This document shows, one piece after another, positions 1 through 64,000 of a DNA stretch of 64,000 nt (position 1 is its first letter; each line of letters starts with the position of its first letter). The notes under the pieces are model-generated. The model saw only the letters and a list, made by a program, of their open reading frames with translations. It did not search any database and was not told the DNA's origin. Both the position numbers and the translations under genes were made by a program. Where the stretch lies: assembly GCA_017651625.1 (NCBI GenBank), contig JAGCCP010000043.1:1-64000 (forward strand). Reading direction: 5' to 3'. Origin of the DNA: Candidatus Ruminimicrobiellum bubulum (GTDB lineage Bacteria; Elusimicrobiota; Endomicrobiia; Endomicrobiales; Endomicrobiaceae).

Positions 1-2
1 CA

Positions 3-581
3 TTGATTAACGAAGCTGTAAAAGGTGCACAATCTGCCGGAGCTATAGTAGAAAAATTTGATTTGTTCAGACTTGAAAAATATACAGGATGTATTTCTTG
101 TTTCGGTTGCAAGAAAGAAAAAAATAAAGGCCGTTGTATTTGCCAAGACGGATTAACTCCAGTACTTAATGCAATTAGAGAATCCGACGGACTTATTATA
201 GGTTCACCGAATTATCTTAGTGAAATGACAGCATCTTTTCGTGCTCTTTATGAACGACTTATATTTCAGAATTTAACTTATAATACAGAAACCCCGTGTT
301 GTAATAATCACAAAATTCCTGTTTTGCTTATTATGACAAGCAATGCACCGGATACGGCATACAGCGGTTTAATTGAAAATTATCGCCAAGTTTTTAATAG
401 TTTTGTAGGTCCGACGGAAGTTTTTGTAAGCGGAGATACTCTTCAACTTAAAGATTATGGTAAGACAGATTGGCCTTGGTCTTTTTTTGATGCAGAGTCA
501 AAACAGAAAAGACACGATACAATATTTCCTTTGGAATGCAAAAAAGTGTTTGATATGGGTGCCTTAATGGTAACAAAATAA
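3..581 (+). CDS. Flavodoxin-fold NAD(P)H-dependent FMN / iron-sulfur reductase, 5' end missing
   Basis: The reading frame is already open at the left edge, so the true start and the FMN-phosphate loop lie outside the window. The visible 192 residues match the later part of NADPH-dependent FMN reductase/iron-sulfur flavoprotein enzymes. There is a compact cysteine cluster (GCISCFGC followed by GRCIC, residues about 29-47) that could bind a 4Fe-4S cluster, then GSPNYLSEMTASF, the usual flavin-side loop of this fold. These enzymes are cytoplasmic and pass electrons from NAD(P)H or ferredoxin to small acceptors; the substrate cannot be read from sequence. The glutathione peroxidase gene follows 11 bp downstream, so a shared role in redox defence is possible. 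Family assignment is fairly secure; physiological role is unknown. Confidence 0.75.
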   Translation: MINEAVKGAQSAGAIVEKFDLFRLEKYTGCISCFGCKKEKNKGRCICQDGLTPVLNAIRESDGLIIGSPNYLSEMTASFRALYERLIFQNLTYNTETPCCNNHKIPVLLIMTSNAPDTAYSGLIENYRQVFNSFVGPTEVFVSGDTLQLKDYGKTDWPWSFFDAESKQKRHDTIFPLECKKVFDMGALMVTK

Positions 582-592
582 ATAATATCAAT

Positions 593-1237
593 ATGAAAAA
601 AATTTTAGTTGCATTAATTATTTTATGTTTGGCAGTTTTAGAAATATATTCTTTAAACAATAAAAATGTTAAAGAAAAAGGAGAACCGCAAATGGCAAAT
701 TTTTATGATTTTTCCGTAACAACGGCAAAAGGTGAAGAAATTAAGATGGCAGATTTCAAAGGTAAAGTTGTTTTGATTGTAAACACTGCAACAGGTTGTG
801 GCTTTACTCCGCAATATGCACCGATAGAACAGATGTACAAAGATTATCATTCAAAAGGACTTGAAATTCTTGATATTCCCTGCAACCAGTTCGGAGCTCA
901 AGCTCCCGGAACAGACGAAGAAATTCAAGAGTTTTGTACATTACATTACAACACAACATTTCCGCAAATGAAGAAGTCCGATGTTAACGGAGATAATCAG
1001 TTACCGTTATATAAGTATCTTAAAGAACAGCAGGGGTTTAAAGGTTTCGGCGAAGGTAAAATGGCAGGTTTTATGAATCAGCATCTTGCAAAAATAGATC
1101 CCGACTTTGAAAAAAACAGTGATATAAAATGGAACTTCACAAAATTTGTTGTAGATAAAAACGGTAACGTGGTTGCAAGATTTGAGCCGACGGAAGATAT
1201 GACGGTTGTAGAACAATGTATTAAAGATTTGTTATAA
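593..1237 (+). CDS. Glutathione/thioredoxin peroxidase (GPx family)
   Basis: The 214-residue frame contains a complete cysteine-type glutathione peroxidase. NTATGCGFTPQY carries the peroxidatic Cys, IPCNQFGAQAPG the active-site Gln region, KWNFTKFVV the Trp/Asn pair, and EIQEFC a likely resolving Cys, typical of thioredoxin-dependent bacterial GPx. It reduces H2O2 or lipid hydroperoxides. Residues 1-33 are a hydrophobic signal-anchor-like extension (MKKILVALIILCLAVLE). There is no good ribosome site at ATG 593, whereas ATG 692 (residue 34, MANFYDF) has a strong AAAGGAG at 674-680, and the GPx domain begins there. The gene may thus give a membrane or periplasmic form, a cytosolic form, or both. 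A factor-independent terminator follows. Function is confident; start and location are open. Confidence 0.9.
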   Translation: MKKILVALIILCLAVLEIYSLNNKNVKEKGEPQMANFYDFSVTTAKGEEIKMADFKGKVVLIVNTATGCGFTPQYAPIEQMYKDYHSKGLEILDIPCNQFGAQAPGTDEEIQEFCTLHYNTTFPQMKKSDVNGDNQLPLYKYLKEQQGFKGFGEGKMAGFMNQHLAKIDPDFEKNSDIKWNFTKFVVDKNGNVVARFEPTEDMTVVEQCIKDLL

Positions 1238-1264
1238 GAAATTTATATTGAAATTTGTTATCCG

Positions 1265-1309
1265 AAGACCTGTTTAAGTATTAAAATTTAAGCAGGTCTT
1301 TGTTTTTTG
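1265..1309 (+). terminator. Rho-independent terminator after the peroxidase gene
   Basis: AAGACCTGTTTAA (1265-1277) pairs with TTTAAGCAGGTCTT (1287-1300) across a short A/T loop, with one bulged C, and is followed by TGTTTTTTG. It separates the peroxidase gene from the nrdD regulatory region. Confidence 0.8.
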
Positions 1310-1324
1310 CCCGTTTTTCTTAAA

Positions 1325-1340
1325 ACACAACATATAGGTA
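1325..1340 (+). promoter_or_regulatory. NrdR-type box 1 (candidate)
   Basis: acaCAACATATAGgta fits the 16-bp NrdR consensus acaCwAtATaTwGtgt at nearly all core positions, with C for T at one. NrdR is the ATP-cone repressor of ribonucleotide reductase operons and binds paired boxes about three helical turns apart. This box starts 32 bp before box 2. The pairing and the position directly upstream of the nrdD promoter make the call more than a chance AT-rich match. Confidence 0.65.
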
Positions 1341-1356
1341 TTAAAAGCATATAAAA

Positions 1357-1372
1357 AATCAATATATTGTGT
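1357..1372 (+). promoter_or_regulatory. NrdR-type box 2 (candidate)
   Basis: aatCAATATATTGtgt matches the NrdR core CwAtATaTwG at all ten positions and keeps the tgt flank. It ends 8 bp before the -35 hexamer of the nrdD promoter, where a bound repressor could hinder RNA polymerase. Together with box 1 it forms the standard two-box arrangement. Confidence 0.7.
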
Positions 1373-1380
1373 TTTAGGTA

Positions 1381-1409
1381 TTGACAAGCCATAAATTAAA
1401 ACATATAAT
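1381..1409 (+). promoter_or_regulatory. Sigma-70 promoter for the riboswitch-nrdD transcript
   Basis: A consensus TTGACA (1381-1386) is followed after exactly 17 bp by a consensus TATAAT (1404-1409). Transcription would begin near 1416, just before the cobalamin aptamer. It is the strongest housekeeping promoter seen in the window. Confidence 0.85.
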
Positions 1410-1429
1410 CAATCTATAATTTTTGAAAC

Positions 1430-1605
1430 CTTTTGTTGGTGTTTTCATATAAAACTTAATAGGAAATTCCGTTAGAATCGGAAGCACTCCCGGTGCTGTG
1501 ATAGGGAACGAAAAACTTTTTGAAACAAAGTCACTGCTTAATTTAAGCGGGAAGATAAAGTTTAGTAGGTTATTACCCTTAAGCCAGAAGACCTGCCAGC
1601 AAATA
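1430..1605 (+). promoter_or_regulatory. Cobalamin (B12) riboswitch aptamer
   Basis: The conserved pieces occur in order: AATAGGAA (1458-1465), CCGGTGCTGTGATAGGGAA (1490-1508) and the B12 box AAGCCAGAAGACCTGCC (1581-1597), which differs from the published consensus at one position. The closing stem P1 can form between TTTGTTGG (1432-1439) and CCAGCAAA (1596-1603). Cobalamin riboswitches usually switch expression off when adenosylcobalamin is plentiful. Upstream of a B12-independent ribonucleotide reductase this typically means a B12-dependent class II enzyme exists elsewhere in the genome. That partner is not in this window. Confidence 0.93.
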
Positions 1606-1746
1606 CATAATATTTATAAGAGTTGTCGAGGAATGACTTTTTATAATTCGAATGGAAACAAGAAACCAGGGTGCCTTTCCATAATTATGTTCAAAATTAA
1701 CAGAAGTATTAAAATAAAAATTTTAAAAAACAAGGAGAAAATGTAA
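1606..1746 (+). promoter_or_regulatory. Riboswitch expression platform and nrdD leader
   Basis: This 140-base leader has no convincing gene. It can form a hairpin in which ATAATT and ATGGAAA pair with TTTCCAT and AATTAT (about 1641-1687) but lacks a following U tract, so it does not look like an intrinsic terminator. The ribosome site AAGGAG (1731-1736) is followed by a minimal ATG-TAA at 1741-1746 and then the nrdD ATG at 1747. Control at translation initiation is therefore more likely than attenuation, by inference. Confidence 0.5.
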
Positions 1747-3849
1747 ATGGAACAACTTTCGGTTTTTGATTGTATCGTAAAGAGAGACGGCAAACAAGAA
1801 AAATTCAACTCACAAAAAATTCAACAGGCAATTTTAAAAGCAGGTCAGGCAACAAATGAATTCGACGACAAAATCGCTTCGAAATTAACAGTAAAAGTTT
1901 TAAGTATCGCACAAGAAACCATTACGGACGGACATCCTACCGTAGAACAAATACAGGATATAGTTGAAGAAGTATTATTGAATTCTCCTTATAAATCTTC
2001 AGCAAAGGCTTACATTATATATAGAGATCAACACTCAAAAATGAGAGAAATCGTTTCAAAGTTTAACGTAGACTTGGTTGATCAATATTTATCTAAAGCA
2101 GATTGGCAAGTAAAAGAAAACAGTAACATGTGCTATTCTCTTCAAGGATTAAACAATTACATTTCTTCCGAAGTAAGTAAAGCATATTGGTTAAACAAAA
2201 TTTATACGGAAGATATAAGAAAAGCTCACAGTGAAGGCGATTTACATATACACGATTTAGGAATTTTGGGTGTATATTGTGTAGGTTGGGATTTGCACGA
2301 TTTATTGGTTACAGGTTTTAAAGGTGTTGCAGGTAAAGTTGAATCCCGCCCTGCAAAACATTTTAAAACAGCATTAGGACAAATAATAAATTTCTTCTTT
2401 ACATTACAGGGTGAAGCAGCAGGTGCACAAGCATTTTCAAGTTTCGATACATTGCTCGCACCTTTTATTGCATACGACAATTTATCTTATAAAGAAGTTA
2501 AACAAGCATTACAGGAATTCTTGTTCAACTTAAATGTTCCTACAAGAGTAGGTTTCCAGTCACCGTTCACAAACTTAACACTCGACTTAAAAGTTCCTAA
2601 ACACTATAAGGATGAAGCTGTTATCATCGGAGGAAAACCTCAACCTAAAACATACGGCGATTTCCAAAAAGAAATGGATATGTTAAACAAAGCATTTTTG
2701 GAAGTTATGCTCGAGGGTGATGCAAAAGGCAGAGTATTCAGTTTCCCTATCCCTACATACAATATAAGCAAAGATTTCGATTGGGATAATCCTGAACTTA
2801 AATTGTTGTGGGATGCAACAGCAAAATACGGTATTCCTTACTTTGCAAACTTCATCAATTCCGATATGGATCCGGACGATGCAAGAAGTATGTGCTGCAG
2901 ATTAAGAATCGATAACAGAGAATTAAGAAGAAGAGGCGGCGGACTTTTCGGTGCATCTCCTTTAACAGGTTCTATCGGTGTTGTTACATTAAATATGCCG
3001 AGACTCGGATATGAAGCAAAAACAGAAGAAGAATTTTTCCAAAAATTAGATAAATTAATGACTATTGCTAAAAACAGCTTGGAAACAAAGAGAAAAGTTT
3101 TGGAAAAACTTACTGACCAAAACCTTTATCCGTATATGAGTTTCTATTTAAGAAACATTAAACAGAGATTCGGCTGCTATTGGAAAAACCATTTTTCAAC
3201 CATTGGTGTTGTTGGTATGAACGAATGTTGCTTAAATTTCTTGAAAGAAAACATTGCAAGCCAAAAGGGTAAAGATTTTGCAATAAAAGTATTAACTTTT
3301 ATGAGAAATACTTTACAAAAATATCAGGAAGAAACCGGAAATATTTATAATTTGGAAGCAACGCCTGCAGAAGGTACTTCTTACAGACTCGCAAAGATAG
3401 ATAGAAAGAGATATTCCGATATAATATTTGCAAATATGGATGCTGTTAAACAAAATCATCCTCCTTTCTATACAAATTCTACACAGTTACCTGTAAATTA
3501 TACAGATGATTTGTTCGAAGTTTTGGAACTTCAACACGAAATACAATCATTGTATACCGGCGGAACAGTTCAACACATGTTTATCGGTGAACAAATTACA
3601 AACACCGAATCCATGAAGAACTTTATTAAGAAAGCATTTACAAATTACAAATTGCCTTATATGTCTATCACTCCGACATTCAGTGTTTGCCCTAATGACG
3701 GATATCTTAACGGTGAAGTAAAAGTTTGTCCTCATTGCGGATCGAATTGCGAAGTATATTCAAGAGTTGTAGGATACTTAAGACCTGTATCTCAGTGGAA
3801 CGACGGTAAACAAGAAGAATTCAAAATAAGAAAAGTAGCAAATATGTAA
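1747..3849 (+). CDS. nrdD: Anaerobic (class III) ribonucleoside-triphosphate reductase
   Basis: The 700-residue protein is full length for NrdD. It has an N-terminal ATP cone (about residues 5-95, starting FDCIVKRDGKQEKF), which senses ATP/dATP, then the ten-stranded barrel with the active-site cysteine loop (SMCCRLRIDN). Near the C-terminus are four zinc-binding cysteines (CPNDGY and CPHCGSNC) and the glycyl-radical segment RVVGYLRPVSQWNDGK. It makes deoxyribonucleotides in the cytoplasm without oxygen, usually with formate as reductant, and is activated by the NrdG-type protein encoded next. ATG 1747 is preferred because of AAGGAG 10 bp upstream. The gene sits behind NrdR-like boxes and a cobalamin riboswitch. 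The call is very secure. Confidence 0.97.
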   Translation: MEQLSVFDCIVKRDGKQEKFNSQKIQQAILKAGQATNEFDDKIASKLTVKVLSIAQETITDGHPTVEQIQDIVEEVLLNSPYKSSAKAYIIYRDQHSKMREIVSKFNVDLVDQYLSKADWQVKENSNMCYSLQGLNNYISSEVSKAYWLNKIYTEDIRKAHSEGDLHIHDLGILGVYCVGWDLHDLLVTGFKGVAGKVESRPAKHFKTALGQIINFFFTLQGEAAGAQAFSSFDTLLAPFIAYDNLSYKEVKQALQEFLFNLNVPTRVGFQSPFTNLTLDLKVPKHYKDEAVIIGGKPQPKTYGDFQKEMDMLNKAFLEVMLEGDAKGRVFSFPIPTYNISKDFDWDNPELKLLWDATAKYGIPYFANFINSDMDPDDARSMCCRLRIDNRELRRRGGGLFGASPLTGSIGVVTLNMPRLGYEAKTEEEFFQKLDKLMTIAKNSLETKRKVLEKLTDQNLYPYMSFYLRNIKQRFGCYWKNHFSTIGVVGMNECCLNFLKENIASQKGKDFAIKVLTFMRNTLQKYQEETGNIYNLEATPAEGTSYRLAKIDRKRYSDIIFANMDAVKQNHPPFYTNSTQLPVNYTDDLFEVLELQHEIQSLYTGGTVQHMFIGEQITNTESMKNFIKKAFTNYKLPYMSITPTFSVCPNDGYLNGEVKVCPHCGSNCEVYSRVVGYLRPVSQWNDGKQEEFKIRKVANM

Positions 3850-3860
3850 AAACAGTTTAT

Positions 3861-3945
3861 AGGGTGATAAGGTTATAGGATTATAAGTTTAACGACGATA
3901 ATACTAAAAACCTATCACCCCATAACCCTATAATCCAATAACCCA
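3861..3945. repeat. Intergenic inverted repeat, GGGTTATTGG family, copy 1
   Basis: Between nrdD and nrdG lie two arms built from 8-9-base units of the type GGxTTATA: about 3861-3890 and, on the opposite strand, 3908-3945. The reverse complement of the right arm matches the left arm of the element at 32470-32560 at about 31 of 36 positions. The arms can fold on themselves with register slips. It lies in a transcribed spacer, so the RNA could form a hairpin affecting nrdG expression. Confidence 0.7.
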
Positions 3946-3964
3946 AAAACACGGAGTTTTTTTC

Positions 3965-4558
3965 ATGAGAATAGGCGGATTACAAAAATTTTCATTTATA
4001 GATTACCCAAATAAAACTGCAGCCATTATTTTTACTCAAGGTTGCAATTTCAGATGCGCATATTGTCATAATCCGGAACTTGTTTATCCTAATATGTATC
4101 AAGTTCCTATGCCGGAAGAACAAGTTTTTGCTTTTCTTGAAAGCAGAAGAAATCAGTTGGATGCCGTAGTAATAACAGGCGGAGAACCGACATTACAACC
4201 GGACTTAATTGAATTTATTAAAAAAGTTAAAGCTATGGGTTTTTTGGTAAAACTCGATACTAACGGATCAAATCCGGAAATAGTGAAACAAATAATAGAT
4301 CAAAAAATAGTAGATTTTATCGCTATGGATATAAAAGCTCCTTTTGATAAATATAATTTAGTTTGCTGTACTCCGGTAAATATTGATAATATAAAATTAA
4401 GTATAGAATTAATTAAAAATTCAGGTATAGACTTTTTGTTTAGAACAACTTACGATAAATCCAAATTGTTCGATGAAGATATACGAACAATGACAAAATT
4501 CCTTAACGTTGATACCCATTACAAAGTACAGAAATGTAATCCTGTAGTATTGCATTAG
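3965..4558 (+). CDS. nrdG: Anaerobic ribonucleotide reductase activating protein (radical SAM)
   Basis: The 197-residue protein opens with MRIGGLQKFSFIDYPNK and has the radical SAM cluster motif C27-x3-C31-x2-C34 (GCNFRCAYCHNP), followed by the SAM-contacting GGEPTLQ loop. This N-terminus is typical of the NrdG-like subfamily annotated as anaerobic ribonucleoside-triphosphate reductase activating protein. It would cleave S-adenosylmethionine and place the glycyl radical on NrdD, encoded 115 bp upstream. The spacer contains a dispersed inverted repeat but no obvious promoter, so nrdD and nrdG probably share the riboswitch-controlled transcript. The pyruvate formate-lyase activase family is a close relative, but the context favours NrdG. 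Confidence 0.9.
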   Translation: MRIGGLQKFSFIDYPNKTAAIIFTQGCNFRCAYCHNPELVYPNMYQVPMPEEQVFAFLESRRNQLDAVVITGGEPTLQPDLIEFIKKVKAMGFLVKLDTNGSNPEIVKQIIDQKIVDFIAMDIKAPFDKYNLVCCTPVNIDNIKLSIELIKNSGIDFLFRTTYDKSKLFDEDIRTMTKFLNVDTHYKVQKCNPVVLH

Positions 4559-4566
4559 ACAAGACA

Positions 4567-7500
4567 GTGTTTCAAAAAATTTTATCTTTATTTTTAACAA
4601 TATCGTTTTTAATAGTAACGGTAATTCCGCAAGGAGTTACCGCTACTAACATTATTAGCGCTTTTCAAAGTACACAAAACACCTCTTTGGAAATATTAGA
4701 AAAAGTTCCTAAAGAAATAGGTAAGATTTTTGAAACAAACATAAAAAAAGATTCCGATCCGAATGTCATATTAATTTACGATATGCATTGCCAACCGTAT
4801 GCACAAAACAATATATATTCGATAATAAACTATATCAATTCCAATTTTGAAATAGACAAAATATTTGTTGAAGGTGCACCAAACGGAAAAGTTGATACGT
4901 CGTCCATAAAAGATATCGATATTGGAACAAGAACAAAAATTTTAAGTAGCATGTTATCAAAAGGATATTTGAGCGGAACGGAACTTTATTCTTATTTATC
5001 ACAAAAAGACAATTTGTACGGAATAGAAGATTTAAATCTTTATCTGCAAACAGTAAAAGAATATGTTAATATTTTACCTTCTCAAAAGGAATACTTATCT
5101 TACATAAAAAAATCCGAAAAAGAATTAGTAAAAGCTAAACAAAACCTTTATACCGCAGACATGAAATTCTTTGAAAAACTATTTTTTGAAGACATAGACT
5201 ACGATTTAAAAGCCATTGCTAAAATAAAAAGATTTTTAACGGAAAACAATATCGATTTGTCGTCACAATATTCTAATATAGACATATATTTAAAAATCAA
5301 AGAATATGAACAAACAGACACAAAAAATTATTATAAAGATTTACAGGCTTTAATAAATATCTGCAAGGATAAGCTTCCTTTCAATATATATTCAAAATTA
5401 ATAACCAATCTTAAAGATAAACATATAGAAATACAATTGTCTCAAGTGTATGCAAGTATAAAACAATTGTTATCGGAACAAGAAATATCTAAATATAACT
5501 ATATAGAAAAAATTCAAGATAAACATTTGTTGTTATCGAGTTTCAATATTAAAAACTTTTTAAAAGAAAAAAAAGAGTTATATGACGAACTATCGAAAGA
5601 AATATTTAATACAGACTTATTATATAAAACAATATCGCAAACAAAATTTTTGTACACCTTAAAACAGTTTGTTCAACTAAAAATGAGTTACGATGATGTT
5701 AATGAATTGTTGTCCAATCCTGACAACATAAATAGTAATGAACAATTATCGGCCATTTTAAACAATGAACATATTAACAAATACTATGAAAATCATATAT
5801 TGAGAAACAATATATTTGCCCAAAACATTTTAAATACTATCGAAGAAGATACAACAAATATTGTGGTTGTAGGCGGTTTTCATAATGAACTTGAAACACT
5901 ATTAGATAAAAACAACATTAAATATATAAGTGTTTTCCCGAACGCACAAGCGGGAAATTATAAAATCTATAACAAAATAATGACAGATATTGCTTTATTA
6001 AACAATTGTTTGTCGGACGGTCTGTTGGTTTCTGTTTTATCGAACCAAAAACAAGAACAATTTTTGGTATCGTGGATAAAGGAACTACAAAATCAGGGAT
6101 TAAAAGATTCCGAAATTGTTAACATTATTAAAGATTGGGCTCAAAAACATCCGGAATTTTTTAATAACGGAACAGATGTTAAAGAGACAGTTTTAAAAAA
6201 TAATAAGTTAAGCATTAAAGGTTGGCTATTAAAAGCAAAAGATTTCTTGAAAAGAGATTTTTCGACATTTAAAACTGCTTTTCTATATAAATATGACGGA
6301 AATAATCCCAACGGACTTGACCAAACAACTGTTAATAAAATGGAATCTAATATCAGATATTTCCCTTTTATACAGTTCATGTTGGGATTTGATTTATACA
6401 GTTCATTTTCAATGGTATTCATGCAATCCAACGGGTACGGATTACCGTTTATTTCTTTAGTAATGTCGTTACTTGCACCGATATCTTTTGCAACATCGGG
6501 TATAGGCGGATTTATAGGAGACAAGTTCTCAAAGAGAACATTAATTATTTTATCTATTTTCGTTCATGCTATGGGTACAATAGCATTTACATTGTCGGGC
6601 CTTTCACCGGTATTACTCATAGCATCGCAAATACTTCCTACAATAGGAATTTCATTACTTTCGTTAACATTAAGTCCGTTCTTATATAAATCGTTAGATA
6701 ATCTCGGACAAAAAGATTCGTTCAAAGAAATTTACGGTTCCAACTTATCATTGTTCTGGATAATAATGTCGGTATCATCGTTACTTGGTGGAGCATTAGC
6801 CGCATTAACCGGTCAAATGGCTGTAATAGCAATTGCGGCAATTCCGGACATTGTTATTGCGGTAGGCGCATTGTTATTCACGCACGACGAAAATATAATT
6901 GCTTCAAACGAAGAAACAGTTGAAACGGAAAAAACAACTGCACAAAAGAAGAATATAAAAGATTTTGTTAAAGAATTCTTTGCTCCGGTAAAGAAGTTGT
7001 CATCGGACAAGAAGACGTTCTCTCTTGCTACATTAAATATTGTTGTAAACAACATGTTCTTTGTTGTATTGTGTTTCTTCTTACAACCTACATTAATGGC
7101 AACAGGTATAAATGTAGGACTTTTAGCACCTGTTTATTTTGCGGGAAACTTAATGCAATCTTTAGCATCGCATTTGATAAGCAAAGTAAGTTTTATTGTA
7201 GAAAACAAGACAGTAAGAACAATAACTTTTGCTGTATCCGCGGGACTGTTTGCTTTGTTCGCAGCAACGGGTCACCCGATATTCCTGGTTTCCGTATATG
7301 TTCTGATGAACTTCTGGCAAGGAACTTCTTCATTAACGGAAGTTTCCGCAGTATATAAAACTTTAGACGATAATATGAGATCTAAGTGGTTAGGATTTAA
7401 ATCCATGTTCGGTATGATAATTTCAACCATTACACAAATTTCAATAAGCGGATTACTTGCTATCGGCCTTTCGAACAACGTTATTATTGCCGCCGCAGTA

Positions 7501-7629
7501 GGTATTATTACAGGTGCATCGTTCATAATCCCGAAACTTATCGGCAGAACGGAAAAGAAAGAAAATGTTTTGAGCGAAGATTTGGATATAGGTATCGAAC
7601 AAATAAGAACAATGTTATCTTGCGCATAA
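4567..7629 (+). CDS. Giant exported protein 1: DLH/EGAP/GGFH module fused to an MFS-type transporter
   Basis: This 1020-residue protein starts at GTG 4567, eight bases after the nrdG stop. A Sec signal or anchor (MFQKILSLFLTISFLIVTV) needs this start. Residues about 65-470 are the shared module: D72-M73-H74, E102-G-A-P105, an S-x-G-x-LSG-x-E block near 130-140, a long helical stretch, then GGFH at 436-439. From about 593 to 990 there are about twelve hydrophobic segments resembling a major facilitator transporter, with the loop GFIGDKFSKRT typical of the MFS loop between helices 2 and 3. The transport substrate is unknown. Two paralogous modules occur in this window with different C-termini. 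I do not recognise a named family for the whole protein. Confidence 0.75.
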   Translation: MFQKILSLFLTISFLIVTVIPQGVTATNIISAFQSTQNTSLEILEKVPKEIGKIFETNIKKDSDPNVILIYDMHCQPYAQNNIYSIINYINSNFEIDKIFVEGAPNGKVDTSSIKDIDIGTRTKILSSMLSKGYLSGTELYSYLSQKDNLYGIEDLNLYLQTVKEYVNILPSQKEYLSYIKKSEKELVKAKQNLYTADMKFFEKLFFEDIDYDLKAIAKIKRFLTENNIDLSSQYSNIDIYLKIKEYEQTDTKNYYKDLQALINICKDKLPFNIYSKLITNLKDKHIEIQLSQVYASIKQLLSEQEISKYNYIEKIQDKHLLLSSFNIKNFLKEKKELYDELSKEIFNTDLLYKTISQTKFLYTLKQFVQLKMSYDDVNELLSNPDNINSNEQLSAILNNEHINKYYENHILRNNIFAQNILNTIEEDTTNIVVVGGFHNELETLLDKNNIKYISVFPNAQAGNYKIYNKIMTDIALLNNCLSDGLLVSVLSNQKQEQFLVSWIKELQNQGLKDSEIVNIIKDWAQKHPEFFNNGTDVKETVLKNNKLSIKGWLLKAKDFLKRDFSTFKTAFLYKYDGNNPNGLDQTTVNKMESNIRYFPFIQFMLGFDLYSSFSMVFMQSNGYGLPFISLVMSLLAPISFATSGIGGFIGDKFSKRTLIILSIFVHAMGTIAFTLSGLSPVLLIASQILPTIGISLLSLTLSPFLYKSLDNLGQKDSFKEIYGSNLSLFWIIMSVSSLLGGALAALTGQMAVIAIAAIPDIVIAVGALLFTHDENIIASNEETVETEKTTAQKKNIKDFVKEFFAPVKKLSSDKKTFSLATLNIVVNNMFFVVLCFFLQPTLMATGINVGLLAPVYFAGNLMQSLASHLISKVSFIVENKTVRTITFAVSAGLFALFAATGHPIFLVSVYVLMNFWQGTSSLTEVSAVYKTLDDNMRSKWLGFKSMFGMIISTITQISISGLLAIGLSNNVIIAAAVGIITGASFIIPKLIGRTEKKENVLSEDLDIGIEQIRTMLSCA

Positions 7630-7728
7630 TTTATCATCTTAAATATTCAATTTCAATGTTTTGCACTATTGCAATTCTAATTTGATAAAATAATAAAGCA
7701 ATAATTTTATAAAAGGGTGATTTATATT

Positions 7729-9471
7729 ATGAAAAAAATTTTAGGGATTATTTTGTTATTAATATTGTTGGGTTGTATTGTCATAAGTTGTTTAGGTATT
7801 CTATATTTTCGAGCTAACGATGTTGGCAACTGGAAAAATATAGCAGCAGTATCTGCAGGTAAGTTTCATACAGTAGGTTTGAAAAAAGATGGAACCGTAG
7901 TTGCTGCCGGTTGGTGGCTTTTTGGACAAGGACAATGTAAAGTTAAAGGTTGGAAAGACATAGTGGCAATATCTGCCGGTGCTTATCATACAGTAGGATT
8001 AAAAAAAGATGGAACCGTAGTTGCTGTTGGTTGGAATGAAGAAGGACAATGTAATGTTAGTGATTGGAAGGATATAGTAGCAATATCTGCCGGAGACGCC
8101 CATACTGTAGCTTTAAAGAAAGATGGAACCGTAGTTGCTGTTGGTTACAATAAATACGGACAATGTAATGTTAGTGATTGGAAAGATGTAATAGCCGTTT
8201 CTGCCGGATACTACCACACTGTGGGTCTAAAAACGGATGGAACGGTAGTTGCTGTTGGTCATAGTACAAATGGACAATGTAATGTAAGCGACTGGAAAGA
8301 CATAGCAGCAATATCAGTTGGTAATACTTATACAGCAGGATTAAGGAAAGACGGAACAGTTGTTGCCGTTGGTTTAAATAGGTTTGAAGTACACAATATT
8401 GAAAGATGGAAAGATATAGTGGCAATCTCAGCCGGTACCAATCACATTGTAGGATTAAGGAAAGATGGAACGGCAATAGCCATTGGTTATAATGAGTATG
8501 GACAATGTAATGTTAATGATTGGAAAGATATAATAGCGATTTCTGCCGGAAAAGATCATACGATAGGCTTAAAGAAAGATGGCACGGTAATATATGCCGG
8601 TAAAAATATTAGTGACTTAAATTCTATTCTAAGGATTATTGTTTATTTATATAATAACATTAGAGATAAAAAAAATATATCGGCAATCTCAGCCGGTTAT
8701 AATCATACGGTAGGATTAAGGAAAGATGGAACTGTAGTGTCTGTTGGTGAGACCAGAGATGGACAGCATAATGTTTATAGATGGAAAAACATAGCAGCAA
8801 TATCTGCGGATGGTCTTCACACGGTAGGTTTAAAGAAAGATGGAACGGTGGTTGCTGTTGGCGGTAATATATTTGGCCAATGTAATGTAAGTGGTTGGGA
8901 TAACATAGTGGCAATCTCAGCCGGAGATTTTCATACAGTAGGTTTAAAAAAAGATGAAACAGTAATGGCTACCGGTCACAGTGAATATGGACAATGTGAT
9001 ATTGAAAACTGGAAAAACATAATAGCAGTGTGTGCCGGTGGTGTTCATACGGTGGGATTAAAGAAAGATGGAACAGTAATTGCTACCGGTAGTAATAAGC
9101 AAGAACAATGTAATGTAAGTGATTGGAAAGATATCGTAGCAATCTCAGCCGGAGATTTTCATACAGTAGGATTAGAAAAAGATGGAACCGTGATTGCTGT
9201 CGGTAATAACAAATATGAACAGTGTAATGTTAACAGTTGGAAAGATATATCAGCGATTTCGGCAGGTGGATTTCATACGGTAGGATTAAAGAAAGATGGA
9301 ACGGTCTTTGCTGTCGGTGATAACAAGTATGGTCAATGTAATGTAAGTGATTGGAAAGATATAGCAGCAGTTTCTGCCGGATACTGCCATACGGTGGGTT
9401 TAAAGAAAGACGGAACAGTAGTTGCCGTTGGTGATAATAGAAGTGGTCAATGTAAAACTCAAAAGATGTAA
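7729..9471 (+). CDS. Exported RCC1-repeat protein A (two seven-bladed propellers predicted)
   Basis: After a hydrophobic N-terminus with cysteines (MKKILGIILLLILLGCIVIS, possible lipoprotein or anchor), the 580-residue protein consists of 14 RCC1-type units of about 39 residues, consensus WKDIVAISAGxxHTVGLKKDGTVVAVGxNxxGQCNVSD. RCC1 units build seven-bladed beta propellers that serve as binding surfaces. Fourteen units fit two propellers, and the only irregular unit, with an extra stretch (SDLNSILRIIVYLYNNIRDK), is the seventh, just where a linker would be. ATG 7729 is preferred over GTG 7717 because the AAAAGGG preceding it is placed as in the paralogue downstream. Surface or periplasmic binding is inferred; the ligand is unknown. 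Confidence 0.85.
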   Translation: MKKILGIILLLILLGCIVISCLGILYFRANDVGNWKNIAAVSAGKFHTVGLKKDGTVVAAGWWLFGQGQCKVKGWKDIVAISAGAYHTVGLKKDGTVVAVGWNEEGQCNVSDWKDIVAISAGDAHTVALKKDGTVVAVGYNKYGQCNVSDWKDVIAVSAGYYHTVGLKTDGTVVAVGHSTNGQCNVSDWKDIAAISVGNTYTAGLRKDGTVVAVGLNRFEVHNIERWKDIVAISAGTNHIVGLRKDGTAIAIGYNEYGQCNVNDWKDIIAISAGKDHTIGLKKDGTVIYAGKNISDLNSILRIIVYLYNNIRDKKNISAISAGYNHTVGLRKDGTVVSVGETRDGQHNVYRWKNIAAISADGLHTVGLKKDGTVVAVGGNIFGQCNVSGWDNIVAISAGDFHTVGLKKDETVMATGHSEYGQCDIENWKNIIAVCAGGVHTVGLKKDGTVIATGSNKQEQCNVSDWKDIVAISAGDFHTVGLEKDGTVIAVGNNKYEQCNVNSWKDISAISAGGFHTVGLKKDGTVFAVGDNKYGQCNVSDWKDIAAVSAGYCHTVGLKKDGTVVAVGDNRSGQCKTQKM

Positions 9472-9493
9472 ACAATATAAATACTACAAAGAT

Positions 9494-9524
9494 TCGACTT
9501 CATGCCACTCGAATTTAGTAAAAC
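9494..9524 (+). promoter_or_regulatory. Candidate promoter of RCC1-repeat gene B
   Basis: TCGACT (9494-9499) and TAAAAC (9519-9524) lie 19 bp apart and enclose GACTT-N7-CTCGAAT. The same arrangement with better hexamers occurs upstream of the TonB receptor at 11320-11350. The resemblance suggests a shared promoter type. Confidence 0.4.
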
Positions 9525-9547
9525 AGTTATTTTTTAAGGTGATTTAA

Positions 9548-11314
9548 ATGAAAAAATTTTTAGTAATTGGTGTATTATTTATATTGGTAATTAGTACACT
9601 TTTAGGTTGTTATTTTTATTTACGTAACAATATCGGCAGCTGGAAAGATATCGTAGCGATTTCGGCAGGCCAGTATCACGTTGTAGGTTTGAAGAAAGAT
9701 GGGACTGTTGTTGCTGTCGGTTGGAAAAAAATATTCAAGAACGGAAACGGACAGTGTAATACCGATAGTTGGAAAGATATAACGGCAATTTCGGCAGGTA
9801 ATTTTCATACGGTAGGATTAAAGAAAGACGGAACTGTTGTTGCTGTTGGTGATAACAATGACGGAGAATGTGAGGTTGATGATTGGAAAGACATAGTAGC
9901 AATTTCGGCTGGCGGTTCTTATACAATAGGATTAAAGAAAGATGGAACAGTAGTTGTTGCCGGTAATAATGATAATAAAGAAAGTTGTAATGTCAATGAT
10001 TGGAAAGATATAGTAGCAATTGCGGCAGGAGAAAGTCATACAATAGGATTAAAGAAAGACGGAACCGTTGTTGCTGCCGGTTATAATTTAAATTTGCAAT
10101 GTAATGTTAGTGATTGGAAAGATATAGTAGCAATTTCGGCTGGTCTTCATAATACCATAGGATTAAAGAAAGACGGAACCGTCGTTGCTGCCGGTTTAAA
10201 TAAGCCCGAATGGTATACCGTTAGAAATTGGAGAAATATAGTAGCTATATCCGCAGGTGGCGGTCATATCGTAGGATTGTCGAAAGACGGAACGGTCTTT
10301 GCTGTCGGATATAACGAGTACGGACAGTGTAATGTTGATGACTGGAAAGACATCGTAGCAATTTCAGCCGGTACATATAATACCATAGGATTAAAAAAGG
10401 ACGGAACAGTTGTATGTGCAGGCAAAAAAGTTAGTGACTTGGATACTTTAATAGATATTCGTTCCTTCAGAAAACACAATGCAGAATATAGAGATTTTAT
10501 AGTTGCAATTTCGGCAGGCGGTTCTCATACAGTAGGATTGAGTAGCAGTGAAACTGTAGTAGGTGTAGGATCTTTTATAGATAAATTTACCATTTATAAA
10601 TGGAAAGATATTATAGCGGTATCTGCCGGGTTGGACACTATAGTGGGATTAAAGAAAGATGGAACGGTCGTTGCCGTTGGTTATAATGCATGTGGACGAG
10701 ATAATGTGAACAATTGGAAAGATATCGTAGCAATCTCTGCCGGTGGACTTCATACGGTAGGGTTAGAAAAAGACGGAACTGTAATAGCTGTCGGTAATAA
10801 CAAATATGAACAGTGTAATGTTAACAGTTGGAAAGATATAGTAGCGATTTCAGCCGGTGGATTTCATACGGTAGGATTAAAGAAAGACGGAACCGTTGTT
10901 GCCATCGGTAGTAATGGACAAGGTCAATGTAATGTTGACAATTGGAAAGATATAGTTGCAATTTCAGCAGGTATGTTTCATACAATAGGATTAAATGAAG
11001 ACGGAACCGTCGTTGCTGTCGGCAATAATAAATATGAACAATGTAATGTTGGTGATTGGAAAGATATAGTTGCAATTTCAGCAGCCGGTGCTTATACCGT
11101 GGGATTAAAGAAAGATGAAACGGTTGTTGCCGTTGGTGATAATAGATACGGGCAATGTAATGTTGGTGAATGGAAAAATATAGTTGCAATTTCTGCAGGT
11201 GGCGGTCATACGTTAGGATTAAAAAGATTTGGGACAGTACTTGCTGTTGGTGATAATGAAAACGGACAATGCAACACTAAAAAGTTTTTTAATAAAATAA
11301 AAACAATGTATTAA
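9548..11314 (+). CDS. Exported RCC1-repeat protein B (paralogue of the preceding gene)
   Basis: The 588-residue protein has the same plan as protein A: a hydrophobic N-terminus (MKKFLVIGVLFILVISTLLGC, lipoprotein or anchor) and 14 RCC1 units. The seventh unit again carries an irregular insertion (VSDLDTLIDIRSFRKHNAEYRD), so the two genes arose by duplication of a complete 14-unit ancestor. It starts at ATG 9548, nine bases after AAGGTG. A 54-base stretch is identical between this gene (10787-10840) and gene A (9196-9249), more similar than the rest, which points to recent gene conversion. The DNA repeats are about 117 bp long. Binding partner and function are unknown. Confidence 0.85.
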   Translation: MKKFLVIGVLFILVISTLLGCYFYLRNNIGSWKDIVAISAGQYHVVGLKKDGTVVAVGWKKIFKNGNGQCNTDSWKDITAISAGNFHTVGLKKDGTVVAVGDNNDGECEVDDWKDIVAISAGGSYTIGLKKDGTVVVAGNNDNKESCNVNDWKDIVAIAAGESHTIGLKKDGTVVAAGYNLNLQCNVSDWKDIVAISAGLHNTIGLKKDGTVVAAGLNKPEWYTVRNWRNIVAISAGGGHIVGLSKDGTVFAVGYNEYGQCNVDDWKDIVAISAGTYNTIGLKKDGTVVCAGKKVSDLDTLIDIRSFRKHNAEYRDFIVAISAGGSHTVGLSSSETVVGVGSFIDKFTIYKWKDIIAVSAGLDTIVGLKKDGTVVAVGYNACGRDNVNNWKDIVAISAGGLHTVGLEKDGTVIAVGNNKYEQCNVNSWKDIVAISAGGFHTVGLKKDGTVVAIGSNGQGQCNVDNWKDIVAISAGMFHTIGLNEDGTVVAVGNNKYEQCNVGDWKDIVAISAAGAYTVGLKKDETVVAVGDNRYGQCNVGEWKNIVAISAGGGHTLGLKRFGTVLAVGDNENGQCNTKKFFNKIKTMY

Positions 11315-11319
11315 AAAGC

Positions 11320-11350
11320 TTGACTTATAGTTGCTCGAATGCGGTATAAT
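11320..11350 (+). promoter_or_regulatory. Promoter of the TonB-dependent receptor gene
   Basis: TTGACT (11320-11325) and a consensus TATAAT (11345-11350) are separated by 19 bp, slightly longer than ideal. GACTT-N7-CTCGAAT lies inside, as upstream of RCC1 gene B. The start codon follows at 11382 with an AAGGCGG ribosome site. Confidence 0.65.
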
Positions 11351-11381
11351 GGCAAAATATTAATTTTAAAAAGGCGGTTTT

Positions 11382-13163
11382 ATGAAAAAATTTTCGTTAT
11401 TATTATGTTTCTTATTCTCTGCTACAACGATTTTTGCAAGTGATGTAAGTTTAAGTTTGGAAAAACTTTTTGAACAACAAGATACCATTACAACAACACA
11501 AAAAGTAACAAATCAAGATATAGAAAAAGTTAATCCTATTGAAGCTCTGGAAGTTTTAAAAAATGTTCCCGGTGTACTTGTTCAAAAAACAGGGGATACA
11601 GGAAGAACAGATCCTTCAATAAGAGGATTCGGTGACAATTGCAGAAGAATAGTGGTTTTAATTGACGGTAAACCTGAATTTATGTCATTATTCGGCTGCG
11701 GAGTTTCTCATTCCATGCTTGCCGGAAACATAGACAGAGTAGAAATAACAAAAGGTCCGGACGGTGTTTTGTATGGTTCCGGAGCACTCGGAGGAGTAAT
11801 AAACATAATAACCAAAACTCCTACAAAACCGCTTGAAGGCAGCATAGACGTATCTTTCGGTTCATTCAACACACAAAATGCTAAAGTGTATGTCGGAGGA
11901 TTACAAAGTAACATATTATACGAAGTTGCAGCAAACAAAATAACAAGCGATGGACATTTACCGAACTCACAATATAATGCCACGGATTTATATGAAAAAT
12001 TGGGATATATTTTTAGGGACGGTTCCTCATTAATTTTCGAAGCAAAACAATTTCAAGGAGTAAAACATGAACCTGAGGTAAGAAAACAGAACGGAGATCC
12101 GGTTTATGGAGATAATTACTGGGAAGATTATCACAGAAATTCATACCAATTAAATTTCGATAAGTTTTTTTCCAGAGGACATTTATCCATCAGAGGATAT
12201 AGAAACGACGGAGATCATAAATTTTCAAACAATTGGCATTCAAAAGACAGTTTAACCGGTGCAATGGCAAACTACGATTGGGAAATAGGTGATGATAACT
12301 TATTAAAAATCGGTGCAGATTATAAACAACAAGAAGGAGAGCTATTATCAACCAACAGCAGTAGTATGTATCTTGGTTCTTGGAAACTTTACGAATACGC
12401 CTTTTACGCTTTAGATAAACACAACTTTACCGACAAATTAACGGCAGTTGCAGGTGTAAGATATAACAACAATGAAATTTCAGGTGAACAGTTTGTTCCG
12501 AGAGCAGGATTGGAATACAGCTTTACCGAAAGTTTCTTAGTTAAAGGTTTATACAGCAGAGGTTTTAGAAGCCCTTATTTAAATGAACTTTATTTAGTTA
12601 AAGCAAGAAATGAAGATTTAAAAGCGGAAATTGTAGACAGTTATGAAATCGGCACAGAATTTAAAACTGATGATTTTATTTTTAATGTTACCGGTTTTGT
12701 TATGAAGGGAGATAATTTAATACAACGAGTTCCTCCTCTTAAAAATGTCGGGGAATACGAATTTAAAGGTGTTGAATTGTATTTAAGTTATTTTTTCAAC
12801 AAATTTGTTGATGCACAAGCCGGATACACTTATTTTGATGCCGGAGAACATACACAAGGAAGACCGCAGGATAAAATAGATTTGAACGTAAATTTTAACA
12901 TTAGCAGATGGAGTTTAGCATTGAACGGCATGTATGTAGGAAACTATTATGCAAAAGATGAAAAGCAGGATAGATTAGACGATTTTGCCGTTGTAAGTGC
13001 AAAATTATCTTTTGCCGTAAACGACAACATAAAATTATTTGTTGACGGGGAAAATTTAACAAATCAGGAATACGAAATATTTTTAGATAGAGAAGCTGAT
13101 GGTTATCCTATTACAAAAATGCCTGGCGCTGCAGTTTATTTCGGTACACAGATAAAATTTTAG
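11382..13163 (+). CDS. TonB-dependent outer-membrane receptor
   Basis: The 593-residue protein has a cleavable signal peptide (MKKFSLLLCFLFSATTIFA), a plug domain from about 35 to 150 (SIRGFGDNCRRIVVLIDG, VEITKGPDGVLYGSGALGGVINIITK) and a beta barrel ending in phenylalanine (GTQIKF), the signal recognised by the BAM machinery. The family takes up metal chelates, cobalamin or glycans with energy from TonB-ExbBD, which are not in this window. The size and plug resemble BtuB-like and siderophore receptors, but the substrate cannot be read from sequence. No riboswitch precedes it. It has its own promoter and probably forms a single-gene unit, with rsmA starting 54 bp later. Confidence 0.92.
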   Translation: MKKFSLLLCFLFSATTIFASDVSLSLEKLFEQQDTITTTQKVTNQDIEKVNPIEALEVLKNVPGVLVQKTGDTGRTDPSIRGFGDNCRRIVVLIDGKPEFMSLFGCGVSHSMLAGNIDRVEITKGPDGVLYGSGALGGVINIITKTPTKPLEGSIDVSFGSFNTQNAKVYVGGLQSNILYEVAANKITSDGHLPNSQYNATDLYEKLGYIFRDGSSLIFEAKQFQGVKHEPEVRKQNGDPVYGDNYWEDYHRNSYQLNFDKFFSRGHLSIRGYRNDGDHKFSNNWHSKDSLTGAMANYDWEIGDDNLLKIGADYKQQEGELLSTNSSSMYLGSWKLYEYAFYALDKHNFTDKLTAVAGVRYNNNEISGEQFVPRAGLEYSFTESFLVKGLYSRGFRSPYLNELYLVKARNEDLKAEIVDSYEIGTEFKTDDFIFNVTGFVMKGDNLIQRVPPLKNVGEYEFKGVELYLSYFFNKFVDAQAGYTYFDAGEHTQGRPQDKIDLNVNFNISRWSLALNGMYVGNYYAKDEKQDRLDDFAVVSAKLSFAVNDNIKLFVDGENLTNQEYEIFLDREADGYPITKMPGAAVYFGTQIKF

Positions 13164-13217
13164 TGTAAACTTATAAAATTTTATATAATAAATCTACTTT
13201 AAAATAGGACTTTTGTT

Positions 13218-13967
13218 ATGAGACAACCACACGGACAAAATTTTTTAGTAGATAAAAATATTGCACATAGAATAGTTGAAAGTGCAGATATACAAAAAAC
13301 CGATATCGTTATAGAAATCGGACCGGGAAAAGCTGCTCTTACCGATATTTTAAAAGATTATACCGACAACTTAATTGCCGTTGATATAGATTCAAATTTG
13401 GCACAAGCACTGCAAGCAAAATACCGGGATAACAAAAATATTACGATAATAAACAGAGATTTTTTAAAATTCGATTTACCGGATACAAAATTTAAAATAG
13501 TTGCTAACTTGCCTTACAACGTTGGAACAGCAATTGTTCAAAAATTTTTGCCGAATAACAATTTTGTTTCCGCGGTAATAATGTTACAAAAAGATGTTAT
13601 TACTCGTCTTATAAGTAACGAGGGAACAAAAGATTACGGATACATTTCCTTATTCAGGCAATATTATGCGGATTGTGAATTTTTGTTTGATGTTCCACCG
13701 GGATGCTTTAATCCGAAACCGAAAGTTATGTCGGCAGTAGCAAAATTTTATAATAAGTATCCGCTGGAGCCCAACATAAAACTTTTTCCGTTAATAAAAC
13801 ATTGTTTTACCATGAGAAGAAAAACAATGTTAAACTGTTTATCGACCTTTTTAAAATTGGACAAAACAGAAACGGCAAAAATTTTAGCAGACAGCAATAT
13901 AGATGTAATGCTCCGTCCCGATAAGTTAACTTTAGACCAATACAGAACACTGGCAGAAAAATTATAA
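13218..13967 (+). CDS. rsmA: 16S rRNA dimethyladenosine transferase
   Basis: The 249-residue protein begins MRQPHGQNFLVDKNIAHRIV, the classic KsgA/RsmA opening, followed by the SAM-binding motif VIEIGPGKAALT (31-42) and the catalytic NLPY at 97-100. It dimethylates two adjacent adenosines near the 3' end of 16S rRNA during small-subunit maturation. A TAGGA ribosome site precedes ATG 13218. It converges on cysE; the 50 bp between them hold T-rich, partly palindromic sequence that could terminate both transcripts. It is slightly shorter than the E. coli enzyme, within normal range. Confidence 0.95.
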   Translation: MRQPHGQNFLVDKNIAHRIVESADIQKTDIVIEIGPGKAALTDILKDYTDNLIAVDIDSNLAQALQAKYRDNKNITIINRDFLKFDLPDTKFKIVANLPYNVGTAIVQKFLPNNNFVSAVIMLQKDVITRLISNEGTKDYGYISLFRQYYADCEFLFDVPPGCFNPKPKVMSAVAKFYNKYPLEPNIKLFPLIKHCFTMRRKTMLNCLSTFLKLDKTETAKILADSNIDVMLRPDKLTLDQYRTLAEKL

Positions 13968-14017
13968 TTTAATTCCTCAAACTATAAACTTGTAAACTTT
14001 AAGCTATAAGCTGTTTT

Positions 14018-14662
14018 TTATTTTTTTTCTAATTGATCGATTTTTTCTTTGAGTTTTCTTTGTTCGTTAAGAACATACTTCATTGCATCTGCAACAGGAT
14101 CGGGAAGTTTGGCATGTTCCAATTTGTTAATTTCATCTTGAGTATTTCCCATACTTACTCTTGCAGGGATACCTACTGCCGTAGCATTTGCCGGAACACT
14201 ATGAGTTACAACCGAAGCTGCACCTATTCTTGCATTGTCTCCTATTGTAATTGCTCCCATAACGATAGCATTTGAACCGACAATAATATTGTTGCCCAAA
14301 GTAGGATGTCTTTTTGTTTTTTCTAATGATGTTCCACCTAAAACAACACCTTTATATAACAAAACATCGTTACCGATTTCGGTAGTTTCCCCTATAACGA
14401 TTCCCATACCATGATCTATAAAGAATCGTCTTCCGATTTTTGCTCCGGGATGAATTTCTATACCGGTAAAAAATCTTGTTATGTGCGATAATAATCTTGC
14501 TATAAAGAAGAACTTGTGTCTCCACAAATAGTGTGCAAACCTGTGCGACCATATAGCATGCAAACCCGGATAGCATAAAACAACCTCTATCCAAGATCTT
14601 GCCGCAGGATCTTTTTGAAAAACAGTTTGAACATCTTCTTTTAATAATTGAAATTTACCCAT
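14018..14662 (-). CDS. cysE: Serine O-acetyltransferase
   Basis: The 214-residue protein has the short N-terminal helical domain ([15 protein letters not shown]) and left-handed parallel beta-helix hexapeptide repeats ([44 protein letters not shown]) of CysE. It transfers acetyl from acetyl-CoA to serine as the first step of cysteine synthesis. It resembles the shorter bacterial type often paired with cysK or an epsC role, but neither partner lies nearby. The gene is divergent from the PorV-like operon. A TATAAT on its strand (14669-14674) ends only six bases before the ATG, so the mRNA may be leaderless. Confidence 0.93.
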
Positions 14663-14670
14663 AAGTTAAT

Positions 14671-14698
14671 TATACAAAAAAATATCTTCTTTTGTATA
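14671..14698. promoter_or_regulatory. 28-bp palindrome in the cysE/porV-like divergent promoter region
   Basis: TATACAAAA (14671-14679) and TTTTGTATA (14690-14698) form a perfect 9-bp inverted repeat with a 10-bp centre. It overlaps the cysE -10 element and lies immediately upstream of the PorV-like gene. It could be an operator controlling both genes, or a chance AT-rich palindrome. Confidence 0.4.
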
Positions 14699-14726
14699 TT
14701 AAAAAAATATGTTAAAATATGAGATT

Positions 14727-15884
14727 ATGAGATATATAAAAAGTTTGTTTATCACATTTGCATTGATTTTCTTTTCTTATGCGAATGCACAAGCCTTTTT
14801 TTCAAAAGATGACATAGGTTCAACAACAGCACAATTTTTAAAGCTCGGTATCGGCGCAAAAAGTGCCGGTATGGGAAATGCCGTTACAAGTGTTTATAAT
14901 GGAACCGATGCTATTTATTGGAACCCTGCAAATTTAAACTATGCAGAGAAAAAAGAACTTTCTTTTTCTCATGCTATATGGTTTGAAGACGTAAATTACG
15001 AATGGCTATCTTTTGTTTTGCCTACCGCCGAATACGGAGTTTTCGGATTAGGCATGCAATATGTGTCTTACGGAAGCATAGATAAAATCGATAATCAACA
15101 AATCTCAGACGGATCAATCTCTCCTTTAGATATGGCATTATATTTATCTTATGCTAACTTTAGCGGAAATTTGGATTTCGGTTTAAATTTCAAATATATT
15201 TATTCAAAAATTGAAAAGTCTGCATCTGCAATAGCATTAGATTTGGGCGCAAAATATAATTTAACTGATAAAACCGCCATCGGTGCTGCACTTACAAATT
15301 TCGGTACGGAAATGAAATTCGATAAAGAAACAGAATCGTTACCTTTGTTATTTAAAATAGGTGCTTCACATTATATTATCAAAGATTGGCTTGTTTCTTT
15401 AGATTTAAATTTTCCTAATGATAACGAAGTATATGTTAATTTCGGAACCCAATATAATGTTGAAATAGCAGACAATTTGGATTTTGCTTTAAGAGTCGGT
15501 TATGAAGGCAGAAACAAAGATGTTCCCGGATTTAATTGGATAAATCTCGGGTTCGGTTTGGAATATTTGGATTATGTGTTTGATTATGCTTTTGTTCCTT
15601 ACGGAGATATAGGAATGACCCACAGATTTTCTTTTAGTATAAAGTTCGGTAAAACGGTGGAAAAAATCGATACTTTGTCACCGAAAGAAACACCTTCTAC
15701 AGAAACACAAACAGAAACAAAAGAACCGGAAAAACCTGTAGAAAAAGTTGATACACCGACACAACAAGAACAAACTCAGCAACAACCGGAAACAACGAAA
15801 GTCGATAAACCGGCAGAAAAAACTGTTGCTGCACAACAACAAACAAAAAAAGTTAATACAAAAGCACAGGCAGGGAAAAAATGA
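14727..15884 (+). CDS. PorV/PorQ-family outer-membrane barrel protein with low-complexity tail
   Basis: The 385-residue protein starts with a signal peptide (MRYIKSLFITFALIFFSYANAQA), followed by FLKLGIGAKSAGMGNAVT and AIYWNPANLNY, the hallmark of the PorV/PorQ (FadL-like barrel) family known from type IX secretion in Bacteroidota and found more widely. ATG 14727 is chosen because the signal peptide begins there; ATG 14709 would add six residues. After the barrel (about 315) comes an unusual tail of about 70 residues rich in Thr, Gln, Glu, Pro and Lys with repeated EKPVEK/DKPAEK-type phrases. The downstream kinase gene overlaps the stop by 4 bp, so they are co-transcribed. Whether type IX secretion exists here cannot be told. 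Confidence 0.8.
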   Translation: MRYIKSLFITFALIFFSYANAQAFFSKDDIGSTTAQFLKLGIGAKSAGMGNAVTSVYNGTDAIYWNPANLNYAEKKELSFSHAIWFEDVNYEWLSFVLPTAEYGVFGLGMQYVSYGSIDKIDNQQISDGSISPLDMALYLSYANFSGNLDFGLNFKYIYSKIEKSASAIALDLGAKYNLTDKTAIGAALTNFGTEMKFDKETESLPLLFKIGASHYIIKDWLVSLDLNFPNDNEVYVNFGTQYNVEIADNLDFALRVGYEGRNKDVPGFNWINLGFGLEYLDYVFDYAFVPYGDIGMTHRFSFSIKFGKTVEKIDTLSPKETPSTETQTETKEPEKPVEKVDTPTQQEQTQQQPETTKVDKPAEKTVAAQQQTKKVNTKAQAGKK

Positions 15885-16444
15885 TTATAGGATTGACAGG
15901 GTCGTATTGTTCAGGTAAAGATACAGTCGCAGATTATATTGTTAAAAATAACGGATTTACACACTTTTCGTTATCTGACGAAATAAGACTTTTAATGAAA
16001 GAGCAAGGTATAGAACCTACAAGAGAAAATTTAATTAAGTTCGGAACACAATTAAGACAAGATAACGGTAACGGAGTTTTGGCAAAATCCGTTATAAAAA
16101 AGTTTGAAGACGGTAAAGATTATTGTATTACTTCCATAAGACACAGTGAAGAAGTAAAAACATTTAAGGCAATAAAAAATTTCGTTCTTATAAATGTTGA
16201 TGCTCCTCAAAAAATAAGATTCGACAGAATGCAACAAAGAAAAAGACCTGGTGATCCTCAAACATTGGAAAAGTTCATAGAACTTGAACAAAAAGAATCA
16301 CAATCTTCGGGCTCGGGTCAACAAGTTGCATTGTGTTGCAAAATGGCAGACCTTGTTTTTGTTAATGATACAAACGATATAAATTTACTTTATGGCAAGA
16401 TAGATAATCTTTTAAAAGATTTAAAATCAAAATATCATGAATAG
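15881..16444 (+). CDS. Dephospho-CoA kinase-like P-loop nucleoside kinase
   Basis: The 187-residue cytoplasmic protein has an N-terminal P loop (GLTGSYCSGKDT, residues 4-15), a lid-like RMQQRKRPGDP and a DADL-type segment (MADLVFVNDT), as in dephospho-CoA kinase and related nucleotide or deoxynucleoside kinases. CoaE normally has GGIGSGKST; the replacement by SYCSGKDT and the overall pattern match the AAA/NMP-kinase-like group often annotated only as dephospho-CoA kinase-like. Substrate is therefore uncertain. It overlaps the upstream gene (ATGA) and the next gene by 8 bp, indicating tight translational coupling. Confidence 0.65.
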   Translation: MIIGLTGSYCSGKDTVADYIVKNNGFTHFSLSDEIRLLMKEQGIEPTRENLIKFGTQLRQDNGNGVLAKSVIKKFEDGKDYCITSIRHSEEVKTFKAIKNFVLINVDAPQKIRFDRMQQRKRPGDPQTLEKFIELEQKESQSSGSGQQVALCCKMADLVFVNDTNDINLLYGKIDNLLKDLKSKYHE

Positions 16445-17675
16445 TACAGATGTTATAGTAATAGGAGCAGGAGCTTCGGGTCTTATTGCTGCAGGTATTG
16501 CCGCACAACAAGGAAAATCCGTTCTGTTACTCGAAAAAAAAACTCGTCCCGCAATAAAACTTTCCATTACAGGTAAAGGCAGATGTAACGTTACAAACAG
16601 CGCTGATTTACAAGAATTTGTTACCGAGTTCGGTAACAACGGCAAATTTTTGTATAGTGCATTCAGCAAATTTTTTAATACCGACACCGTAAATTTTTTT
16701 GAAGAGTTGGGAGTAACTTGTAACTTGGAACGAGGCGGAAGATATTTCCCAAAAAGCAACGATGCTCACGATATAGTAAATGCTTTAATAAAATTTGTTA
16801 AAAATAATAATGTAAAAATTATTACAAATAGTGAAGTAACAAAATTTATTTTTGAGAATAAAAAGATAACAAGTGTTTTATTAAAAAACGGAACTTCTTA
16901 TTCCGCAACTAAATTTGTTTTAGCAACCGGCGGAAAATCTTATCCTTTAACCGGTTCAACCGGCGACGGATACAATTTGGCAAAAAGTGTAGGGCACACA
17001 ATAATAAAACCGCAACCTGCACTTGTTCCGCTTGTATGCGATGATAAAAATCTAAAACAATTAAATAAATTAAAACTTAAAAATATAGAAATATCTGTTT
17101 TGGCAGATAATAAAGTTATAAAAAAATTGTTTGGAGAAATAGAATTTACGATTTTCGGGTTAACCGGTCCTTTAATTCTTACGGTAAGTTCGCAAGTGTT
17201 TTCTTTGCTTGAACAAAAAAAATCCGTAGAAATATCCGTAAATTTAAAACCGGCTTTAGACGATAAACAATTAGATGACAGACTTATAAGAGAATTGAAT
17301 AGTTTTGGAAATAATCCTGTAAGAAACATGTTAAAAACTCTTTTACCTATACAGATGATAGAACCGTTTATGGACAAAAATAATATAAAATGGACAGAAT
17401 CTTGTTCCGCAATAAACAAAGAAAAAAGAAAAAAAATATTTGATGGTTTAAGAAGCATGAAATTCAAAATTGTTTCTACAAGGCCGATAGAAGAAGCTAT
17501 CATTACAAAAGGTGGAATATCATTAAAAGAAGTGGAACAAAATACAATGAAATCTAAATTAATAGAAAATCTTTATTTTTGCGGGGAAATTTTAGATATC
17601 GACGGACCAACCGGCGGATTTAATTTACAGGCAGCATTTTCTACCGGATATTTGGCCGGAAAAACGGAGGAATAG
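16437..17675 (+). CDS. NAD(P)/FAD-dependent oxidoreductase of the BaiN/HI0933 family
   Basis: The 412-residue flavoprotein has the N-terminal dinucleotide fold (VIVIGAGASGLIAAGIAA), the family signature SITGKGRCNVTN (about 42-53), ATGGKSYPLTGSTGDGY and the C-terminal FAD segment DIDGPTGGFNLQAAFSTGY. These match the HI0933/YhiN/BaiN flavoproteins; the BaiN member works in bile-acid dehydroxylation, but most members are uncharacterised. A cytoplasmic reductive role is likely. It sits in an operon with the upstream kinase (8-bp overlap) and the small membrane-protein genes downstream, none of which reveals the substrate. Confidence 0.88.
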   Translation: MNSTDVIVIGAGASGLIAAGIAAQQGKSVLLLEKKTRPAIKLSITGKGRCNVTNSADLQEFVTEFGNNGKFLYSAFSKFFNTDTVNFFEELGVTCNLERGGRYFPKSNDAHDIVNALIKFVKNNNVKIITNSEVTKFIFENKKITSVLLKNGTSYSATKFVLATGGKSYPLTGSTGDGYNLAKSVGHTIIKPQPALVPLVCDDKNLKQLNKLKLKNIEISVLADNKVIKKLFGEIEFTIFGLTGPLILTVSSQVFSLLEQKKSVEISVNLKPALDDKQLDDRLIRELNSFGNNPVRNMLKTLLPIQMIEPFMDKNNIKWTESCSAINKEKRKKIFDGLRSMKFKIVSTRPIEEAIITKGGISLKEVEQNTMKSKLIENLYFCGEILDIDGPTGGFNLQAAFSTGYLAGKTEE

Positions 17676-17686
17676 AGGGATATTAT

Positions 17687-17953
17687 ATGAGTCATTTTGA
17701 AATTATAATGTTGTTATGTTTTGCAAGTGCATGGCCTTTTTCAATTTATAAAAGTTATACGTCCAGGCAAAATGCAGGTAAAAGCCTTTTATTTATGTAT
17801 GTTGTAGAAATAGGATATGTTGCTGGTTTATTACACAAATATTTTTACAATATGGACGGCGTTTTTTATTTATATTTATTTAATTTCTGTTTAGTGTTAA
17901 TAGATATTTGTTTATATTACAGAAATTTGTTAATTGCAAAAAAAATTATATAA
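17687..17953 (+). CDS. Small three-helix membrane protein, PQ-loop/SemiSWEET-like
   Basis: The 88-residue protein is almost entirely hydrophobic with three predicted membrane helices. A segment WPFSIYKSYTSRQNAGKSL resembles the PQ-loop arrangement (P-x-I-x-K-x-Y...GKSL) of SemiSWEET-like and related small transporters. Real SemiSWEETs have a similar size and act as dimers in sugar transport. A GAGGGAT ribosome site precedes ATG 17687. It follows the flavoprotein gene after 11 bp. Transport activity is possible but unproven. Confidence 0.55.
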   Translation: MSHFEIIMLLCFASAWPFSIYKSYTSRQNAGKSLLFMYVVEIGYVAGLLHKYFYNMDGVFYLYLFNFCLVLIDICLYYRNLLIAKKII

Positions 17954-17985
17954 TGAGTATAAATTAAAGTTTTAGGAGAAAAAAA

Positions 17986-18348
17986 ATGAGTAGAGCACAA
18001 ATGATATATTTTATAGCTTATTTTATAGCAAATTTTCTTGCTATAGCTTTTTCATCAAAGATAGTAAACGGTATTCACTATGACACAATAAAATTATTCT
18101 TTTTCTCGATTATTATAACTGTTTTCCAGTTTGCATTAGCACACTTTTTACCTCTCGATATAATTTTAACCATTTTCATTTATCCTATTATATACATGTT
18201 CGCAATTTACATTTTCGCAAAAATAACGAAACTTCTCCGTGTCGACGGTTTCGGCGCATCAATAAAAGCGGCACTTATAATGGTTTTCTTCCAAATTTGT
18301 GTAAAATATGCTTTTGAATGGAAATTAGTAGATTATTTCAATATTTAG
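17986..18348 (+). CDS. Four-helix membrane protein resembling phage-holin family 4
   Basis: The 120-residue protein has four predicted membrane helices with short loops, for example FIAYFIANFLAIAFSSKIV and LILTIFIYPIIYMFAIY-like stretches. This size and topology match the bacterial phage-holin-family-4 proteins that many non-phage genomes carry. AGGAG lies 8 bp before ATG 17986. No lysis or phage genes are near, so a holin role is not implied. Function unknown. Confidence 0.5.
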   Translation: MSRAQMIYFIAYFIANFLAIAFSSKIVNGIHYDTIKLFFFSIIITVFQFALAHFLPLDIILTIFIYPIIYMFAIYIFAKITKLLRVDGFGASIKAALIMVFFQICVKYAFEWKLVDYFNI

Positions 18349-18351
18349 AAT

Positions 18352-18858
18352 CTATACTATTTTAGACATTTCTGCTTCGGCAATAAGATTATAAATATCT
18401 TCTATTTCTTCTACTGTCATACCGTATTTGCAGTAAGCGGAATAATATCCGGCTGAAGCAACCATATTCATAACATATATTTTGTCTCTGCTTCCTCTTG
18501 TTTGTACGGGAACACAATCTTTTAACGTAATTTCTTTCTTTATCGGATAATCTACATACACTCCGCTAATATCACCATTATTAACCAGTTTATCGCTGTC
18601 TGTTTTTCGAACATAAACAGTTCTTTTTTCATCTAAAGGATATCTTACTTCTATCATACCGTTCATTGCTCTAACATCACAGTTTGAAAGTTTTAACGGA
18701 AAAGAAAAACCTGCAATAAGTGATGCTTGTTCAAAATCGGTTCCGCAATCTGTCCAAGGGTTTGCCATACCTACAAAAGTCGGTTGCTTTTCAGCTTTTT
18801 TAGCAAAACAGCTAACAAAAACAACAAATGTTAATAATAAAAATATTAGTTTTTTCAT
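18352..18858 (-). CDS. Predicted lipoprotein of unknown function
   Basis: The 168-residue protein begins with a lipoprotein signal peptide (MKKLIFLLLTFVVFVSC) with Cys17 as the likely lipidated residue. The rest is soluble, beginning QPTFVGMANPWTDCGTDFEQA, and has several cysteines (DCGTDF, NCDVRA, DCVPVQ, YCKYG) that could form disulfides in the periplasm. A GAGGGC ribosome site precedes the start. It converges on the holin-like gene, with only 3 bp between stops. I do not recognise the family with certainty; the pattern resembles widespread small periplasmic proteins of unknown role. Confidence 0.7.
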   Translation of the reverse strand: MKKLIFLLLTFVVFVSCFAKKAEKQPTFVGMANPWTDCGTDFEQASLIAGFSFPLKLSNCDVRAMNGMIEVRYPLDEKRTVYVRKTDSDKLVNNGDISGVYVDYPIKKEITLKDCVPVQTRGSRDKIYVMNMVASAGYYSAYCKYGMTVEEIEDIYNLIAEAEMSKIV

Positions 18859-18919
18859 AATGCCCTCTTTTTATAATAACTTCAACCTTATTGTCGTTGT
18901 TTACCCTCAAAGGATTTCA

Positions 18920-19022
18920 AGACTTTAAATTATAACGAAGTATTTGGCGAATGGAGTGTACGTAAAGTACTCGATTGAGCCAAATACAAAGGTATAATTT
19001 AAAAGATAAATCCGTTTCTCCC
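18920..19022. repeat. Dispersed hairpin element A, copy 1
   Basis: Nested arms CTTTAAATTATAAC (18923-18936)/GGTATAATTTAAAAG (18991-19005) and GTATTTGGC (18940-18948)/GCCAAATAC (18979-18987) surround a core GAATGGAGTGTAC...GTACTCGATT (18949-18976). The core recurs at 29955-29994 although the arm sequences differ while remaining complementary. The trailing TTTAAAAGATAAATCCGTTTC also recurs at about 30105-30125. It lies between two minus-strand genes. Confidence 0.75.
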
Positions 19023-19038
19023 ATAAACAATAATTATA

Positions 19039-22000
19039 TTATGCCGCCGACAAAATAGCTTTAATATTTTGTATCTCTTCACCATTCGTCAATATTTGTG
19101 CAATATTAACTTCCGGTACATCTATAGCAAGCAATTGCAATAAATCTGCTAATGCCAACGCTTTATCTTGAGGTTTAGTTTCAGAATTATTCACAGTCTC
19201 GAATAGTATATTTATTTGTTCTCTTAAATGACGATTGCTGTCTGTATCGGACAAACCGTCAATTTCTACACCCGCAACTTGTTCCAAAGCTTTTATATAA
19301 GGAACCTCTTCTTCTCTATAAAGTTCTTCTACTTCTACACCGGATTCAAAACACAACAACCTTGCTTCAACAAGTGCCAAAGCATAATTTTCAAAATCGT
19401 CCGTATTGGAATATTCTTTTTTAACATATTTTTTAAATTCAGAAGTTTCGAGAATACCTTGTATTATAGCACCGAACTGTTTTAAAACAATTTGTCCTTT
19501 TTGTTCATTTTTATAGTTGATTAACACATTTAACAGTTCACCTTTTACTATAGGGGTTTCGGCAAGTTTTATTTCTCTTGTTGCACCCGATAAAGATTTA
19601 TAACTTACGGAAACATTTAGTGCTTCTTCCAGTAATTTATTATCAACAGATTCTCCTTTTCTTATTGCCGAAAGCAACTTATAGAAAATGTTTATATTTT
19701 CTCCTTGCACATAATATCCTTTTTCTGCAGCATCGAGTCTGCCTTTATCCACAGCCTCCGTTAAAGTGGCAGCAATACGACTTCTGTTACCAAGCCTTGC
19801 ACGTAAAAATTTTACCGGATTAAAACTAAAACCGTCATCAGAATGTTCGGCAAAATCTACAAGCCAACCCGGCATTATAATTGTTTGTGCTTTTTCAAAT
19901 CTCTTTATCACATCTGCTACATCCGACGGTATTATACTATCGGGAGATATTGCGTTCTTATCCACATAAAACAATATTGTTGCATCTTCCGGATAAGTAC
20001 GTTTATCATTCATATCCGATAACATAACATTTACTATATCTTCGTTTTTGAAGTTAAAATCCGACATTTTATTTTCTGTATCAAACTGAACACCGATATA
20101 ACCTGAACGAGTTAAAACATTTAACGCTTTTTCAATATTTTGTACCGATGTTTCAACGTTCTGCACTACAGCAACATCTTTTGTATCAATTTTTTCAAAT
20201 CGTAAAATCACACCTTCAACAGCAACGAATTCATTTTCATCTAAAATATATTTTGAAGCAGACATCTTTTCGATTAAAGAAGAAACATCGGAATTCATAT
20301 CTGCATTTGTAATTTCATGAGTAAGTATTACCCTAATATTATTATTATGAGCCTGTGCAACCAAAGACCTTAAGGTATCTGTGTCCAAAAGACTTGAAAC
20401 CACTATTGTATCGAAATTTTTATCTGCGGTTTCGGCAACTCTGTTCCGTATAGATTCAGCAGAAGAAAGTTCATCTTCAAAAATATAATCCATATTTACA
20501 GGCATTTTTTTCATCGCTTTTACACGTTCTTCGCTTCTTGCAGATTGTAATGCTATTTCAATATTTTCATATATCGGCATTTCGGGATTTACCGAAATTG
20601 TTTTATCTAATAAACGTCCAAGCAAAACTTTCCCTCTTTCGTCTTCTTCAACTCTTTCTTCAAATATAATACGTCTTGTACCGTTATTACTTAAAGCATC
20701 GAAAATATCGGTAGAGTCGGCATTTGAAAGAATTGAAGTAAAATATACATCAACATTTTCGTCAACTGACATTTTTACCGTTGTAAACCCAAGAGAATCA
20801 TCTCGTTTTACATTTTCCGGAAATAGATTATCATCAACATAGTTTGCTATTACCGCAACTTTAACACCCATAGCGGATAGTTCTTCTGCTCTGCGACGAA
20901 CAAAGCCGTTATATTCGGATGTGTTTATTACATAAGTTGTTGTATCAAATTTTTTTATTTGTCTTTTTATTGTAAATATTCTTACATGATTTTTTATTTG
21001 TTCAATAAAAGAAAAAATGAAAGCTTCAACATTATTAAGCATATGTAAAACAGTGTTTACAATTTTCCCGGTTAAAGTTGTACCGCCTGCAAGAGCAGTG
21101 GCTTTTATTATAAATGCCAATCTGTTTTCCATAGAAAGACGTAAATCTTTGTTCCCGTTTATATATTGTCTGTGTTTTTCGAGGAATTCTTTTTGAGTCA
21201 TTGTTCCGCTTACAATCGACATCATATCACCGAGCTCTGAAAAAGGGGCAACAAAAATTGAATAAATTGTAATTAATGCATTTTTCAAAGGTGCCGATTT
21301 TATGTTTTCAATAAAATTCGGATATGATACTGTAAGAGCAGTTTTTAAAGGTATATCTTCACCTTCTTGCTCATCTCTTTTATATAAGATGACAGCTTCA
21401 CCCGGCGAAACAACATATATATTATCGTAGACTTCGTTTCCTTGTTCTGAAAGGTCCAAATCTCTTGTAGAACAATAAACTCGCCATGGACCTGTTCTTA
21501 CGGAAGAAGGAAGAGTCCAAACAATAGGAGTGTCCGACATGTTCATTAAAACAACAGTATCGTCATCATAAATACCATAATCTTGCAGATGGTCTCCGGA
21601 AATCATAAAACCGAAATGTTGTTCTTGCCAATCTTTAGGTTGTGCTTCTCCGCCTTCCGGATGTAACCATGCGATATCTTTATCACCATGTTCATTTACC
21701 ACTTTACCCGATAACGGTTTATATTTGGAACTATCTAAAGAAGGATGTTCCGAACGATATTTTGCAAGTGCACCCATATATTTTGATAACTGTGCTTGAT
21801 CATCCCAACGCATATTTAAGTATTCGTTACTTTGATTATACGGATTATTGTTTCCATGCTGTGTTCTTAAAAATTCGTCTCCCATTGAAAACATTATGGG
21901 ACCTTGGCAAAAAGATAAAATGGTCATGGCTGCAGCAACATATTCGGCTATATGTTCATTATCGTACCCCAATCCCATACCATATTCGTTAGGTCCGTCG

Positions 22001-25000
22001 TTATTACCCCATCCGTTATCAAAATTGTCTTTTTCACGTACAGCCAAAAGTTGAGCATAGGGATGGCCATCGTGTGAATCCATATAATAAACGTAAGGTT
22101 GTGCTCTGCTGCCTATTCCGTTAGGATCGGCAATAGCCGAAGCAAGTGCTCCCGGACCTGAACGGCCCATTATAAAATTACGTATTGCTTCTCTTATTCC
22201 GCTGTTCCACGTAAAAATATCTCCGCGGAAATCGTCCGTATAATAAGAACGTACACCTTTTGCACCGCCTGTTGCCATATACCCTTCCGCAACTACATCT
22301 ATACCTTCTTTTTCTTTTATATCCGAAAGTATCGGGCTATCGTAAAATATTTGCATATATTCGGATGTCGGATCAAATTCTCTTGTTTCCTCGTTTCTTG
22401 CCGCAGCTGCCATTAAATCGTGTCGGAACAAACGTACACCTAAAAGAGCATACATCTCTTTATATTTTGTCATCATATTAAGTACTACCGGATTGTTGGT
22501 ATTGAAAGCATTTCCGCAACCGGAAGCATCATCGTAACCGGCTTTATCGTAAGGATTAAGCAAATAGTAAGTAGAATTATCTAAAAGCCTGTAACATAAA
22601 GACGGATCTGTTTGGGCAGAACCTTCTCCGGTATGGTTATCAACGACATCCATTCCGAAACGGATACCCTGCTCACTTAACTTTCCTATAGTTTCTTTTA
22701 AAGTTATTAGATCTTCTTGCGGTCTTAACGGATCACCGAAATCGGGATTTAAAGCAAAAAATGTTACGGTTTGATAACCCGAATTGTTTCTTAATCCCCT
22801 TTCATGAGAATACGGATCGTTTGCATCGGATTGTATCGGTTGAACCTCAACTGTATTTATCCCTATTGTTTTTAAATGTTCAATAACTTCATCATCGGCA
22901 AGCCCCTGCAATCTGCCGCGTTTTTCTTGCGGTAAATCTTCTTTTAAAGCAGTAAAACCTCCGACATGCAACTCATAAATAACCGGTCTTTGATTATCTA
23001 CCAAAACAGGCGGTTTTGCAGTTTCGACGTCATCTAATTTCCTTAAATCTACAACTATCGATTTAGGTACGAAAGGTGCAGAATCGCGAGTGTCGGGTTT
23101 ATACAAATTCCCTTTTTCACATACTATTAAAGAATCGTCAAAAACAAAACGGGACTCTTGTTGAAACGAAAAAGGATCTACGGCAAGTTTGTTGGGATTA
23201 AAGTAATGTCCGTTTTGCGGTTCGTACGGACCGTATGCACGGAAACCGTATCTCTGTCCGGGTTTTATATCCGGGAGATAAATGTTCCAAACATCGTTTT
23301 CGCCCTTAACCATTTCGTATCTTGTTTCGTTGCCTTGCTCATCAAAAAGACACAATTCAATTTTTTCCGCATTTTTTGAATATACTCCGAAATTTGTACC
23401 GACTCCATCGTATATAGCACCAAGACCGTTTGATTTCATTAATTCATAAACACTGTTTGTTATTTTTTGTGCTCTGTGTTTTCTTTTTGAAAGTTGAACT
23501 TCAGAACGAGTCATTACAGCTTTTGCATTGTGCAACATATGCAAAAAATAGTTGACGGTTTTGCCTAAAACATTGTTCCCGCCGAAAACTATCGTTATTT
23601 CGATTATAGAAGCAAGAGCATGTTCCATAATCATTCTTGTTTTTAAGTCACCGTTTATATATTGTTCATGTTTTTCAAGAAAATCTTTCTGAGTGATTGT
23701 ACCGTTTATTATAGATGTCATATCGCTAAGTTCTATAAAAGGCGAAACAAAAATAGAATGTAAATTTTCTATTGCTATAGCTAAAGGTTTAAACTTTATT
23801 TTTGCCGCAAGAGACGATTTGTAAATTGAAAGTAGTGGTTTACCCTCGTTATTTTCTATTAAATAAATTTTATTTTCTATATATTTTCTCTGTTCCAAAG
23901 AAAATTTGCCTGCAGTATTTTTTAACAAAGATATTGCCTGTGTATCCAAATAGTATTTGTTCAAAGTATCAAATACGGCATCGATTTCATCGTTACCGAC
24001 ATTGTGTCTTACAGATAAAATTAAAAAGTCTATTATTGCATTTTGAACTGTAACAATATCACTAACTTCTGTTGTCGGAATAGAAACCGGCTTTTCATCT
24101 TTGGATGTTTCGTTTTCGTAAAATGCTTTTCCTTTTTTAATTACAAGTTCTTGTCCGTTAACATTTATGCGAATAATATCCGACTCTATTTCTATACTTT
24201 TTATCTCTGCAACCTTTTTCCCGTAACCGGAATTTATAACATCTTCTATGACTTTTACATCAAGTATTTTGTTTGCTTGTAATTTCCTTAACGTATCTTC
24301 CGAAAAAATTACGGTAAACACGGCTTTAATAGGATCTACAGATAAAGGTGACAATTCAAATACAGCGGATTTTTTAATAAAATCGAAAGCATTTCTTTCA
24401 AACATTGCCGCTTGTCGTTCAATTATCGAATTATACAAATTGTCATATTCGGAAATCTTTCCGCTTGTTTTCGGGGTAATAACCACATAACTTTGTTTTT
24501 TATTTTCAAGAATTTTTGAAATGCCTGCCGTATGGAAACCACCGGAAATTATAACATCTATTTTTTTAGCATTTTTTAGCATATCTTCAACGTTTCCGCG
24601 ACGTACAGGATTAACATTTGCCGTATTTTTATCATTATCCGTAACAATGGATTTAACAAAATATTCGTCACGATCTGTATTTGTTGAATAAAATTCTTCG
24701 GCAGTATCTATTGCATTTTTTAAATCGTTAAGATTAGCGGAAATAATATATTTATCTAATATATGTTCAAACTCGCTAAAAGCATAGTTATAGTTTTTAT
24801 ATTCCCTATAGGTAATTTTGTTTTGTAACAAAGATTCAAAAACAGAAACAAATCTTTCCATAAACAAAATTTCACGTTCACTTAAATTTTTTGATGATTT
24901 GTTTCTCAATTCATTTACAAACGTTTCTTCCTGACGAACAAAATCGATAGGATTTACTTTTGCATTAAGAAGAATATATGAAGCAAAAAGGTTTATTTGC

Positions 25001-25950
25001 GGGAACTTTTCATAATCCGATATTTTTTGTAAATGTTTATATAATTCGAGATAAAAAACATTTTTTGTTTCCGGAGATTTTGATAGCTCTACAAGGGTTT
25101 TATATTCTGTAAAAGTTAACTTTTCTTTCAACAAACCAATGGCGGTTGCAGCTTCTTTTGCCACGGTATCGGTATTGATTTTTTTTCTCAGTGAAAGGAT
25201 TTGTTTAAATATAGATAATTGCGGATATTTATCTATATTTATACCGTACTTATAAGCAAACTTAAATAAAGTTTTAAAATATTTTGTTGCGGTAATTTCA
25301 TTTTTTTTATACTTTTTTGACAATGCGAGGATTTTTTTGTTATCTGTGCTATAGTTTCTTTGCCCGAGAATTTCTATTTGTTGGCGTAACGGTAAAATTT
25401 GTGCTTCAACGACAGTTTGGTTTTTCTTCATTTCTCCGAGTCTTACGAGATTATCTGAATATGCATCGAAATTTTCTACACCTTTTAAAATATCCGGTTT
25501 GTTTTCGGCAACAGAAAAATATTCCGCGCCGGACAGTTCTCCGCTCGATATCATTGTTTCAACAAACGCTTTTTTTGTTGAATTGTCGGAAATATCGGAA
25601 AGCCATTTTGTACTTAAATTACCTTTCGGTGCACCTTCAACATAAACGTTGGATATACCGTAATTTTTATCTAAACAAGAAAGAATTGAAGCTGTGTTTT
25701 TTTGAGTTTGCGGATCTCCATGCAAATCTTGAATTTGAACTATAACTTTTGATGTTGAAAAATCCGCAGAGTTTGTAACTTTTCCAAGATTAAACGGAAC
25801 AACATTTTCAATCGTAGGATAAACAGAATTTAACGATGAAGTTGTCGGTGCGGCAAAACCGGAAATACCCGATGACGACAGAATTAATCCTATCGTCACA
25901 AAAACAGATATATATTTATTTAGAAAAATTTTATTTATCTTTCCAGTCAT
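19039..25950 (-). CDS. Giant exported protein 2 (2303 aa): DLH/EGAP/GGFH module plus GlgX-like debranching enzyme
   Basis: A Sec signal peptide (about 1-34, ending GISGFAA) leads into the shared module with D75-L76-H77, E105-G-A-P108 and GGFH 470-473. A segment of about 80 residues (about 727-812) recurs at about 1560-1642. Between the two copies is a complete isoamylase/GlgX-type unit: CBM48-like start (GVGTNFGVYSKNAEKI), then GH13 motifs GMDVVDNHT, FRHDLMAAAAR (nucleophile Asp), VVAEGY (acid Glu), MDSHDGHP (third Asp) and MGDEFLRTQ. So the catalytic residues are kept. Residues 1640-2303 match nothing I recognise. It probably cleaves alpha-1,6 glucan branches outside the cytoplasm; the module's role is unknown. 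Confidence 0.8.
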   Translation of the reverse strand: MTGKINKIFLNKYISVFVTIGLILSSSGISGFAAPTTSSLNSVYPTIENVVPFNLGKVTNSADFSTSKVIVQIQDLHGDPQTQKNTASILSCLDKNYGISNVYVEGAPKGNLSTKWLSDISDNSTKKAFVETMISSGELSGAEYFSVAENKPDILKGVENFDAYSDNLVRLGEMKKNQTVVEAQILPLRQQIEILGQRNYSTDNKKILALSKKYKKNEITATKYFKTLFKFAYKYGINIDKYPQLSIFKQILSLRKKINTDTVAKEAATAIGLLKEKLTFTEYKTLVELSKSPETKNVFYLELYKHLQKISDYEKFPQINLFASYILLNAKVNPIDFVRQEETFVNELRNKSSKNLSEREILFMERFVSVFESLLQNKITYREYKNYNYAFSEFEHILDKYIISANLNDLKNAIDTAEEFYSTNTDRDEYFVKSIVTDNDKNTANVNPVRRGNVEDMLKNAKKIDVIISGGFHTAGISKILENKKQSYVVITPKTSGKISEYDNLYNSIIERQAAMFERNAFDFIKKSAVFELSPLSVDPIKAVFTVIFSEDTLRKLQANKILDVKVIEDVINSGYGKKVAEIKSIEIESDIIRINVNGQELVIKKGKAFYENETSKDEKPVSIPTTEVSDIVTVQNAIIDFLILSVRHNVGNDEIDAVFDTLNKYYLDTQAISLLKNTAGKFSLEQRKYIENKIYLIENNEGKPLLSIYKSSLAAKIKFKPLAIAIENLHSIFVSPFIELSDMTSIINGTITQKDFLEKHEQYINGDLKTRMIMEHALASIIEITIVFGGNNVLGKTVNYFLHMLHNAKAVMTRSEVQLSKRKHRAQKITNSVYELMKSNGLGAIYDGVGTNFGVYSKNAEKIELCLFDEQGNETRYEMVKGENDVWNIYLPDIKPGQRYGFRAYGPYEPQNGHYFNPNKLAVDPFSFQQESRFVFDDSLIVCEKGNLYKPDTRDSAPFVPKSIVVDLRKLDDVETAKPPVLVDNQRPVIYELHVGGFTALKEDLPQEKRGRLQGLADDEVIEHLKTIGINTVEVQPIQSDANDPYSHERGLRNNSGYQTVTFFALNPDFGDPLRPQEDLITLKETIGKLSEQGIRFGMDVVDNHTGEGSAQTDPSLCYRLLDNSTYYLLNPYDKAGYDDASGCGNAFNTNNPVVLNMMTKYKEMYALLGVRLFRHDLMAAAARNEETREFDPTSEYMQIFYDSPILSDIKEKEGIDVVAEGYMATGGAKGVRSYYTDDFRGDIFTWNSGIREAIRNFIMGRSGPGALASAIADPNGIGSRAQPYVYYMDSHDGHPYAQLLAVREKDNFDNGWGNNDGPNEYGMGLGYDNEHIAEYVAAAMTILSFCQGPIMFSMGDEFLRTQHGNNNPYNQSNEYLNMRWDDQAQLSKYMGALAKYRSEHPSLDSSKYKPLSGKVVNEHGDKDIAWLHPEGGEAQPKDWQEQHFGFMISGDHLQDYGIYDDDTVVLMNMSDTPIVWTLPSSVRTGPWRVYCSTRDLDLSEQGNEVYDNIYVVSPGEAVILYKRDEQEGEDIPLKTALTVSYPNFIENIKSAPLKNALITIYSIFVAPFSELGDMMSIVSGTMTQKEFLEKHRQYINGNKDLRLSMENRLAFIIKATALAGGTTLTGKIVNTVLHMLNNVEAFIFSFIEQIKNHVRIFTIKRQIKKFDTTTYVINTSEYNGFVRRRAEELSAMGVKVAVIANYVDDNLFPENVKRDDSLGFTTVKMSVDENVDVYFTSILSNADSTDIFDALSNNGTRRIIFEERVEEDERGKVLLGRLLDKTISVNPEMPIYENIEIALQSARSEERVKAMKKMPVNMDYIFEDELSSAESIRNRVAETADKNFDTIVVSSLLDTDTLRSLVAQAHNNNIRVILTHEITNADMNSDVSSLIEKMSASKYILDENEFVAVEGVILRFEKIDTKDVAVVQNVETSVQNIEKALNVLTRSGYIGVQFDTENKMSDFNFKNEDIVNVMLSDMNDKRTYPEDATILFYVDKNAISPDSIIPSDVADVIKRFEKAQTIIMPGWLVDFAEHSDDGFSFNPVKFLRARLGNRSRIAATLTEAVDKGRLDAAEKGYYVQGENINIFYKLLSAIRKGESVDNKLLEEALNVSVSYKSLSGATREIKLAETPIVKGELLNVLINYKNEQKGQIVLKQFGAIIQGILETSEFKKYVKKEYSNTDDFENYALALVEARLLCFESGVEVEELYREEEVPYIKALEQVAGVEIDGLSDTDSNRHLREQINILFETVNNSETKPQDKALALADLLQLLAIDVPEVNIAQILTNGEEIQNIKAILSAA
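21025..21270 (-). repeat. Internal duplicated segment of giant protein 2, second copy
   Basis: This encodes about residues 1560-1642, including ELGDMMSIVSGTMTQKEFL and TGKIVNTVLHMLNNVEAF. It aligns over about 80 residues with the copy at 23515-23770, both having an acidic/hydrophobic start, a KHxQYINGN turn and two hydrophobic helices. It lies directly after the debranching domain. Confidence 0.8.
23515..23770 (-). repeat. Internal duplicated segment of giant protein 2, first copy
   Basis: This encodes about residues 727-812, including ELSDMTSIINGTITQKDFL and LGKTVNYFLHMLHNAKAV. It precedes the debranching domain and is the partner of 21025-21270. The catalytic unit therefore appears inserted within, or flanked by duplication of, this helical segment. 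Confidence 0.8.
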
Positions 25951-26057
25951 TTTATTTTTCTTGTAGCAAAAAAATAAACTAACAAAAGAACTGTCTGTTT
26001 TTTTTGACTGTTCTTTCCTACATATTTTAGCCTATATCCGTCTTTATCTCAATATTT

Positions 26058-27221
26058 TTAATTATTATAAGCCTCAAATAAAACTTTTAGTAATTCTTGG
26101 CCTTTTATCATTGTTTTATAATCAACATATTCGTTTGCGGAATGCATATTGCATACAGTTGCCAATCCTATTAAATACGGGGAAAACTTTTCACCTTTAG
26201 CATTTGTTCTGTTAGCATAAATATGAGTTTCGGCTCCTGCATGAAACGATGAGATTTCAGGTTCTAATCCGACTTGTTTAGCTGCTTTTGAAAATAAATT
26301 CGGCATATATTCATCTTGATTTTTTTCAAACATCGGCATTTTTTCTTTGAAAACAACAGTTGCCGTTGCGATACCTTTATGCTTTTTATTAAACACATCA
26401 ACCGTTTTTTGCATTGTTTGTATAAGCTCGTTTTCTTTTGCTTTGTTTGAACTTCTTATGGAATATGTTGCTGCAGCATCGGTATTTATAACATTTGTAA
26501 CATTTAAATTACCTGATGAAATTCCGCCGATATTGCAAGATGTTACAACTTGTCCGTTTTCAGTATAAAAAACACCTTGCGGCATATCGGAAACCAAATC
26601 CGCAATTAATTTTGCCGCATTTTCTCTTGTTTTATCTCCGATATCGTTTCCGGAATGTCCTCCTTTGGGTGCATTTACTTTTAAATTTACATCAACATAA
26701 CTTGCACCTGCAACTAAACATTGTCCTAAAGCATCACTGTCTAAAACCAACACATATTTTGAATTTATTTTTGAAAAGTCTGTATTTTTTATACCGGTCA
26801 TACCGTTTTCTTCGTCTCTGGTAAAATGAAGTTCCAATCCTCCGTGCTTTATATCGGATTTTTTTATAAGCTCTTTTGCAAAATATAATGCATTCGCAAC
26901 TCCCGCTTTATCATCTGCACCTAGAGTTCTGCCTTGAGCTTTTATTAAATCGCCGTCTAAATAAGCAACAACGGGGGAATTATCCCCTACAACATCCATA
27001 TGTGCGGATAACAAAATCGGCTTTTTTGTTGTATCCGTTGCCGGTATTGTTATATATATATTGTTGTAATCATCTGTTTCACATGGCAAATTGTTCTTTT
27101 TGCAATAGCCACAAATCCAATCTACAACTTTTTCTTCTTTTAGTGATGGTGAAGGTATTTCCGCGATAGAGCAAAACAAATCTACTAATTCATTCTCTTT
27201 TCTTAATTCGCCAATATTCAT
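26058..27221 (-). CDS. M20-family peptidase, PepT-like
   Basis: The 387-residue cytoplasmic metallopeptidase has the two-zinc site of M20 enzymes: SAHMDVVGD (H74, D76), LGADDKAGVA (bridging Asp), TRDEENGMTG (catalytic and metal Glu), VLDSD (Asp) and FHAGAETH (His), with the lid dimerisation domain in the middle (KGGHSGNDIG). The order and spacing fit the PepT-like tripeptidase group. It would release amino acids from small peptides, in keeping with amino-acid fermentation by the ior/paaK cluster. AGGAG precedes the start. Its neighbour upstream is divergent. Confidence 0.9.
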   Translation of the reverse strand: MNIGELRKENELVDLFCSIAEIPSPSLKEEKVVDWICGYCKKNNLPCETDDYNNIYITIPATDTTKKPILLSAHMDVVGDNSPVVAYLDGDLIKAQGRTLGADDKAGVANALYFAKELIKKSDIKHGGLELHFTRDEENGMTGIKNTDFSKINSKYVLVLDSDALGQCLVAGASYVDVNLKVNAPKGGHSGNDIGDKTRENAAKLIADLVSDMPQGVFYTENGQVVTSCNIGGISSGNLNVTNVINTDAAATYSIRSSNKAKENELIQTMQKTVDVFNKKHKGIATATVVFKEKMPMFEKNQDEYMPNLFSKAAKQVGLEPEISSFHAGAETHIYANRTNAKGEKFSPYLIGLATVCNMHSANEYVDYKTMIKGQELLKVLFEAYNN

Positions 27222-27302
27222 AATGGTCTCCTATGTTTCTGTGATATTTTTATTCTATCATATTTTTAAGTTTAAATTTTTGTTTTTTAGTATAATGATG
27301 AT

Positions 27303-27842
27303 ATGAACAGAAAACTTAAATTTTTATTATTAAAATTTTTACTTCTGTTGTTTTTGATACCCCCTCTGTTTATAGAGGCAATTTTATTTTTAGGAACAAC
27401 TGTTCATCTTAATTTTGAAACAACTATGAACGGGAGTTCTATTACCCCTAAATTTCATGTAACTAGTCTTGTTCCGACATTAACAGACATAGCTGTTTCT
27501 CTTCCGAACGTGACAAAAGTAACAATCTCACAAGTCGGGCATAAAAATAACTACTATAGTCTTAATTTTGAATTAGAAGGTATTAATCCTCAGCCACCCG
27601 CCGTACCAACAGATAAAGAAACATATGAGGAAATTGAAAAACTACTGGAAGAAATAACTAACGCTTTACAAAATAACAAAGTTGCCAGTTACGAAATTTT
27701 GTCCGGTAAAAAATTCTTTTCCAATATATTTAGGACTTGGTCTTTAATAACTCTAACTATCATTTTCATAATACTATTTTTATTTATTAAGTTAACAAAG
27801 ATAGAAAAGAGATCAACAGAAAGCATCTTTCCAAAAAATTAA
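27303..27842 (+). CDS. Membrane-anchored protein of unknown function
   Basis: The 179-residue protein has a hydrophobic helix near the N-terminus (about 8-32), a soluble middle of about 110 residues with a Glu-rich helical piece (KETYEEIEKLLEEIT), and a second membrane helix near 145-165 (LITLTIIFIILFLFI), ending in a basic tail. This predicts an extracytoplasmic loop between two membrane segments. TATAAT (27290-27295) ends only seven bases before the ATG, with no ribosome site, suggesting a leaderless mRNA. The transporter gene follows 15 bp later. I do not recognise the family. Confidence 0.65.
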   Translation: MNRKLKFLLLKFLLLLFLIPPLFIEAILFLGTTVHLNFETTMNGSSITPKFHVTSLVPTLTDIAVSLPNVTKVTISQVGHKNNYYSLNFELEGINPQPPAVPTDKETYEEIEKLLEEITNALQNNKVASYEILSGKKFFSNIFRTWSLITLTIIFIILFLFIKLTKIEKRSTESIFPKN

Positions 27843-27857
27843 ATCGGGGCAAATAAA

Positions 27858-28805
27858 ATGAATTTATTAAATAATGTAAGTAACTTGTTCGGCAAACATA
27901 TGGCCATAATAGTTCTTGTTGTTACTGCTGCCACCCTATTTGTTCCGCAAACGGGATTATGGGTTTCGTTATCGTGGATAAATTATCTTCTTATGATAAT
28001 AATGTTCGGTATGGGACTTACTTTAAAATTTGAAGATTTTAAACTTGTGTTTATACGCCCGAAAGATGTTATTATAGGTTGTGTTGCACAATTTACAATA
28101 ATGCCGTTACTTGCTTTTATGTTATGTAAACTGTTTAACCTTGATGCCGCACTTATGACAGGCGTTATTCTTGTAGGTGCTTGTCCGGGAGGAACATCGA
28201 GTAATGTTATCACTTATCTTTCTAAAGGGGATGTTGCATTGTCGGTAAGTATGACAAGTATTAATACTATTCTTGCTCCGGTTCTTACACCATTAATCAC
28301 ATATTTACTTTTAAGTACTACCGTTGACGTTGATACTTATTCTATGTTTATTTCCATTATAAATGTAATTATTATACCGATAGCTTTAGGGTTTATTATA
28401 AACAAATTTTTTGGAAACTTCACACAAAAAGTAATAAAGATTCTTCCGATGATTTCCGTTATAGGTATTTGTATGATAGTTGCATCGGTGGTATCTCACA
28501 ATGCATCAAAAATTTTATCAACGGGCTTGATAGTATTCACCGTTGTTATTTTACATAATGTTTTAGGATATATTTGCGGGTTTGGGCTGGGAAAAGCATT
28601 GAAATACGATGTTGCAAAAACAAAAGCCATTTCAATAGAAATCGGTATGCAAAATTCAGGTCTTGCAACAAGTCTTGCGTCGACGTCGTTTACTTCATTG
28701 GCAATGGCTACTGTTCCGGGCGCAATTTTTTCGGTATGGCACAACATTTCCGGTGCGATTTTGGCAAATATTTACCGCCACTGGAAAGAAAAACATTCAA
28801 ATTAA
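27858..28805 (+). CDS. Bile acid:sodium symporter (BASS) family transporter
   Basis: The 315-residue inner-membrane protein has eight to ten hydrophobic helices and the BASS signature GACPGGTSSNVITYLSKGD followed by SVSMTSINTILAPVLTP, which forms the sodium- and substrate-binding crossover region. Bacterial members move bile acids, pantothenate-like compounds or other organic anions with sodium; the substrate here is not defined. It follows the small membrane gene by 15 bp and precedes a lipid-kinase-like gene by about 95 bp containing a possible separate promoter. Confidence 0.88.
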   Translation: MNLLNNVSNLFGKHMAIIVLVVTAATLFVPQTGLWVSLSWINYLLMIIMFGMGLTLKFEDFKLVFIRPKDVIIGCVAQFTIMPLLAFMLCKLFNLDAALMTGVILVGACPGGTSSNVITYLSKGDVALSVSMTSINTILAPVLTPLITYLLLSTTVDVDTYSMFISIINVIIIPIALGFIINKFFGNFTQKVIKILPMISVIGICMIVASVVSHNASKILSTGLIVFTVVILHNVLGYICGFGLGKALKYDVAKTKAISIEIGMQNSGLATSLASTSFTSLAMATVPGAIFSVWHNISGAILANIYRHWKEKHSN

Positions 28806-28899
28806 ATAAAAATATACAAATAGTCGGTTTTCTTGACAACAATATATGTTTTATTTTATATTATTGTTAGAATTAAACTATATGTAAAAAGGATTGTTT

Positions 28900-29841
28900 A
28901 TGAAAGATACAGTATTAATGCCCGGCGATGCTGCCGGTAACTATAACGAGGAATGGACAAAAACTTTTGATTTAAAATTCCTTATTTTGTGGATATGTTT
29001 ATTTGTTATTTTACTCGTATGGACACTGCTTTTTGATCAAAGTTTGTTTGCCGAAAAGGGTTTTTTCTTAAGATCGGCAATAAAACTTTCAATCATGATG
29101 TTTTTATCTTTATTCGGCGGAATGCTTTGCAGACATTATTGTAATATAGACGAGAAAGGATATATCAGTTCATCAAAAAATAAGTGGTTCAAAGTAAACT
29201 ATACAAGAAAAATTCAACATTTTGCGGCTTATCTTGTTCCTTTATTAAGTCCTCCGACAAATCCGTTGGGAATACTTCCTCATCTTTGGGAATCTTTGTT
29301 CGTGCTGTTTATGTTTTTAATATTAATAAAACCGCTTAGAGAATTTTCAACGTTCTTTATGTTACAATTTAATTCTTTGGACAGAATTGAAGATAGACCC
29401 AACACATTAAGGTGGATAGTTTTAGGAAATATGTTGCCCGGCCTTTTGATAATAACGATATTTAAACAAATATTTGAAACATTTTTACAATTACCGGCTT
29501 TAGCATCGGTTGTAGTATTTACGGTTGCAATAGGAGACGGCCTTGCAGAACCGGTAGGAACATATTTAGGTAAGAAAAAATATGTTGTTCCTTCTTGGAA
29601 CTTAAAACACAGATATGTAAGATCTTATGCCGGAAGTGCTTGCGTATATCTTTGTGCTATACTGTTCCTCGTTTTATATAAAGGACAATTCGCAAATCCG
29701 CAACAATTTTGGTATTCGTTATTATTGTTTCCTCCTATAATGACATTATCCGAAGCATTCGCTCCGCATTCTATGGATACCCCTATCATGATGTTGATAG
29801 GTTTTTCATTATTATTCGGCATTTGCCATTTTATTGTTTAA
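28900..29841 (+). CDS. Dolichol/phytol kinase-like (CTP-transferase fold) membrane protein
   Basis: The 313-residue protein has about seven membrane helices. RKIQHFAAYLVP followed by VAIGDGLAEPVGTYLGKKKY and RSYAGSACVYL resembles the RK-x-x-H, GD-x-x-A-x-x-x-G and K/R-S-x-x-GS motifs of phytol kinase, dolichol kinase and CDP-diglyceride synthetase relatives. It would phosphorylate or activate a polyprenol-type or fatty alcohol in the inner membrane; which one is unknown. ATG 28900 is chosen over TTG 28894 because AAAAAGGA precedes it at the right distance. A strong terminator follows. Confidence 0.7.
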   Translation: MKDTVLMPGDAAGNYNEEWTKTFDLKFLILWICLFVILLVWTLLFDQSLFAEKGFFLRSAIKLSIMMFLSLFGGMLCRHYCNIDEKGYISSSKNKWFKVNYTRKIQHFAAYLVPLLSPPTNPLGILPHLWESLFVLFMFLILIKPLREFSTFFMLQFNSLDRIEDRPNTLRWIVLGNMLPGLLIITIFKQIFETFLQLPALASVVVFTVAIGDGLAEPVGTYLGKKKYVVPSWNLKHRYVRSYAGSACVYLCAILFLVLYKGQFANPQQFWYSLLLFPPIMTLSEAFAPHSMDTPIMMLIGFSLLFGICHFIV

Positions 29842-29867
29842 GTTATAAAAAATATTTTAATTTTATT

Positions 29868-29908
29868 AGTGCATAGTTTAAATATTTACAAACTATGCAC
29901 TATTTTTT
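29868..29908 (+). terminator. Rho-independent terminator after the CTP-transferase-like gene
   Basis: AGTGCATAGTTT (29868-29879) pairs perfectly with AAACTATGCACT (29890-29901) around a 10-base A/T loop and is followed by ATTTTTT. It ends the 27.3-29.8 kb transcript and separates it from the oppositely oriented gene at 30.2 kb. Confidence 0.88.
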
Positions 29909-29918
29909 CGTCGTTAAA

Positions 29919-30031
29919 GACCTTAAGATTTTGTGTTAGAATGAAGAAACTCAGGAATGAAGTGTACTTGGATCCCGTAAGGGTGTACTCGATTTCCTGA
30001 GTTTCAATATTATAACCAAAATATTAAGGTC
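29919..30031. repeat. Dispersed hairpin element A, copy 2
   Basis: Outer arms GACCTTAAGATTTTG (29919-29933)/CAAAATATTAAGGTC (30017-30031) and inner arms AAACTCAGGAAT (29947-29958)/ATTTCCTGAGTTT (29992-30004) enclose the core GAATGAAGTGTAC...GTACTCGATT (29955-29994) shared with the 18.9 kb copy. A third, shortened relative is at 42.1 kb. It lies in the 340-bp gene-free stretch between convergent genes. Confidence 0.75.
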
Positions 30032-30065
30032 GCTATACGTCGTTACTTGTCGATTTGCAGCAAAA

Positions 30066-30127
30066 GTGAAACGGTACATAAAGAAGGGCAATGCAAAATT
30101 ATTATTTAAAAGATAAATCCGTTTCAC
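30066..30127. repeat. Inverted repeat next to element A copy 2
   Basis: GTGAAACGG (30066-30074) and CCGTTTCAC (30119-30127) are perfectly complementary across 44 bp. The right half, with AAAAGATAAATCCGTTTC, matches the tail of the element at 18.9 kb. GATTTCCTGAGTTT from the main hairpin recurs at about 30152-30165. The rest of 29842-30184 holds the terminator and these repeats only; I see no gene. Confidence 0.6.
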
Positions 30128-30184
30128 TCATAAATAATTTACAATTACCCGATTTCCTGAGTTTTAGTATTTGTAAACTATACT

Positions 30185-30595
30185 TTATAAAATATCTATA
30201 GCTGATTTTTGTGTTTCTTTTGTGTTTGATTGTGGGTTAATAGGAATAATTAACCTATTTTCTTCTTTAAAAGACCATTGTACTTGCCAAGTTTTGCCAT
30301 TTAAAGTGTCCAATAAGATAAAATTATACATATTGTTTGTAGAAAATAAAGCAAATCTTCCATCTTTTATATCAAGAGATAATATTTCGGTTGATACCGG
30401 TAAAACAATACGATTATCTTCATCTATACTCCAATGAACTTGCCAAATCTGTCCAGTACGAGTATCCAACTTAAGAAAAGTATACATATTGTCCGTTTTG
30501 TATAGTGTATAACGTTTGTCACTTGCATCCACATATATACAAATACTACAAATTACAACAAAACATAAAACCAAAACAGAAATTAATTTTTTCAT
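30185..30595 (-). CDS. Small exported protein with two internal repeats
   Basis: The 136-residue protein has a signal peptide (MKKLISVLVLCFVVICSICI) and two copies of a repeat of about 48 residues: YTLYKTDNMYTFLKLDTRTG-IWQVHWS and FALFSTNNMYNFILLDTLNG-TWQVQWS, each followed by an E-x-NR-h-h-h-P segment. The pattern of Trp, NMY and LDT residues suggests two small beta units, perhaps half a beta barrel or two propeller-like blades. AAAGGAG precedes the start. I do not recognise a characterised family; location would be periplasmic. Confidence 0.7.
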   Translation of the reverse strand: MKKLISVLVLCFVVICSICIYVDASDKRYTLYKTDNMYTFLKLDTRTGQIWQVHWSIDEDNRIVLPVSTEILSLDIKDGRFALFSTNNMYNFILLDTLNGKTWQVQWSFKEENRLIIPINPQSNTKETQKSAIDIL

Positions 30596-30663
30596 ACTTT
30601 CTCCTTTATACCTTATAGTTGTTCGTTGCTTTCAAAAGATAAACGTTTGCAAATAATTTGCAA

Positions 30664-32451
30664 TTATTTGTCTATCTGCAGCACCGCCACAAACGCTTCC
30701 GGCGGCAACTCCACCTTCCCGAACTGTCTCATCTTCTTCTTACCTTCTTTCTGTTTTTCAAGAAGTTTTCTCTTTCTGGTAATATCACCACCATAACATT
30801 TTGCAAGAACATCTTTTCTCATAGCAGAGATTGTTTCTCTTGCTATAATCTTGTTATTTATTCTTGCCTGGATAGGAATTTCAAACATGTGACGGGGAAT
30901 AATTCCTCTTAATTTTTCAGTTAAGAAATGCGCGGCAGTTTGTGCTTTATCTTTATGAACTATAACTGAAAATGCATCCACAACTTCACCGTTAACAAGT
31001 ATTTCAAGTTTTACCAAATCGCCAAGTTGCGGTGCTATATGTTCGTAATCGAACGATGCATAACCTTTAGATACGGACTTTAATGCATCGTAAAAACCTA
31101 CAATGATTTCGGCTAACGGAATTTCATATTTCAAAATGGCAATTTTCATGTTAACATATTTCATGTCAACTTGTTTGCCTCTTTTCTTTTGGCATAGGTC
31201 CATTAATCCGCCGAGATATTCGGTAGGAGAAACTATCGTTGCCATGACGTACGGTTCCCAAATTTCTTGAATTTCCGCATTGTTAGGAAACTTTGCGGGA
31301 TTATCTATAGTTACCATCTGATTTTTTGTTTTTACATTATATATAACGTTAGGTGCGGTAACCAAAAGGTTTAAACCGAACTCTCTTTCCAATCTTTCTC
31401 TAACAATTTCCAAATGAAGATGACCTAAAAATCCGCATCTGTAACCGAACCCTAAAGCAACGGAAGTTTCCGGAACATAAGTTAAAGATGCATCCGAAAG
31501 TTGCAGCTTTTCAAGAGCAACTTTTAAACTATCGTAATCGGATGTGCTGTAAGGATAAAGACCTGCAAACACAAACGGATTAACTTCTTTGTACCCTGCA
31601 TGAGGATGAGTTGTAGGTCTGGAACTTTCTGTTATTGTGTCACCGATTTTAACATCTTGTATTGTCTTTATACCTGCAACAACAAAACCTACTTCACCGG
31701 CAGAAAGACTATCCGATTCTACAGGTTTTATTTTCATGTAGCCAACTTCAAGAACTTCATATTGAGCACCTGAAGCCATAAATGTTACTTTCATACCTTT
31801 TTTGATTGTACCGTCGAACACTCTTATAATAATAACAACACCTTTATAAGAATCGTAAAAAGAGTCGAATATCAAAGCAGATAACGGTTCTTCTTTTTTA
31901 CCTTGCGGTGCGGGGATATTTGCTATAACAGAATCTACAATTTCGTTTATACCGATACCTTCTTTTGCACTTGCGAGTATCGGTTGATCGATAACTTCCA
32001 AAGCGTCCGTCATTTGTTCGTAAGCGGAATCTATATCGGCGGTAGGCAAATCTATTTTGTTTATTACCGGAATAATTTTTAAATTTGCATTTTTTGCAAG
32101 CATGGTATTTGCAAGAGTTTGCGCTTCAACACCTTGCGATGCGTCTATAACAAGTAAAGCTCCTTCACATGCTTCCAAAGCACGAGATACTTCATAAGTA
32201 AAATCCACGTGGCCGGGGGTATCTATAAGATTTAAAATATATTCCTGACCGTCTTTATCTTTATACTGCATTTTAACGGCTTTGGCTTTTATTGTGATAC
32301 CTCTTTCTCTTTCAAGTTCCATACCATCGAGAATTTGATCTTTCATTTCTCTTTTTGAAATGGTACCTGTATATTCAAGAAGCCTATCGGCAAGTGTACT
32401 TTTGCCGTGATCTATATGTGCGATGATGCAAAAATTTCTAATGTTCTTCAA
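30664..32451 (-). CDS. lepA: Elongation factor 4
   Basis: The 595-residue protein starts [19 protein letters not shown] (G1 loop 11-19) and carries the other GTPase motifs ([17 protein letters not shown]). It ends with the LepA-specific C-terminal domain ([30 protein letters not shown]). Length is normal. LepA is a ribosome-associated GTPase acting in translation under stress and in initiation or assembly. It follows the ligase gene on the same strand, with a dispersed inverted repeat between them. Confidence 0.97.
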
Positions 32452-32469
32452 AATATTACTCCGTAATTT

Positions 32470-32560
32470 TGGGTTATTGGCTTATGGGGTTATCGGGTTA
32501 TAAGTTGTTTTTTGCCTTTGCTGTTAAACCTATAATCTATAACCTTATACCCCTATAACC
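32470..32560. repeat. Intergenic inverted repeat, GGGTTATTGG family, copy 2
   Basis: The arms at about 32470-32506 and 32525-32560 are built from GGGTTATx units and are roughly complementary, separated by a T-rich loop. The left arm matches the reverse complement of 3908-3945 at about 31 of 36 bases. Like copy 1 it sits in a spacer between co-oriented genes. Confidence 0.7.
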
Positions 32561-32573
32561 TATTTCAATAAAA

Positions 32574-34787
32574 CTAAATATTTTCCTTCATCTGCTTAAC
32601 GTATTCATCTTCCGGATAAAGTTGTTTTAACAAATCGTAAGCTTTTTTATAATTTTCTTTATCGTTCTTTTTAATAAAAATCGCAGATAAATTTTTTAGT
32701 CCATCAATATTGTTAGGTACATATTTTAAAGATTCAATAAACGATTTTTCGGCATTATTGATGTTGTTCATCATCAATTCCAAATTACCTAAATATATAC
32801 AAGTTTGAGCATATTCTTCTCTTCTTCTTTCTTTCCAATTTTCTTTATGGAAACTGTGTGGAGGTTCTTGCAACTTGTTAGGGAAATTAATATGATCTAA
32901 ATATTCTTTTTCGGCTAAATCCGGATGACCGGACTGACCATACAAACTTGCCAACTGATAATAAGTTTGCGGGAATATAGGATCTATCATCTTATATTGG
33001 TTATAATGTTTTATTGCCTGATTAAGACAATAATCTCTTTTTTGTATCGCATCTTGTTTTTCTTGTTCATTATTTTCTTTGGCATACTGGTTTGCCAAAC
33101 TATTAAAATAATTTACCAGTTTTGAATAGACTAAACCTACCAAAAATTTTGATTGAACATAATTCGGTGCCAATTTCCATATTTCATTATATTCCGCAAG
33201 TGCTTTTTCAGGATCGTCGTTTTGCCATCTGTCGTTATAGTTATTTGCTTTAAAATATCTCGGCATAATAAAAGAAGGATTTTTCTTTATTACTTGAGAA
33301 TACAATTCTATTGCTTGTGTATAATTGCCGGCTTTAGAATGTTGTATTGCTTGAGAATGAATTGCGTCTGCCTGAAAATATCCGTAGAAAATATATATAA
33401 GATATACAGTCATTGCCAAAATCAATAATTGGCATATTCTTCTTATTATTGCGGGAACAACAATAAACACTTCTTCTTTATCATCTTCCCTTTTCAAAGA
33501 AATTATTGCAACGGCAACTATAGCCCCTATTAACATCCACAACATTACACCGGATGACACAAATCGCAAAGATACACATACACAATCGTGAGCCAGTTGC
33601 GCAATTATTGCCGAAACAAAACCCAGCTGTAAATAAGAAAGTGCACATTTGTTTAAATTGTTTTTCTTAAAATAGGACAAATTTTTAAATCCAATGGTTA
33701 GAATTGTAAGCAGTAATAATAAAAATATTCCTATGCCGATAATACCTTCGTCGTAAAACACTTCAAGATATTCGTTTTCGGGATGGTCACTTTCCGTATT
33801 GTGCATACCTTCTATAAAGAATATTTGAGGTCTTCTGTATGACGGATATGTTAAATAAAATGTTCCTATACCTGTACCTATTATAGGATGCGTATTTATC
33901 ATTTCCCAACAAGAAAGCCAAGTAAATACTCTGAAGGAAGAACTATCCGGTCTTTTTTTAAGTTGTAAAAATATTCCTCCGCAAACCACGGATGCTACAA
34001 GTAATGCCGTTACCAAAATTAATGTTAATTTCTTTTTTCTGCTTATATTTAATATAAAACCGATAAACAAGAATGTAAATGCTATGATACCGACACCGAA
34101 TCCTATCCATGCACCTTTCGAATAAGAAAAGATTGTTGAAAAAGTTATGAGCATCCACAATAACAACAGATGAAAACTTTTTTTTCTTAGAAACAATGCC
34201 AAAACTATAGGGTTCATTACTACAAGGAAATCACCGAAAAAATTTGGATTACCAAATGTGGAAAAAATTCTTTCTTGAAATGCCCATCTCCAAATGAACG
34301 GATCTAACCCTTTTGCAGGAGGTGCGGGAAAATATCTTGTATCTACAAATTGAACTACAGCATATATACAAACAATGTACGTTGCAACAACTAAAAAATT
34401 AACCAATCTGTTTAAATCTTTTTTGTTTTGAAAACAGTCTATTATTATAATTGCTAAGAAACAATATATTAATCTTCTGATAAATTCATTTAATGATGCC
34501 AGTGGAAACGGGGAATGTAAAAGAGATATTAATCCTGAAAACAAAAATAATATTATAGGCAATAGAATAATTATGTTCTTTCTAAAATTATTAAAAAAGT
34601 CACCTTCAAATTTGTAAATGAGCCATGAACAAAGTAATGCCATACCACCGATTTGAACTATTGTTATTTTTATTTGTGCTGAATCGTATGTTCCTAAATA
34701 AAAACATACCGCCACTAAAAAATAAAATAGCGGTAATCCGTAAAGTACAAATTTTGAAGAAACTTTCTTTATAATATTCGAAAACAT
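32574..34787 (-). CDS. O-antigen-ligase-like membrane protein with C-terminal TPR repeats
   Basis: Read from ATG 34787 (AAGGAAAAAA just upstream), the protein has 737 residues. The first about 460 hold some twelve membrane helices with the WaaL/Wzy-type periplasmic loop (RVFTWLSCWEMINTHPIIGTGIG, and HNTESDHPENEYLEVFYDEG). Residues about 500-737 form tetratricopeptide repeats (AIQHSKAGNYTQAIELYSQVI and later units). Proteins of this architecture join polysaccharide or glycan to a lipid or protein acceptor in the periplasm, or polymerise it; the acceptor is unknown. The frame is open upstream through the tRNA gene, so the longer version starting at 34868 is rejected. Confidence 0.82.
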   Translation of the reverse strand: MFSNIIKKVSSKFVLYGLPLFYFLVAVCFYLGTYDSAQIKITIVQIGGMALLCSWLIYKFEGDFFNNFRKNIIILLPIILFLFSGLISLLHSPFPLASLNEFIRRLIYCFLAIIIIDCFQNKKDLNRLVNFLVVATYIVCIYAVVQFVDTRYFPAPPAKGLDPFIWRWAFQERIFSTFGNPNFFGDFLVVMNPIVLALFLRKKSFHLLLLWMLITFSTIFSYSKGAWIGFGVGIIAFTFLFIGFILNISRKKKLTLILVTALLVASVVCGGIFLQLKKRPDSSSFRVFTWLSCWEMINTHPIIGTGIGTFYLTYPSYRRPQIFFIEGMHNTESDHPENEYLEVFYDEGIIGIGIFLLLLLTILTIGFKNLSYFKKNNLNKCALSYLQLGFVSAIIAQLAHDCVCVSLRFVSSGVMLWMLIGAIVAVAIISLKREDDKEEVFIVVPAIIRRICQLLILAMTVYLIYIFYGYFQADAIHSQAIQHSKAGNYTQAIELYSQVIKKNPSFIMPRYFKANNYNDRWQNDDPEKALAEYNEIWKLAPNYVQSKFLVGLVYSKLVNYFNSLANQYAKENNEQEKQDAIQKRDYCLNQAIKHYNQYKMIDPIFPQTYYQLASLYGQSGHPDLAEKEYLDHINFPNKLQEPPHSFHKENWKERRREEYAQTCIYLGNLELMMNNINNAEKSFIESLKYVPNNIDGLKNLSAIFIKKNDKENYKKAYDLLKQLYPEDEYVKQMKENI

Positions 34788-34810
34788 TTTTTTCCTTAAA
34801 AAAAGAAATA

Positions 34811-34883
34811 AGCCGACAATAGGATTTGAACCTACGACCCATCGCTTACGAAGCGATTGCTCTACCAACTGAGCTATGTCGGC
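34811..34883 (-). tRNA. tRNA-Thr (anticodon CGT)
   Basis: On the minus strand the 73-base cloverleaf reads GCCGACA (acceptor), TAGCTCAGTTGGTAGAGCA (D arm), an anticodon arm ATCGC-TTCGTAA-GCGAT with anticodon CGT, GGGTC as variable loop region, the T arm AGGTTCAAATCCT and TGTCGGC plus T73. CCA is not encoded. A TATAAT on the same strand (34896-34901) lies about 12 bases upstream. It reads threonine codon ACG. Confidence 0.95.
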
Positions 34884-34924
34884 AAATTTTTATAAATTAT
34901 ATCATATATTTAATTAAATTGAAA

Positions 34925-35650
34925 TTAATATTTAACCAATATTTTTTTCATATCAATTACAGCTTTTTCAAGACCGTCAAATACCGCTTGAGCTATAATT
35001 GAAAAACCGATGTTTAGTTCATTAATATTCGGTATTTCGCATATATCGTAAACATTATTATAGTCTAACCCATGACCGGCATTAAATATTAAATTCTGTT
35101 GTTGAGCTAAAACTGATGCCTGTTTTATTTTTTCAAGTTCCGATAATGCTTTATCTTTTCCAAGCTTAAACAAATTTGCATATTTTCCCGTATGTATTTC
35201 TATAGCATTTGCGCCTATACCTGCACATGCTTCTATTTGTATAGGTTCCGGATCTATAAACATACTGACGATTATACCGTTATCTTTAAGTTTTTTTACG
35301 ACTTCAGCCAAATATTTTTTTTGACCGGCAACATCAAGACCGCCTTCTGTAGTGACTTCTTGTCTTTTTTCAGGCACAATGCAAACGGAATAAGGTTTTA
35401 ATTTAAGTGCAACATTCACAATTTCTTCACAAGCCGCCATTTCAAAATTAAGTTTTGTTCTCATGCACTGCTTTATTTCAAACACATCTTTATCTTGAAT
35501 GTGTCTTCTGTCTTCTCTTAAATGCGTAGTTATGGAATCCGCACCTGCTTTTTCGCAAATTGCAACAGCTTTTACAGGACTTGGGTAATCTTCCATTCTC
35601 GCCTGTCTAAGTGTTGCTATATGATCTATATTTACACCGAGTTTTATCAT
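34925..35650 (-). CDS. pdxJ: Pyridoxine 5'-phosphate synthase
   Basis: The 241-residue protein begins MIKLGVNIDHIATLRQAR, has ITTHLREDRRHIQD in the phosphate/substrate region, and FIDPEPIQIEACAGIGANAIEIHTG-type strands of the TIM barrel with NAGHGLDYNN near the C-terminus. PdxJ condenses 3-amino-1-hydroxyacetone phosphate with deoxyxylulose phosphate to give pyridoxine phosphate (vitamin B6). Its ATG directly follows the glmM stop with no spacing, so the two are translationally coupled. The tRNA-Thr lies downstream. Confidence 0.97.
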   Translation of the reverse strand: MIKLGVNIDHIATLRQARMEDYPSPVKAVAICEKAGADSITTHLREDRRHIQDKDVFEIKQCMRTKLNFEMAACEEIVNVALKLKPYSVCIVPEKRQEVTTEGGLDVAGQKKYLAEVVKKLKDNGIIVSMFIDPEPIQIEACAGIGANAIEIHTGKYANLFKLGKDKALSELEKIKQASVLAQQQNLIFNAGHGLDYNNVYDICEIPNINELNIGFSIIAQAVFDGLEKAVIDMKKILVKY

Positions 35651-37006
35651 TTATTTTCCCTTTACTGTTTTTTCTATTTCTTTTTTAGCTACATTTATAA
35701 CATTTTGTGCTATTTTCTTTATTTCTTTTTTGTCTTGTCCTTCGAGCATTACTCTTAACAATTTTTCCGTTCCAGAATATCTTACTAAAATTCTTCCGTT
35801 ATCTCCAAGTTTTTTTTCGATTTGTTTTATAAGTTTTGTTGTTTGCGGTAACTTTTCCAATGGAATTTTTTCCAAAACTTTTTCGTTTATAAGAACTTGA
35901 GGATATTTTTTTATCCAACTACACATTCGAGAAAGAGATTTATTTTCTTTCGTTAATATATTTAATAATTGTAATGCACTGATAATTCCATCGCCGGTAT
36001 CTAACAACTGTTTGAAAATTATGTGACCGGATTGTTCCCCGCCGATAATTGCTTTATGTTTTATTAAATCTTCATAAACATATCTGTCACCGACTTTACT
36101 TGTAACAACTTTTATTTTTTCTTGTTTTGTGGCTTTTATCAGCCCCAGGTTTGCCATAACCGTTATAACAAGAGTATTGTTTTTTAATTTATTGTTATCT
36201 TTTAAATACTTTGATACTACACCTAAAAAATAGTCTCCGTCACGAACAATTCCTTTATCGTCGACGGAAATTACTCTATCGGCATCACCATCGAAGGCAA
36301 ATCCGCAAAAAGTTTTTTTTGCCTTTACGACTTTTGCAACCGTTTCCGGATGCAATGCACCGCAATTTAAATTTATATTTTTGCCCGTAGGTTTGTTGTT
36401 TATAACGATAACGTTTGCTTTTAATTTTTTTAATACTTCCGGAGCAATTTTATATGATGCACCGTTAGCACAATCTATCGCTATAGTTTTCCCCTGCAAC
36501 GCATTCTTTGGTAATAATGATATTAAAAAATTTTCATATTGTTTTACTAAGCCTTTACCGAAAACATTTTTTATTTTTGAACTTTTTGATAATACCTTTT
36601 TTTCTTCTATATACTTAACTAAATTTTTTTCTAATTTTGCTTCGACTCTGTCGGGAAGTTTTTTCCCTTTAGACGAGAAAAATTTTATTCCGTTATCTAA
36701 ATACGGATTATGAGAAGCGGATATTACTATCCCGGCCTGATAATTGTTGTTCTTTAACAAATATGCTACCGCAGGTGTAGGCAACACACCTAAATCGGTA
36801 ACTTTTATTCCTGCAGCATTTATACCATGCTGTAAAGCTTTCAATATTCTTTTACCTGACTCTCTTGTATCTCTACCTATTAAAACTCCGTTACCTTTTT
36901 TGTCGAGAGTTTCGGCTAAAACATAACCTATTAAAGAAACTGTATTGTTATCAAAAGGAAATTCATTTGATTTTCCTCTTATACCGTCTGTACCAAAAAA
37001 TTTCAT
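35651..37006 (-). CDS. glmM: Phosphoglucosamine mutase
   Basis: Read from ATG 37006 (AAAGG upstream) the protein has 451 residues beginning MKFFGTDGIRGK. It has the active-site serine loop VISASHNP (phosphoserine S98), the metal-binding DGDADR, GGEQSGHI and the phosphate-binding RYSGTE motif. It converts glucosamine-6-phosphate to glucosamine-1-phosphate for UDP-GlcNAc, hence peptidoglycan and lipopolysaccharide. The 14-residue upstream extension lacks support and is left out. It forms a two-gene operon with pdxJ. Confidence 0.97.
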   Translation of the reverse strand: MKFFGTDGIRGKSNEFPFDNNTVSLIGYVLAETLDKKGNGVLIGRDTRESGKRILKALQHGINAAGIKVTDLGVLPTPAVAYLLKNNNYQAGIVISASHNPYLDNGIKFFSSKGKKLPDRVEAKLEKNLVKYIEEKKVLSKSSKIKNVFGKGLVKQYENFLISLLPKNALQGKTIAIDCANGASYKIAPEVLKKLKANVIVINNKPTGKNINLNCGALHPETVAKVVKAKKTFCGFAFDGDADRVISVDDKGIVRDGDYFLGVVSKYLKDNNKLKNNTLVITVMANLGLIKATKQEKIKVVTSKVGDRYVYEDLIKHKAIIGGEQSGHIIFKQLLDTGDGIISALQLLNILTKENKSLSRMCSWIKKYPQVLINEKVLEKIPLEKLPQTTKLIKQIEKKLGDNGRILVRYSGTEKLLRVMLEGQDKKEIKKIAQNVINVAKKEIEKTVKGK

Positions 37007-37073
37007 ATCATTACCTTTATAAAATATATTTTGTAATATTATACACAATTATGTTCGGTTTATAAACGAACTT

Positions 37074-38396
37074 TTATAGTAAATTTTTCTTTTCCGTTAA
37101 ATAATTAATTTTTTCTCTCTTTTTCAACAACTCATCAATTTTATCGTCGATTATAACGTCAGATTTTTTTATAGGTTTTGCTAAACTTATACCTTCCAAA
37201 TCTTTACACCTGCTAAGCGCAACATACAATTGCCCCGGAGCAAACGCACCATACCCCAAATCTATTAACACATTATCAAACGTTTTGCCCTGACTTTTAT
37301 GTATTGTCACTGCCCACGCAAGTTTCATCGGATATTGCGAGAAAGAACCCGCATTTTCCGTTTCTATAATGTTTAAATCTTTGTTCCATTTATATTTAAA
37401 AAGTTCCCACTTGTACTGTTCTACAATTTCCGTCTTGCCGTTTTGCATTTTAACATATATCTTATACTTATCGTCGGAAAAATCTTTTACAATATCCTCA
37501 ATTACACCGATAGAACCATTAACCCATCTGTCTTTACTATCGTTATTTAACATCATCACCTGTGCACCGACTTTTAGTTTGAGTTCGTAATTTACAGGAA
37601 ACGCAGAAACATTATCGACATCTTCGGTTTCAGCAGTAAAAGTGTATGGATCGCAATGTATTTGGCCTAAAAATTTATTGTTATAAAATTCCGCAGATTT
37701 ATTAGTTGTCGTCAATAACACAGATAATTTTCTGTTTTCTGATTTTTTGTTTACATTTTGATTTAAAGAATTTATTATATCCGAATTTACATTATTTGTT
37801 CTTATTGAGTTAAGTATATTTATAAATTTTTCATCGGTTTGTCTATAAACTTTTTGAAATTCTATTACATGACAAAATGTTTCGTTCATACATTTTGCAC
37901 TGAAAAAGTACGGACTATCGTAATAATTATGAAACAAAAATTCTTCTTCTTTTGTAACTACGGGCGGCAGCTGCATTAAATCACCGATAAAAAGCATTTG
38001 TACGCCGCCAAATGGTAATTTCGATACAGGACCGTTTAATCTTAGAAATTTATCTACACAATCCAAAAGATCCGCTCTTAACATGGAAACTTCATCGATA
38101 ATAATCGTATCTACGTTTTTGTATATTGAATTTTTACCGTATCTTCTTTTTGTAACTTTATCTAATGTAATGTCGGTTTTAAATTTAAAAAAAGAATGGA
38201 TAGTTTCACCGCCCGCATTTAAAGCCGCAACTCCGGTAGGTGCTAATATTACAAACTTTTTTTTGAATTGCGAAACAAGATACTTTAAAAAAGTGGTTTT
38301 TCCGGTTCCTGCTTTTCCCGTAACAAAAACATTATCGTTTGTTTGCAACAATATTTTTAAAGCTGACTGAAATTCTTCATTTATCTCTATTGACAT
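37074..38396 (-). CDS. PIF1-like superfamily 1 DNA helicase
   Basis: The 440-residue protein has Walker A VTGKAGTGKTT (about 25-35), APTGVAALNAGG, Walker B TIIIDEVSMLRADLLD, LMQLPPV and the C-terminal helicase motif AVTIHKSQGKTFDNVLIDLG with YVALSRCKDLEGI. These are the motifs of PIF1/RecD-like 5'-3' helicases. Bacterial PIF1 proteins unwind G-quadruplexes, R-loops and forks. It is a compact single-domain form. It is followed upstream on its strand by a 204-bp gap containing two DnaA boxes and then parB. Confidence 0.9.
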   Translation of the reverse strand: MSIEINEEFQSALKILLQTNDNVFVTGKAGTGKTTFLKYLVSQFKKKFVILAPTGVAALNAGGETIHSFFKFKTDITLDKVTKRRYGKNSIYKNVDTIIIDEVSMLRADLLDCVDKFLRLNGPVSKLPFGGVQMLFIGDLMQLPPVVTKEEEFLFHNYYDSPYFFSAKCMNETFCHVIEFQKVYRQTDEKFINILNSIRTNNVNSDIINSLNQNVNKKSENRKLSVLLTTTNKSAEFYNNKFLGQIHCDPYTFTAETEDVDNVSAFPVNYELKLKVGAQVMMLNNDSKDRWVNGSIGVIEDIVKDFSDDKYKIYVKMQNGKTEIVEQYKWELFKYKWNKDLNIIETENAGSFSQYPMKLAWAVTIHKSQGKTFDNVLIDLGYGAFAPGQLYVALSRCKDLEGISLAKPIKKSDVIIDDKIDELLKKREKINYLTEKKNLL

Positions 38397-38443
38397 TTAT
38401 ATAACCTAAATAAAGACATACTTTCATATTATATTTTATATAC

Positions 38444-38589
38444 TTATCCACAAGTTAATAACAACTGTTATTTTTTGTTGATCTTTTATTTAATTTTGTT
38501 ATAATTCATTGATTTTTCAACTATTTTTACTAAAACACAAAGTAAATTGTATTATACAAATTATATGAAAATATACCTTATTATCCACA
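38444..38589. promoter_or_regulatory. Two perfect DnaA boxes in the PIF1-parB gap
   Basis: TTATCCACA occurs at 38444-38452 and 38581-38589 in a very AT-rich 204-bp non-coding stretch. Perfect DnaA boxes elsewhere in the window cluster at the dnaA promoter. Here they could be a DnaA titration or regulatory site for parB or the helicase, or a minor part of the origin region. Confidence 0.55.
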
Positions 38590-38600
38590 ATTGTTAATTA

Positions 38601-39461
38601 TTATTTTTTTAAAGCATTCGATATTCTTTCAAGCTCTTCCAAATTGCTGTAATTAAATATAATCTTACCTTTTTTACCATTACCGGTAATAGCAATTTTT
38701 GTTCCGTAAACTCTTTGTAATTCATCTATTAAATTAACAATTTCGACATCTTGCTGTTTTGTTACAACAAATCTTGTTACTTTTCCCTTTTCTTGAGAAA
38801 CTTTTGTTTCGATATCTCTTACGGTTAAATTATCATTCAATATTTGGTTTACCAACTCTTGCACTTTGTTTTCATCGTTTATACTTGCCAACATTCTACC
38901 ATGACCAGCAGATATTTTACCTTCAACTATCATGTTTTGAACATTGTCCGGTAAATTCAACAATCTCATAGTGTTTGCTATTACAGATCTATTCTTTTTT
39001 ACTATGTTTGCTATCTGTTCTTGCGTATACTTATATTCTTCCGAATATTTTTTGTATGCTTTGGCTTCTTCTATAGGATTCAAATCTTCTCTTTGTACAT
39101 TTTCTATTAAAGCAAGATCTAATTTATCTTTATCTGAAGCGCCTTCCTGAATTATTGCTTTTATTTCTGTAAACCCGGCAAGTTTACATGCTCTTAATCT
39201 TCTTTCGCCTGCAATAAGTTCATATTCACCGGGAGCAACGGAACGAACTACAACTATAGGTTCAATTAATCCGTTTTGTTTTATAGATTCGGAAAGCTCT
39301 TGCAACTTTTCTTCATTAAAAATTGTTCTCGGCTGATGTCTGTTAGGTTTTATTTTGTCGATGCTTATACTTTCTATCTTTTCTACTGCATCATTGTTTT
39401 GATTTGCTGTTAATGGCGACATTATTGCTTCAAGTCCTCTTCCTAATTTCATTTTTGACAT
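38601..39461 (-). CDS. parB: Chromosome-partitioning protein ParB
   Basis: The 286-residue protein opens MKLGRGLEAIMSPL (from the second Met), has the CTP-binding ParB motif region (PGEYELIAGERRLRACKLAG), the helix-turn-helix DNA-binding domain (YTQEQIANIVKKNRSVIANTMRLL) and a C-terminal dimerisation domain. ParB loads on parS as a CTP-dependent clamp and spreads to organise the origin. It lies 30 bp downstream of parA. Five parS-like sites lie 0.8-4.1 kb away. Confidence 0.96.
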   Translation of the reverse strand: MSKMKLGRGLEAIMSPLTANQNNDAVEKIESISIDKIKPNRHQPRTIFNEEKLQELSESIKQNGLIEPIVVVRSVAPGEYELIAGERRLRACKLAGFTEIKAIIQEGASDKDKLDLALIENVQREDLNPIEEAKAYKKYSEEYKYTQEQIANIVKKNRSVIANTMRLLNLPDNVQNMIVEGKISAGHGRMLASINDENKVQELVNQILNDNLTVRDIETKVSQEKGKVTRFVVTKQQDVEIVNLIDELQRVYGTKIAITGNGKKGKIIFNYSNLEELERISNALKK

Positions 39462-39491
39462 TTTATATCTCCTTTTAACTAATTTTTTTGT

Positions 39492-40271
39492 TTATTGTGC
39501 TACATTAGGGACAACATTTTGTCTTTTTAAGAATTCGGTTGCGAAATCTAAATATGATTCCGTTCCCTTACAACTCTTATCATATAATATTACCGGTTTT
39601 CCGAAACTAGGTGCTTCCATCAATTTTACTGTTCTTGGGATTTTAGTATTGTAAACCTTATCACCAAAAAATTTTACAACTTCATCTACAACTTGTTGTG
39701 ACAATTTTGTTCTACTGTCAAACATTGTGAATAAAACACCTTCCAAATCTAAATGATATGTTTGCATTAATGTAAAAATTGTTTTTGAGAGCTGGCCTAA
39801 ACCTTGCAATTCAAAAAATCCGCATTTCATAGGAATTATTACGGTATCTGCTGCAACTAAAGAGTTAATTGTTAGAAGTCCGAGAGTAGGAGGACAATCT
39901 ATTATTATATATTTGTAAACCTTCTGGAATTTTTCCAATGCCATTTTTAATCTTTTTTCTCTGTTTTCCATGTTAACCAATTCTATTTCAGCACCACTTA
40001 AATCTATACTTGCAGGAGCAATATCAAGCCAATCCATTTCCGTTGTTTTAAGAATATCTTCCAAAGCAACTTCATCTATAAGTACATTATAAATTGTTTT
40101 GGTGATACCGGTTTGGTCTATACCAAGCCCGCTTGTAGTATTGCTTTGAGGATCCATATCAATTAACAAACACTCTTGACCTAAATGAGCTAAACTTGCT
40201 GCAAGATTTATTGCAGTTGTAGTTTTTCCTACCCCACCTTTTTGATTTGCAATAGCAATTACTTTACTCAT
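39492..40271 (-). CDS. parA: Chromosome-partitioning ATPase ParA
   Basis: The 259-residue protein has the deviant Walker A of MinD/ParA ATPases ([16 protein letters not shown]), the switch [13 protein letters not shown] and the conserved [14 protein letters not shown]. ParA binds DNA non-specifically when ATP-loaded and pulls ParB-parS complexes during segregation. AGGAG precedes the start. A parS-like site lies 24 bp upstream of its ATG, between parA and the membrane-protein gene, which may give autoregulation by ParB. Confidence 0.97.
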
Positions 40272-40294
40272 AATAATTTCTCCTAACTTCTAAC

Positions 40295-40310
40295 TGTTTC
40301 ACATGAAACA
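40295..40310 (+). promoter_or_regulatory. parS-like site 1
   Basis: TGTTTCACATGAAACA: arms TGTTTCA/TGAAACA equal the classical parS arms, but the central pair is CA instead of CG. It lies directly upstream of parA. Confidence 0.85.
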
Positions 40311-40323
40311 ATATTGAATATTT

Positions 40324-41019
40324 TTACTTTACTATAGAATCGTATATTCTTTGTGCTTCGGAATCCATGTCTCTATTTTTTTCTTTTATATTTTTTCCCG
40401 CACTATAATTTAACGACGAAATAACATTTGTTTTATTTTTAGATTCTATTAAACGGTTTATTGTTAAACTTAATATTATAGATAAAATAATTATGGTTAT
40501 CGTCAATAAATATACATATGTGAAATATTGAAATTCTATATTTTGCGCATAATTAAAATCTTCGGCAGTTGTATAGAATAATATAATAATCAGAGGAACT
40601 ATTACCATTACACAAATTAAGAATGTTCTCCATTTTCCGCTACATATATCAAATGAATACTCTTCAAAAGATACAATTGCTTGATTAATATTATCGCAAT
40701 GATCCGATAATTCTCTATATTCCGTTTTTCCTCTTAAAAGAACTATTGATCTTCTTGAAAATTGTAATATAAGATCGTAAACAAAGTATTTAGAGTGTTT
40801 ATTTTGCACCATTCTTTTTCTGATTTGTGCTTCTTTTATATTTTTGTATTGTTTTATTTTTGTTGTAAATGGTAAGAAAAAATACGTTGAATATACTATT
40901 ACTATAAGTTCGTTATCGATAATTTTCAGTTCAAATCTTTTTGGAGAAGCTGAATATATTGCAAAAAATCCAATAAAACTTACAAGGATACCTAATATCA
41001 ATATAGTTGTAAAATTCAT
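40324..41019 (-). CDS. Membrane protein of unknown function
   Basis: The 231-residue protein has one N-terminal helix (ILILGILVSFIGFFAIYSA), a soluble middle with a beta-rich, pleckstrin/DUF-like pattern (FELKIIDNELIVIVYSTYFF...IVLLRGKTEYREL), and two further helices (about 133-153 and 167-190), ending in a charged tail. TGGAG precedes the start. It is flanked by parS-like sites on both sides but shows no partition motif. I do not recognise it; a sensor or anchor role would be a guess. Confidence 0.65.
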   Translation of the reverse strand: MNFTTILILGILVSFIGFFAIYSASPKRFELKIIDNELIVIVYSTYFFLPFTTKIKQYKNIKEAQIRKRMVQNKHSKYFVYDLILQFSRRSIVLLRGKTEYRELSDHCDNINQAIVSFEEYSFDICSGKWRTFLICVMVIVPLIIILFYTTAEDFNYAQNIEFQYFTYVYLLTITIIILSIILSLTINRLIESKNKTNVISSLNYSAGKNIKEKNRDMDSEAQRIYDSIVK

Positions 41020-41036
41020 ACTATCTCCATTTTAGT

Positions 41037-41052
41037 TGTTTCACATGAAACA
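41037..41052 (+). promoter_or_regulatory. parS-like site 2
   Basis: TGTTTCACATGAAACA, the same sequence and orientation as site 1, 18 bp upstream of the membrane-protein gene and 57 bp from site 3. Confidence 0.85.
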
Positions 41053-41108
41053 ATTATATATTATTTAACAATTTTTTACAATATATTTTTTGTTGTAAAT
41101 TGCCTTCT

Positions 41109-41124
41109 TGTTTCATGTGAAACA
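41109..41124 (-). promoter_or_regulatory. parS-like site 3 (inverted)
   Basis: TGTTTCATGTGAAACA, the reverse complement of the other four sites, showing that the asymmetric centre occurs in both orientations. Confidence 0.85.
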
Positions 41125-41132
41125 TTTGTTAC

Positions 41133-42008
41133 TTAAAACAATTCTAATTGGCTTTTTTCTTTAATTTCTTTGCTTTCGAAAGTACTTAAATATTGAAAAA
41201 TATCATTATTATCATAAATTATATTATATTGTTTACATGTTTTATAGAAGATATTCATTAAATTCTTATTATTTGGACTGTTTAATATATAGTTGGTTCC
41301 GTAAGTATTTATATATTGTTCTTTTAATCGGGGGAAATGCTTATCTAATTTACCATAAAAATATTCTCTGTTACCATCTCTTAAAGTTACCCCCATTCCA
41401 AAACATATTATTCCGTAAACTTTTGCTTTTATACAATAATCTAAAATACCGGTTAGGTTTTCTTCGGTATCATTTATAAACGGCAATATCGGTGTAAGCC
41501 AAACAACTGTCGGAATATTATTTTGATTAAGTATTTTTAATGTTTCAAATCTTTCTTTGGTACTGCTTACATTCGGCTCTATTATTTTACAGAGTTTTTC
41601 ATCGAAAGTTGTTAACGTAATCTGAATAACACATTTTGTTTTATTATTTATTTCTTTCAAAATATCCAAATCTTTTAATATAGATGATGATTTTGTTATT
41701 AAAGTAGCTCCGAAACCGTATTTATATATTAGTTCCAGTGCTTTTCTTGTACTTTTTATTTCTTTTTCTAGCGGAATATACGGATCTGTCATGGAACCCA
41801 TACCTATCATACATTTCTTTCTTTTACCTTTAAGTGTTTTTTCCAATAGCTCTATGGCATTTGATTTTATCTCTATATCTTCAAACTGATGTTGCATATT
41901 ATAACAATTACTTCTTGAATCACAATATATACAACCATGGGAACAACCCCTATATAGATTCATTCCGTTTTTAGCGGATAATATTGTTTTTACTATAGTA
42001 TAGTGCAT
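41133..42008 (-). CDS. Radical SAM protein related to spore photoproduct lyase
   Basis: The 291-residue protein has the cluster motif C22-x3-C26-x2-C29 (GCSHGCIYCDSR) near the N-terminus, then the SAM-binding region (MIGMGSMTDPYIPLE) and a TIM-barrel pattern (LITKSSSIL, VIQITLTTFD). This is the SPL-like radical SAM family, often annotated as Rv2578c/MPMP-type repair or uncharacterised enzymes. Substrate is unknown; DNA repair is possible but the family is broad. AGGG lies upstream of the start, and parS sites flank the gene. Confidence 0.85.
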   Translation of the reverse strand: MHYTIVKTILSAKNGMNLYRGCSHGCIYCDSRSNCYNMQHQFEDIEIKSNAIELLEKTLKGKRKKCMIGMGSMTDPYIPLEKEIKSTRKALELIYKYGFGATLITKSSSILKDLDILKEINNKTKCVIQITLTTFDEKLCKIIEPNVSSTKERFETLKILNQNNIPTVVWLTPILPFINDTEENLTGILDYCIKAKVYGIICFGMGVTLRDGNREYFYGKLDKHFPRLKEQYINTYGTNYILNSPNNKNLMNIFYKTCKQYNIIYDNNDIFQYLSTFESKEIKEKSQLELF

Positions 42009-42027
42009 AATTTACCCTAATTTTATT

Positions 42028-42043
42028 TGTTTCACATGAAACA
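42028..42043 (+). promoter_or_regulatory. parS-like site 4
   Basis: TGTTTCACATGAAACA, 20 bp upstream of the SPL-like gene start and in the same orientation as sites 1, 2 and 5. Confidence 0.85.
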
Positions 42044-42101
42044 AATACGACAATTTATAATTAACAACTAAAAAATAATTACCTTGTTCTTGGCTTTCAA
42101 A

Positions 42102-42142
42102 GACTTTTCAGATTTTAAATTATAGCCAAAATATTAAAGTCG
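42102..42142. repeat. Dispersed hairpin element A, shortened copy 3
   Basis: GACTTTTCAGATTTTAAATT (about 42103-42122) pairs partly with the AAAATATTAAAGTC arm ending at 42142. The right part, TATAGCCAAAATATTAAAGTC, agrees with the 30.0 kb copy at all but two of 21 positions; the left part resembles the 18.9 kb copy. The inner hairpin with the conserved core is missing. Confidence 0.6.
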
Positions 42143-42147
42143 ATATA

Positions 42148-43461
42148 CTAAGATTGTAATTTTTTATTTAAATCCTTTGCATATTCTTTCAATTTAATAA
42201 GTTTATCATAATCTTTATTTAATGTCATAAAAAATGTATTGTTCTGAGTGAGGGGATCTTTTTTTAGTTCAGATGTCAATGTTTGCCAATCTTTAGTATA
42301 TGGTATAGGACTATATTCTGATAAGGATATTCTCGAACCCAAATTATGAACATATTCGATAGACTCTTTAATGTTTTCTATGTTTTGGCCCGGCATACCA
42401 ATTAAAAGATATGTTATATATTCCCCTTGTTTATATCCTGCATTATTTAAATATTTTATTGTTCTTTCATATTCACTGTTACTAACTTTATTATTACTGT
42501 TCTTCTGTTCTTGGCTATTAGATGTTTCTAAACTAAATCTCGGTTGTATAAACTTGGCATTAAACATTAGTTCCGCAAGTTCTTCATCTAAAAATCTGGC
42601 ATGTAAACCGTTAGGTGTATGAAAATAAAAGGTTTTGTTATCTTTTAATAAACTTTTTAACAGTACCTTTATTAATTTATCCGAATTAAATATTAAAGCA
42701 TCATCATAGAAAACAACGTTTTGTATAGTGTTTTCGGTCAGTTTATATATTTCATCTTTAACTATTAATGGATCTTTTATTGTATATGTATTGTTATTTA
42801 ATATATATTGAGCACAATAATTACACTTAAACGGACATCCGATGCTTGTTTTTAATGCAATATACTCTTTGTTTTTATAAAAAGAATAATCCGGACAGGG
42901 GAAACCTGTAAAATTTGAAGTCAATTCAACTGCTATATTATATTTTTTTAATATCGGGTTAAAATTATCGAAAGATCCTATTACCACATCATCTATAGTT
43001 TTTATTGTTCTTGCATGTTCGTTGCATAATGTGGCATATATACCGCTGAGAATAACGGGAACATCCGGGAATATTTCTTTTAATAACCTTGATACCTCTA
43101 TTACACCTAAATACCAATAGGTCATAATAGAACCTATTATTATAATGTCCGGTTTTTCTATGTTTCGAAAAAAGTTTTCTGCTATGTCAGAAGGAATACC
43201 ATACCTATGATATCTTCTTTTAATATTGCTTATTACTTTGGGCTTTTCTATTTCTTGTTGTATATAATGACCGCATCCGTATTTGTTTGACGGCTGTTTT
43301 TGTACACCGGGATAATTTCTGTCCATATAATCAAACAACTGCACGTTTATATTTTGTTGTTTTAATATTGAAGATAAATACAGAAGGCCTAATGGCTTTG
43401 CCCATAAATCATATGCGGCAAAATCATATATTGGGGGATTAACTAATAATATTCTAACCAT
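42148..43461 (-). CDS. B12-binding-domain radical SAM protein
   Basis: The 437-residue protein has a Rossmann-like cobalamin-binding domain (RILLVNPPIYDF, PLGLLYLSSILKQQ, DIIIIGSIMTYWYLG, about 1-180), followed by the radical SAM cluster motif (SIGCPFKCNYC) and TIM barrel (VVFYDDALIFNSDKL, ARFLDEELAELMF). These B12-dependent enzymes methylate or rearrange carbon or phosphorus centres; the substrate here is unknown. No DxHxxG motif is visible, which is common in this group. It is encoded next to glycosyltransferase and HAD genes, so a glycan or cell-surface role is a reasonable guess. Confidence 0.85.
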   Translation of the reverse strand: MVRILLVNPPIYDFAAYDLWAKPLGLLYLSSILKQQNINVQLFDYMDRNYPGVQKQPSNKYGCGHYIQQEIEKPKVISNIKRRYHRYGIPSDIAENFFRNIEKPDIIIIGSIMTYWYLGVIEVSRLLKEIFPDVPVILSGIYATLCNEHARTIKTIDDVVIGSFDNFNPILKKYNIAVELTSNFTGFPCPDYSFYKNKEYIALKTSIGCPFKCNYCAQYILNNNTYTIKDPLIVKDEIYKLTENTIQNVVFYDDALIFNSDKLIKVLLKSLLKDNKTFYFHTPNGLHARFLDEELAELMFNAKFIQPRFSLETSNSQEQKNSNNKVSNSEYERTIKYLNNAGYKQGEYITYLLIGMPGQNIENIKESIEYVHNLGSRISLSEYSPIPYTKDWQTLTSELKKDPLTQNNTFFMTLNKDYDKLIKLKEYAKDLNKKLQS

Positions 43462-43525
43462 TTTTGTTTTCTGATGTTGTTGTTAATTGTACATTTTACA
43501 TTGTAATTTATAAATTGTAGTTGAT

Positions 43526-43541
43526 TGTTTCACATGAAACA
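43526..43541 (+). promoter_or_regulatory. parS-like site 5
   Basis: TGTTTCACATGAAACA in the gap between the B12/radical SAM gene and the glycosyltransferase gene, 3.2 kb from site 1. I found no further sites in the window. Confidence 0.85.
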
Positions 43542-43546
43542 TTTAA

Positions 43547-44281
43547 TTATTGTTTTTTAATACCTAATATTATAAGTATACTATATAATCTAAAACTAAT
43601 CATATCTTTCAAAGAGTACATAAACTTTCGCATCCGCCCGAAATGTTTTCTGCTAATTTTTCTTCTATTATAATTTGTTTCTATAGTTTTAACATTAGCA
43701 TTTAGATATTTCGCTCTTAATATTATCTCCGTTTCAATAAAATTAGAACTTATTGAATCCGGGAATGCCTTTTTTAACAAATCTTTTTTTATTATAAAAG
43801 TATAATTACAATCTGCTATATCTATTAATGCCAATGGGAAAAACAAGTGTAAAACAATTCTGTTAAAAACAGAAACCAATATTTTCCATTTCGACAAACC
43901 GGAATAACCTTTTCTTTCCAACACCAATAAATCAAAGGGGAATTTTTGCTCAATTATGTTGCAAATTTCTTTCGGATCTAAAGGTAAATCTGCCGAATTA
44001 AATAAAACATAATCATTAAACACTTTTAAAAAACCATATCTTAATGATCTTGCTATACCTACATTTCTATTATTTTTTAAAACTATTAAATCGGGGTATT
44101 TTATTGATAAATCAATGAGTTTTTTATTGGTATCATCATCACTGCCGTCATTAATAACTATTAGTTCGGCCTTTTTAAAATTTTTACATTCCAACATTGT
44201 TTGCTCTATGGCAAACATTATGTTTTCCTGTTCATTATAAACAGGCATTATTATGGATAATGATATTTCCGAACACTTCAT
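43547..44281 (-). CDS. Family 2 glycosyltransferase
   Basis: The 244-residue protein has the GT-A opening SLSIIMPVYNEQENI, the nucleotide-binding LIVINDGSDDDT, and a FNSADLPLDPKEI metal-binding region in place of the usual DADL. It lacks membrane helices and so resembles soluble DPM1-like transferases that charge polyprenol phosphate or build glycans at the inner face of the membrane. It ends 12 bp from the HAD gene, forming a small operon. Donor sugar and acceptor are unknown. Confidence 0.85.
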   Translation of the reverse strand: MKCSEISLSIIMPVYNEQENIMFAIEQTMLECKNFKKAELIVINDGSDDDTNKKLIDLSIKYPDLIVLKNNRNVGIARSLRYGFLKVFNDYVLFNSADLPLDPKEICNIIEQKFPFDLLVLERKGYSGLSKWKILVSVFNRIVLHLFFPLALIDIADCNYTFIIKKDLLKKAFPDSISSNFIETEIILRAKYLNANVKTIETNYNRRKISRKHFGRMRKFMYSLKDMISFRLYSILIILGIKKQ

Positions 44282-44292
44282 TATAATATATC

Positions 44293-44946
44293 CTATAAAA
44301 CATCACTAACTTTTTTACAAACAACATCCGATTGTTTTAAGTATTGTTCGGGAAGACTTGTGGTAACCGTTACACAAAACATTTTTGCCGATTTTGCAGC
44401 TTTTATGCCATAGGGGGCATTTTCTATAACTATACATTCGCCGGGTTTAACTTTTAATTGTTTTGCTGCAGTCAAATATGAATCCGGATAAGGTTTTCCT
44501 CTTTTTATCATATCTGCAGCTATTATAACATCAAATTTTGATATTATTTTTTTAGGTAACATGGACCTTACTTTATCTCTGTTGGAACCTGTAACTATTG
44601 CAAGTAAAAATCCTTGTTTTTTCAATCTGTTTAGCACTTGTTCAATATCCGGGAATAAATGAACTTTGAAATACTTTTTGTATAATTTATCTCTTAATTT
44701 TAAAATTTGTTCTATAATTTTATCATCACATTTAATATTATCTCTTTTAAAAAATCTCTTCACACAAATTTCGCACTTTTCACCTTCGTTTTCATAAATA
44801 TCAAAAGGTGAAACAGTAACTTTATACTTTTTTAACGTTTCAAACCACGAAATAAAATGATATGGCATGGAGTCAACTATAACTCCATCCATATCAAATA
44901 AAACTGCCTTATATTTTTTTAAATTCTTAATCTTTTTTGCTTCCAA
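44293..44946 (-). CDS. HAD-superfamily phosphatase/mutase, beta-phosphoglucomutase-like
   Basis: The 217-residue protein has VLFDMDGVIVDSMPYH (nucleophile and acid Asp), AIVTGSNRDKV, KPYPDSYL and VIENAPYGIKAA, the four HAD motifs with the alpha-helical cap of the beta-phosphoglucomutase group. It would hydrolyse or isomerise a sugar phosphate. The start appears to be TTG 44946; an in-frame ATG before the DMDG motif is absent. The preceding bases are a purine-rich tract shared with the 47.3 kb repeat, which supplies GGAAG as a ribosome site. It overlaps functionally with the glycosyltransferase next to it. Confidence 0.82.
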   Translation of the reverse strand: MEAKKIKNLKKYKAVLFDMDGVIVDSMPYHFISWFETLKKYKVTVSPFDIYENEGEKCEICVKRFFKRDNIKCDDKIIEQILKLRDKLYKKYFKVHLFPDIEQVLNRLKKQGFLLAIVTGSNRDKVRSMLPKKIISKFDVIIAADMIKRGKPYPDSYLTAAKQLKVKPGECIVIENAPYGIKAAKSAKMFCVTVTTSLPEQYLKQSDVVCKKVSDVL

Positions 44947-44972
44947 TCTTCTATTCTTCCATTCTTCTATAG

Positions 44973-45407
44973 TTAAAGTCCCAAAGCAACTTTATCGTCT
45001 ACAATAGGAATGTTATTTTGTTGTAATATTTCTATAGCTTTTTCGATATTATCGAATTTTAATACCATCAATGCCTTTTCACTGGCTTTTTCAACAAATC
45101 CGTACATATATTCAAGGTTTATATCGTTATCTGCCAATACTTTTAATGCTTTTGCAAGTCCGCCCGGTGTATCGGAAACTTCAACGGCAACAACAGGTGC
45201 TATTTTTGCAATAAAACCATTCTCTTTAAGAATTTTTTTTGCTTTTTCGGTATCATTTAAAACTACTCTTAATATTCCAAACTCCGGAGTTTCCGCAATG
45301 GTAAGAGCTTTTATATTTATATTGTTGTCACCTAACAATCCACAAACATTTGCAAGTCTTCCTTTTGTATTTTCAATAAAAATTGATACTTGGCTAATTG
45401 TTTTCAT
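44973..45407 (-). CDS. Tandem ACT-domain protein, aryl-acid cluster associated
   Basis: The 144-residue protein consists of two ACT domains: ISQVSIFIENTKGRLANVCG... (about 4-70) and AVEVSDTPGGLAKALKVLAD... (about 72-140). ACT domains bind amino acids. Proteins of this type lie beside phenylacetate-CoA ligase and indolepyruvate oxidoreductase genes in many anaerobes, probably as amino-acid-sensing regulators. It is encoded 48 bp downstream of paaK and belongs to that operon. A GGAG ribosome site precedes the start. Confidence 0.88.
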   Translation of the reverse strand: MKTISQVSIFIENTKGRLANVCGLLGDNNINIKALTIAETPEFGILRVVLNDTEKAKKILKENGFIAKIAPVVAVEVSDTPGGLAKALKVLADNDINLEYMYGFVEKASEKALMVLKFDNIEKAIEILQQNNIPIVDDKVALGL

Positions 45408-45455
45408 TTTTATCTCCTTTTAAAAATTACTCTGCAATTTTTACCGACATTACTG

Positions 45456-46760
45456 TTAATGTAAGTTTCTCTTATCAATAACTCTTTTTGATTTTCCTTC
45501 ACTTCTTGCAAGAGTTTTTGGTTCTACTAATCTAACACTAACACCTAAACCTATAGTAGAATCTATTGCTCTTTTAATTGTGGCTTTTATATTTTCCAAA
45601 GCTTGCAATTCATCAGTAAAGAATTTTTCGTCAACTTCAACGAGAACTTCAAGCTTATCTAAAGAATTTGCTTCTCTGTCAACTATCAACTGATAATTCG
45701 GTAAAGCACCGTCTACTTGCAACAAAGCATGTTCTATCTGTGTAGGGAACACATTTATTCCTCTAACAACTATCATGTCGTCCGTTCTGCCTTTTATTTT
45801 GCTGAGTCTCGGAACTGTTCTTCCGCATTTGCAAGTTTCATAAGTTATTGAAACTATATCTCTCGTTCTGTATCTTATTAAAGGAATTGCCTGTTTTGTT
45901 AATGTAGTAATTACGAGTTCTCCCGGCTGTCCCTCGGGAACTGGTTGATTTGTTACGGGGTCAATTATTTCAGGATAAAACAAATCAGACCAAATATGAA
46001 GACCTTCTCTGTATTCACAATCTTGTGCAACTCCCGGACCGCAAATTTCCGAAAGTCCGTAAATATCGGTTGCTCTCATATTTAAGGTTTTGTCTATTGT
46101 ATCTCTCATGGCAATACTCCATGGTTCGGAACCGAATATTCCCACTTCCCAACTTGATGTTCTCGGATCAACTCCCAATGCTTTCATTTCTTCTGCCAAA
46201 TACAAAATATAGCTCGGTGTACAAGCTATAATTCTCGGCTTAAAATCTTGCATTAACTTTATTTGTCTTTTTGTTTGCCCTGTTGCAGCAGGAATAATAG
46301 TTGCACCAAGTCTTAATGCTCCGTAATGTATACCTAAACCACCGGTAAAAAGTCCGTATCCGTAAGAAACTTGAATTATATCCCCTTTCTTACCGCCTGC
46401 ACAAGCAATGGAACGGGCTGCAACATTTGCCCAAAGATTAAGATCTCTTTTTGTGTAACCTACGACGGTAGGGTTGCCTGTTGTTCCGCTTGATACATGG
46501 ATTTCCGCAACATTTTTAATGTCTGTTGAAAATAAACCGAAAGGATAAGAATCTCTTAAATCTTCTTTCGGTGTAAAAGGTAATTTTGTAATATCATCGA
46601 TAGATTTAATGTCTGTCGGCACTATTCCCAACTTGTTAAACTTCTGTTTGTACACAGGTGAATTATCATAGATGTATTTCACAACTTTTACTAATCTTTC
46701 CGATTGTAAATTCTTTAAGTTCTCTCTGGATGCGCATTCAATTGCTTCATTGTAAATCAT
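45456..46760 (-). CDS. paaK: Phenylacetate-CoA ligase
   Basis: The 434-residue enzyme has the adenylate-forming motif HVSSGTTGNPTVVGYT, the YGLSEICGPG segment, RYRTRDIVSI and GRTDDMIVVRGINVFP typical of PaaK. It activates aryl acetates with CoA and ATP, or can run in reverse to gain ATP from aryl-CoA made by the indolepyruvate oxidoreductase encoded next door. Size and motifs are complete. The neighbourhood iorA-iorB-paaK-ACT supports the fermentation role. AGGAG precedes the start. Confidence 0.95.
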   Translation of the reverse strand: MIYNEAIECASRENLKNLQSERLVKVVKYIYDNSPVYKQKFNKLGIVPTDIKSIDDITKLPFTPKEDLRDSYPFGLFSTDIKNVAEIHVSSGTTGNPTVVGYTKRDLNLWANVAARSIACAGGKKGDIIQVSYGYGLFTGGLGIHYGALRLGATIIPAATGQTKRQIKLMQDFKPRIIACTPSYILYLAEEMKALGVDPRTSSWEVGIFGSEPWSIAMRDTIDKTLNMRATDIYGLSEICGPGVAQDCEYREGLHIWSDLFYPEIIDPVTNQPVPEGQPGELVITTLTKQAIPLIRYRTRDIVSITYETCKCGRTVPRLSKIKGRTDDMIVVRGINVFPTQIEHALLQVDGALPNYQLIVDREANSLDKLEVLVEVDEKFFTDELQALENIKATIKRAIDSTIGLGVSVRLVEPKTLARSEGKSKRVIDKRNLH

Positions 46761-46804
46761 ACAACTCTCCTCTTTAACGACTTATAACAACAATTTATTA
46801 ACTT

Positions 46805-47269
46805 TTAAATAGCTGATTTAAAAATTTCTAAATTCTTATCCACAAATTGCGGTTTTATTACCGATTTTAATGCCTTTTCCCAACTTTCCTGTGAAATTTT
46901 TAAATGTTTGGATAATACTCCCAACATATATGTATTTAAAAATTTTGGATTTGTTATTTTTTCCTGTCCTTTAACAAAATCTTCAAACAAATCTATGCCG
47001 TCTTTTTTTAACATAAATTTCATTCTTTCATGTTCGCCTTTTTCAAAAGAAAGCAAAAAATCTGCTTTACCGCACTCTATTATCGGTGAAAAAACTTCTT
47101 TTCCGAACCTTAAATGAGATTCTACCGACCCCCCTCTTTGTGCCATACCGTGCACTTCGGACTTTTTTACATGGTGCCCGTCATACATCGCGGCAAGCCC
47201 AACAATTTCTGCGGCAGTTAAAATTCCCTGTCCGCCCGTACCGCAAAATAAAATATTTATTGTATCCAT
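46805..47269 (-). CDS. iorB: Indolepyruvate ferredoxin oxidoreductase, beta subunit
   Basis: The 154-residue protein has the gamma-type pyruvate/ketoisovalerate oxidoreductase fold: NILFCGTGGQGILTAAEIVG, then VHGMAQRGGSVESHLRFG. IorB pairs with IorA to decarboxylate aryl pyruvates oxidatively to aryl-acetyl-CoA with ferredoxin as acceptor. It is shorter than some IorB proteins (about 190-200 residues) because it lacks a C-terminal extension. It follows iorA by about 150 bp containing a dispersed inverted repeat. Confidence 0.93.
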   Translation of the reverse strand: MDTINILFCGTGGQGILTAAEIVGLAAMYDGHHVKKSEVHGMAQRGGSVESHLRFGKEVFSPIIECGKADFLLSFEKGEHERMKFMLKKDGIDLFEDFVKGQEKITNPKFLNTYMLGVLSKHLKISQESWEKALKSVIKPQFVDKNLEIFKSAI

Positions 47270-47283
47270 TGTTTTCTCCTAAA

Positions 47284-47416
47284 AAATACTTCGTATTTTT
47301 GAAGATTGGAAGATTTGAGGATTAGAAGCTTAGATGCTAAGTTGTAAAATTTGCTTTGCAAATTTTGTTATCATTTAATTTTCGCTTTACTTCTATTCTT
47401 CCATTCTTCTAATCTT
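47284..47416. repeat. Inverted-repeat spacer between iorA and iorB, GAAGATTGG family
   Basis: Arms at 47301-47328 and 47390-47416 (units such as GAAGATTGGAAG and CTTCTATTCTTC) are complementary at about 21 of 28 positions. Inside are two perfect small hairpins: AAAAATAC-TTC-GTATTTTT (47282-47300) and AAAATTTGC-TTT-GCAAATTTT (47346-47366). The right arm shares an exact 22-base stretch with 44948-44969. Possible RNA structure between the two subunit genes. Confidence 0.65.
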
Positions 47417-49132
47417 CTACTTTGCAGCTTCTAAAGCAGCAAAGTGGCATTGTTGTACACAAACATTGCAACCTGCACATAAGTTTTCGTTCAATTTTAT
47501 GTTCCCGTTCTCATCTTTAAATATTGCAGGGCAATCCACGCTTACACACATATAACATTTTTTGCATTTATCCGCATAAAATTTCGGTGCAGGTTTTTTG
47601 CTTCTGTCTATCATTTTGCAAAGACCTATTCTAACTATCAATACGGAAAGTTCGTCTTTTGCAGTATATTCTTTTATTTTTGATTCTATTACAGCCGAAC
47701 TGTCTCCGATAACTTCAACATTGTCCGCTCCGCAAGCTTTACACAAAGTAACCAAATCAAGTCTCTTTGTTTGTTCGCCTTTAGCGGTAACACCCGTTGC
47801 GGGGTTGGGTTGTGCACCGGTCATTGCCGTTGTTCCGTTATCGAGAATAATTATTACGCCTTTAGTTTTGTTATATGCACAATTAACAAGCCCTTCTATA
47901 CCTGAATGACAGAATGTTGAATCACCTATTACGGCAACAGCTTTATCTTTACCTAAAATTTTCGTTAAACTGCTCATTATCGTCACACTGGAACCCATAC
48001 AAACCGTTGTATGAAGCGCGGATAACGGAGGTGTTGCACCTAATGTATAACAACCAATATCACCGGCAACAACAACTTTGGTTTTTCTTAAAGCAACAAA
48101 TGTTGCTCTGTGAGGGCATCCAGGACACAAAACCGGTTTTCTTCCCGCCTGCGGATAAGTAGTTTTAGATTTACCTTCAACTATATCTCTAACAGATTCC
48201 GGATTAAGTTCCCCTACTCTGTAAGTATAATGTTTTCCCTGACATTTTATTCCCATCTGTAAAAGATGTTCTTCTATAAAAGGTTCACTCTCTTCAACTA
48301 CAACAACTTTTTCCACTTGAGAACAAAACTCTTTTATTTTTTTGTTGGGGAAAGGAAACGGCATAGAAAGTTTTAATACGGAAGCATTCGGATACACTTC
48401 TTTAACATACATATACGAAACACTGTCCGTAACTATACCTAACTTTTTATCTTTTATTTCAATAAAATTTTCCTCTAAATTGTCGGAAAATTCCTGCATT
48501 TTTAATAATTTTTCTTCCAAATCTATATGTTTTTTGTAAGCATTTGCCGGAACCATAACATATTTTCTCGGATTTTTTTCAAAAGGTTTATCTACAATCT
48601 CAACTCTTTCACCTAGTTCAACCGTTTCTTTAGTATGAGCGACTCTTGTCGTCATTCTAAATAAAACAGGAGTATCGAATTTTTCGCTTATTTCGTAAGC
48701 AAGTTTTATTAATTTCTTTGCTTCCTGCGGAGAAGAAGGTTCAAGTAACGGAATTTTTGCAAATTTTGCAACAAGTCTGTTATCCTGTTCGTTTTGAGAC
48801 GAGTGCATCCCCGGATCATCTCCGGTAACAATAACAAAACCTGCATTAATTCCCGAATATGTTGCCGTCATTAAAGGGTCCATCGCAACATTTACTCCCA
48901 CATGTTTCGACGAATAAATTGACCTTACTCCGGCAAAAGCAGCTCCCAAAGATACTTCAAAAGCCACTTTTTCGTTTATTGACCACTGTGCATCTACTTC
49001 TTTGAACTGTGCTAAATACTCTAAAATGTCTGTTGCAGGTGTTCCCGGATAGGAAGCTGCAAATTTGAGTCCTGCTTCATAAGCTCCTTGTGCAAGAGCT
49101 TCGTTTCCTGATAAAAGTTTGTAATTTTTCAT
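47417..49132 (-). CDS. iorA: Indolepyruvate ferredoxin oxidoreductase, alpha subunit
   Basis: The 571-residue protein has the pyrimidine and thiamine diphosphate domains of IorA (LLSGNEALAQGAYEAG, GDDPGMHSSQNEQDNR, GDIGCYTLG, IGDSTFCHSGIEGLVN with the ThDP-binding GDSTF...N) and a C-terminal ferredoxin domain with two 4Fe-4S motifs (CKKCYMCVSVDCPAIF and CAGCNVCVQQC). It oxidatively decarboxylates aryl pyruvates formed from Trp, Phe and Tyr. It is the first gene of the iorA-iorB-paaK-ACT cluster and divergent from the M23 gene. Oxygen-sensitive, cytoplasmic. Confidence 0.96.
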   Translation of the reverse strand: MKNYKLLSGNEALAQGAYEAGLKFAASYPGTPATDILEYLAQFKEVDAQWSINEKVAFEVSLGAAFAGVRSIYSSKHVGVNVAMDPLMTATYSGINAGFVIVTGDDPGMHSSQNEQDNRLVAKFAKIPLLEPSSPQEAKKLIKLAYEISEKFDTPVLFRMTTRVAHTKETVELGERVEIVDKPFEKNPRKYVMVPANAYKKHIDLEEKLLKMQEFSDNLEENFIEIKDKKLGIVTDSVSYMYVKEVYPNASVLKLSMPFPFPNKKIKEFCSQVEKVVVVEESEPFIEEHLLQMGIKCQGKHYTYRVGELNPESVRDIVEGKSKTTYPQAGRKPVLCPGCPHRATFVALRKTKVVVAGDIGCYTLGATPPLSALHTTVCMGSSVTIMSSLTKILGKDKAVAVIGDSTFCHSGIEGLVNCAYNKTKGVIIILDNGTTAMTGAQPNPATGVTAKGEQTKRLDLVTLCKACGADNVEVIGDSSAVIESKIKEYTAKDELSVLIVRIGLCKMIDRSKKPAPKFYADKCKKCYMCVSVDCPAIFKDENGNIKLNENLCAGCNVCVQQCHFAALEAAK

Positions 49133-49268
49133 AATGACATATTTTATATAATTTAGCGGTTATTGTGCAAGGAAAATAATGAGTTTTTATTAAATTTATT
49201 TTAATGTTAAAATTTATCAATAAAAAAATGATAGAAAATATTTTTTATTATGCTATAATTTAAGGAAT

Positions 49269-50453
49269 ATGAAAAAACTTTTTTCGTACATATTATTTCT
49301 TTTTATTGTATTTTTTATCGGCTGTACAAGCGATAATATGGAAATAGACATCACAAAAGTTCCGGAAGTTGAAACTATCGTGATTCAACCTGGAGATGTC
49401 TTCGGTAAAACTTTTGAACAAACAAAATTATCTAAACAGGAAAGTTTAAAAATTTTAGCGGAATTAAAAAAATATATTAACGTTAATAAATGTAAACCTG
49501 ACGAATTTTATGAAATAACTTATTCAACGGATACCGCTGTTGAACAAACTTGGACCAACTTTAAGTTTTTCCCCGAAGGACAATATTTTTATTCCATAGA
49601 CAAGTCTACGGATAATGTTATAACTTCCGAAAAACTTGAATTACAAACCACAACCCAAATTATTGAAATGTCGGGAACAATAGAAAATTCTTTGTGGGAA
49701 TCAATGTCTCACTTAGAAATAAAACCGGCAATAATACTTAATTATGCCGATATGTTTGCTTGGCAAGTAGATTTTCTTACCGATTGCAGACAAGGTGATA
49801 TTTTTAAATTAATATACGAAGTTAAAACTTTAGAAAAGAAAGATACCGTTCTTTCGTCTGACATTCTTGCCGGACAATATATTACGTCAACTTCAACAAA
49901 CACCGCAATAAGATTTATAAATTCCAAAGGTACCGAAGGATATTTTGATGAAAACGGCAAATCGGTAAAAAGTGCATTTTTGAAAGCGCCTTTACAATTT
50001 AAAAGAATTTCTTCTTATTTCACAAAGAAAAGATTTCATCCTATATTAAAGTATTACAGGGCACATGAAGGTATAGATTACGCAGCGCCTATAGGAACAC
50101 CTGTATCGGCGGTTGGTGACGGGGTAGTAACAAAATCACAATATAGCGGCGGATACGGAAATCTTGTGATAATAAAACATCCTAACGGTTACGAAACATA
50201 TTACGGACATTTATCAAAATACGGTAAAGGTATAAAAAAAGGTGTAAGGGTAAAACAAGGACAGGTTATAGGGTATGTTGGTTCTACCGGCCTTTCAACA
50301 GGTCCTCATTTGGATTTTAGAGTTAAAAGAAACGGATCTTTCTTTAATTATCTTACTATGAAAATGCCACCTACTTTTACATTAACCGGTAAAGATAAAG
50401 AAGATTTTGATTTATATAAGCAAGAACTTATTAACAAGCTTAGCCAAATATAA
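49269..50453 (+). CDS. M23 (LytM-type) peptidase lipoprotein
   Basis: The 394-residue protein has a lipoprotein signal (MKKLFSYILFLFIVFFIGC, Cys19), an N-terminal domain of about 240 residues with an opacity-associated/OapA-like pattern, and a C-terminal M23 domain with metal ligands HEGIDYA, GHLSKYG and GPHLDF. The zinc site is complete, so it can be an active peptidoglycan endopeptidase in the periplasm. TATAAT (49254-49259) ends nine bases before the ATG. It begins the plus-strand series leading to dnaA. Confidence 0.93.
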   Translation: MKKLFSYILFLFIVFFIGCTSDNMEIDITKVPEVETIVIQPGDVFGKTFEQTKLSKQESLKILAELKKYINVNKCKPDEFYEITYSTDTAVEQTWTNFKFFPEGQYFYSIDKSTDNVITSEKLELQTTTQIIEMSGTIENSLWESMSHLEIKPAIILNYADMFAWQVDFLTDCRQGDIFKLIYEVKTLEKKDTVLSSDILAGQYITSTSTNTAIRFINSKGTEGYFDENGKSVKSAFLKAPLQFKRISSYFTKKRFHPILKYYRAHEGIDYAAPIGTPVSAVGDGVVTKSQYSGGYGNLVIIKHPNGYETYYGHLSKYGKGIKKGVRVKQGQVIGYVGSTGLSTGPHLDFRVKRNGSFFNYLTMKMPPTFTLTGKDKEDFDLYKQELINKLSQI

Positions 50454-50508
50454 AATTTAGCAAAAATTTGTTCTAAAAAAATGCCAAAAATTTTTACAAT
50501 TTTTGTGC

Positions 50509-50537
50509 TTGACTATTATGTATCAATTTTATATACT
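50509..50537 (+). promoter_or_regulatory. Promoter of dnaA
   Basis: TTGACT (50509-50514) and TATACT (50532-50537) are separated by 17 bp. Transcription would start near 50544, placing the DnaA boxes at 50595-50692 in the leader and start region, where bound DnaA could repress its own gene. Confidence 0.7.
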
Positions 50538-50594
50538 CTTGTGACGATAAAAAATAAAAATATTAATTTTATTTTTTGAAGATTTTTTAAATAG

Positions 50595-50692
50595 TTATCC
50601 ACAAGGTGTTAAGTAGTTATACACAATGTGGATAAGTTTGGGGATAAAATGGAAGTTTCTATTATAGACGCATGGAAAAAGGTTGTGGATAA
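50595..50692. other. DnaA-box cluster at dnaA; likely part of oriC
   Basis: TTATCCACA (50595-50603), TTATACACA (50617-50625) and the inverted TGTGGATAA (50627-50635 and 50684-50692) give four boxes around the dnaA start codon. The surrounding 49.1-50.6 kb is AT-rich and is the point where transcription diverges on a tens-of-kilobases scale. No unwinding repeat is defined with certainty. Confidence 0.65.
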
Positions 50693-52007
50693 CTTAACAT
50701 TATCCGTAGGTCAAGGCGCTGTAAATTTATGGTTTACAGGTGTAAAGCCGGTTTCTTTAAATGAAAGTATCTTCTTAATTTCTGTACCTACAAAATTTTA
50801 TTCTGATTGGATAGAAAAAAATCAACAATTCAATATTGAACAAAATTTAAAAGAAATTTATTCTAAAGATATAAAGTTGGAATACAAGATTGAAAAAGAT
50901 ATTTCCGACGAAATGACAAAAGTTCCTACAATACCTATACATAATGATACTCCCGTTCCTTCTATTATAAAAGATCAACTTAATCCAAAATTAACTTTTG
51001 ATAGATTTATTGTCGGTAATTCTAACAGATTTGCTTCCGGATGTGCGGAAGCCGTTACGAAAAATCCGGGAAAACAGTTTAATCCTTTATTTATATATGG
51101 TGGTGTAGGTCTTGGAAAAACACATTTAATGCATGCCATAGGAAACGAATTAAAAAAGAATTTTCCTAATTTCAGAATATTATATGTAACTTGTGAAAAA
51201 TTTGTATCAGACTTTATCGAAGCTATAAGATTTCCGGATAAAATGCCGGCTTTTAAAAATAAGTATAGAAATCTCGATTGTCTTTTGATAGACGATATTC
51301 AATTTCTTACAAAAAATGCGGGAAGATCTCAAGAAGAGTTTTTTAACATATTTAATACATTAAAAGATAGCGGTAAACAAATAGTTATTGCTTCTGATAG
51401 ACCTCAAGATAAATTAGAAGTAGAAGAAAGATTGGTTTCAAGATTCAAATGGGGTAATACTGTTGATATTCAAAAACCTGATTTGGAAACAAGAATTGCA
51501 ATATTAAAGAAAAAAGCTGAAGAAGAAGGTTTTTCTGTTCCCGAAGATGTTACATTATTTATTGCTTCTCAAATAAAATCTAACATCAGAGAATTGGAAG
51601 GAACGCTATTAAGAGTTACATCTTTTATTAAATTTACTAATACACCTTTTACATTGGATGCGGTAAAAACAATATTAAAAGATATTGTAGTTCCTGAAGA
51701 AAATGTTCAAATAACTATAGATAAAATACAAAAAGTTGTTGCAGAAGAATATAATTTAACCGTAAAAGATTTAAAAGTTAAAAAAAGAACTAATCAGCTT
51801 GCCATGCCGAGGCAGATTGCAATGTATTTAGCAAGATCTTTAACTGATATGTCTACTACGGAAATAGGTGATACTTTCGGTGGAAGAGATCATACTACCG
51901 TTATGCATGCTTATAATAAGATAGCAAAAAAAGTTAATGATGATGCTTGGTTTGCTGCTGAAATAAATAAAATTATTAAATTAATAAAAGAAAAAGAAGA
52001 TAATTAG
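50649..52007 (+). CDS. dnaA: Chromosomal replication initiator DnaA
   Basis: Read from ATG 50649 (GGGG ribosome site before it) the protein has 452 residues, starting MEVSIIDAWKKVVDNLTLSV. It has the AAA+ Walker A GGVGLGKTHLMHAI, Walker B LLIDDIQFL, sensor motifs, and the C-terminal DnaA signature GGRDHTTVMHAYNKI. A GTG at 50628 would add seven residues but lies inside a DnaA box, so ATG 50649 is preferred. DnaA-ATP melts the origin to start replication. It is followed by dnaN after a 222-bp AT-rich gap. Confidence 0.97.
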   Translation: MEVSIIDAWKKVVDNLTLSVGQGAVNLWFTGVKPVSLNESIFLISVPTKFYSDWIEKNQQFNIEQNLKEIYSKDIKLEYKIEKDISDEMTKVPTIPIHNDTPVPSIIKDQLNPKLTFDRFIVGNSNRFASGCAEAVTKNPGKQFNPLFIYGGVGLGKTHLMHAIGNELKKNFPNFRILYVTCEKFVSDFIEAIRFPDKMPAFKNKYRNLDCLLIDDIQFLTKNAGRSQEEFFNIFNTLKDSGKQIVIASDRPQDKLEVEERLVSRFKWGNTVDIQKPDLETRIAILKKKAEEEGFSVPEDVTLFIASQIKSNIRELEGTLLRVTSFIKFTNTPFTLDAVKTILKDIVVPEENVQITIDKIQKVVAEEYNLTVKDLKVKKRTNQLAMPRQIAMYLARSLTDMSTTEIGDTFGGRDHTTVMHAYNKIAKKVNDDAWFAAEINKIIKLIKEKEDN

Positions 52008-52229
52008 TTGTTAGTATTTTTGTTAATTATTTAGTTTTTTGATAAAAAATAATTTTTAGTTCTAATATGTTAATAAAATTAAAAACTTATTAACATAGTT
52101 ATTAACTTTAATATTATAAAAAAAATGTTTGATAATTATAGTTTTTTTAATTTTAAGTTTAATTATCGAATTATAAACAGATATTATTATTATAATTAAT
52201 TTTTTTTAAATAAAAGGGAGGAAAGAGTA
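52008..52229. other. Very AT-rich gap between dnaA and dnaN
   Basis: This 222-bp stretch is composed almost entirely of A and T, with short imperfect repeats of TTAATA and TTATTA type. It contains no perfect DnaA box that I can see. It could contain the dnaN promoter or an origin-unwinding element. AGGGAGGAAAG precedes the dnaN start. Confidence 0.45.
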
Positions 52230-53348
52230 ATGAAGGTAATTTGTGCAAAAGATGAATTAATGAAGGGGATGCAAATAGTTCAGCCTGTAATAGCCTCAAA
52301 AATAACTTTACCGGTTTTATCCAACTTTTTATTTGAAACTGAAAAAGACAAAATAAAATTGTCTGCTACGGACTTAGAAATAGGAGTAACTTGTTATATA
52401 AAAGCAGAAATAGTAAGTGAAGGTGCAATAACAATACCTGCAAAAAGATTTTCGGATATTATAAAAGAAGTTTCTGACGGTAATATAGAAATAAAATCAG
52501 ATGAAACAAATCAAATAAACATAAAAGCAAATAAATCTAAATTTGTTTTAATGGGTATAGATAAAAAAGATTATCCTACACTTCCCGATTTTCAAAAAGA
52601 AAATGTATTTTCCTTAAAAACTCAAGTATTAAATTCAATGCTTAAAAAAACAATATTTGCGGTTTCTAAAGATTCTCAAAGATATGTTTTAAACGGTGTA
52701 TGTTTTATAGTTGAAGGTGGAGCAATAAAAGCTGTTTCCACAGATGGTAGAAGATTATCTTATATAAGCAGTGACGGTATCGATAAAAAAATTAAAGGTA
52801 AAGTAATTATTCCAACAAAAGCGGTTTCGGATATTTTAAGATTAATTTCCGCTAATGATAAAGTTGAAGAAGTTCAAATAAGTTTAAGCGATAATTTAAT
52901 GACGGTTATGATAGGAGATATAACTTTCCAAACTAAATTAATAGAAGGTGTATTTCCTAACTATGAACAAGTAATTCCTAAAAAAACAATGTCAAAAATA
53001 AAATTGAATGTTGCAAATACAATATCGGCAGTAAAACAAATGGCATTGCTTACGGGAGATAAACTTGTTGCAGACAGAGCATCGTCTATAAAATTAAGTT
53101 TTGAAAAAAATAAAATGATAGTTTCCGCAAATACCGTAGGTTTGGGTTCCGGAGAAGCCGAAGTTGAAACGGAATATTCCGGTGAAGTATTTGATATAAA
53201 TTTTAACCCTAATTATATTAAAGATATTTTACAAAATGTAGAAGATGAAAATATTTATTTTGCATATACTACTTCTCAAAATCCAGTTGTTATAACCCCG
53301 GAAAAAGATAAAAATTATCTTTGTGTAGTTATGCCTATGAGATCATAA
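52230..53348 (+). CDS. dnaN: DNA polymerase III beta sliding clamp
   Basis: The 372-residue protein begins MKVICAKDELMKGMQIVQP and has three similar clamp domains, with the canonical C-terminal PVVITPEKDKNYLCVVMPMR. It forms a ring on DNA that tethers polymerase. A strong GGAGG precedes ATG 52230. The dciA-like gene starts 5 bp after its stop, so dnaN, dciA, gyrB and gyrA form one operon. Confidence 0.97.
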   Translation: MKVICAKDELMKGMQIVQPVIASKITLPVLSNFLFETEKDKIKLSATDLEIGVTCYIKAEIVSEGAITIPAKRFSDIIKEVSDGNIEIKSDETNQINIKANKSKFVLMGIDKKDYPTLPDFQKENVFSLKTQVLNSMLKKTIFAVSKDSQRYVLNGVCFIVEGGAIKAVSTDGRRLSYISSDGIDKKIKGKVIIPTKAVSDILRLISANDKVEEVQISLSDNLMTVMIGDITFQTKLIEGVFPNYEQVIPKKTMSKIKLNVANTISAVKQMALLTGDKLVADRASSIKLSFEKNKMIVSANTVGLGSGEAEVETEYSGEVFDINFNPNYIKDILQNVEDENIYFAYTTSQNPVVITPEKDKNYLCVVMPMRS

Positions 53349-53352
53349 TCAA

Positions 53353-53625
53353 ATGGAATTTACGGAAGTTTCGTCGATAATAAAACAAATTTCTGATAAA
53401 TTGGGTTTGAATGATGACTATTTTATTATTATGTCTAAATGGCAACAAGAAGTAGGTAATAATAAAATAGAATTAAGCGGTTTTAAAGACGGAACGATTT
53501 TTGCCAGTGCAAAATCTGCGGTATATATAAATGATTTAAATTTAAGAAAGAGACAGATTATAAATAAACTTAATCAGTATTTAGGAAGAAAAGTAGTAAA
53601 AAATATAAAGTGTGAAATTAAGTAG
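53353..53625 (+). CDS. dciA: DciA-like (DUF721) protein
   Basis: The 90-residue protein begins MEFTEVSSIIKQISDKLGL and contains VYINDLNLRKRQIINKLNQYLG, the C-terminal signature of DUF721/DciA. DciA is the ancestral loader of replicative helicase DnaB in many bacteria lacking DnaC. The position between dnaN and gyrB is the usual place for this gene. It is short and has only the core domain. Confidence 0.8.
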   Translation: MEFTEVSSIIKQISDKLGLNDDYFIIMSKWQQEVGNNKIELSGFKDGTIFASAKSAVYINDLNLRKRQIINKLNQYLGRKVVKNIKCEIK

Positions 53626-53628
53626 TAA

Positions 53629-56103
<2,475 letters not shown>

Positions 56104-56132
56104 TTTGGAATTTATAATAAGAGGTTAATATA

Positions 56133-58682
56133 ATGGCAGAAGATAAAGACTTAAATAAACCGACAGAAGAAAAAGAAACTATTATTGAAGCAGGTATTCT
56201 TCCTACAAACCTTCAAGACGAAATGAAGGCATCTTATATAGATTATGCTATGAGTGTTATTGTAGGTAGAGCATTGCCGGATGTAAGAGACGGTTTAAAA
56301 CCTGTTCACAGAAGAATTTTGTATGCAATGAAAGAAATGGGTGTAAGAAGAAATACACCTTACAAAAAATCTGCAAGAATCGTGGGTGATGTGCTCGGTA
56401 AATATCATCCTCATGGTGATTCTTCGGTATATGATGCGCTCGTAAGAATGGTTCAAGACTTTTCTATGAGATATCCTCTTATAGACGGTCAGGGAAACTT
56501 CGGTAGTGTTGACGGTGATGATCCGGCAGCTATGAGGTACACCGAAGTAAGAATGGACTATATTGCAGACGAAATGCTTGCCGATATAGATAAAGATACA
56601 ATCGATTATATTCCTAACTACGATGGTTCATTGGAAGAGCCTTTAATACTTCCTACAAAGTTACCGGAACTTTTAATAAACGGTTCATCGGGTATTGCAG
56701 TAGGTATGGCAACAAACATTCCTACACACAATTTGTCCGAAGTTATAGACGGAACGGTAGCTTTTATCGACGATCCTGAAATTTCAATATCCGAAATAAT
56801 GAAATATATCAAAGGTCCTGATTTTCCTACAGCAGCACTTATTTTAGGTAAAGCCGGAATTAAAGATTATATGGAAACAGGTCGTGGTTCCGTAAAAATG
56901 AGAGCCAAAACCGAAATAGAAGAGATGAAAGGCGGCAGAGAAGCAATTATCATTACAGAACTTCCGTATCAAGTAAATAAAGCAATGCTTATCACATCGA
57001 TAGCAAATCTCGTAAAAGATAAAAAAATAGACGGAATATCAGATTTAAGAGATGAAACCGACAGACACGGTATGAGAGTTGTTATTGAGTTAAAGAGAGA
57101 TGCAAATGCTCAAGTTGTGTTAAACCAATTGTTTAAACATACACAAATGCAAACAAGTTTCGGTGTTATAATGCTTGCACTTGTTAACAACAAACCGAAA
57201 GTTTTGAATATTAAAGAAATGCTTTACCATTTCGTAGAGCACAGAAAAATTATCGTTGTAAGAAGAACAAAATTCGAACTTAAAAAAGCAGAAGCAAGAG
57301 CACATATTTTGGAAGGTTTGAAAATTGCAATCGATAATTTGGATGCCGTAGTAAAAACAATAAGACAATCCCCCGATACGGATACTGCAAGAATCAATTT
57401 AATGGAAAAATTCAGATTGTCTAAACTTCAAGCACAAGCAATTCTCGATATGAAATTGCAACAGTTGACAGGTCTTGAAAGAAAGAAAATAGACGAAGAA
57501 TATATAGAAGTTATAAAAAATATCGAAAGATTAAAATCTATTTTGGAAGATCCTAAAAAAGTTTTGGCAATAATCAAAGACGAATTGTTACAGTTGAAAG
57601 AAAAATATGGTGATAAGAGAAGAACTCACTTAACTGCAGATGCGGAAGATTTCAATATTGAAGATTTAATTCAAGAAGAAGAAGTTGTAGTTACCGTATC
57701 AAATGCAGGATACATTAAGAGAATTCCTGTAAATACATACAGAGTTCAAGCAAGAGGCGGTAGAGGTGTTGTAGGTATGACAACAAAAGAAGATGATTTT
57801 GTTGCAAAAATGTTTGTAACATCTACACATGCTTACTTGTTATCGTTCACTACAAGAGGAAGATTGTATTGGTCCAGAGTATACGAAATTCCTGAAGGAA
57901 CAAGAACATCTAAAGGTAAAGCTATCGTTAACATAATACAATTATCAAGCCCGGATGAAAAAATCACAGCTTCAATTCCTATAAGATCGTTCAATTCGAA
58001 AGATATTAAAGACGAATATTTGTTAATGTGCACAAGAAAGGGAACAATAAAGAAAATAGCATTGTCCGAATTTGCTAATCCGAGAAGAGGCGGAATTATA
58101 GCTATAAAATTGGAAGACGGCGATATCTTGATGGATGTTAAGAAGATCGAAAAAAATCCTGAAGTTGTTATAGCTACAAAGAAAGGTATAGCAATAAGAT
58201 TTAAAGAACAGGATGTAAGAGCTATCGGAAGAGCCGGTCAAGGTGTAAGAGGTATATCTCTTGAAAAAGATGATGAAGTTATAGGTATGGAAGTATTCTC
58301 ACCTGAAGATGTATTTGTATCTGTAGCCGAAAACGGTTACGGTAAGAGAACCGAAGTAGGCAAATACAGATTACAAAAGAGAGGCGGAAAAGGTGTTATA
58401 AACATGCAAACTTCCGAAAGAAACGGAAATGTTATATATATCGGAAAAGCAAACGAAGGACAAATAATGCTTATAACCGAACATGGTATAACAATAAGAA
58501 GTAAAGTAGACAAAATTTCCGTTATAGGAAGAAACACTCAAGGTGTAAGACTTGTAAGACTTGAAGAAGGCGACAAAGTAGCATCAGTTGCAACAGTAGT
58601 AGGTGAAGAAGCCGAAGAGGAAACAAAACCTACGGAACTGGAACAAGCCGCACAAGCAGCAAAACCGGAAGAAACAAAATAG
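56133..58682 (+). CDS. gyrA: DNA gyrase subunit A
   Basis: The 849-residue protein has the winged-helix cleavage domain with [21 protein letters not shown] and active-site Tyr136 (AAMRYTEVR), the coiled-coil tower, and a six-bladed DNA-wrapping C-terminal domain with a GyrA-box-like QARGGRG. It cuts and religates DNA. The acidic C-terminus (about 820-849, many Glu) is typical of gyrase tails. It is the last gene of the dnaN operon; a strong terminator follows. Confidence 0.97.
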
Positions 58683-58713
58683 TAAATAAATATTATTTTG
58701 TATATAAAATAAA

Positions 58714-58750
58714 AGAGAGATGATAATTTTTATCATCTCTCTCTTTATCT
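58714..58750 (+). terminator. Rho-independent terminator after gyrA
   Basis: AGAGAGATGATA (58714-58725) pairs with TATCATCTCTCT (58731-58742), loop ATTTT, with the following CTTTATCT. It ends the replication operon. Confidence 0.85.
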
Positions 58751-58757
58751 CAAAAAG

Positions 58758-58795
58758 ATTGTTAACAATACATAAATATATTATACTTTTATAGT
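58758..58795 (+). promoter_or_regulatory. Promoter and palindrome before giant protein 3
   Basis: ATTGTTAACAAT (58758-58769) is a perfect 12-bp palindrome containing a TTGTTA -35 element, 17 bp before TATACT (58782-58787). A second -10-like TATAGT (58790-58795) ends eight bases before the ATG. The palindrome may be an operator. No ribosome site is present before ATG 58804. Confidence 0.5.
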
Positions 58796-58803
58796 ATATC
58801 ATT

Positions 58804-61800
58804 ATGAGAGTTTTATCTGTTTTTACACTAGTTTGTTTTCTTTTAACTAATGTATTGGGCGGCGCCTTTGCCAATACAGCGGTATTTCCTTTGCCATATA
58901 AATATGTTGACAATGAAGTTATTACAAAAAGTGAAAAACTGGCTCAATATGGGCAAATAACAGAAAATATTTATAAAAAAGATACTCCGCTGGTTGTGGT
59001 AATACACGATTTACACAACAATTCAAAAGTTCAACAAAATATAGAACAAATCATAAATTTTATTTATCAAAATTCAAAAATAAATAAAATAATAATAGAA
59101 GGTGCTCCAAACAAACAAATATCCACGCAACTGTTTTCTTCAATACAAAATAAACAATTTATCAATAACATAACAAACGACTTATTGTCCACAGGAAAAA
59201 TTTCCGGTGCTGAATCTTTTACGGTAAAGAATGATATACATAATTTATACGGACTTGAAAACTGGGAAATATATAGCAAAAACATTGAACAGAATTTATT
59301 GTTGAAAAACAAATATTTGCAAGAAACAGACAAAATTTATGATTCTTTTGTAAAAAGCAGAATATATTTTTCAAAACCGCAACTGTTTTCCTTGTTTTCA
59401 CAAGATACCGATTTTGAACAACAAATTACAAATTTATACGAATTTTGTACTAAGAATAATATCGATTTAAGTCTTTATTCGGAAATTAACAAATTTATTG
59501 CCGTAACAAAATATAAAAATAAAAAAAATATATCCAAAGATTTATCTCGTTTATTCAATGATATAAAAAGTAAAATTCCCTACCAAAATTATATGCAAAT
59601 TACTGCTCTTTTGAAAAACATGGATGTAAACGGTAAAGAAAAATTAAATTTAATATTTAATATTATAAAAAACAGTTCACCGGAAACATTGTTAAAATAT
59701 GAACCCCTCGTCTTATACTTTAATAACATTGAAACAAGAGCCGCTGTTAACTTTTATGCATTAATGCAACAAACGGAAACCCTTGAAAATTTTATCTTGG
59801 ATAATTTTGTTGATTATAATGAAAAAGAATTAATATTAGTGGATAAATTTATATATATCTTGTCGGAATATGCAAGGTTGTCCATATCGTACAATCAATA
59901 CAAATATTTTGAACAAAACAAAGACTATTTATATAACATATCAATAAAATATTTGGATAATCAATCACTAAAGATAATAAACGATATTTTAAAAGATGAA
60001 GATTTGAAAAATTATCATTTAACAAACGAACAAAGAAACAAAATTTTTTACAGCAATATAAAATCGTTAATTAATATTTCCGATAATGATAATATAGAAG
60101 TAACGGAAACAAATATAATAGAAAATTTAAGAAACATTGATTCCGTAAACATTGTTGTTGTAGGCGGCTTTCATAATGAACTTACAGACATATTGAAACA
60201 TCAAAACGTTTCCGTGTTGTCTGTTATACCGAGAGTTGAACAATTAACCGATTTTGATAACGAACTTGTAAGAACGGAAAATGTTGTTTACAAAAATGCT
60301 TTGGCACCGCCTACTGTTCTGGTACAGGCTGATGTTTCTACAATTGCTTCCATAATAAAAAAATGGTCCGGTTCCATGACAACTTCCGGTATAGATTTTT
60401 TCCGACAAAAGGAGGCAATCAGAAAATGGTTATCGGATAACAAAATAGATTTGGAATTTGAAATTGTAAACGAAACAATGTATTTAGGTTCCGTTCCGAT
60501 AGATGATATATTAAATCCAAAAACAAGATATAAAAAAGAAGATAACAGCCGTAAAAAAAGTACTGTTTCCAATATTGTGTGGAAGTTGCACGACATATAT
60601 TCAAATATAAAAGTTTTTATATCACAAAAAACAAAAAGTATAAGACAACTGTTTAGCGGAATAAACACATTTACCGACATTTCTTCATTATCTTCACAAT
60701 ATATATCAAGAAGATTATTGAACGAAAGAATAATAAAAAATGAGTATCAAAGAACACTTAACAGTTTAAACCAAAAAATGCCGGACGTTATAGTAATTTC
60801 CGTAAGCAGTGAACAAGATAAAACTTTTTGTGAACAAGTATTGGCAGATATCAAAACTCATCCGAGTTTTCAAAACACACAAATACATTACATAATGAAA
60901 GAACAAGCCGGAACCGCCGACGGTTTTATAAAATCAATGGAATATTTAAAATCTTCGAATTTCGGTAAAAGTTTTAAAGATTTAACTTCGGTAGTAATAG
61001 ATATAGATACAAACGAAAAAGAAAACATAGCAAGAAAAGACCTTCCTATCAAATTTAACGGAAGAAATATAACTCCTTTGGAATTGGCGGTACTCAACGG
61101 TATAAGAGCATGTCATAAATTTAAAACAGGTGGCGGTATTGCGGTTATAGATCCGCAAAGTATATATATAGGAAACATGCTTCCGACGGAAGATATTACT
61201 TTTATATCGTCGGCGGTTAATATGGAAGAAATTCAACATCACAGACATTCGTTAATAATTAAAGATTACCCAAGCACTTTGGAAGAAATTTATTACGGTT
61301 TTACCCCTGAAAACATTTCCGATGTTGTTGAAAGAAAAGGTATAGAACACAGAAACTTTTATAATTTCGATAATAACAGAATGAGACAGTTCGAAATTGC
61401 TACCGGTAATGTTCTTATAAGTTTTGACGATGAAACAAAATATAAAGAATTTTTTAATTTTATATCGGAATACGGAAACAGCCTTAACAATTTGTCGGAA
61501 AAAACACATTTGTTTCAACATATATTTGTTCCGTTTATAAGACTTAAAAACAAACAAAATGTAAGTTCATATTTTGCAAAAACGGCATCCGCAAAAGACA
61601 GAGATTTGTTTATTGATTTCGCCGATAGAATTGGTAATTATTATCAAAACAGCAGTTTAATCCAAGAAATTAAGTTCGGAGTATACCATCAATCGAAATC
61701 TTTATACAGCAGAAATTTTACAAGGCAGCTCATTAATAAATTGTCCGACATTTTTAAATCAAAACAATATCAACATATAAAACAAGATACAAAATCCGCA

Positions 61801-64000
61801 ATAAAGCAAAAACAAGTTGTGATAACTGAAACTTTTGACGAAGATAATGCATTATCAAGAGCATATAAAATATTATCGCAAATTCAGGATAAACGATTGG
61901 ATTCATCTGCGGATTATGAGCAGGTATACGATACTTTAATAGAAATTTTCAGAACTACTCCCGCTCAAAACGAATTATATAATTTAGAAAACAAAAATAC
62001 GGCAAAACTTTACAGGTATATATCCGATATCATAAGTAACACTATTGCCCAAATTAACGACGAAAAAATTTTAAATAAAAACAGAATAGAACAAACGTAT
62101 TTAGAGAATTTAAAAATAAGTTTCTTGTCTATGCAGCATTACACCATAGAATATTTGAGATTGTTGGATTATACGACGAATTTGGCCACTTTGGGAAGTT
62201 ATATATTTCCCAAAAGTTCTTTTTTTGAAAAATCCAAACTAATGCCGTTAAACAGACTTATTTTCGGGTTCACAAGAGGTATAAAAAAATCCAAACAAAA
62301 TGTAAGAGAACAACTTGCAACGGTATATTCATCGGGAAACTTTTTAATAGATTCGTTATATTCTTTTCCGGTACTTAAAAACGATATAGAATCGTTTATA
62401 ACAAATATTGAAAACCCTAAAGAAAAAACATCCGTAGGTATACAGAAAGAATGGGGAAGCAGAAGAGCCGTTCAAAGATTTTTGTCGCTATCTATCGGGT
62501 TACAGTCTTTCGCAACCTCAATAATAGCGGCATTAAATACATCATCGTTTACTGTTGCAACAATTTCGGCAGCGGTAATTTCGTTAATGAGCGGATTAGG
62601 CCTTTCAATTTTCTTACACAGGGCAGGAATCGGTATAGGGCAAAATGATAAGTTTTATAACGAAAAGAAAAAAGAAATAGAAGATGAGTTGGACGGTCAA
62701 AGTTCCATAAAAGAGTCTATGGACTTTTTTGCTTACGATATAAATAAAATTTCACAGTTGGAAAAATTTTATGCTAAGATGGCAAAGAATGCATCAAAAG
62801 AGAATAAAGAATTGTTGGATTCAACATTAACATTATTGCATCAATATAAAGATAACTGTGATTTAAGATTAATAAGTCCTATTTTAAATAACAGCAGGCA
62901 ACTTTATATATTACTTGCCGGAAGATCCGATTTGCAGTTGCAATTATTACAGTTTATAGATTATTTAGAGAAATTCAACGTTGAAGATGAACCGAAAGAA
63001 TATAAAGGTATAAGATACGGATTTGTTTCCGATATGGAAATTACGGAACAAGAAACCAACGGACATTTAAAAAATTGGTTTGAAATTTTAAAAACAAATT
63101 CTATTACCAAAGAGTCGATAGACAACATAATAACCAATGCTACCGAAATAATAGAAAAAACAAATTTTAATCCTACCGTATTAAAAGGAACAAATAAAGA
63201 TGTTATTATATCTCAATTACAAGATTTCATTTCTTTTTATAACGATACGATAAAATTGTATTCGGCACTGACAAAACAGGAGCAGGATAAGTTAAGACCG
63301 GAAATAGAAATATTGGAAAAGATGGGAGAATATGCCATTCAATATTATAAAGCATTAAATTATTTGGTAAGTTTGGAAATATTGTACGGATACAGAATTT
63401 CCAAAGGAAACAAACTGTACTTTTTGGAACAAATAGGGTTAATGTCCGTTGTAAGAAATGTATACGGTATACAAACCGGAATATTTTTATCAAAGAGAAA
63501 ATTCTTAAAATCTATTGCAGCGGTAAAAAATATAGGTAACGAAATAATAAACGGTTTCTATGACAATAAAATCGAAGAAACAGTGGATTCGTTTTTTAAA
63601 GAAAAAGAAAGTCCTGATTATTTTTATTTAGGTATTATAGAAAGTTGGAAAGACAGAAAAATGTTAGCAAGGTTTTTACCGTTGGTTATATTTATACAAA
63701 AAGTTGCAACATCCGTAATTTCAGGCTCGTTTTATTTACACAATTTTGTTATATCGTTTTTTACCGGTGTAGGCTTAACGGTAAGTTTGCATTGGCTTTC
63801 CATTATGATAGGATTTTTTAAAACTTTAATTATAAGTAAAAAAAATGTATCCGGGAAAGAAGAAAGAAATACAATAGAAACAAACAGACAATTGCTGTTA
63901 CAAAAACATATAGACGAATTGGCAAAAGTTCCGTACGGACAAATGCCCGATTTAATAATTATGGTCGGTTCTAAAAACAGGCACACGGCAACATCGTTAA
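58804..64000 (+). CDS. Giant exported protein 3 (at least 1732 aa, open at window end): DLH/EGAP/GGFH module, NTP-transferase-like region, membrane hairpins
   Basis: The frame is open from ATG 58804 to the last base with no stop. A signal peptide (MRVLSVFTLVCFLLTNVLGGAFA) leads into the shared module with D69-L70-H71, E99-G-A-P102 and GGFH 454-457. At about 660-860 a sequence starting PDVIVISVSS contains EQAGTADGFIKS (700-711), resembling the GTAD loop of sugar nucleotidyltransferases, and VVIDIDTNE; catalysis is not shown. Two similar membrane hairpins follow, at about 1220-1275 and 1620-1680, both beginning RFLxLxI. Near the end another PDLIIMVGSK starts, like residue 660. The C-terminus, and total length, lie outside the window. 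Function unknown. Confidence 0.8.
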   Translation, partial: MRVLSVFTLVCFLLTNVLGGAFANTAVFPLPYKYVDNEVITKSEKLAQYGQITENIYKKDTPLVVVIHDLHNNSKVQQNIEQIINFIYQNSKINKIIIEGAPNKQISTQLFSSIQNKQFINNITNDLLSTGKISGAESFTVKNDIHNLYGLENWEIYSKNIEQNLLLKNKYLQETDKIYDSFVKSRIYFSKPQLFSLFSQDTDFEQQITNLYEFCTKNNIDLSLYSEINKFIAVTKYKNKKNISKDLSRLFNDIKSKIPYQNYMQITALLKNMDVNGKEKLNLIFNIIKNSSPETLLKYEPLVLYFNNIETRAAVNFYALMQQTETLENFILDNFVDYNEKELILVDKFIYILSEYARLSISYNQYKYFEQNKDYLYNISIKYLDNQSLKIINDILKDEDLKNYHLTNEQRNKIFYSNIKSLINISDNDNIEVTETNIIENLRNIDSVNIVVVGGFHNELTDILKHQNVSVLSVIPRVEQLTDFDNELVRTENVVYKNALAPPTVLVQADVSTIASIIKKWSGSMTTSGIDFFRQKEAIRKWLSDNKIDLEFEIVNETMYLGSVPIDDILNPKTRYKKEDNSRKKSTVSNIVWKLHDIYSNIKVFISQKTKSIRQLFSGINTFTDISSLSSQYISRRLLNERIIKNEYQRTLNSLNQKMPDVIVISVSSEQDKTFCEQVLADIKTHPSFQNTQIHYIMKEQAGTADGFIKSMEYLKSSNFGKSFKDLTSVVIDIDTNEKENIARKDLPIKFNGRNITPLELAVLNGIRACHKFKTGGGIAVIDPQSIYIGNMLPTEDITFISSAVNMEEIQHHRHSLIIKDYPSTLEEIYYGFTPENISDVVERKGIEHRNFYNFDNNRMRQFEIATGNVLISFDDETKYKEFFNFISEYGNSLNNLSEKTHLFQHIFVPFIRLKNKQNVSSYFAKTASAKDRDLFIDFADRIGNYYQNSSLIQEIKFGVYHQSKSLYSRNFTRQLINKLSDIFKSKQYQHIKQDTKSAIKQKQVVITETFDEDNALSRAYKILSQIQDKRLDSSADYEQVYDTLIEIFRTTPAQNELYNLENKNTAKLYRYISDIISNTIAQINDEKILNKNRIEQTYLENLKISFLSMQHYTIEYLRLLDYTTNLATLGSYIFPKSSFFEKSKLMPLNRLIFGFTRGIKKSKQNVREQLATVYSSGNFLIDSLYSFPVLKNDIESFITNIENPKEKTSVGIQKEWGSRRAVQRFLSLSIGLQSFATSIIAALNTSSFTVATISAAVISLMSGLGLSIFLHRAGIGIGQNDKFYNEKKKEIEDELDGQSSIKESMDFFAYDINKISQLEKFYAKMAKNASKENKELLDSTLTLLHQYKDNCDLRLISPILNNSRQLYILLAGRSDLQLQLLQFIDYLEKFNVEDEPKEYKGIRYGFVSDMEITEQETNGHLKNWFEILKTNSITKESIDNIITNATEIIEKTNFNPTVLKGTNKDVIISQLQDFISFYNDTIKLYSALTKQEQDKLRPEIEILEKMGEYAIQYYKALNYLVSLEILYGYRISKGNKLYFLEQIGLMSVVRNVYGIQTGIFLSKRKFLKSIAAVKNIGNEIINGFYDNKIEETVDSFFKEKESPDYFYLGIIESWKDRKMLARFLPLVIFIQKVATSVISGSFYLHNFVISFFTGVGLTVSLHWLSIMIGFFKTLIISKKNVSGKEERNTIETNRQLLLQKHIDELAKVPYGQMPDLIIMVGSKNRHTATSL

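Follow-up and report, generated by a model that had tools for sequence, protein, structure and literature searches.

We suggest that the nrdDG operon, for an oxygen-sensitive and B12-independent ribonucleotide reductase, of the rumen bacterium Candidatus Ruminimicrobiellum bubulum (Endomicrobiaceae, Elusimicrobiota) is probably controlled in two stages, by NrdR and by an adenosylcobalamin (AdoCbl) riboswitch, with AdoCbl acting as the OFF signal. Both the ligand and the sign of the response are inferred from sequence. The window, i.e. the whole stretch of DNA that was analysed, is a 64-kb part of a 1.88 Mb genome on 58 contigs that is rated 100% complete. The initial annotation had placed two 16-bp NrdR-like boxes, a consensus promoter and a B12 aptamer in series before nrdD. 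All of these elements were recovered, the aptamer by an Infernal match to the full Rfam model, and their order is conserved in related genomes. The features, all on the forward strand, are as follows.

1325-1340, forward strand: NrdR-like box 1, ACACAACATATAGGTA, 12 of 16 positions matching the NrdR consensus, aligned and conserved in relatives

1357-1372, forward strand: NrdR-like box 2, AATCAATATATTGTGT, 14 of 16 positions matching the NrdR consensus

1381-1409, forward strand: sigma-70 promoter TTGACA-N17-TATAAT, 12/12 to consensus, with TTGAC and the TATAAT core conserved in relatives

1420-1614, forward strand: cobalamin riboswitch aptamer (RF00174), 97.5 bits (gathering score 31.5), E 4.2e-23, model positions 1-189 of 189

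1484-1496, forward strand: P5/L5, GCACTCCCGGTGC, the putative L13 partner as read from the sequence, with TCCCG kept in 15/15 aligned leaders

1618-1641, forward strand: P13/L13 hairpin with the loop TCGAGGA at 1626-1632, its putative pairing to L5 containing one bulged base

1652-1682, forward strand: competitor hairpin AS, consisting of ATGGAAA, a loop with a conserved GGGT (1669-1672) and TTTCCAT

1676-1753, forward strand: predicted OFF pairing of the AS 3' strand TTTCCAT with the nrdD start-codon region, from a minimum-energy prediction

1747-3849, forward strand: nrdD, class III anaerobic ribonucleotide reductase, 700 aa (TIGR02487 600 bits, NF006126 1092 bits)

3965-4558, forward strand: nrdG, radical-SAM activase, 197 aa (TIGR02495 209 bits)

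The trans-acting partners that such control calls for, nrdR and a class II reductase gene with NrdR boxes of their own, had been proposed as a check and are all present in one cluster elsewhere in the genome. In brief, nrdR (TIGR00244, 181 bits, E 1.1e-53) is directly followed by nrdJ, encoding the AdoCbl-dependent class II enzyme (NF006417 1221 bits, TIGR02504 756 bits). The nrdR promoter has a TTGACA with a diverged box behind it and, past the -10, ACACAACATATAGTAT, an arrangement that recurs in many nrdRJ promoters of Endomicrobiaceae. The class I small subunit, PF00268, was not found in the genome, and class II and class III are therefore the only reductases seen.

The genome has two RF00174 sites, the nrdD leader and one before a btuB-like receptor gene, and no match to the AdoCbl-II aptamer, RF01689. 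Genes similar to btuD, btuC and btuF and a CobA-type adenosyltransferase gene adjoin btuB; these names are best matches, several of them below equivalog cut-offs. The CobB/CbiA model TIGR00379 had no match in the genome, which suggests that it depends on imported corrinoids. The btuB aptamer (L071, G000:C43:75843-76012) is directly followed by a strong Shine-Dalgarno sequence and a tiny frame, MKQSFIIYG*, and then by btuB. The tiny frame was seen by eye in 17/22 btuB leaders and in 4/4 from other families of the order (including L155-L158). Because it lies directly behind the riboswitch in most leaders, the btuB riboswitch may act on the translation of this frame.

The NrdR-like boxes were scored with an IUPAC NrdR consensus. 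They lie 32 bp apart from start to start, which leaves a 16-bp spacer, and are the only pair in the window with both boxes scoring at least 12 and starts 29-33 bp apart. The pair scores 26. With the site cut out, none of 3000 random 600-nt stretches of the window held a pair scoring at least 24; this null replaced an earlier one that gave 0.27% at the same threshold but was not clean, the site having been left on the minus strand. The core of box 2, TATTGTGT, is invariant across seven aligned sequences. Box 1 is weak by itself, with three mismatches, and the genome, which is AT-rich, shows no excess of single boxes (123 forward matches with at most three mismatches, against 113 in a backwards control). 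It is thus as a phased and conserved pair that the boxes count as evidence. NrdR spacers of 15-16 bp are common and those of 14-17 bp were bound well in vitro (PMC12051234), a range that includes the spacer of the predicted site. Isolated near-consensus boxes elsewhere were considered and set aside; one (L239) lies inside a coding start, and another (L240) stands alone upstream of a groES/groEL-like pair.

The distance from the end of box 2 to the -35 hexamer is 8 bp, and both boxes are upstream of the -35 and off the promoter core. Transcription would start at about position 1416, so that a transcript from the promoter at 1381-1409 should include the aptamer. The two-input gate of the initial annotation is supported, as a prediction, by conserved elements. 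Its NrdR arm is less certain than had been implied, since the boxes do not lie on the promoter core; NrdR, if it binds here as we presume, may act weakly or in another way than by repression.

The same position raises the question of whether the boxes are relics of an older promoter, NrdR no longer controlling nrdDG in this genus and the riboswitch acting alone. The lack of single-box enrichment would fit this, as would the fact that boxes of the nrdRJ promoters, and of the nrdD promoters in genera g3, g4, g5 and g7, lie downstream of TTGACA and over or beyond the -10, unlike those in the window; in these four genera, box 1 of nrdD begins approximately 22 bp past TTGACA, near the -10. However, in genera g1, g14 and g11, whose boxes precede the -35 element, the boxes keep a 30-32 bp spacing and the core TATTGTGT, while the flanks vary. 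Furthermore, box 2 of Streptococcus pneumoniae nrdHEF is located upstream of both promoter elements (PMC12051234), and both box positions relative to the promoter are known for NrdR sites (PMC12051234, PMC4409342). We therefore consider the relic explanation unlikely, and retain NrdR as the probable first input.

We compared 15 leaders, those of G000, G047, G049, G052, G054, G055, G060, G061, G066, G067, G068, G070, G073, G074 and G075. The P13/L13 hairpin is found in all 15, with the loop (T/C)CG(A/C)GGA and a stem of 4-11 pairs; at one level of the stem, A-T, C-G and T-A pairs occur in different genera. L5 reads TCCCGG or TCCCGA and is complementary to the L13 loop with one bulge. A kissing loop of L5 and L13 is typical of class I cobalamin riboswitches. 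The complementarity of L13 to L5 is -5.1 and that to another stretch of the aptamer slightly better, -5.7.

The AS hairpin is likewise present in 15/15 leaders, with stems of 4-8 bp, energies of -2.6 to -6.6 kcal/mol and a conserved GGG(T/A) loop, and in every one of them its 3' strand is shared with a downstream structure of lower energy. What this downstream structure is predicted to be differs between genomes. In G047, G049, G052, G054 and G055, a stem that competes with AS is followed by a T run, i.e. a predicted intrinsic terminator. In G060, G061 and G075, a long and strong predicted stem covers the Shine-Dalgarno sequence, and G073 and G074 have a shorter one. Between G060 and G061 the sequestor arms are changed on both sides with the pairing retained. 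In G000 (the genome of the window), G066, G067, G068 and G070, the AS strand is predicted to pair with the start-codon region, which is the weakest case. The sequestor of the window is weak, with the start-codon region paired and approximately -10 kcal/mol predicted for the entire downstream fold; possibly, the modelled OFF pairing also covers the Shine-Dalgarno sequence AAGGAG at 1732-1737.

The sign of the response would depend on which hairpin is the partner of L5. The AS hairpin was taken as P13 until the TCGAGGA hairpin was found in all leaders, and that assignment survives as an alternative in which the GGGT loop is the true L13, and AdoCbl stabilises AS, keeps the terminator or sequestor from forming and increases nrdDG expression. 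Such an ON switch would agree with AS excluding the terminator in G047, G049, G052, G054 and G055 and the sequestor in G060, G061 and G075, and with the complementarity of the AS loop GGG to the CCC of L5 in 15/15 leaders. On the other hand, a better canonical L13 (TCGAGGA/TCGCGGA) is found in a separate, conserved hairpin in just as many leaders (15/15) and resembles the CGAGG(G/A) that adjoins the ribosome-binding site of btuB leaders in this order; it is also hard to see what a cell would gain by activating a B12-independent enzyme with B12. An ON switch is thus quite unlikely in our judgement. The reading that we prefer is that L5 leaves AS for L13 upon ligand binding, which would make AdoCbl the OFF signal in every version of the leader.

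In the two-stage control that we propose, NrdR loaded with dATP/ATP would bind the phased boxes and lower initiation when dNTPs are plentiful, as judged from NrdR biochemistry elsewhere. In the transcripts that are made, AdoCbl would bind the 5' leader, L5 would kiss L13, and the weak AS hairpin would lose. The released AS 3' strand would then form the OFF structure, a terminator in some relatives and a sequestor of the Shine-Dalgarno sequence or start codon in others, the window having the weakest version of the sequestor. The cell would accordingly produce NrdD and NrdG mostly under B12 shortage and at low dNTP levels, and would use NrdJ when supplied with B12.

The complementarity of the AS loop is nearly the same for L5 (mean -6.4) as for the aptamer strand at about 1575-1579 (mean -6.7), so that a coupling of L5 to AS is putative. 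Tentatively, and with rather low confidence, we speculate that the leaders share a device that works by exchange of kissing partners. With AdoCbl, L5 would pair with L13; without it, L5 or 1575-1579 would pair with the GGGT of AS and hold the anti-terminator or anti-sequestor open. The device would have been swapped for AdoCbl-II in G046 and G048 with the NrdR input kept. If true, the same device would work through terminators in part of the genera and through sequestors in other genera. In the B12 riboswitch of Mycobacterium tuberculosis metE, L13 overlaps the anti-anti-element, whereas L13 and the competitor are separate hairpins here.

The end of the leader also holds a short frame, 1688-1746, whose TAA in the window directly abuts the nrdD ATG, as would be expected if it were translated as a leader peptide and coupled to the translation of nrdD. 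However, the stretch is missing in G073, G074, G075, G060 and G061, and the end of the frame is shifted in close relatives. We rejected the leader peptide as highly improbable.

Among 76 Endomicrobiaceae genomes, RF00174 is found in 30, NrdR in 50, PF02867 in 62, NrdD in 46, a BtuF-like protein in 60 and a CobA-like protein in 55. An intact nrdD with an RF00174 match over the cut-off directly before it on the same contig is found in 14 of the 46 nrdD-bearing genomes, namely G000, G047, G049, G052, G055, G060, G061, G066, G067, G068, G070, G073, G074 and G075. Boxes were scored in 43/46 nrdD genomes, leaving out G069 and G045, where the sequence was too short, and G064, with a 27% identical match. 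The pair scores at least 24 in 25/43 genomes and below this in 18/43; it reaches the threshold in 11 of the 14 genomes with RF00174 before nrdD and falls below it in G052, G055 and G060.

The aptamer takes other forms elsewhere in the family. In G046 and G048, AdoCbl-II (RF01689; 37.7 and 40.8 bits) replaces RF00174 before nrdD. RF00174 is below the cut-off before nrdD in G008 (23 bits), and in G054 and G069 it lies at a contig end with nrdD on a different contig. In the termite-symbiont-type genus g3, the pair scores at least 24 in 12/21 scored genomes, and an aptamer over the cut-off precedes nrdD only in G040. The leaders of G008, G010, G017 and G019 resemble decayed aptamers by eye. No RF00174 match was found in G065, G071 and G072 of the window's own genus, some of these genomes being incomplete. 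The pair scores 27, i.e. strong, in G072, where the boxes sit downstream of a TTGACA, and is weak in G065 (23) and G071 (21). G065 and G072 retain BtuF-like and CobA-like genes, and the loss of the aptamer there does thus not track loss of B12 use. We also looked outside Endomicrobiaceae by a motif scan of 80 nrdD loci, with Rfam run on 14 of the 80, and obtained matches only in four Endomicrobiaceae loci.

In G040 (L020, C34), nrdD is broken by several stop codons and lies behind the 60-bit RF00174 match and a strong terminator-like stem; judging from the sequence, this nrdD operon is apparently in decay. Several Elusimicrobiaceae nrdD matches (L187, L190, L197 and similar ones) span approximately 2390 bases as compared to approximately 2100, which suggests that extra sequence was inserted within or ahead of the gene, or that the match is a joined one.

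NrdR and a B12 riboswitch act on one ribonucleotide reductase operon in Streptomyces coelicolor, nrdABS; that operon encodes a class Ia enzyme, whereas the one described here encodes class III. The combination on nrdDG is not new either, as the nrdDG of Propionibacterium (Cutibacterium) acnes has been reported with a cobalamin riboswitch, a nearby nrd-box pair and an nrdRJ with boxes of its own, as found here (PMC3848588). For P. acnes it was proposed that B12 lowers nrdDG and favours NrdJ (PMC3848588). In P. acnes, a long distance separates the active nrdDG promoter from the nrd-boxes downstream of it, and these boxes may drive a riboswitch-free transcript (PMC3848588); here, in contrast, the single strong promoter follows the boxes, so that any transcript from that promoter carries the riboswitch. 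P. acnes also has an nrdAB with a riboswitch (PMC3848588), whereas no class I small subunit was found here.

The initial annotation had further stated that B12 riboswitches before B12-independent reductases are known. This agrees with the literature; in Desulfovibrio vulgaris and Desulfuromonas, as here, a B12-element precedes the B12-independent nrdDG with nrdJ located elsewhere, and repression by B12 was proposed (PMC545781). Unlike here, no NrdR input is described in that account, the term "nrdr" occurring 0 times in the available text of PMC545781. A literature search by title and start of abstract, with a coverage that lies mostly outside the subscription literature, gave no Endomicrobia case of a B12 riboswitch on nrdD or nrdDG.

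The findings extend to Elusimicrobiota the known logic by which the B12-dependent reductase is preferred when B12 is at hand. What makes the system interesting is the evolutionary series together with the proposed switching device, rather than the two-input gate as such. The genomes form a natural series of one promoter that has the aptamer, has one of another class in its place, or has it decayed or missing, often with the NrdR boxes kept; this would allow one to study what a cell pays and gains by sensing B12 in its supply of dNTPs. The approximately 15 leaders also provide a set for comparing termination and translation variants of one platform.

The surroundings of nrdDG gave some further observations. 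Upstream, an intrinsic terminator-like stem with 17 pairs at 1263-1302 ends a glutathione-peroxidase-like gene, and there is therefore probably no read-through from this gene into nrdDG. Downstream, a third gene of the operon begins 9 bp past nrdG (4567-7629) and encodes a 1020 aa protein with an MFS transporter domain (PF07690) at the C-terminus and no Pfam match in the N-terminal half. Homologues of this gene also come after nrdG in genera g1 and g11. A cobalamin-type aptamer precedes the homologue in G075 (L133; RF01689 35.3 bits, RF00174 32.3 bits) and in G064 (L135; RF00174 28 bits), and based on these aptamers the product is possibly a B12-linked transporter. The gene at 7717-9471 encodes a 584-aa protein that consists nearly entirely of RCC1-like repeats (PF13540, 379 bits, 12 stretches).

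Follow-up and report, generated by a model that had tools for sequence, protein, structure and literature searches.

Architecture of the giant protein

The window analysed here is a stretch of 64,000 nucleotides from Candidatus Ruminimicrobiellum bubulum, a gut bacterium of rumen type in the family Endomicrobiaceae (phylum Elusimicrobiota). On its reverse strand, at positions 19039-25950, lies a genuine open reading frame for a giant mosaic protein of 2303 residues. Full-length orthologues of about 80% identity are present in three other species (genomes G003, G010 and G001), and fragments are found in two more (G002 and G007). From its sequence, the product is apparently an exported mosaic which carries a starch/glycogen-debranching enzyme inside.

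The protein begins with a signal-peptide-like N-terminus (residues 1-33; 25852-25950), recognised by hydropathy and by its sequence features: a lysine-rich n-region, the hydrophobic core ISVFVTIGLILS and an AxA-like cleavage site of the form G-F-A/A-P. All 15 giant proteins of the same genome to which the signal-peptide sequence rule was applied passed it, and Sec export of the 2303-residue protein is predicted. The N-terminus is followed by the domain that defines the family, hereafter the N-domain (residues 40-515; 24406-25833), and by a linker region (residues 516-718; 23797-24405) which is conserved in the orthologues and has no Pfam match above cut-off. The central part consists of segment A (residues 719-812; 23515-23796), the debranching unit with its CBM48, catalytic and C-terminal β domains (residues 838-1530; 21361-23439) and segment B (residues 1551-1644; 21019-21300). 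The C-terminal region (residues 1645-2303; 19042-21018) has no Pfam match and closes with the tail KAILSAA (19042-19062), a type of ending common to the giants of this family. Its last ~145 residues (2160-2303) are weakly paralogous (E = 1e-3) to another giant, which carries phosphoglucose isomerase (PGI) and phosphoglucomutase (PGM) domains.

The embedded debranching enzyme

The NCBIfam model for GlgX, TIGR02100, matches residues 841-1523 over positions 5-686 of its 688 (E = 4e-130). The score of 435 bits is below the curated equivalog cut-off of 640.9 bits, a value reached by no match among 84 Endomicrobiales genomes. Pfam places a CBM_48 domain at residues 843-928 (E = 2e-17), also matches α-amylase, and detects no further carbohydrate-binding module in the 2303 residues. 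The solved GlgX structures 7u39, 2vnc and 2wsk align across the entire unit. Regions I-IV of the GH13 family are complete: DVVDNH at 1101-1106 (region I, with NH at 1105-1106), R1176-x-D1178, E1222 and H1293-D1294, so that the catalytic set consists of D1178, E1222 and D1294. These invariant residues are kept in all seven genomes with an embedded enzyme. The sequence-only reading had described a debranching unit with all its catalytic motifs in an exported-type mosaic; the motifs are indeed present, and export is predicted by sequence features.

The surroundings of the catalytic residues differ from those of ordinary GlgX in the same seven genomes. DNH replaces the usual YNH, FRHDLM replaces FRFDLA, AEGYM replaces AEPWD and SHDGH replaces HDGF. 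The retained residues suggest that the chemistry should be preserved. Since the rim of the active site is altered, the specificity may differ from that of ordinary GlgX. Judged by profile and motifs, the enzyme is a GH13 debranching enzyme of the isoamylase/GlgX-like type, but no GlgX equivalog, and is predicted to hydrolyze α-1,6 branches. It shares with GlgX and isoamylases the combination of CBM48 and GH13, the D/E/D triad and alignment over the full length, whereas it departs from them by the sub-cut-off score, the changed active-site neighbours and its position within an exported-type giant.

Between species, most intervals of 60 residues within the GH13 unit show 80-100% identity, compared with ~65-85% for the remaining protein. 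As the enzyme is the most conserved part, selection is strongest on it. The unit is also the sole GlgX-type enzyme of its own genome in the TIGR02100 search. Among the 84 Endomicrobiales genomes, such enzymes occur only within giants (seven genomes), apart from a partial, weak match in genome G042. Free-standing GlgX proteins of ~700-770 residues are found in distant Elusimicrobiota families, with ~36% identity. A 647-residue CBM48 protein on contig C9 was considered as a second GlgX and discarded, as it has no TIGR02100 match at 1e-20; it is probably a branching enzyme. The search for viral relatives of the embedded enzyme found none.

The flanking segments

Segments A and B, of 94 residues each, share 54% identity in protein and 62% in DNA. 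A search of the own genome relates them with E = 1.1e-28, and their Smith-Waterman score is 253, whereas 1000 shuffles reached no more than 57. The proposal that two homologous segments flank the enzyme is borne out by these values. There is no third copy in the protein or in the genome. Both segments are predicted to be helical; AlphaFold, run with only two sequences, returned a pLDDT of 46, too low for the model to be informative. Pfam has no match for them, even at E = 10. The H-x-x-x-N motif and the membrane regions of three sibling giants (L056, L057 and L058) had hinted at remnants of a CPBP/CAAX-type membrane protease (Rce1-like, PrsW); this candidate was rejected, with no Pfam match and pairwise E-values of only 0.02-0.06.

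Both segments are present in all six genomes of the same genus that carry the enzyme. Segment A is 70-80% identical across species, while A and B are 48-54% identical to each other. Segment A is therefore closer to the A of other species than to its own partner, and the duplication predates the species.

A homologue from another genus (genome G033) is instructive in this respect. Its 1468 residues comprise a signal peptide, an N-domain of 26% identity and the enzyme at 72% identity, and it lacks both segments as well as the C-terminal ~640 residues. The same enzyme thus follows a divergent N-domain without A or B, which suggests that it behaves as cargo. It had also been suggested that the segments form a scaffold which presents the enzyme. 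A homologue without any duplicated segment had been named as the finding that would speak against this view, and the G033 protein is such a homologue: the scaffold is not needed by the enzyme.

How the arrangement arose is a separate matter, compatible with each of the functional readings discussed below. One origin would be the insertion of a GH13 cassette into a segment of an older giant, with duplication of that segment. The paralogous flanks fit this scenario, as does genome G033, which holds the cassette without segments and, in a different giant, a weak relative of a single segment (E = 6e-5). The latter is compatible with insertion and duplication in the lineage of the window and does not demonstrate them. 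The GC content of the enzyme region is also higher, 39.5% versus ~31%, but this difference may reflect amino-acid composition. On the other side, A and B have already diverged to the identity given above. Furthermore, the suggested search for homologues that lack the GH13 insert succeeded in part: among the 84 genomes of the order it recovered the enzyme without segments, but the pre-insertion form, a single segment without enzyme, was absent save for the one weak match. We regard this origin as possible, though on balance doubtful. The segments themselves are best explained as a helical spacer that was duplicated in this lineage and lies on either side of the enzyme; the duplication is older than the species, and the spacer is not essential to enzyme function.

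A family of giants with a common N-domain and tail

Membership in a large family defined by the N-domain and a C-terminal tail is a more important fact about the protein than the segment duplication. The N-domain (residues ~40-515) occurs in at least 17 open reading frames of 1000-6700 residues in the same genome. It is present in 69 of 341 Elusimicrobiota genomes, in frames of up to 11,814 residues. Its best 80 relatives among 84,980 species genomes all belong to Elusimicrobiota and almost all to Endomicrobiales; these 80 come from Endomicrobium, Endomicrobiellum, Ruminimicrobiellum, Proruminimicrobium and metagenome-assembled genomes of rumen and termite gut. In the genome studied here, ~19 giants account for about 8.6% of the sequence. 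Complete members are best explained as a signal peptide, an N-domain of ~480 residues, a variable cargo and, at the C-terminus, a short tail of the form I/M-L-x-A-A.

Two more members lie on the forward strand of the window. The first (4567-7629) has 1020 residues, fuses the N-domain to an MFS-transporter-like domain and ends with the tail MLSCA. The second (58804-64000) is a frame of 2815 residues that runs off the window; it carries the N-domain and the tail ILACA.

By sequence and profile, the N-domain has no significant match in Pfam or the PDB. AlphaFold models it with a pLDDT of 91.3 and a pTM of 0.87 as an α/β fold with a helical insert. Its motifs follow the order DLH...E-G...GGFH, and the invariant residues include D75, H77, Q83, E105, G106, R427 and GGxH at 470-473; they look like a catalytic set. 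The top Foldseek match in the PDB is the erythromycin esterase EreC. The likeness to the erythromycin-esterase-like fold (EreC, 6xcs; HopBA1, 5t09), which would make the N-domain a candidate for the erythromycin-esterase/Tiki/ChaN-like superfamily, consists of this match and of a motif order which appears to be of the His/Glu/His type, whereas the match itself is not significant (E = 0.31, TM 0.18).

Among fold matches of the N-domain model in BFVD, uncharacterised proteins of protist-infecting giant viruses rank high (Fadolivirus with E = 6e-3, Hokovirus, Hyperionvirus), with low TM-scores. Separately, one contig of a viral collection, IMGVR_UViG_3300045144_000334, encodes a relative of the N-domain (22% identity, E = 2e-25); the contig may be a piece of a bacterial genome that was misbinned. 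A viral origin was considered and set aside, given this single weak relative from a viral contig and no viral relative of the enzyme.

The tail is a short ending which fits the pattern [IVML][ILMFV]x[ASC][ASG], with KAILSAA of the 2303-residue protein among the matches. Endings of the types ILSAA, MLAAA, ILAAA, MLASA and ILACA close all 15 giants of the genome whose C-terminus lies inside a contig. They are absent from all 40 other proteins of the window, and they are found on 13 of 16 closed giant C-termini from other genera and families. When the corresponding DNA pattern was run blindly over the genome, it returned ten sites. Seven are known giant ends, two end further long frames of at least 1539 and at least 3868 residues (both cut by contig ends), and the tenth contains an internal stop. 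With these two new long frames the prediction held. The tail may act as a sorting, processing or degradation signal. Being short, common and missing from neighbouring proteins, it is directly testable as a signal for sorting or processing. The literature searched holds no published account of it.

Most of the ~45 genomes of the reduced intracellular, Endomicrobiellum-like group (g8) have no N-domain match. One genome of this group, G064, contains an N-domain copy with five internal stops (contig C20, 17207-18775), suggesting decay of the giant family in intracellular lineages.

Cargo of the sibling giants

One sibling, L052 (contig C54, 253300-263600), is a predicted-exported protein of 3299 residues with a complete PGI (2.6e-170) and a four-domain phosphoglucomutase. 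Both PGI signatures and the phosphoglucomutase motifs TASHNP and DVDGDR are intact. A standalone PGI gene adjoins it at C54:263969, with 48% identity to the embedded PGI, and three other PGM/PMM genes are present besides the embedded PGM. Since ordinary PGI and PGM genes exist, the copies in the giant are extra. PGIs embedded in giants group across several genera into a single clade with a support of 0.994, from which every standalone PGI is separate; they therefore represent an old, maintained lineage of putatively exported copies. Recent capture from the adjacent PGI gene was rejected in view of this multi-genus clade.

Other siblings carry pyruvate-phosphate dikinase (PPDK; L056) and adenosine deaminase (L055), and HD, cytidine deaminase and metallophosphatase domains are found in further members. 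In most siblings, Pfam recognises no enzyme. Membrane regions were noted in L056 (860-1060 aa), L057 (1500-1740 aa) and L058 (790-990 and 2880-3120 aa). They show EExxxR, FxxxH and HxxxN-like motifs reminiscent of CPBP/PrsW proteins, with weak Pfam values (E 0.01-0.3), and could be processing proteases. A 3236-residue giant from another family of the class (genome G048, contig C16) has a weak glycogen-phosphorylase-like match (E = 1e-7).

Functional interpretation

We favour, with somewhat better than even confidence, the view that the protein is an exported carrier whose cargo, an intact GH13 enzyme of the isoamylase/GlgX type, acts on α-glucan beyond the bacterial cytoplasm. The proposed sequence of events begins with the giant, which would leave the cytoplasm by Sec-type export. 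The debranching domain would then cut α-1,6 branches in glycogen, in amylopectin or in the limit dextrins of either. Candidate sites for this reaction are the periplasm, the cell surface and the protist host or prey, and the glucan could be of storage or dietary origin. Together with PGI, PGM, PPDK and adenosine deaminase, the debranching enzyme resembles part of a second, exported kit for carbohydrate metabolism. Several points count against the favoured view: the sugar phosphates on which PGI and PGM depend are rare outside cells, the sub-cut-off score and altered active-site neighbours described above set the enzyme apart, the fold matches of the N-domain are not significant, and most siblings have no enzyme that Pfam recognises. 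A broader version extends it to a so far undescribed export system of Elusimicrobiota, in which Sec-exported giants marked by N-domain and tail ship spare debranching enzyme, PGM, PGI and PPDK to function extracellularly, with the inside or the surface of protist hosts as the probable site. This extension is tentative, and we hold it as rather improbable in its full form.

Rumen ciliates store amylopectin-like granules. A host-directed use of the giants would fit such a store: the proteins would deliver metabolic enzymes into the protist host or its vacuole, where host glucan would be converted to sugar phosphate. The cargo includes debranching enzyme, PGM and PGI, and enzymes that act on sugar phosphates would be of use only in places that contain phosphorylated sugars, so that host-directed use would explain their presence. 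The lineage is protist-associated, and for its members in the rumen a life alongside ciliates is presumed (PMC11257099). A precedent exists in Chlamydia trachomatis, which secretes GlgX and the phosphoglucomutase CT295 (PMC4829429, PMC9251005). In Chlamydia, a debranching enzyme and a phosphoglucomutase thus do their work outside the cytoplasm of the bacterium, as is predicted for the giants. In contrast to the separate chlamydial proteins with their type III signals, the enzymes here sit in giant mosaics with Sec-type signal peptides and a common tail. No delivery system was identified, and the signal peptides point to Sec rather than type III. Moreover, the reduced intracellular genomes mostly have no giants or decayed copies, the opposite of what this reading would lead one to expect. 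We consider host delivery unlikely. If true, exported spare glycogen and sugar-phosphate enzymes would constitute a second, independent case of Chlamydia-like use of host glycogen, in gut bacteria associated with protists.

An equally unlikely reading assigns the protein to the surface or periplasm as a large, cell-bound enzyme for free dietary starch or glycogen, much like multidomain amylases and pullulanases elsewhere and directed at no host. A single debranching enzyme with a signal peptide in a rumen bacterium agrees with this, as does the 878-residue phosphorylase gene kept in the genome. Yet such a role leaves the PGI, PGM, PPDK and adenosine deaminase siblings unexplained, and CBM48 is the only carbohydrate-binding module.

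In the portions of the surveys available, Elusimicrobiota are reported as enriched in huge proteins given no functional assignment (PMC11573180), and giant open reading frames of Omnitrophota are proposed as coats or adhesins (PMC10066038). The same phylum is thus rich in huge proteins, and giant frames occur in host-associated bacteria; the N-domain, the tail and the metabolic-enzyme cargo are not described in those portions. The words 'giant' and 'glycogen' are absent from the 2024 Endomicrobia genome paper, and we found no Endomicrobia paper mentioning proteins of the giant family. Within the literature searched, it appears to be new to define the family through its N-domain, its tail and its metabolic cargo. 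These common features and the recognisable enzymes turn the giants into a testable family, some of whose members carry normally intracellular enzymes, including those acting on sugar phosphates. The Omnitrophota proposal and the altered active-site rim might also suggest that these giants form a coat and that the enzyme folds have been reused in it, without catalysis, as adhesins, spacers or decoys, but this is improbable, as the catalytic residues are intact in all seven genomes, conservation is strongest in the enzyme, and the active-site motifs of the embedded PGI and PGM are likewise preserved.
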